Source of the DNA: a virus
Virus record (IMG/VR): IMGVR_UViG_3300030118_002165
Location: 1-25,946 of that record
Direction: 5' to 3' (one strand)
Length of the DNA stretch: 25,946 bases
Program-made: the position numbers and the translations under genes
Notes under the pieces: generated by a model
Told to the model about the DNA's origin: nothing
Databases searched by the model: none
The model's input: only the letters and a program-made list of their open reading frames with translations
Part shown: in pieces, positions 1 to 25,946 of the stretch
How positions within the stretch are numbered: position 1 is the stretch's first letter
How the letters are laid out: every line of letters begins with the position of its first letter

Positions 1-3000
1 GCTTTTGCTTCAGCTTCTTGTTCAGTATATAGTTTACCAGTTTTAGGATTTACTCTATTTAATAAAGCTTTTTTACGATTAATAAAAAATGGCGCACCCC
101 CTAAAGCAATTGCAAAGCTATCCATTATTCTAGTAATAACAAAACCTTTATCCATTAAAAAGCTAAACGCTCCTTTAATACCACCTTTTTTTGCAGCATC
201 AGCAAGTTCAGCTTCATTTACATTAATTTTTAAACCATCACGTCTATTTACTAGATAATCAGAATTCATTAATTTTAAAAACGTAGGCCACATTTCTTTG
301 CTTGCAAAAGCTTTAGCAGCCGCATACATATTATTATCACCCCAATTTATGAAATTTACCGTAGATAATGTTTGAAGTAAACCAGATCTTACATTTAAGA
401 ACATAACATTTGCAACTGAAGCATTTAACCAGTCTAACATTTCGTTAACAGCTCTAGCTCCACTACCAGTTATAACAGGTCTATTACTACCTGACTTCAT
501 TCTACGTATAGAATCTTTTAAAGCTTCTACATATTTACTTCCAAATAAAGCTTCTAACTTATTTAAATTTTCGGGAGTAAATATAAGGTCTACATTTTCA
601 TTAAACTCAGCCATTAACTCTGATCTAAACGAACCATCTAATCCGTTTAATATATCATCTTTAATTCCTCCACCTAACCAATTTTTACCTGGTTTAGGAT
701 ATTGTTCCATTTTTTGTATTAACTGTAATTCATCTGCAAAAACATTTAACTCTGCGTCTTCTTTAACAAGTTTTACTAATTCAGCAACATCTCTTTTTGA
801 CATACCAGGTATTTCCATACCTTGTTTATTCCATAAATAAACTCTTACTGCTTGTTCTTTTGTGTAAACAGTATCACCTATGTTTTTTAACAATGGATTT
901 GAAAATGGTCTTTTCCAACTTCTTTTTAATGAAGGAAACTTAGCTGTTAACGCTGCAAAGTCATTAGCAACAGATACTTTAGCTGATAACAAAGCCATTT
1001 CACCTCTATTGTAAGGACGTATTAAATTTTCTTCTATCCACTCAGCGTGTCTATTACCTTGTTCGCCTTTTCCTCTAAAAGCATATGTTAATCCAGCAAA
1101 ATCATCAGCTGATGGTGTAATAGTAAACTGTCTACCAATTCTTTTAAATATACCACCGTCTTTTTTCTTACCTTCTAATCTAGCTCTTACGTCAGAATAT
1201 TTTTTAAAAGATTCTTTACCTGTTACTTCTTCTAGTATTTTATTAAAATCTTTATCTAAGTTTCTTCTTTTACTAGACTTAGCTTGTTTGACTTTACTTT
1301 TTACATCAATAGCGTCTAATACTTCTTGAGCTGCTTTTACATTTGCAAATGAATCATCAGCAAAGAAAAAGTCATTATAACCTTCAGCGGTTTTATTTAA
1401 TAACCAATCAACTTTAGCTTGTGGAGACCCGTCTTCTAAACCAGTAATATTATCTAAAGGTATATTTAAACCAATACCATCTAAAAATGTTTTAATCGAT
1501 GTTGCAGCTATTTGAGGTCTTGCTGTAAGTACAAATATATCTTTGCTGCCAAACTTTTCTTGACGTCTTCTAGCTAATTCTGCCAAAGGTCCTTCACCTG
1601 TACCTTCAGATACTTTATCAAAATTACTAAAATCAAAAGTTGCACCATCATTTTCTAATTTAACCGCTGATCTTGCAAACTCTGCAGCTGATATTTCATC
1701 AGTTGTACCATCTTGCATAGTAACTATTACAGTTTCTTTTGTTTTTGCTAGTGTATCATCAAAATCAAAAACACTAATACCTTTTCTTTTAGGATCTATT
1801 TCAGCAGCTCTTGCTTTAGTTTTATTTGAATTAACTAAAACAGTTTTCATTTCTTCAGCTGTAATCTTGTTATCTTGAATAATAGGACCTAAATCTTTAC
1901 TGTTCTTTATAACATTATCATTTTTAGCATCTTGTACAGGCATAGAAACATTTAATCTTTTCTTAGCATCGCTTGTTGATAAAGCATCAGGATCAATAGC
2001 ATTATCTCTAATTAAATTATTTTGATAATTTAAAGCAGAGGGATTATTATTAAATCTTCGTTTAGATGATTTACTTTGAGTAATACCTGTTTTATCAGCA
2101 AGTGTTTCTTTAGTAACATTACCTTTATTATCGTAGGTCTTAATTTTTTCTAATGGAGAACGATTACCTTTACGAGTACCTGTAGTTAATCTACCCGGAC
2201 CAGCTATTGATTGTCTAACATTAGTATTTTGTAAAATTTTTTCTTTATAGCCATTGTTATTCATTGCATTATCAGTTGCAATATCTATCAATATTTGAAA
2301 GGCGTTATTTTTTAAAGCTCTAGCTGTTCTCATAGCTTCGCCATTTGTAAAACCACTAAGTATTTCGCTAGCTAACGAAGTTATAAAACCAGCAGCATTA
2401 ATTGATACGGGTGGACTATGTTCTTCTGTTGTTTGTCTACCTTCACCTTCACCAATTAAATCAGATTTTCCTATAAAAGGAATACCAGTTTTAAATATAC
2501 CATTTGTACTTTGGTAACCATGTCGTATAAGTCTAGCTGCCATTAACAAGCCCATACCGTTTTCTGTTGCTAAAACAACTTGCTGATAAGCAGCTTCAAC
2601 TGCTTCTTTATTATTTTTATCAGCTTCTTTTTTTGTTAATTTACCCGGTGGATTTATCTGTCCCTTTGTTATTTTAACACGTTTATTTAATTTTATTTTA
2701 TTATCAAGCTTTGTATTTATTTTGTTTTTAGTATTTTTTTCAGCAAGCTCTTTTAATTTTAAATAGTTTGGATCACTTTTAGTGCTCCAAAACATACCGG
2801 TTCCTGCAGCAATAAAATTAGCTTCAGGATCACCAACTTTTTTTCTCATAGATTCTAAACTAGGTATATCATATCTATGAACAGTGTATTTTTTATTACC
2901 TTTTTCAACTTTTCTTGGTTTACCTGTTTTTTTATCTATTACAACATTACGTCTCAAACCTTTAACAAAAGTAAATTTACCATTTCCTAACGCAACTTTA

Positions 3001-6000
3001 TAGTATTTTACAGTAGGATTACTTTCTTTTATACCAGAGTTTTTCCAAGCTGTTTTATCTTGACTATTAGGACCTCTTCCTCCTGATGATTTTTTACTAA
3101 TTAAGTCGCCTACTCTAAAATTTTTAGCACCAAAATTAGCTAATTGCAGAGACTCTATTAACGGTAATGTTATATAAGGATTAGCTTCGGCTTCTGCAAT
3201 AAGCTCCCCAATTATTTCTTGCGTTTGACTGTCCTCAGTTTTTAAAGCATTAGGACCAAAACCTAACATTTTTAAAGCACCTTCTACTCCTTGTACTTGA
3301 CCAGCTTCATTTAAAGCTTGATTTAAACCTTTTTTAGTTAAAAGATTATTGTCATAGTCTTTCAATATGTCGTTTTCTTCTTTTCTTCTTTCTTTTACAA
3401 CTTTTTGATCAGCCGTCTTATCTCCAAAGTTTCTTCGTCTAGAAAACTTAGCACCTGCTTTTAAAGACTGTTTATCATCGCCTTCTAATTTAGTAGCTGC
3501 TTGTTCTACAATTATATTTCTAAATGATAGATCAGCTAAACCTTTTATTGTTTGAGCTTCAGAAGCTCTATATATTTGACCATCAATATCACCTAATAAG
3601 TTTATATAATCTTTTAATGTTTTACTATTATCTTTTTTATATTTACCATCAGCGCCTTTTTTATATAAAGCTTTTAAAACATTGTTTGGTATAAAGGTAG
3701 ATTTACCTTCTACTTTACTAGGACCAGCATAAGCATCAGGTAATAGACTAAAATCTTTTTGAGCATTAGCAAATAAATGTTGTCTTAAATTACTTAAACC
3801 TTTTTTATCGCCTTGTTTTATATTCCAGCTTTTATCTGTAAACACTCTAGGATCTAATCCAAAAGCTTTACCTAATACTTCACCTAAGTTTTCACCTGCT
3901 CTAGCTTTACCATATGTTTTAGGAATACCATTTGCAGCTATATCTGCTTCAATAGCATCAGTTATTATCTTATCTGCAGCTACTTTATCTTTAGCATCTA
4001 AATTACCTAAAAAAGTATCATTATATTTTTTTAAAGATCTAGGGCTTCGCTTTTTAACAGTAGTTTTAGGCTTAATATCTTGATCTACTGTTTCATCTTT
4101 AGCTAAAGTTAGTTCGCCTCCACTAACACCAGCTATATCTTTTATAGCAGCGTCTATTTCAGGTTTTCTATTTCTTACTGTTTCAGCTAAGTATGTACTC
4201 ATCTTAGCTCCACCTTCTAAATTAAAACCAGCTAATAAACCTGTTTTTCTTGGACCATATTTACCCTGACCAGATCCTTGAAACTGACCTAATAATTGAT
4301 CAATAACAACTTCTTTAGCAGCATCCATCTCTTGCGCATTGTTGATGTTAAGAGATTTACTTATTAATGGCCAGTTTTTTTCTGTTATAGCTTGAGCAAC
4401 AGAAAACTTATCTTTAGTACTAGGTGATTCTAATGCTTGCGCTAAAATATCATTGTCTATTTCCATTAAAGCCTCTGCCGTTGGTGATATAGGTCTTCTT
4501 TTTGATTTCTTTTGTGAAGTTTTTCCAGTCTTAATATCAAGCTCAGCATCTTTAACTGCTTGTGAAAAATCTTTAAACTTTTCTTGTAATGCAAGTTCTA
4601 TATCTTGTTTGTTTTCGCCTTTTGCATTTTTAAGTTTAGCTCTTAATTCACTAGCACTGTTTTGAGTATCTAAATCTTGTATTTTTTTCTTTCTAGCTTT
4701 AAGTTCTTGTTCATTTTTAGCACGTAATACTCTATTACCAATTTCACGATTTTCTTCGATTAAATTATCTATAACACCAACTCCTTGTAAATCACTTTTA
4801 GCTTTAGAAGATTTTTTACCTGTAGTTGTTTTAGGTATTTTCGTTTTTTTGATACCTTTTCTAGCTCTTTTTCTTTGACCTCGATCTAATTTACCTTTTT
4901 CAAAACTTTTATTGTAATCTCTAATAAAATTTAAAACATCATTACCAGATTTAAAAGTAACATTTATTCCTAACGCAGATAAAGCTCTTCTAATTATATC
5001 ACCAATTTTCATCAAAGCCGTTTCATTCATTTGAATAGTACCATCTGTCAAGCCTTCACTTGTCAATGTCATAACTTCTTCAAAGAAAGTAGCTTCATCA
5101 ATTACACCGTCATTTAAATCTTTTTCATATTGTGCTAATCTATCTGTAAAATCTTTACTAACAGTAATTCCTGGATTATTTTGTAACTCTGCTAATAAAG
5201 ATTTACCCATTTGTATAACAACCTCTGGATTATTATCAAATGTTGTTTTTAATACACCATGCAATACCTCGTGTTGAGCTGTTGTTACAACTCTATCTTC
5301 CATGGCAATATCATTATTTATAATAATTTCTTTACTACCATCAGGCATTGTTACAAAAGTTCCATATTCAGTAGAGTTTTTAGTATCTATATCTCCACCT
5401 TTATCTTGTAGTTCTTTTATTTTATTATCAACTGTTGATTGATCACCTGCTGTATAACCAATACCCATTTGCTCAGCTATTGCTTGACCTCTTTCATCGC
5501 CTTTCATTATAGCTTCAGCAGTAGAATCAGTCATTGACTCAACTTTTATTTCACCTAATCTAGTATTTATTTCATCTAGTCTTTGCTTATTTTCAGTATT
5601 AAAAGCATCATCAGTTTTCTTAGCGTTTTCTTGTATAGCTTGTTTTTCTTGTAGTAAATTCATTGCTTCTACACCTTTAACACCGGTTATACCTTGACTT
5701 TTAATAGCTAAAGCAGCTGCTTGTTGACTTCTAAAATTAGCTCTAATTTCATCAGCTTTAGTAGTACTCATATCACCAGATTTTACTTGTCTTTGTAAAT
5801 CTGTTTCTAAAAATCTTTCAGTGTTAGGATCAGTAGCTAACTCTATAATACTATCAGCTTGTATATCTTGAGCTGTTTCATTATTCTTTTTATTAGCTAA
5901 TTCTGTTTTAGCATCTAATATTTCTTGTTCTGTATAGGTTTGTTTAAACGAAGAAGGAGGAAGTTGACCTTCTTTAGGTTTAATTTTATTTTTATTTTTA

Positions 6001-8159
6001 AGATATTCAACAGCTTCTTTTTCAGTAATATTTTCAGGTAATGCTTCTTCTTCTTGTTTTGGTAAAGTAGAATTTTTATCAAAATCACCTAGTGGATCTT
6101 TATTGCTAAATATACTTGATAAATTTGAAATACCTGTTTTATCTAAATTAGTTTTTATATTTTTATAAGCAATAGTGTTTCTTATTAAACTACCGCCTGC
6201 AGTAACGGTGCTCATACCACCACCCATTAAACCACCGATAATAAAAGTATCCATTAACTCACCAAACTCTGGTAAATATTTACTTCCAAACATACCTTTA
6301 CGAGATCTTTCATTAGCATCAATTACACCATCATTATTTCTATCGTCACCTTTATATATTTGATCAGCAACACTGTTTATCAATAAAGTAGCACTTTCAG
6401 ACAAACCTTCTGCTCCAAAGTCTTTCATTATTGAAACACCCCATTGAGTTAATGTTTTATTTATAGCTTGCTTAGGTAATCCTTTACCAGACAAACTTCT
6501 AAACATTTTACCTCCAATTTTTTTAGTAACAAGTTCTAATAAACCTTCAGAAGCACCAATTACATTAGCGTGAAACATTCTATTCCAGTCTAATTCTCTA
6601 CCTTCTAATTCGCTTTCTTTATTTGCTTTAGCAGCTTCACCTATAACAATAGAAGCAATACCAACATAAGGTATCATTGATTGAGCAACAGATGGTAAAG
6701 AACCAAGAGCGTCAGCAGTTAATCTTGATCCTCCAGTTACTAAAGCAGCTAATGCATTTTTAGTATCACCTGCTTTTACAAAATCATAAGCATTACCAAA
6801 TTCATCAGTTGCGTATCCATCAAATTGAGCTAATGAATTATTTAATACATCTATTTTTTCATTTAAGTCTTCATAAGACTTCTCCCCTGCTGCTACAATA
6901 TCTTCTCTAGTTAGTGCATTTAAATTACCTAAACCTGTAGCCATACCAATTGTAGAGTCAAAATATTTTTGTATATATGGATTCTCAAGCACTGCTAATC
7001 CTGACTTAATTACAGGTGGTATGTTAAAATTATCATTAATAGTTTGACCTATTAGTTTTTTATTATCTGCCAAATATTTTGGTACTACACTCATACCAGC
7101 AGCTATATTTAATATTCCAGACTCTATTTTATCTCCTACTTCTTCTTCCCAATCATATATTGATTCTCCAGCCGCTAAATTATCAGGATCTGTTAATGCA
7201 TAATCTGTAACAACTTGATCTAAAACATCGTTAAGTTTTATACCAGTTAAACTATCTTCATCGTCAATACCTAATTCTTCTGCATCAATAACTCCAAAAA
7301 AATCTAACACAGCCGCTACTGGCTCCGCTACAACATTAGTAAAAGTGTCAACTTTTGCTCTAAGTATACCTTCAATGAGTTCTCCACCTCCCATAGCTAC
7401 TCCTTCAGTAATAGTATCTTGACTAAATGAATCTAAAAATTCATTACCGTATTCTAATTTTTTTTCTTTAGCTTTTTTTCTATCTTCTAATTGTTTTCTT
7501 TTTAATTCTTTAACGTTTTGAACATTTTGAAAATATTCTTGTCTTTGTTCGTCTCCAAATTCAGAAAGACCAAATAAATTAGCTATAGAAGCTTCAGCTA
7601 CCTGTGCTTTAGCTAAAGCATCTCCTTCTTTATTTCCATGATTACTAGCGTTAACCCAGTCAGTATCACCAACTTTTCTAGTATAAAATAATGGTTGAGA
7701 AGGATTATCTGGGTTTGCTTCCATTTTATATTCCCAGCCACTACCATCTGTAATTATTTCACCTAATTTTTGTCCTTTAGGTGTTGTGTATTCTCCTCGT
7801 GCAGTTGAAGCGTCTACGTTTTCAAGCTGATCTTGTATCTCTTTAGCTTTTTCTTTTTGCATGAATGAATTGTAGCTAGCACTATTCATATCATAAGACG
7901 GCTTTTCTACTTTTTCTTTAGTAGCATCAGCACCTGGACTTTCTTTTACCTCTTCTGTTTCATCTACTTCAACTTCTTTTTCTTTAGGTTCTTCTTTTTT
8001 AGGAGGTTCACCAGCAGGTCCAGCTGCACCAATAGGTAAATCTGATTTGTCTTCAACTTCTTTGGGTTGTTCTTCCTTTTTAGGTTGAGGATTTTCTTGT
8101 CTCCACTTAGCTAATCTTTCTTTTTTCTGATCATCAGTTAGCCCTTGTGGCAAAGACAT
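1..8159 (-). CDS. Giant multi-module internal virion (polyvalent-type) protein, partial
   Basis: One minus-strand frame stays open from the ATG at 8159 through the left edge, giving at least 2719 residues with no stop; I checked the frame at about ten points. Order seen: a Lys/Glu-rich, probably disordered N-terminus (about 10-75); hydrophobic and glycine-rich stretches near 485-507 and 633-655 that could touch membrane; a perfect EF-hand loop at 606-617; a zincin motif HEVLH at 963-967 with Glu1027-1028 as a possible third ligand; basic S-K/R-R-R motifs at about 1219, 1573, 2032 and 2296; and a HAD-type module at about 2125-2285 (FDFDDT, VLTAR, FFADDS). It follows two ejection-type genes, the place of T7 gp16. 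Large phage polyvalent proteins combine such modules; delivery into the host is inferred. An in-frame ATG at 8180, five bases after the previous stop, is an alternative start; 8159 has AGAAGGA upstream. The 3' end is outside the window. Confidence 0.85.
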   Translation of the reverse strand, partial: MSLPQGLTDDQKKERLAKWRQENPQPKKEEQPKEVEDKSDLPIGAAGPAGEPPKKEEPKEKEVEVDETEEVKESPGADATKEKVEKPSYDMNSASYNSFMQKEKAKEIQDQLENVDASTARGEYTTPKGQKLGEIITDGSGWEYKMEANPDNPSQPLFYTRKVGDTDWVNASNHGNKEGDALAKAQVAEASIANLFGLSEFGDEQRQEYFQNVQNVKELKRKQLEDRKKAKEKKLEYGNEFLDSFSQDTITEGVAMGGGELIEGILRAKVDTFTNVVAEPVAAVLDFFGVIDAEELGIDDEDSLTGIKLNDVLDQVVTDYALTDPDNLAAGESIYDWEEEVGDKIESGILNIAAGMSVVPKYLADNKKLIGQTINDNFNIPPVIKSGLAVLENPYIQKYFDSTIGMATGLGNLNALTREDIVAAGEKSYEDLNEKIDVLNNSLAQFDGYATDEFGNAYDFVKAGDTKNALAALVTGGSRLTADALGSLPSVAQSMIPYVGIASIVIGEAAKANKESELEGRELDWNRMFHANVIGASEGLLELVTKKIGGKMFRSLSGKGLPKQAINKTLTQWGVSIMKDFGAEGLSESATLLINSVADQIYKGDDRNNDGVIDANERSRKGMFGSKYLPEFGELMDTFIIGGLMGGGMSTVTAGGSLIRNTIAYKNIKTNLDKTGISNLSSIFSNKDPLGDFDKNSTLPKQEEEALPENITEKEAVEYLKNKNKIKPKEGQLPPSSFKQTYTEQEILDAKTELANKKNNETAQDIQADSIIELATDPNTERFLETDLQRQVKSGDMSTTKADEIRANFRSQQAAALAIKSQGITGVKGVEAMNLLQEKQAIQENAKKTDDAFNTENKQRLDEINTRLGEIKVESMTDSTAEAIMKGDERGQAIAEQMGIGYTAGDQSTVDNKIKELQDKGGDIDTKNSTEYGTFVTMPDGSKEIIINNDIAMEDRVVTTAQHEVLHGVLKTTFDNNPEVVIQMGKSLLAELQNNPGITVSKDFTDRLAQYEKDLNDGVIDEATFFEEVMTLTSEGLTDGTIQMNETALMKIGDIIRRALSALGINVTFKSGNDVLNFIRDYNKSFEKGKLDRGQRKRARKGIKKTKIPKTTTGKKSSKAKSDLQGVGVIDNLIEENREIGNRVLRAKNEQELKARKKKIQDLDTQNSASELRAKLKNAKGENKQDIELALQEKFKDFSQAVKDAELDIKTGKTSQKKSKRRPISPTAEALMEIDNDILAQALESPSTKDKFSVAQAITEKNWPLISKSLNINNAQEMDAAKEVVIDQLLGQFQGSGQGKYGPRKTGLLAGFNLEGGAKMSTYLAETVRNRKPEIDAAIKDIAGVSGGELTLAKDETVDQDIKPKTTVKKRSPRSLKKYNDTFLGNLDAKDKVAADKIITDAIEADIAANGIPKTYGKARAGENLGEVLGKAFGLDPRVFTDKSWNIKQGDKKGLSNLRQHLFANAQKDFSLLPDAYAGPSKVEGKSTFIPNNVLKALYKKGADGKYKKDNSKTLKDYINLLGDIDGQIYRASEAQTIKGLADLSFRNIIVEQAATKLEGDDKQSLKAGAKFSRRRNFGDKTADQKVVKERRKEENDILKDYDNNLLTKKGLNQALNEAGQVQGVEGALKMLGFGPNALKTEDSQTQEIIGELIAEAEANPYITLPLIESLQLANFGAKNFRVGDLISKKSSGGRGPNSQDKTAWKNSGIKESNPTVKYYKVALGNGKFTFVKGLRRNVVIDKKTGKPRKVEKGNKKYTVHRYDIPSLESMRKKVGDPEANFIAAGTGMFWSTKSDPNYLKLKELAEKNTKNKINTKLDNKIKLNKRVKITKGQINPPGKLTKKEADKNNKEAVEAAYQQVVLATENGMGLLMAARLIRHGYQSTNGIFKTGIPFIGKSDLIGEGEGRQTTEEHSPPVSINAAGFITSLASEILSGFTNGEAMRTARALKNNAFQILIDIATDNAMNNNGYKEKILQNTNVRQSIAGPGRLTTGTRKGNRSPLEKIKTYDNKGNVTKETLADKTGITQSKSSKRRFNNNPSALNYQNNLIRDNAIDPDALSTSDAKKRLNVSMPVQDAKNDNVIKNSKDLGPIIQDNKITAEEMKTVLVNSNKTKARAAEIDPKRKGISVFDFDDTLAKTKETVIVTMQDGTTDEISAAEFARSAVKLENDGATFDFSNFDKVSEGTGEGPLAELARRRQEKFGSKDIFVLTARPQIAATSIKTFLDGIGLNIPLDNITGLEDGSPQAKVDWLLNKTAEGYNDFFFADDSFANVKAAQEVLDAIDVKSKVKQAKSSKRRNLDKDFNKILEEVTGKESFKKYSDVRARLEGKKKDGGIFKRIGRQFTITPSADDFAGLTYAFRGKGEQGNRHAEWIEENLIRPYNRGEMALLSAKVSVANDFAALTAKFPSLKRSWKRPFSNPLLKNIGDTVYTKEQAVRVYLWNKQGMEIPGMSKRDVAELVKLVKEDAELNVFADELQLIQKMEQYPKPGKNWLGGGIKDDILNGLDGSFRSELMAEFNENVDLIFTPENLNKLEALFGSKYVEALKDSIRRMKSGSNRPVITGSGARAVNEMLDWLNASVANVMFLNVRSGLLQTLSTVNFINWGDNNMYAAAKAFASKEMWPTFLKLMNSDYLVNRRDGLKINVNEAELADAAKKGGIKGAFSFLMDKGFVITRIMDSFAIALGGAPFFINRKKALLNRVNPKTGKLYTEQEAEAK

Positions 8160-8185
8160 TATAAATTCCTTCTCTGTCATTTAAT

Positions 8186-9289
8186 TTAATTTGCTGGGTT
8201 TCTTTTTAAAAACTCGTCTGCCTGTTTTTCTTTACCTTCACTTAAGTCAAACACTGCTGCGTCTGCTGTTACTGTAGGTATTTGATTAGTTGTAAATTGT
8301 TTTAAATAATTATGGAAAAAATAATTTCTATACTTTAACATAAATATTTCTTTGTTTCTTTGAGAAAGTGGTAAAACCTCATTGTAGTTCCAAGATAAAC
8401 TACCTGCATTAGCATTTTGAACCATTTGATCATCTTCTTCTGTTGTGCTCATACGACCTATAAATACGTTCCAAGCTGCAACAGCTTCTTGTTCATTTGC
8501 TAATAAACCTGATACTTCAGCATTTATGAAAGGAGTTACTTTTCTTTCAATTTTATCAAGATCATATTTTAATATGTTTCTACCTTTACCACCACCTATA
8601 TCTATAATTTCATAATCAAAAGTACCATCTGAATTTTTTAAAACAAATTCTTCAGATATTTTAGCTCTTGGAGTAAGTTGCCCAGTTTCAGGGTTTATAG
8701 AACCAGCACCCATAACGCCAACTTCACCTAATAACCTAAGCATGTCTTTGTTAATATCAGGTGTTTCAGCTACAATATTTGTACCTGATTCTAATAAAGC
8801 TTCTAATGAAGCACTGTTTATTATTAAAGGTTCTTCAAACATTGGACCATCAAAAAATATTTGTTGTGATCCATCAGGTAATAATTGTAAAACAACTTCA
8901 TAACCACTGTTTATATCAAAACCGGGTTTACCATTCATAATAGCATTAGCTAACATGTATCTATAATCTTGATTTACATCATAATAATTATCATCAGTAA
9001 CAGTTAGTTGTGATGTTAAATTAGCTAAAAAATCTAAACTCATTTGCGGAGCGTTCATTAAGTTTTTTAATGCTTCTGTTTCTTGTTTACAACCTGGCTC
9101 CATACAATCATTGTTTTGTATGTTAGTTTTTAATTTAGCATACACTCTACCAGTATCTTTATAAGCATTATCTAATAAAGCAAAGTTATAATTTGAAGAG
9201 CCGCTTATATATCTTTCATCGTAACCTAATATATTACTTTGATTAAGCTGCTTTATTTGTAAATTAATTCTTATATTTTTATCTTCCAT
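8186..9289 (-). CDS. Hypothetical virion protein, 367 aa, between two ejection-type genes
   Basis: The product is not one I can assign to a family. It is soluble-looking, mixed alpha/beta, acidic, without signal peptide or membrane segment. Two cysteines lie close together near residues 62-67 (CMEPGC). The central part (about 130-160) has alternating hydrophobic residues that suggest beta strands, and the C-terminal third (about 260-340) is probably helical. It starts 12 bases after the 222-residue gene ends and stops 26 bases before the giant gene starts, so it is almost certainly co-transcribed with both. The position corresponds to that of T7 gp15, an internal core/ejection protein, but I see no sequence motif that proves this. 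The ATG is preceded by an A-rich leader. Role as an internal virion or tail protein is inferred from position only. Confidence 0.8.
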   Translation of the reverse strand: MEDKNIRINLQIKQLNQSNILGYDERYISGSSNYNFALLDNAYKDTGRVYAKLKTNIQNNDCMEPGCKQETEALKNLMNAPQMSLDFLANLTSQLTVTDDNYYDVNQDYRYMLANAIMNGKPGFDINSGYEVVLQLLPDGSQQIFFDGPMFEEPLIINSASLEALLESGTNIVAETPDINKDMLRLLGEVGVMGAGSINPETGQLTPRAKISEEFVLKNSDGTFDYEIIDIGGGKGRNILKYDLDKIERKVTPFINAEVSGLLANEQEAVAAWNVFIGRMSTTEEDDQMVQNANAGSLSWNYNEVLPLSQRNKEIFMLKYRNYFFHNYLKQFTTNQIPTVTADAAVFDLSEGKEKQADEFLKRNPAN

Positions 9290-9301
9290 TTCTTGTAATT
9301 A

Positions 9302-9970
9302 TTATCCTCCAAATGCTGAACCTAAAGTATCTCCTACAGCTCCTATTGCTCCCATCATCATGTTTGTTGAATCAGCTCTAGCTTGAGCAGCTGCACCACG
9401 TAAAGCACCTATTTGACTAGATAGTCTATTAAGTTGTTGCATCTCTCTTTGTTCTGTAGCATTGAATACAAATTGTTTACCAGATACTTCAGCTGATTGT
9501 ATACGCTGAGCTTCTGCCATTCTTTGTTGTTGTAATGTTTGTTCACCAGCTAATCTTTGTTTTTCATTAGCAACTTCTTGTCGCTCAATATCAGCAGCAA
9601 TACCTTTTTTAGACTGTAAAGCAGCTTGAGCTAAAGCAGTTGCACCACCAGCGCCACCACCTGTTGCTCTAATAGTATCTAATGTATTAGCTAATGCAAT
9701 ATCAGTTTGTTCCATCTGCATTTCAGTAGCTTGAGTTGCTACGCTTAACTGATTAAATGGATTACTAAGCATGCTGCTTAAGTTTACAACATCTTCGTAT
9801 GGATTTATGATCTCTTGTCTATTAGCTTCTAAATCGTTTAATTTAGCTTCTAATGCACGTGCTTGCGCTTCTCTACGTCTAGCTTCACGCTTAGCTGCGC
9901 TTGCTCCAAAAATACCTCCTAGAACTTTAACAGCTCCGCCTACTATTAATCCTGCTGCTGGTCCTGGCAT
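9302..9970 (-). CDS. Ala/Gln-rich internal virion (ejection) protein, T7 gp14-like
   Basis: This small protein (222 aa) begins with a Gly/Ala/Val-rich hydrophobic segment (about residues 3-26), followed by a strongly charged Arg/Glu/Ala coiled-coil helix (27-55). The middle carries a glycine cluster (about 104-110), then a long Gln/Glu/Ala helix (115-200), and the C-terminus is again hydrophobic and glycine-rich. That plan (amphipathic ends, helical body, no enzyme motif) is typical of phage ejection proteins such as T7 gp14 that insert into the host envelope during DNA entry. From memory, marine podoviruses carry close relatives in the same place, with a segment resembling NPFNQLSVATQATEMQ. 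It lies 18 bases after the 499-residue tail gene and 12 before the 367-residue gene. Functional assignment is by composition and position; homology was not tested. Confidence 0.78.
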   Translation of the reverse strand: MPGPAAGLIVGGAVKVLGGIFGASAAKREARRREAQARALEAKLNDLEANRQEIINPYEDVVNLSSMLSNPFNQLSVATQATEMQMEQTDIALANTLDTIRATGGGAGGATALAQAALQSKKGIAADIERQEVANEKQRLAGEQTLQQQRMAEAQRIQSAEVSGKQFVFNATEQREMQQLNRLSSQIGALRGAAAQARADSTNMMMGAIGAVGDTLGSAFGG

Positions 9971-9988
9971 AATTTTAAATTTTTATTA

Positions 9989-11488
9989 TTAATATCCATT
10001 ATTTGAATCGAATTTTGATCCTACAGAGAATAAGGTTTTTATTCCTCCAGGATCTGTTGTTGTATCTGTAACATAAGTTGCTTCTGTATAATAACCTTTT
10101 ATACCACTAATAACATTACCAAATAAAACCTCACCGCTTGCTGCTGAAGAATTATTAACAATGTTGGCTGTATAACAATTTTCTTTTCTATCAAACCCTG
10201 CATGAAATCTTGGAACTGGTGGATCATAAGTACCAAACCCATTAGGCGGTGCTAGATTATAATTTGCTCTTACTATAACGTTATCATTAGCATCATAAGC
10301 ATATTCCCCATCATAATAACTTGGTACAATTAAAATAGAATCAGTTGTAAAATTATATGTTGTAGTATTTCCATTATTATCTTTACCTGTTTGATCTGAA
10401 ATTAAAGAGCTAACGCTCCAACCATTACTACCTTCATATGTTAAAGTACTAAATGTTTTAGATCTTAAAGGTTCAGGATTAAATATCACAGTAATACTAC
10501 TTGGAAAATCTTGTCCATAAAATTGATTTCTAGGAACTAAACTACTATAATGTTTATATAAACCATCTGAAGTAGCAGTATATAAATTATTATTTATACT
10601 AAATATTTGATCAGGTCTATAATCAAAGAAACTAGTCCAACCTTGAACTCCTTCATCAAAACTCAAAGTATTATAACTTACAGATCTTTGACCTCTATCA
10701 TCTTGTTGTGTTGATATAATATATTGATCATTATAAATATCCCAACCTCCAACTACTTTTCCATTAGTAGCTCCTAAATTTAAACTGTTTAGTTGGTCTC
10801 TAAAATAATCTCTCATACCTAATTGAGATATTTCAACTATGTTAGAACCTTGTAATTTTAATATTACATTGTTATTTTTATCTGAAAAATATTTATTATA
10901 TCCATATACCGCAAAACTTTCTGGGTTTTGAGATATACCGTATTTTCCTGGTATAGGTTGAATTACACCTATAACTAAATTTGTTGATGTTACAGTTCCT
11001 ACACCTTCTGCAGAAAATATAGCATCTTTATCTATTAATGCTTGACTAGTCTTATATTCTTGAAATATATATAAATTAGTATCTTCAGCATACAACTTTT
11101 GTATTGATCCATTAGAAGGATCTGTAGCTCTTGTTATTTCATCAGCAGTAGAAAAAACATTTGTATTGTTTATTCCAGTTCTAGAGTTAAATATACCTGA
11201 ATAAATTAAAGCATTAAATCTAATGTATCCAGCAGGTTCTTCTTCAACTAAATAAGCTTTTGCGCCATAGTCGGTACTAGTATTGTTAAAACCACCTCTA
11301 ATTCTTGATTCTTCAATAATCCAGTTTTCGTCAGTTTCAGTATTAGCAGTTTCAGGATAACCACCGGTTAAATCACTAGGTACTCCAAAAGATCCATTCC
11401 ATATAGGATTTTCTGTTAATCCAGTATTAGCTCTTATCTTTTTAAGAATAAAGGTGTTAAAGTATTTTACTTCTATCGCTGCACTCAT
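9989..11488 (-). CDS. Tail nozzle/muzzle-like beta-propeller structural protein
   Basis: The product (499 aa) is rich in Asn, Thr, Ser, Gly and Tyr with short alternating hydrophobic stretches, as in beta-propeller or beta-sandwich tail proteins. A segment at about residues 272-312 (SFDEGVQGWTSFFDYRP, then NNNLYTATSDGLYKHYS) resembles a conserved stretch of crAss-like and flavophage tail nozzle proteins, recalled from memory. It has no signal peptide, transmembrane helix or catalytic motif. It starts 17 bases after the stop of the 1584-residue gene, whose N-terminus looks like the opening of the same kind of protein. The two may therefore be parts of one ancestral muzzle protein, or two subunits of the same tail piece. 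It would act at the distal tail of the virion during DNA ejection. Subunit role is inferred. Confidence 0.75.
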   Translation of the reverse strand: MSAAIEVKYFNTFILKKIRANTGLTENPIWNGSFGVPSDLTGGYPETANTETDENWIIEESRIRGGFNNTSTDYGAKAYLVEEEPAGYIRFNALIYSGIFNSRTGINNTNVFSTADEITRATDPSNGSIQKLYAEDTNLYIFQEYKTSQALIDKDAIFSAEGVGTVTSTNLVIGVIQPIPGKYGISQNPESFAVYGYNKYFSDKNNNVILKLQGSNIVEISQLGMRDYFRDQLNSLNLGATNGKVVGGWDIYNDQYIISTQQDDRGQRSVSYNTLSFDEGVQGWTSFFDYRPDQIFSINNNLYTATSDGLYKHYSSLVPRNQFYGQDFPSSITVIFNPEPLRSKTFSTLTYEGSNGWSVSSLISDQTGKDNNGNTTTYNFTTDSILIVPSYYDGEYAYDANDNVIVRANYNLAPPNGFGTYDPPVPRFHAGFDRKENCYTANIVNNSSAASGEVLFGNVISGIKGYYTEATYVTDTTTDPGGIKTLFSVGSKFDSNNGY

Positions 11489-11505
11489 AATTATTATTAC
11501 TTGTT

Positions 11506-14500
11506 TTAAATAATTTCTACATTAAAGTTTGAAATATCTATTGGTGATAAATCTTCCCATACTTCACTACAAGGTCCTGGTCCGCATTCATCACAAGTTA
11601 AAGCATCATTACAACCACCAGAATTTGCAGCAGCAAGTACTGTTGCAAAATCTACGCTACTATATAAAAATGTATTACTATTTGGAGCACCACAATTATA
11701 ACCTACACCTGGCGGGCCGAGTACATCTATATCATAAGCGTTTGTTCTATCTATAGTAATAACATCAGGATCACTAGCGTAGCCTTTTAATTGGTTAAAA
11801 GTACCACCCATTGGACCCGTAAATAAATAATATCCATTTTGCCCAGGCACAGTAGAAGCATCTACTCTAATTTTTATATGAGGAATTGTACAATAGTCGT
11901 CTGGACCTGTTCCTCCAGAGGAGTTTTGATCTTGACGAATTATAGGTATTATTTCTTCATTTTGTATAGCGCCAACTTGATCTAATGAAACACTATAATC
12001 TGCTTCATCATCTAATCCAGCATCAGTAGCTCTAACTCTAATAATATAATTAGCTATAGGTGGTGCAGGACTAGCAAATTTTAAATCAGTAGATCTTATA
12101 TTAGCTCCTGTGATAGGATCAACTTCTATTGTTGCTGTTGGTGGATCTAGAACAAAGAAATCATCAAGATCAGCACCAGCATCTGCTAAAGAAGTACCAT
12201 CTTGAATTATATCATATATTTCTATAGTTAAATCATCAGCTGATAAATTACCATTATTTGCTCCATTTATCGCTGTGATACTCTGTATTGATCCTGTAAT
12301 ACCTCTGTTAGTTGTTATTGTTGTATCTCCTGGTGTTATAGTAGGACTCACATTTTGTAGCGGAATAGTTACTTGTTGCTGTACTGTAGTTGGTTCCGCT
12401 CCAACAGCATTACTTAATGTAGTAACTTCAAATGTAAGAACAAATATACGGGCTTGAGCATCATTTCCATAAAATACAGCTGTGTAAAAATTAGGTGTAG
12501 TTATTACATTCCAACCATTTACTTGAGGACCACCATCTAATTGAAAATAATCTGTAACATCGTTTCCAGGATTGTTTCCATCTACAGCTGAAATTAATTG
12601 TACATCAATTGTAGTAAAATCTGCTGGATTTAAAGCTATTCCAAATTGATCATTTACTCTAAAATCTGAGTTAAATATATCAGCACCAAGAGTTAATCCT
12701 TCATCAAAACCACTTGCGTTTAAAGGTCCAACACCGCTACCACCTGATGTTTCATTTAAAATAAAATCATTTAAATCTTGTATTAAACCAGTTGTAGTAG
12801 TTTCCCAAAATATATCTAAATTAGATATAACAGGTTCTGTTTCATAAATAGATAAATATTGTATACCTGGAACTGTTAAAGGAAAAGCACCTGCAATATC
12901 TTGAGCAGGGACAAAATATAAAACATCTCCTTGATCAACTGTGACTTGCTGTGCTGTGGCTCCATCTATTTTAACCAAAGTTAAATCATCATCAGCAGGC
13001 GCGGCATTGAAAGTATAAGTATCAATATAAGTATTTTCAGGTATACCAACACCTTGAACTAGCATGCCTGGAACTGGAGTACCAGAGACACTAGAAATTT
13101 TTACTGGATCTCCTCCTGGTCCTACATTAGACTGAGCTAGAGGAACAACAGCTGAAGCTGGAAAATAATCGGTTTCTGCTACTTGTCCTATTTCATTTTG
13201 AGTAGTTATTCTAGCAATAAGAGGATTAGAATCAAATTGATAAAATTGAGGGAAAAAATTAGGTTGAGGCGGACTCAATGGATCATACTCAAATAAATTA
13301 AACATAGTAGATATAGTAGAAACTGTATCTGCTATTCTACCAGGATAATACTGCTCGTTAGCCAATCCAATATCATCTGATTCAGTTCTTGTTGTACCTG
13401 AAATTAAATCATAACTTATCGATGCGTCAGTGTTTTGTACTCTACCAAAAAGTCTTACTGAACTTCTATATTGTTTTTGATCAGGACCAACCTCTGTTAA
13501 ATCTCTAGGAACTTTATTTATATTATCATTTATTAATACAACATGAGAAGAACTATCTAGTTCTAATGTTTGATCTTCTGGGTATGAAGCCATAATTCCT
13601 GGCAAATAAACATTGTAATATTCTTGCTCTGTTTGTTTTACTACAATTTTATAAGAATACCAACCTAGTGGATTATAATCAGCACTTGTTTTATCACCAT
13701 TATATATACCCGGCCAAGCAAAATTAGAATTTGCTGTTGGACCAATAGGATTATTAAATAATACTTTTAAAGAGTCACCTGGAAACTGAAGCTTGTTATC
13801 ACCTGGAGCAATATATGCCGAATAAATAGTATCACCTATAAACGTAGAGCCTTCAGCTTGTTTTGCTTCTTTATTGCTTGAAAGAATAACTGATGATTGT
13901 CTACCAAATCTATCTGACAACACTATACCAACTTGATAATTTCTATTTTGTTTTAATGAATGATTAGGATATTCTACTTTACTTGTTCTTTGATTAACTG
14001 TTCCTGGATCGGTAAATGTTAATAATTGATTATCAAGAAAAACACTAGGATTAGTTAAACCTGAAGGAACTCTATCAAAAGTAACTTCTGTATTAGGACT
14101 AGCAGGTACTCCAACAGCTTGTACTTTAGCTAAAAATGTTCCATTTGAATCTAAAATATCATCACCTACTTCAATATCTGTTACACCAGGGGCTGGTGTC
14201 CAGTTTTTAACAGTTAATACTAAGCTACCAGCTGTTAAAGTTTGATTACCATCTACCTGAGCTGTACCTTCTCTTATTTCAAATGGAGATTTATTACCTA
14301 CTGTTACATTGTAATCTATAAATTCTGGTGGAGTATGTTTATTTAAATAATTTCCATATATTACTCTATTACCAGAAACTTCTTGTGAAAAAGCTTTAAC
14401 TGGTATTTTATCAAAAACTCTAGTTAAATCGCCTTCTGGTAAAGTTTTTATAGGTTTTTTAGAAACATAATTATAAATATATGTATATTGATCACCTATG

Positions 14501-16260
14501 TATATGTATTGATTTATAGGTATATCTACGGCGCTACTAGCTGTTATAGTAGCTGTTGCTTCATCATATGATAAAACAGTTACTTGTGTAGTAATTGATT
14601 TACCTGTTATAATATCTCCTACATTTATATTTCCTACAAGAGTAGCTGCTGATATAGTTATTTGATCACTTGCAACAACTGCTGGGCTTACTTGAGCTCT
14701 TGCGCTTGAATTTTGTATTTCTTCTATTGGTATAGTATCTATAACTCTTACTGCTAAGCCGTCTGATTCTTTATAGAGTATATCTATTTCTTTTAATTTT
14801 AACTCATTTTGTAAATTAAATTTATTAAAAGGTAAAGGTAGTATTAATTTAATATCTTCTACTTTATTTTCCATAAATTCAACTATTGTACTTCTATAAG
14901 CATCAGCTTGATCATCTCTTACAAGACTAGGAAAACCACCAACAGTATATTGAAAATAACCATCTTGTTTTGGAATAAAAGCAGGTTGTGTAAAAGGTGC
15001 AAATATAGAATATTCATTATCGTCATATCTAAACCTATAACTAAACCTTACAAACTTATCATCTAAAAATGCTGGATCACCACTAAAATTACCATTATAA
15101 TATGGATTAGGTGTTCCAAATACTAAAGTTGTATTATCTGGTAATGGACTAGCTGAAGCTGGAGGAGATGATATAGGCGGATTAGCATTTACTTCGTTAG
15201 GATCACGAGTTCCTAGAAAACCTACAACAGCACCGGCTGGTAAAGCACCACCACTTGAAACTGGATCACCGAAATTTTTATCTAATGTACATGTTGTACC
15301 AACAAAAGATACTACAGTTGTGCCTATTGGAATAGCTGTTAACCCTGTAGAAACAGCTACACCATTAACAGAATTAACTTGCATACCTGGCGTTGGTGGA
15401 AAAAGAGGTAAAAGTGTTGAGGTAAAAGTATTTGTACCAACAAGACCACCAGCAGCTTGTGTAAGCGAAGCAGCGGCTACAGATATATCTACATTAGAAC
15501 CTGTATCTCTTATTTCTCCAGTATCAAGAAGCTCATAAATATCTTGATTTTGTTTAAAAACACCACTTAAATTTTTAATTTTATTATTAGGAGCTACACC
15601 TGTATATAATCCATCGGTTTGACAAGAACCACCACCTGGTAAAAACAACTCTGTAACATTTTTCATACTAGTTTCATAATTGTCTGGATAACTATTACTA
15701 GACAATGTACTTTCTTGCCACAACTGAAAAGGTTGATAAGGACTATATTTTGCTACAGATATTTGATCTTCTGTTTGATAATATCTAGGATCAGCTACAG
15801 CTCTTTCAATATTTATTTTTCTAGGTTGATTACGATTATCAGTCCAAAATAACAAATTATCTATGATATTAACACCAAATATAGGATATAATTGTGAAAA
15901 ATTTAAAAATTTACTTGTTCCTGTAAATAATAAATCTATTGATGTATTGTTATTTACATTATATTGAACTATTCTATTTGTTGCAGTAGGATCATAAGGT
16001 TCGCCTGCATTATCTGTTAAAAATAAATAAGCAAAACTTTTAGCTTCATCTGTTATCCAACCAATACATTTTACACCACCAGTCCAAGTCAATGAAGTAA
16101 TTTCATTACCTAAAACGTTTTCTAACTCTCCAACATCTGGTCCTTCAGATTTACTAACTTGAACGTTTCTTGCATCTCTATATTCTCCGTTTGGTACTAA
16201 ACGAGCATCTAAGTCTTTATTTAATTTACCTTTAACAAAGGTGTTAACAACTTTTGCCAT
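11506..16260 (-). CDS. Large tail protein with nozzle-like N-terminus and inserted beta-sandwich modules
   Basis: The product has 1584 residues. Residues 11-53 (including LNKDLDARLVPNGEYRDA and SEGPDVG) match, from memory, the conserved opening of tail nozzle/tubular proteins in marine podoviruses and crAss-like phages. At about 262-345, 523-590, 666-750 and 1033-1123 there are four divergent segments of similar pattern, with a PGM-V or VGD-I turn followed by Thr/Val-rich strands, looking like repeated Ig-like inserts. About 1305-1430 resembles a cadherin/Ig-like domain (Asp-rich, with SPTITPGD and IRVRATDAG). The C-terminus is cysteine-rich, with five Cys between 1523 and 1564. No chaperone or peptidase motif is visible. 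It starts six bases after the preceding gene and is followed by the 499-residue tail gene. Likely role: distal tail scaffold with surface-exposed adhesive modules that may contact host glycans; the binding role is inferred. Confidence 0.82.
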   Translation of the reverse strand: MAKVVNTFVKGKLNKDLDARLVPNGEYRDARNVQVSKSEGPDVGELENVLGNEITSLTWTGGVKCIGWITDEAKSFAYLFLTDNAGEPYDPTATNRIVQYNVNNNTSIDLLFTGTSKFLNFSQLYPIFGVNIIDNLLFWTDNRNQPRKINIERAVADPRYYQTEDQISVAKYSPYQPFQLWQESTLSSNSYPDNYETSMKNVTELFLPGGGSCQTDGLYTGVAPNNKIKNLSGVFKQNQDIYELLDTGEIRDTGSNVDISVAAASLTQAAGGLVGTNTFTSTLLPLFPPTPGMQVNSVNGVAVSTGLTAIPIGTTVVSFVGTTCTLDKNFGDPVSSGGALPAGAVVGFLGTRDPNEVNANPPISSPPASASPLPDNTTLVFGTPNPYYNGNFSGDPAFLDDKFVRFSYRFRYDDNEYSIFAPFTQPAFIPKQDGYFQYTVGGFPSLVRDDQADAYRSTIVEFMENKVEDIKLILPLPFNKFNLQNELKLKEIDILYKESDGLAVRVIDTIPIEEIQNSSARAQVSPAVVASDQITISAATLVGNINVGDIITGKSITTQVTVLSYDEATATITASSAVDIPINQYIYIGDQYTYIYNYVSKKPIKTLPEGDLTRVFDKIPVKAFSQEVSGNRVIYGNYLNKHTPPEFIDYNVTVGNKSPFEIREGTAQVDGNQTLTAGSLVLTVKNWTPAPGVTDIEVGDDILDSNGTFLAKVQAVGVPASPNTEVTFDRVPSGLTNPSVFLDNQLLTFTDPGTVNQRTSKVEYPNHSLKQNRNYQVGIVLSDRFGRQSSVILSSNKEAKQAEGSTFIGDTIYSAYIAPGDNKLQFPGDSLKVLFNNPIGPTANSNFAWPGIYNGDKTSADYNPLGWYSYKIVVKQTEQEYYNVYLPGIMASYPEDQTLELDSSSHVVLINDNINKVPRDLTEVGPDQKQYRSSVRLFGRVQNTDASISYDLISGTTRTESDDIGLANEQYYPGRIADTVSTISTMFNLFEYDPLSPPQPNFFPQFYQFDSNPLIARITTQNEIGQVAETDYFPASAVVPLAQSNVGPGGDPVKISSVSGTPVPGMLVQGVGIPENTYIDTYTFNAAPADDDLTLVKIDGATAQQVTVDQGDVLYFVPAQDIAGAFPLTVPGIQYLSIYETEPVISNLDIFWETTTTGLIQDLNDFILNETSGGSGVGPLNASGFDEGLTLGADIFNSDFRVNDQFGIALNPADFTTIDVQLISAVDGNNPGNDVTDYFQLDGGPQVNGWNVITTPNFYTAVFYGNDAQARIFVLTFEVTTLSNAVGAEPTTVQQQVTIPLQNVSPTITPGDTTITTNRGITGSIQSITAINGANNGNLSADDLTIEIYDIIQDGTSLADAGADLDDFFVLDPPTATIEVDPITGANIRSTDLKFASPAPPIANYIIRVRATDAGLDDEADYSVSLDQVGAIQNEEIIPIIRQDQNSSGGTGPDDYCTIPHIKIRVDASTVPGQNGYYLFTGPMGGTFNQLKGYASDPDVITIDRTNAYDIDVLGPPGVGYNCGAPNSNTFLYSSVDFATVLAAANSGGCNDALTCDECGPGPCSEVWEDLSPIDISNFNVEII

Positions 16261-16266
16261 TAAATT

Positions 16267-17502
16267 TTAGTGTTTTATCCATTTAGATTTACCACGCATT
16301 ACTTGAATAAATGTATCAAGTTTAATATTTGATAATCTTATTTTTGCGTTACGCAAGGCTGCGTATCTATCTTTTTTATATCTTTGAACTATACCTTCAG
16401 ATTGACCTGCTCTAACAGAAACAATATTATATAATATACTTTTATACATAGCTTCTTCAGCTAGTTTAGGAACCTTAGTGTCTAAATCATAAGCTAAACC
16501 ATCAGATATATATTCTAATACAATTAATTTACCTAATAAATTACTAGAAAAAGTAAATCTACCAGTTCTTTCATCAATACCAAACCAACCATTAAAATTT
16601 GCTGTTTTAGGATCAATACCATATAATCTACCCCAATTCCATGGACCATTTAAACTCCATAAATCTGGATTAGCATAACCAAACCATTCAAAGTTTGCAT
16701 ACCAAGCAGAATTAATTAATCTATCATTTGCTGATTTCCATCTTTCTTCTGTTATAGATGTGCCTTCTAAATTTTCACCAAAATTATCTTGAGTAGGAAC
16801 TCCTTCACCATCTTGAATAGGTGTATAATAAGGATCAGTAGTTAAATTGTTTGCTGGATATATTGGATGCTTTACACCTAACTCATCTATCCAAGCCATA
16901 CTTACATAGTTAACATAATCTTGTGGTATTATTAAAGACAATGTATCTGGAATAGTTAACTCTTGTGATTTTATAGATTTTAATGTATCATAACTAAATT
17001 CTTGTAAACTTCTTTTGGCAAAGAAAACAACGTCAGATTTCTTACATGTTTGAATTACTTTACCGTCACCGACATAACCAACCATGAAGTTATTTACAAT
17101 GTCGTTTAATTTTACATATTCATAACCACCATAATTATTATCTACTGTTTCACCAAAAGCTTTTTCGGCTATATTTTGCCCATACTTACCACCATCTAAT
17201 TTTTTAAGTTGTACAACTACAAAAGTTCCAGGAGCTGGTGTTCCAGGATTAAAAATAACAACATTATTAGCGGCAGTAAAAGCACCAACACCAGTTAATT
17301 CTACATATGTTCCTGGCATACCTGTAGCGCTAGTATATACTTTAAAATTATTTCTTGCATAGTTTTCATCTGCAGGATCTGATGAATAAAACTGTAAATC
17401 TATACCAAATGTAGTGGGATATTCACCGTTAAAAACTCCATCTTCTCTAAAGCCTTGCGCGCCTTGATAATACTGTGCGTTTGTTTCTGTTAATTGTGCC
17501 AT
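16267..17502 (-). CDS. Tail connector/ring or stabilisation protein
   Basis: The product (411 aa) resembles, from memory, the second connector (ring or tail-stabilisation) protein of crAss-like and related marine phages. Recognisable features are a conserved patch at about residues 190-220 (IPQDYVNYVSMAWIDELG followed by KHPIYP), an aromatic-rich middle (270-300), and a helical, basic C-terminus (345-411) ending in KSKWIKH. It has no enzyme motif or membrane segment. Its ATG overlaps the stop of the 256-residue connector gene by one base (TAATG), which implies translational coupling and roughly matched amounts. The next gene starts six bases downstream. It probably forms a ring between the portal-proximal connector and the tail nozzle. 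Assignment to a numbered ring is not possible from sequence alone. Confidence 0.78.
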   Translation of the reverse strand: MAQLTETNAQYYQGAQGFREDGVFNGEYPTTFGIDLQFYSSDPADENYARNNFKVYTSATGMPGTYVELTGVGAFTAANNVVIFNPGTPAPGTFVVVQLKKLDGGKYGQNIAEKAFGETVDNNYGGYEYVKLNDIVNNFMVGYVGDGKVIQTCKKSDVVFFAKRSLQEFSYDTLKSIKSQELTIPDTLSLIIPQDYVNYVSMAWIDELGVKHPIYPANNLTTDPYYTPIQDGEGVPTQDNFGENLEGTSITEERWKSANDRLINSAWYANFEWFGYANPDLWSLNGPWNWGRLYGIDPKTANFNGWFGIDERTGRFTFSSNLLGKLIVLEYISDGLAYDLDTKVPKLAEEAMYKSILYNIVSVRAGQSEGIVQRYKKDRYAALRNAKIRLSNIKLDTFIQVMRGKSKWIKH

Positions 17503-18272
17503 TATGATTTTTCGTTTTGTTCAACTTTAGCAGCTTCTTGAGTTGCTAATTGTACTACTTCAGGATCTTTTATTATTACTCCAGCATACTTTAGTATAGT
17601 TATAATTAAGTTTGTTTGTTCTGATATATCTAATTCAAAGTTTTTTGAAGAACTAGCATCAAAAACATATTGTCCAAGTGTACCTGTTGTAAAACCCCAT
17701 ACTGGTTGTACAGGTAAGAGTATACAATTAGCGTTTACAGCGTCTGGCCTTGGACTAACTCTAAGTATAAGTGTTGGATCACTTGTAGATATAGGAGCTG
17801 CTGTTCTATTTGTTAAATAACCAATAGGATATAATTGTGTAGGAGCTGTTAATTTAGATCTTTCAGTTATTGAATATTCTTGTTTGCTTAATAAATCTAC
17901 TATAGATTCATTATTAGCTCCAGTATTGTTATAAGTAGCAATTATTTCACCTATTCTATATAATGGTCTACTTGGAGTTGGAGACCAATTATCAGGTTCT
18001 GCAGGAACACTTATAGTAAAAGGAACTGTAGATTCAAAAGGATACAACTTATAAGCATTATCCTTAAACATATTAAAAAATTCCGTATTATTTTGTGTGT
18101 TATTTTGATTGGCTCTATTGAATTGATTGCCATCAGGAAAGTATGATTCAAATATTTCTATTTGAGCTTGTTGCGCTAAACTATTAAATTCAGCTGGTGG
18201 AATATAACCTCTTTGTTCTTTGTTTAAAATAAACAAGACTGTTGTATATACTGTATTTATATTTACCGCCAT
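17502..18272 (-). CDS. Head-tail connector (T7 gp11 / crAss-like ring protein type)
   Basis: The product (256 aa) has the signature of the first ring protein below the portal. Residues 7-45 contain INTVYTTVLFILNKEQRGYI and PPAEFNSLAQQAQIEIFE, a helix pair I recall as conserved in Crassvirales. The C-terminus (214-256) contains SEQTNLIITILKYAGVIIKD and a terminal Gln/Glu helix, the pattern seen in gp11-type connectors, where the last helices dock on the portal. The middle is beta-rich with many Pro and Thr. The gene follows a hairpin (18296-18315) in the 60-base spacer after the small head gene, and its stop overlaps the next start. The ATG leader is purely A/T. Connector function is family knowledge; the match is by eye. 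Confidence 0.82.
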   Translation of the reverse strand: MAVNINTVYTTVLFILNKEQRGYIPPAEFNSLAQQAQIEIFESYFPDGNQFNRANQNNTQNNTEFFNMFKDNAYKLYPFESTVPFTISVPAEPDNWSPTPSRPLYRIGEIIATYNNTGANNESIVDLLSKQEYSITERSKLTAPTQLYPIGYLTNRTAAPISTSDPTLILRVSPRPDAVNANCILLPVQPVWGFTTGTLGQYVFDASSSKNFELDISEQTNLIITILKYAGVIIKDPEVVQLATQEAAKVEQNEKS

Positions 18273-18295
18273 TATATTTTTTTTATTATAATACA

Positions 18296-18315
18296 GAGGT
18301 GACTAATGTCACCCC
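18296..18315 (-). terminator. Hairpin in spacer after the small head gene
   Basis: An eight-pair stem with a four-base loop lies between the stop at 18333 and the start at 18272. On the minus strand the arms are GGGGTGAC and GTCACCTC around ATTA. Seven pairs are Watson-Crick; the remaining one is G-U in minus-strand RNA but A-C on the plus strand, which fits a role in the minus-strand transcript. No T-run follows it; the downstream bases are A-rich, so it is a poor classical terminator. It could be an RNA-processing or stability hairpin, or a partial terminator. Confidence 0.45.
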
Positions 18316-18332
18316 TATATTATTATCACTTG

Positions 18333-19154
18333 TTAATTTAGTTTTTTATCTATAGATTTATAGATTTCTACACCTTCGTCAGTTTTTAAGAAAGCCGCAA
18401 ATGCAGAATAAGGATTTTCATCAAATGGAACATTCATTAACTTTCTATTATTGCTTGACCAATGAAAAGTTCTTTGATCTTGAGACAAATGTATAATACC
18501 TGTTTCAACAGCTCTAATAGCAAGATTTCTTAACATTACATTTTCATCATTTGCTAAATTAATAAATAATCTTGGATTATTTCTAGCAAATACTAATAAA
18601 TCTCTTTTTATTTCTTTAGAAGTCATAGAACTTACTTTACTTCCTACCTCAACTCTCATTATTGCTTCTGCTTGATCTATATCCATATTTCTTGCAGCAT
18701 TTAATGCATCAATTTCTAATTCTAATTCTTCTACTTCATCTTCAGCTATAACAGCTGGTTTGTATTCATAGTATAATTTATTTTTTAAAGGGTGATATAA
18801 GCTTAATAATTTTTGTAAAGCAATATTTCTTGCTGGTACATCAAGTCTTCCATCTCTAAAAACTATATGACCTAATGTAACTTCTCCTTTTTGCTCATCA
18901 GCAAATGGACTTGTCATATTAGTTGCATATCTTATTTCCCTTTGTTTACCTTGCTCACTATCAAAATATAACAACGCGTGTTTTCTTGTATGTTTACCAG
19001 GAATAGTTAAACTAATAGGACTTTTATTACCTGTTAAAAAATAAATTCTATCTTTTATTTCCCAACTATCTTTTTTAGCTGGTTTTTCTTTTATAGGTTC
19101 TGGAGCAGTAACTACTACTTCTTCAACCTGTTCTTCTTTTTTCTTTTTTGACAT
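18333..19154 (-). CDS. Conserved head-associated protein encoded after the capsid gene
   Basis: The product (273 aa) begins with a Lys/Glu-rich disordered tail (1-28), then a beta-rich region (35-110; FLTGNKSPISLTIPGKHTRK, then LLYFDSEQGKQREIRY). A patch at about 118-132 includes LQKLLSLYHPLKN, followed by an acidic helix (135-165) and a helical C-terminus. From memory, similar proteins follow the capsid gene in uncultured marine phages and crAss-like relatives and are annotated only as structural. No enzymatic motif is visible. The gene is isolated between two hairpins (19178-19208 and 18296-18315), so its dose may be set separately from the capsid protein. Its leader shares a 24-base identical stretch with that of the scaffold gene. 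Likely role: head completion, decoration or head-tail joining; this is inferred from position. Confidence 0.75.
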   Translation of the reverse strand: MSKKKKEEQVEEVVVTAPEPIKEKPAKKDSWEIKDRIYFLTGNKSPISLTIPGKHTRKHALLYFDSEQGKQREIRYATNMTSPFADEQKGEVTLGHIVFRDGRLDVPARNIALQKLLSLYHPLKNKLYYEYKPAVIAEDEVEELELEIDALNAARNMDIDQAEAIMRVEVGSKVSSMTSKEIKRDLLVFARNNPRLFINLANDENVMLRNLAIRAVETGIIHLSQDQRTFHWSSNNRKLMNVPFDENPYSAFAAFLKTDEGVEIYKSIDKKLN

Positions 19155-19173
19155 AATATAATATAATTAAATA
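19150..19173 (-). repeat. 24-base leader repeat, copy A (start of small head gene)
   Basis: These 24 bases, covering the first five coding bases and the A/T-only leader, are identical to 21930-21953 at the scaffold gene start. One mismatch and four further matches follow. No other gene start in the window has it. Confidence 0.7.
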
Positions 19174-19177
19174 GTTA

Positions 19178-19208
19178 AAGGTATTGGGCGCCGAAGCGCC
19201 CTTACCTT
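19178..19208 (-). terminator. Strong UUCG-loop hairpin after the major capsid gene
   Basis: In minus-strand RNA a six-pair GC-only stem (GGGCGC with GCGCCC) is closed by a C(UUCG)G tetraloop, an exceptionally stable loop. An outer six-pair stem (AAGGTA with TACCTT) extends it across a small 1x2 internal loop. It begins nine bases after the capsid stop codon and stands out in an otherwise A/T-only spacer. Only short T stretches follow, so it may be a terminator with leaky read-through or an mRNA 3'-end stabiliser for the abundant capsid message. Confidence 0.65.
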
Positions 19209-19217
19209 ATACAAATG

Positions 19218-20717
19218 TTAAATACCTTTGAATAATACAAAGTTATTAGCAGCTTGTGTTACTAAACATCTTTCTGAAAGGAAGTTAACCTCCATTGCAT
19301 CAAGAGTTGAAGTAAACGCACCACCAGCAGAACCAGTAATCCAAGACTTCATTCTTCTATCGTCAGCTTGAGAAGCTCTATATCTAACGTGAAGGAATGG
19401 TCTACGAATATTAGTTCCTAAAATTTGATCATACACAGTTGATGTTCCAGCTGGTACTAATACACCTTCAATTGAATTGATACCTACGATACCACCTCTT
19501 GTAGAAGCGTCGTTTAAGTATTTCCAATCAGTTTTGTAAAAGTCATAAGAACCTCTTCTAAATCCAGAGAATCCTAAGTTAAGTGCCATTTCTTCTGAAT
19601 TTTCAAATAATCCATAAGCAACACCACCTTGACCACCAGCAGAAATAGCTGCAAGCATGTCATCAAAATCTAACGCAGTACCTCTTTGTAAGAAAAGCAT
19701 GTTTTCTTCAATAGCACCTTGTGTGTCTAGGTTTTGTAGAATAGCATCAAAGTCAGAAATTCCAGATGCAGCAGCAAATCCTACTTCAACATTTCCTCTT
19801 TCTTCGATAGCATCAAATAAACCTTGCGTGCTTGGTAATTGCGCAGTTTGGAACTGAGCGCCACCAGCCGCAGCGTTTGCATTTCTTCTACCTTCTACTA
19901 CAGACATTTCTAAATAATCTTCGAATCTTAATCTTGTTTCAGACTCAGCTTTTAAATACCATAAGTATCCAGAAGCTCCATCTTCAGTCGCGATTTCAAC
20001 CCAACCGATTTGAGCCATATCAGAACCAGATACAACGTACTGATCTCTAATAATAATTGGCGTATTGTTGAACTGAGTAAAAGAAGGCTCTACACTTACT
20101 CTAGCAGCTGAATTACCTTGATTAGGTACATCTGCAATAATAGTTCCTTTTGTATAAGCAGAACCATAAACAAACACTTTTAATCCAGCAGCTGCAAAAC
20201 CTTGAGCAGCTAAAGTAGTTACAGGATCAAAACACTGAACAACAATGTCGTTAGCACCTGTTACAGGATTAGATTCTAAAACAATAGCTTTAGCTTCTAG
20301 TCCATTAACTGGATCTAATATAACAACTGTATCATTAACGCTTATTACGTTTTCAGTACCTGCAGGCATTGTTAATCTTGTTGGATTAACTGAACCAGCT
20401 GGTGCAACACCAATAGCAGCAATAACCATATTGTCATATGCAATGTGTAATCTATTTTGTTCAGACCAGATTACTTGATCTGAGGTCATTGGCATTTCTG
20501 CACCGACCATTCTTAAAAAACCAGACAACGTTCTGTTTCCATAACGCTCTACTTCTTGTTCGTAGACCTCTGGTAAATACTGCTGAGCAAAGTCAGCGAA
20601 GTTATCAGGAATACCTGCACCACCACCGTTATTAGTAAACTGTAAATAGTTACTGTTTAAAACTTCTTGTGATTGTGATGGTATTAAACTCCCGAATTGT
20701 GGTTGTAAAGTACCCAT
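19218..20717 (-). CDS. Major capsid protein (HK97-fold, crAss-like type)
   Basis: The product has 499 residues, close to the usual size (about 500) of crAss-like capsid proteins. The stretch at residues 60-96 (GNRTLSGFLRMVGAEMPM, then SDQVIWSEQNRLHIAYDN) is the most recognisable conserved patch of that family, recalled from memory. A Gly/Asn-rich flexible N-terminus (25-38) and long beta-rich centre fit an HK97-type fold. The gene follows the scaffold gene by 17 bases and is followed by the strong UUCG hairpin. Base use differs from its neighbours: hand-counted lines reach 43-45% GC versus about 20-35% nearby, consistent with codon selection for very high expression. The protein forms the icosahedral shell. 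The fold is family knowledge, not demonstrated here. Confidence 0.88.
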   Translation of the reverse strand: MGTLQPQFGSLIPSQSQEVLNSNYLQFTNNGGGAGIPDNFADFAQQYLPEVYEQEVERYGNRTLSGFLRMVGAEMPMTSDQVIWSEQNRLHIAYDNMVIAAIGVAPAGSVNPTRLTMPAGTENVISVNDTVVILDPVNGLEAKAIVLESNPVTGANDIVVQCFDPVTTLAAQGFAAAGLKVFVYGSAYTKGTIIADVPNQGNSAARVSVEPSFTQFNNTPIIIRDQYVVSGSDMAQIGWVEIATEDGASGYLWYLKAESETRLRFEDYLEMSVVEGRRNANAAAGGAQFQTAQLPSTQGLFDAIEERGNVEVGFAAASGISDFDAILQNLDTQGAIEENMLFLQRGTALDFDDMLAAISAGGQGGVAYGLFENSEEMALNLGFSGFRRGSYDFYKTDWKYLNDASTRGGIVGINSIEGVLVPAGTSTVYDQILGTNIRRPFLHVRYRASQADDRRMKSWITGSAGGAFTSTLDAMEVNFLSERCLVTQAANNFVLFKGI

Positions 20718-20734
20718 AATTGTTTAATTTTAAA

Positions 20735-21934
20735 TTAGTTAAACTTTCGTTTTTGAATTTTAAGTTTTGTAGAGTCAGCACCACTAATCGCTTTTACTTT
20801 AAATCCGCCTACAAATATATCTTTATTTCCTTCTCTTGCTTTAACATCAGAAAGATTTTTAGATTTATTTACAACTTCTTTAACTGCATCGGCTTTGCCT
20901 TGCTCGTAAAAGTGCGTAGCGATTTTATCTACGTTTTCAGCAGCATACATTGCTTTATGATAACCACTCGGGTCTACTACATTGCCATCTGGATCTAGGA
21001 ACTTCCCTACCAAGTTGGTAATGTTTGATTGGTTTTCTGCAACTTTTTCACGATTCTGTATATTATACTTGTATCTCTTACCAGCAACTTCAAAATCAAA
21101 ACCTTTGAAATCTTCATTGAATAGTTGTTGAGTACGCTGTTTAAATGTCTCGTGTAGTTGTTCAGCCTGTTCTTGCTGTTTATTGTAACGATTAAAAAAA
21201 TCCATAGCTTTTTGTTGCTCTTGAGTAACACCTGGACGCAACTTAATTTCGTCATAGTATTTTGCTTTAACTTCTTCTAAATAGTTTTTAGCTTTAGCAA
21301 CTTCTTCTTTAAATGCTAATTTTTTCTTTCGTATTTCTTTTTCCTCATGTATATCTTCGTCCCATTGATAATCTTCTAAAATAAGATTTATATCTTCTGA
21401 ATCTAAATGAGGTTTATGTTTTTTGTAATATTCTTTTAATAAAGTTGTTTCATCGACATTGCTATAATCAGCATTAAGTCTTACATAGTCTTCAACTGTT
21501 CCACCAGTTTCTTCCATAAAGCTAACAAGTTTTTCTACATTTTCAGGTAATTGTCTCCCTAATACTTGTTCATCTCGTTTAGCTTCTTTTACTTCTGCTT
21601 CAACTTTTTTTACTTCTTCTTCTGTAACTTCTTTGATCGGAGAAAACCCTTCAGTAGTCTCGTTGGACTCTTGTACAGGTTCTCCCATCTCTGTGCTATC
21701 TCCGGATGGAACTTCCACAGATACCTCCTCTGTTTCTCCGATTTGAATGGCATCGTCTTCTTTTTTAATTTCAACCTTTGTTACATTGTTTTCTACTTCT
21801 ATCAAAGGTTCTTTTAAACTAACTTTTGTAACATTATCTTTTTCGTTTTGTTTAGATAATTGTTTTACTTTAGGTTTCTTCAATTTGAATTCACCTTCTT
21901 GCTTGACCTCAACGGCCGCTTGTTTATCTGACAT
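20735..21934 (-). CDS. Probable capsid scaffolding/assembly protein
   Basis: The product (399 aa) sits between portal and capsid genes, the usual place for the scaffold. Its first 120 residues are very rich in Glu, Lys and Val with low complexity, so probably disordered. Residues about 125-175 look like a small helical domain (LPENVEKLVSFMEETGG, then a second helix pair). Residues 195-300 form a long charged coiled coil. The C-terminus is short and basic (KLKIQKRKFN), as in scaffold proteins that bind the capsid protein through a positive tail. There is no Cys and no membrane segment. It starts 27 bases after the portal stop. Function rests on gene order and composition; no specific family motif was recognised. 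It would guide procapsid assembly and leave or be degraded before packaging. Confidence 0.7.
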   Translation of the reverse strand: MSDKQAAVEVKQEGEFKLKKPKVKQLSKQNEKDNVTKVSLKEPLIEVENNVTKVEIKKEDDAIQIGETEEVSVEVPSGDSTEMGEPVQESNETTEGFSPIKEVTEEEVKKVEAEVKEAKRDEQVLGRQLPENVEKLVSFMEETGGTVEDYVRLNADYSNVDETTLLKEYYKKHKPHLDSEDINLILEDYQWDEDIHEEKEIRKKKLAFKEEVAKAKNYLEEVKAKYYDEIKLRPGVTQEQQKAMDFFNRYNKQQEQAEQLHETFKQRTQQLFNEDFKGFDFEVAGKRYKYNIQNREKVAENQSNITNLVGKFLDPDGNVVDPSGYHKAMYAAENVDKIATHFYEQGKADAVKEVVNKSKNLSDVKAREGNKDIFVGGFKVKAISGADSTKLKIQKRKFN

Positions 21935-21953
21935 AATATAATATAATTAAATA
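21930..21953 (-). repeat. 24-base leader repeat, copy B (start of scaffold gene)
   Basis: Identical to 19150-19173 over 24 bases and placed in the same way: the first five coding bases plus an A/T-only leader. It lies in the 27-base spacer after the portal gene. It could be a shared translation-initiation or promoter-like element. Confidence 0.7.
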
Positions 21954-21961
21954 ATTAATAA

Positions 21962-24361
21962 TTAAAGTGATGGTAACATATCAGTTGTATCCATCTCTAC
22001 ATTTTCATTTTCAAAATTTATTGGTAATGAATCATTTTTTCTTTGCGAAATCATTTCACTTTGTTGAGTTGCTTCCATCTTACTTCTTTTATCTTTACGA
22101 TCTTCAATAAGTTTTTCTTTAGCACTCATACCTTCTACTTCTACTTTTTTCAACTCCATATCATTTTTATGTTGCATCATCATTTTTTGTTGATCCAACT
22201 GAGCTTGTAGTTGCATACGATCTTTTTCAAATTCGCTTTTTGCTTTTTCATATTCAACATTAGCACCTGATATTGCTTGTTGTTTTTGTACTTCCGCCAT
22301 AGCTGTTTTTTCTGCAGCGGCAGCTTGCGCTTCGCTTTGTGCAGCTATATTAGCTTGTTGATTAGCTTGATCTTGTTTAGCTTTTTGCTTACGTTTAACT
22401 TTAAGCATTTGATTAGCTAATTTTAAATTTTTAATACCTCTTAAATCAATAGCATCTTCTACATCTATATTACCAGCTTGTAAAGCAACTTGAATATTTG
22501 CCTCTAGTTGTTGTTTTTCTTCTTCATCTGGTTCTAATTCTAAGAAAATACCAAAGTCGTGTAGATTTAAATTAACAACTTCAGACAATGTTTTAATATT
22601 ATAAGTTGATATAGAGTTTTGTAAAGATGATTTTGTTAATGGAAACTCAAGAGCATCAGCTACTTTTAAGCTAATATTTTCTGCTAATTTAAGGGTTAAA
22701 TATAAACTAGACTGTACAATATGTCTTGTGGCAACATTAGATGCATTAGCGGCTAACTTCTGTAATCCTACAAGCGTGTTACGATCTGGCAAACTACCAT
22801 CTCTAGCTTCATTTAGTCCCGTCACGTCTCTAATCATTTGTAAATAATATTGATACGTGCTTATTAAACTGTTAATTTTACCTTGACCAGTTGAAGCGCT
22901 TAATTCTTGTATTGGCACTTTACCTGGATTCATATCACCTTCTTGTGTTAATGATCTACCTACAATGCTACCAGTTTGGAAATACATGTTTAATGCTTCC
23001 GCAGGATTATAATTAGTACCATTACCAAGATCTACTTCAGCTAAACCGTCCATATCTAAATAAACACCATCTGGCACCATACGTGATATAACCTGTTGTA
23101 ATTTTAAATGTGTTAGCTGTATCATATCAGCAAAACCTGTACATTTACTTACTAAAGATTCTATTCTACCTTTATAAATTCTTGGTGCACATATAGCATA
23201 ATTCATTTTTACTTTAGTAGTATCAGCATAAGGTCTTGACATGTTTTTTGCTAACTCCCATTTTAACATTGTATCTGTACCTAAAACTTTAGCACCACTG
23301 TATAAAACCTCTATTGATCTACCAACTCTTTCAAACATATCACTTTCAGGTGGATTAAATGTATCTGGTTTTTCAATAGCTTTAACTAATCCTTGATCAG
23401 TTTGTTTTATTTTAAATACTTGGTTGTGATAAGTTTTATAATCAAAATATAAAACTTGTACAGTATTTGCATCATAATCACCCCAACCTGTAATATAAGA
23501 TCTATTACCAGGCATTTCTTGTATTCTTTTTAATTCTTCTTCGCTAATATGAGGAAACTCTTTTTTAAGTTCTGGTATAGTAATAGATTTTAACTCACCA
23601 ACATAATATATATCTTGAAAATTAGGATCTTCTGTATATGAGTATACCATATAAGCTGGATCAACATAATCTACTGTAATACCTTCAGCCGTATTAAAAC
23701 TAGTTTTAGCAGCTGCAATACCACAAACTGTTAAATCCATATTTAATCTACGTCTTATTAAATCGTATTTGTTTTGAGCTAATACACTAGATATTGCTTC
23801 TTCTTCAGCTATTTCTACACTTTGCTTATAAGATAGCTGCATGTGTAACTCTAACTCTTCAGTTGTTTCTGGAATAATACCAGGATCTGGTGATTGATAT
23901 AAATCTAATCCTAATACGTTTTTTAAGTTTGCTAAATACTCGTCAGACAACATGTCTTCATAAATTTTAGAAGCATAGCTTGTTCTTTTCTTTATAGACT
24001 CAGGGTCTTGAGCATAAGCTTTAATGTCATAAGCTTTTGATGATATACCGTTTACTACTATATCTACAAATTTAGATAATATTGGAACTGGTTTCCAGTC
24101 TAAATTTAAATAAGATAAATCACCATTAATAGCTAATTCATCTTTATATTTTTGTATAGATTGTTCACCTCTTGCATAAGATCTTAACATGTGAAAATTA
24201 TTCCAATTAGTTAAGTATCTATTACCGCTAGTTCTTCCTTGTGAAAACCACTCTTGTTCTATAGCTTGTGCAACTTGCTGGCCATATTTTAAACTAGCTT
24301 TTTCTGCGTCACTTACGACTTGACTTGGAAAAGGACTATTAGTATTAGTGTATATATTCAT
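21962..24361 (-). CDS. Portal protein (crAss-like type)
   Basis: The product (799 aa) has the length and pattern of crAss-like portal proteins. Residues 55-115 (LRSYARGEQSIQKYKDE, then LSYLNLDWKPVPILSKFVDI and VVNGISSKAYDIKAYAQDP) form the most recognisable conserved block, recalled from memory. The centre carries typical portal wing/stem segments (about 380-560), including ARDGSLPDRNTLVGLQKLAA. The last 140 residues are a Gln/Lys/Glu coiled coil (about 655-775) that may form a barrel extending into the capsid, as in P22. The ATG directly follows the terminase stop (TAA then ATG), so the two are translationally linked. The portal forms the dodecameric vertex ring through which the terminase pumps DNA and to which the gp11-type connector binds. 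Confidence 0.88.
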   Translation of the reverse strand: MNIYTNTNSPFPSQVVSDAEKASLKYGQQVAQAIEQEWFSQGRTSGNRYLTNWNNFHMLRSYARGEQSIQKYKDELAINGDLSYLNLDWKPVPILSKFVDIVVNGISSKAYDIKAYAQDPESIKKRTSYASKIYEDMLSDEYLANLKNVLGLDLYQSPDPGIIPETTEELELHMQLSYKQSVEIAEEEAISSVLAQNKYDLIRRRLNMDLTVCGIAAAKTSFNTAEGITVDYVDPAYMVYSYTEDPNFQDIYYVGELKSITIPELKKEFPHISEEELKRIQEMPGNRSYITGWGDYDANTVQVLYFDYKTYHNQVFKIKQTDQGLVKAIEKPDTFNPPESDMFERVGRSIEVLYSGAKVLGTDTMLKWELAKNMSRPYADTTKVKMNYAICAPRIYKGRIESLVSKCTGFADMIQLTHLKLQQVISRMVPDGVYLDMDGLAEVDLGNGTNYNPAEALNMYFQTGSIVGRSLTQEGDMNPGKVPIQELSASTGQGKINSLISTYQYYLQMIRDVTGLNEARDGSLPDRNTLVGLQKLAANASNVATRHIVQSSLYLTLKLAENISLKVADALEFPLTKSSLQNSISTYNIKTLSEVVNLNLHDFGIFLELEPDEEEKQQLEANIQVALQAGNIDVEDAIDLRGIKNLKLANQMLKVKRKQKAKQDQANQQANIAAQSEAQAAAAEKTAMAEVQKQQAISGANVEYEKAKSEFEKDRMQLQAQLDQQKMMMQHKNDMELKKVEVEGMSAKEKLIEDRKDKRSKMEATQQSEMISQRKNDSLPINFENENVEMDTTDMLPSL

Positions 24362-25946
24362 TTAATCTATAATTTTTGATGTAGAACCTTTGTTGTTATA
24401 TTTTCTTATACCTAAATCTACTGGTTCTAATTTTCTTTTAACCGCTGGAGTATATCTATGCTTGTTGCAAGCCATTAATGCTAAACCAGAGCTAATAGAA
24501 GCATCATGTGTTGTTCTGTTGTTTATATTAAATTTAGCCCAGTCTTCTAATGTTCTTTGAAAATACATATCACCATATCCAGTTTCTTTTAATCCTACGA
24601 AATGTTCAATATATGTTTCAATAGCAGCTGCATGAGCTTGTTTTATATCTTCACTAGAATTAGGTATACCACCTATTTCTCTTTCTGTAACTGATAATTT
24701 ATTTCTTCTTTTATCAGGTCTATTCATAGCATAACCTCTATAACCTCTACGTTTAAAATAATAAAGTAATCTAGGTTTATTATTTTCTGCAAGTATGGGC
24801 ATACCATAAAAAACACAAGCCATTAATACATCTTCAAAAAATATTTCAGCAGTTTGAGGTCTAGCTATATATTCTAAGAAAAAATGATTAGGCGGATGGT
24901 TTTCCATACTAAACTTAGTTAAGCCGTGTAAAGATCCATTAGAACCTCTTTTATCTACAGTTCCTGATATATCATATGGATCACAGCCAAAAGCTCCCAT
25001 ATGTTCATTACCTGGATAATTTACACCATTTTTATTATATCTTCTATTTTGTAAAGATATATCTGGTATCCATGTAACATAAAATCTTCCGTTATTATTT
25101 GGAATAAAAATAACTTTTGTATCTTGTTCACCATTTTCCCACTGAAAATTACCTTGAGTTACGTTTATGCTATTTTTTAAATCTTCATTAAAATCTATTT
25201 GTTCATAAATTTTAGTTAGATTAAATAAAGACTGTTTTGATTCATCTCTAAAAGCATGCTTAGTAGTTCTTGGAAATTGTCTATAAAATTCATTTAAACC
25301 ATCTTGATCGCCTTTTAATCCTTCTACTTCATTATCCCAATATTCTATTACGCCTTGTGTAATTTTAACGCCATGTGGGTCTTCAGCTGGTTTTGCTGGT
25401 GTATTGAATACAGGTAATCCATAAGAATCAATGTATCCTTCGTAATTCCATTCCATAGGTATGAACAGACTATATAATCCCGAACGAGTCTGTCCGTTGC
25501 TGTTTCTTTTTGTAACGTCTGAATCATCGTATAGTTTCTTAAAATTTCTACCTCCTTTATCTAACGCATTAGATGTTGAACCCATCATGCATTTACCAAT
25601 AATTCTACTACCTAATCGTAACGTGGTTTTCGTGACCCTCCAGTTGTTGAGGATGTTGTTGGGCTTTTCCCACTTGCCCGACTCGTCGTGAACGAGAAGT
25701 TTGAGTTTCTCACCGTCGTAGGAGTTATCACCGGTATTTTTCCAGTCGATGGTGGTGTCAAGACCCTGTAATTCGTCTTGTAAGGTTTCGTCAGCGGAGG
25801 CGGTGAGCTTACGACGGGTGTACTTGGTTGCGGGGACACGGTAGGCAAGCTCGGTCTTTGGACGGTCCATTCCGTCCTGGGTCGGTTTGAAAAAGAAGGG
25901 ATAATTAACTGATATGGGTACCACCTTATCTGTGAACATCTTCTTG
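24362..25946 (-). CDS. terL: Terminase large subunit, C-terminal part (ATPase end and nuclease)
   Basis: The frame is open at the right edge; at least two Lys codons precede the first visible ATG (25939), so this is a fragment and 25939 is not the true start. Numbering from that Met: KLKLLVHDES (78-87) fits a Walker B strand with catalytic Asp-Glu; SRIIGKCMMGSTSNA (111-125) fits the coupling motif; and GCDPYD (318-323), AENN (384-387) and THDAS (477-481) supply Asp320, Glu385 and Asp479 as likely metal ligands of the RNase-H-type nuclease. The Walker A part lies outside the window. The whole pattern resembles crAss-like terminases from memory. Bases 25612-25946 have much higher GC and different codon use than the rest of the gene, though the frame continues. 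The enzyme cuts and pumps concatemeric DNA into the head through the portal encoded next. Confidence 0.9.
   Translation of the reverse strand, partial: KKMFTDKVVPISVNYPFFFKPTQDGMDRPKTELAYRVPATKYTRRKLTASADETLQDELQGLDTTIDWKNTGDNSYDGEKLKLLVHDESGKWEKPNNILNNWRVTKTTLRLGSRIIGKCMMGSTSNALDKGGRNFKKLYDDSDVTKRNSNGQTRSGLYSLFIPMEWNYEGYIDSYGLPVFNTPAKPAEDPHGVKITQGVIEYWDNEVEGLKGDQDGLNEFYRQFPRTTKHAFRDESKQSLFNLTKIYEQIDFNEDLKNSINVTQGNFQWENGEQDTKVIFIPNNNGRFYVTWIPDISLQNRRYNKNGVNYPGNEHMGAFGCDPYDISGTVDKRGSNGSLHGLTKFSMENHPPNHFFLEYIARPQTAEIFFEDVLMACVFYGMPILAENNKPRLLYYFKRRGYRGYAMNRPDKRRNKLSVTEREIGGIPNSSEDIKQAHAAAIETYIEHFVGLKETGYGDMYFQRTLEDWAKFNINNRTTHDASISSGLALMACNKHRYTPAVKRKLEPVDLGIRKYNNKGSTSKIID
25612..25946. other. 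High-GC tract inside the terminase gene
   Basis: Hand counting five 60-base lines from 25621 to 25920 gives about 51% GC, against about 23-35% in the lines just to the left. The codons here prefer C or G in the third position (ACC, GAC, AAC, AAG, CGT), while the rest of the gene uses AAT, GAT, AAA and AGA. The change is abrupt near 25615, at the codons for residues 108-110. The tract runs off the right edge. Confidence 0.85.

Follow-up and report, generated by a model that had tools for sequence, protein, structure and literature searches.

In phage T7, the genes for the ejection proteins lie in the order gp14-gp15-gp16, and the giant gp16 comes last. The polyvalent proteins of phages and conjugative elements form a described class, for which self-processing by a zincin was proposed in 2017 by Iyer et al. 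(PMC5512222); the portion of that paper drawn on here cites P1 DdrB, which is processed, and the N4 virion RNA polymerase (vRNAP), which is packaged unprocessed. In the crassvirus phi-crAss001, according to the sections of PMC10172136 drawn on here, the cargo proteins gp45 to gp50 are large, mostly helical, and present in the virion, and the three largest are associated with RNA polymerase (RNAP). In SPN3US, it is established that a separate protease processes injected proteins; in both SPN3US and phiKZ, the enzyme that cuts the head ejection proteins is a distinct prohead protease acting at A-X-E or related sites (PMC5694885).

We analyzed a 25,946-nucleotide stretch of viral DNA (IMG/VR record IMGVR_UViG_3300030118_002165; the window), which carries a giant gene at its left edge. 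Like T7 gp14-gp15-gp16, the giant and its neighbors form a three-gene cassette of increasing size after the tail genes, with the giant at the end; unlike gp16, the giant had no Pfam or PHROGs match to the gp16 families, and no lytic transglycosylase domain was found in it. Like the crassvirus cargo genes (in the same sections of PMC10172136), it lies directly after a homologous muzzle gene, but where the three largest of those cargo proteins are RNAP associated, the giant has zincin and HAD modules instead. With the polyvalent class, as the same portion of PMC5512222 describes it, the giant shares a very long chain, unrelated enzymatic modules, a recurring zincin, and a neighborhood of packaging genes (portal/terminase), whereas the Pfam domains MPTase-PolyVal and LPD38 had no match in the window; the giant of phage Panino reached 1.8 × 10−5 against LPD38, which is below the cut-off. 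The giant appears to work like a polyvalent protein, and we claim no membership at the level of domains. The giants phi18:3 gp123, phi40:1 gp101, and elemo gp18 share its slot and a homologous N-module, and elemo gp18 shares the zincin as well, but they carry other C-terminal payloads, and the HAD module, the C-terminal core (C-core), and a clear repeated junction were not found in them. The parallel with SPN3US and phiKZ consists of injected proteins, a phage protease, and a defined motif; the window counterpart is proposed from sequence, and it differs in that the putative protease is part of the chain it would cut and the motif is not constant from phage to phage.

The original prediction had presented the giant as the best candidate for an undescribed system. 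That view holds in part: polyvalent proteins and the crAss-like cargo slot are already described, and the lineage-specific repeated junction peptide and its tie to the zincin, which are absent from the consulted portions of PMC5512222 and PMC10172136, appear to be new.

Genomic setting and probable virion packaging

The giant ORF occupies positions 1 to 8180 on the minus strand (2,726 codons from the ATG at 8180 to the contig edge, with about 3,140 aa expected in full); the frame is open across positions 3 to 8180, and the gene is unfinished at the left edge. The ATG at 8159 is the second in frame, and a relative on IMG/VR contig 3300037961_002157 (L002) begins with the same MTEKEFI. The giant gene of L002 is complete (3,143 aa) and reaches about 420 residues beyond the end of the window. 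The two giants are 76% identical over an alignment that spans the entire window stretch, and their overall dN/dS was 0.41, with lower values for the HAD module (0.08) and the C-terminal part (0.045). These values indicate that the frame is under selection and is no sequencing accident. The giant frame is a true coding sequence, and the single unbroken frame to the left edge that had been predicted is borne out, with its start at 8180 and a full-length relative.

Upstream of the giant, on the same strand, lie terminase, portal, MCP-like, ring-like, and muzzle-like genes. The muzzle gene (9989 to 16260) is two genes in the window, an N-terminal part at 11506 to 16260 (minus strand, phrog_14478) and a crassvirus-type C-terminal part at 9989 to 11488 (minus strand, crAss_MUZ_C, E = 2 × 10−12). 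In phi40:1 and elemo, the muzzle is encoded by one fused gene; MW202828 and phi18:3 also have it split, at a point other than that in the window. Next on the minus strand come a 222-aa protein (9302 to 9970), with a Gly-rich hydrophobic N terminus and long charged stretches, and a 367-aa protein (8186 to 9289), which are the presumed first and second proteins of the ejection cassette; we take the former to resemble ejection proteins of the T7 gp14/P22 gp7 type. The relatives examined had this same gene order, ending in the giant.

By terminase, the nearest named phages were MW202828 (65%), the elemo Flavobacterium phages (47%), Cellulophaga phages phi13:2, phi18:3, and phi40:1, and Tenacibaculum phage Gundel; Maribacter phage Panino matched too. 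In MW202828, elemo, phi18:3, phi40:1, and Panino, in which the slot was resolved, the cassette likewise ends in a giant, of 1,691 to 3,859 aa. The giant gene closes a tail/ejection cassette belonging to flavobacterial-type podoviruses. The Panino giant (L003, 13229 to 18718), which has the N-module and an LPD38-like C terminus, is labeled a tRNA methyltransferase, probably wrongly. In many relatives, a signal-peptide protein of about 390 aa lies directly downstream of the giant (19729 to 20913 in L002), after which L002 encodes a secreted thioredoxin-like protein and an M15-like peptidase. Within the genome collection, the giant family was found on MAG contigs only, several of them in Bacteroidota bins; the hosts are probably Bacteroidota, with which these bins are consistent and of which they are no proof.

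The records of phi18:3 gp123 and phi40:1 gp101, which sit in the same slot, read "annotation based on experimental MS/MS proteomics analysis." The N-module of the window giant aligned with that of these two giants (hhalign probability 95.7, E = 1 × 10−8, versus E = 0.04 for a reversed control). Because proteins of the same slot with a homologous N-module carry this annotation, we infer that the window giant is packaged, and its identity as an ejected virion protein is well supported by synteny and N-module homology. The earlier proposal of an ejection or injected protein at the position of T7 gp16 gains support from the same synteny and from the homology of the membrane-like module to the MS/MS-annotated giants. 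In a short-tailed marine phage, the giant would then be the closing protein of the ejection cassette, with its chain packed in the virion and passing through the tail on infection, and the membrane-like N-module would probably aid in crossing the envelope.

Modules of the giant protein

Pfam, PHROG, and PDB searches with the whole giant returned no significant domain. Structure prediction, which had been suggested as a check on the original prediction, gave poor AlphaFold models (mean pLDDT, 53 to 57); Foldseek searches with these models returned faint HAD matches only from the PDB and, from a viral structure library, homologues from uncultured viruses together with faint polyvalent matches. 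The unique N-terminal regions of six relatives were mostly without a match in Pfam.

The 145 complete giants among the fetched relatives had a median length of 2,922 aa (range, 912 to 3,370 aa). The C-core was present in about 110 of 114 de-duplicated relatives and the HAD module in about 109 of 114, in a set that was itself fetched by those modules, and the N-terminal modules varied far more than these two. HExxH occurred in 107 of the 145 complete giants, and the zincin was detected by profile in 92 of 115. The C-core family is very common in metagenomic viruses, with at least 586 confirmed C-core stretches in IMG/VR.

All modules are on the minus strand and are given here from the N terminus. 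The chain opens with a P/E/K-rich leader (7890 to 8159), which on direct reading of the sequence is probably disordered. A hydrophobic and amphipathic module (Nmod, 6129 to 6902) is common to the Panino, phi40:1, phi18:3, and elemo giants and holds, within an insertion, a single EF-hand-like loop, DRNNDGVIDANE (6309 to 6344). Three modules had been predicted, and the zincin and HAD modules stand, with catalytic residues invariant across relatives; the EF-hand does not. It is a lone canonical 12-residue loop in a 19-residue insertion restricted to the lineage of the window giant, it was present in 2 of the 145 complete giants (both from the L002 contig), and its Pfam match fell short of significance (E = 0.089). 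The EF-hand was therefore rejected as a conserved module, being an unpaired loop in a lineage-specific insertion.

The zincin-like metallopeptidase module (4851 to 5588) carries HEVLH at 5259 to 5273 and a candidate third ligand, Glu, at 5076 to 5078. Across 45 diverse homologues (mean column identity, 23%), the only invariant columns were H106, E107, H110, and E171 in the numbering of the window module; because HExxH served to pick most of the 45 sequences, the invariance is independent only for the downstream Glu. At the sequence level, these columns match the gluzincin catalytic set of HExxH plus a downstream Glu. The AlphaFold model of the module shows strands followed by the HExxH helix and, further on, a helix with the Glu (local pLDDT, about 80), and a profile of the module found elemo gp18 (E = 8.7 × 10−11). 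The module had no match in the PDB or to Pfam MPTase-PolyVal.

M2 (3441 to 4511) is helical and is swapped as a unit between giants; M3 (2073 to 3440) is a mosaic. The HAD phosphatase module (1263 to 2066) has DFDDT at 1752 to 1769, and in 41 sequences, HAD motifs I to IV (DFDDT, the threonine of LTAR, a lysine, and a DD pair) were invariant or nearly so. Its closest profile is phrog_415, "polynucleotide kinase," to which 11 of 15 members were similar (best E = 3.7 × 10−6). The module may perhaps trim 3′-phosphates on nucleic acid; since phrog_415 also matched 10 of 14 control genomes, this role is a suggestion. The same motifs bear on whether the giant is a crAss-like virion RNAP, with FDFDDT as the acidic motif of the polymerase. 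The slot equals that of the crassvirus RNAP cargo genes (in the sections of PMC10172136 cited above), and the acidic motif is superficially alike, but LTARP, Lys, and DD, the next HAD motifs, come after FDFDDT in order, and with the phrog_415 similarity in addition, we give this reading hardly any credence. The last module is the C-core, of which the first 424 of about 755 residues lie in the window (1 to 1274) and which is under the strongest purifying selection. No relatives of known function were found for M2, M3, or the C-core. A weak match of the C-core to "head maturation protease" (E = 0.005, 3 members) was rejected because the predicted structure is nearly all helix.

A repeated peptide at the module junctions

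The modules of the window giant are parted by a short basic peptide of the KSSKRR type in four to five copies, first spotted by reading the module borders. On the minus strand, with residues counted from the ATG at 8159, these are KSSKAK, the weakest copy, after the zincin (4797 to 4814, residue 1116); KKSKRR at the start of M2 (4494 to 4511, residue 1217); KFSRRR at the end of M2 (3432 to 3449, residue 1571); KSSKRR before the HAD module (2055 to 2072, residue 2030); and KSSKRR at the HAD/C-core border (1263 to 1280, residue 2294). In an unsupervised search for repeated 7-mers, the junction family was the top-ranking one in the window giant and scored a little higher than the best repeats of six shuffled copies, and the top repeats of three relatives, L010, L013, and L014 (ESKGK, KANKALN), were clearly above their shuffles. 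In the AlphaFold models, the junction sites fall in low-confidence blocks (pLDDT, about 27 to 41).

Exact SKRR proved too narrow as a definition of the junction, as it is missing from most relatives, and a within-protein test was used instead on 80 de-duplicated giants with a recognizable HAD/C-core junction. Ranked among all windows of its own protein, this junction had a median of 0.13, versus 0.5 expected. Furthermore, a giant's own junction was a better match to the rest of that protein than 95% of the junctions of other giants in 35 of 80 cases (binomial P value = 2 × 10−24) and was the best of all in 24 of 80, compared with 0 to 7 of 80 for composition-matched linker-like peptides and 1 to 11 for fixed-offset controls. 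The junction idea arose from the window and its first relatives, which are themselves among the 80 giants, and the P values are optimistic and overstate independence because the giants share ancestry and recombine. In addition, 63 homology breakpoints between L002 and its relatives lay within 15 residues of the five sites, versus 18 for shifted sites. By sequence comparison, the junction peptide differs between phages and is uniform within each giant, and together with the breakpoint excess, this indicates that junction peptides mark units of exchange that are kept alike within each protein.

The coincidence of junctions with homology breakpoints would also be expected if they were recombination seams, that is, short repeated DNA promoting module exchange. 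In the window giant, however, the junction residues are spelled with different synonymous codons from copy to copy (serine, for instance, by either TCN or AGY), and the repeats are thus not kept identical as DNA. This largely refutes DNA seams, which would also leave the link to zincin type unexplained, and we regard them as very improbable.

Junctions, the zincin, and a proposed self-processing polyprotein

Next, we looked into how the junctions relate to the zincin. Of the 64 giants matched by the zincin profile, 34 had clear repeated junctions, versus 1 of the 16 that it did not match (Fisher P value = 6 × 10−4); among giants longer than 2,200 aa only, the counts were 33 of 61 versus 1 of 12 (P value = 0.004). 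The profile was the second definition of the zincin tried, and the significance of the split depends on it; with HExxH found by regular expression, the relation to junction clarity was not significant (P value = 0.14) because several zincins have variant active sites. A clear repeat was lacking in the other 30 of the 64 zincin-bearing giants and present in L133, which belongs to the zincin-less group.

We consider it somewhat probable, on the strength of these sequence comparisons, that the giant is an injected polyprotein whose own zincin recognizes and cuts phage-specific junctions. The zincin inside the chain would recognize a short peptide peculiar to the phage at the module junctions, here (K)xSKRR, and would cut there during assembly or after entry, so that M2, M3, the HAD phosphatase, and the C-core would each come free as a protein of its own. 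Self-cutting at matched sites would explain why the junctions are uniform within a protein, why they change between proteins, why they lie at module borders, and why they vary together with the zincin.

The giant might instead be an ordinary polyvalent ejection protein that is kept whole, with its modules tethered, its zincin attacking a host target or aiding packaging, and its junctions acting as flexible basic linkers. The N4 vRNAP has a zincin and is packaged unprocessed (cited in the portion of PMC5512222 used here), the junctions lie in probably disordered stretches, and about half of the zincin-bearing giants have no clear repeat, all of which fits an intact chain. Plain linkers nevertheless leave unexplained both the lineage-specific uniformity, which exceeded that of the composition-matched controls, and the zincin link, and we hold an intact chain to be rather unlikely.

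We also evaluated whether junctions and zincins resemble each other across giants in step. Corrected for C-core similarity, junction similarity and zincin similarity gave partial correlations of 0.41 (n = 37) and 0.57 (n = 21), with a P value of 0.001. Junction similarity was not correlated with the similarity of the adjoining HAD module (−0.09 and −0.06) or with that of a second C-core block, and its correlations with other N-terminal blocks were weaker than that with the zincin. These results bear on the possibility that the junctions are cut by another protease, whether one from the host or a capsid maturation protease working in trans, with the zincin as a bystander. SPN3US and phiKZ offer a precedent, in that a separate prohead protease cuts their ejection proteins at a fixed motif (PMC5694885), and L133 has repeats and no detectable zincin; but junction type goes more closely with the zincin than with the C-core, the junction motif was not found in the other 11 window ORFs checked, portal and capsid included, and no capsid protease was identified in a nonexhaustive search. 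Cutting by another protease thus seems improbable to us.

Self-processing by the resident zincin, if extended to the family, would mean that marine phages of this kind inject their early proteins as a self-processing polyprotein, in which zincin and junctions form a lock-and-key pair that changes together; we put this forward more tentatively, as a possibility a little short of even. A module moved between phages would then work only with junctions that match the resident zincin, and the polyprotein strategy, known from RNA viruses, would occur in tailed DNA phages. The junctions are concrete candidate cut sites for the 2017 proposal of zincin self-processing, for which the portion of PMC5512222 drawn on here names none. 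Moreover, the family supplies the candidate sites together with a protease candidate, natural variants in specificity (SKRR, SKG, KANKA, and KFSKS types), and hundreds of relatives, which makes the idea directly testable with short peptides and with available or freshly isolated phages.

The SKG type illustrates the co-variation. All six giants with an [LI]EE[LI]FH zincin carry SKG-type junctions, and none of the HExxH giants does (P value = 3 × 10−4); L187, a further giant with an EExxH motif, has another junction type. The six SKG-junction giants sit on two different backbones, and in two of them, L095 and L177, the C-core is nearest to that of a KFSKS-type giant, which suggests that junction type goes with the zincin rather than with the backbone. 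EExxH zincins, which are without the first His, may perhaps be inactive as proteases. EExxH replaces HExxH in the zincin modules of L041, L038, L037, L125, L095, and L177, and HExxxH forms occur in L179 and L096.
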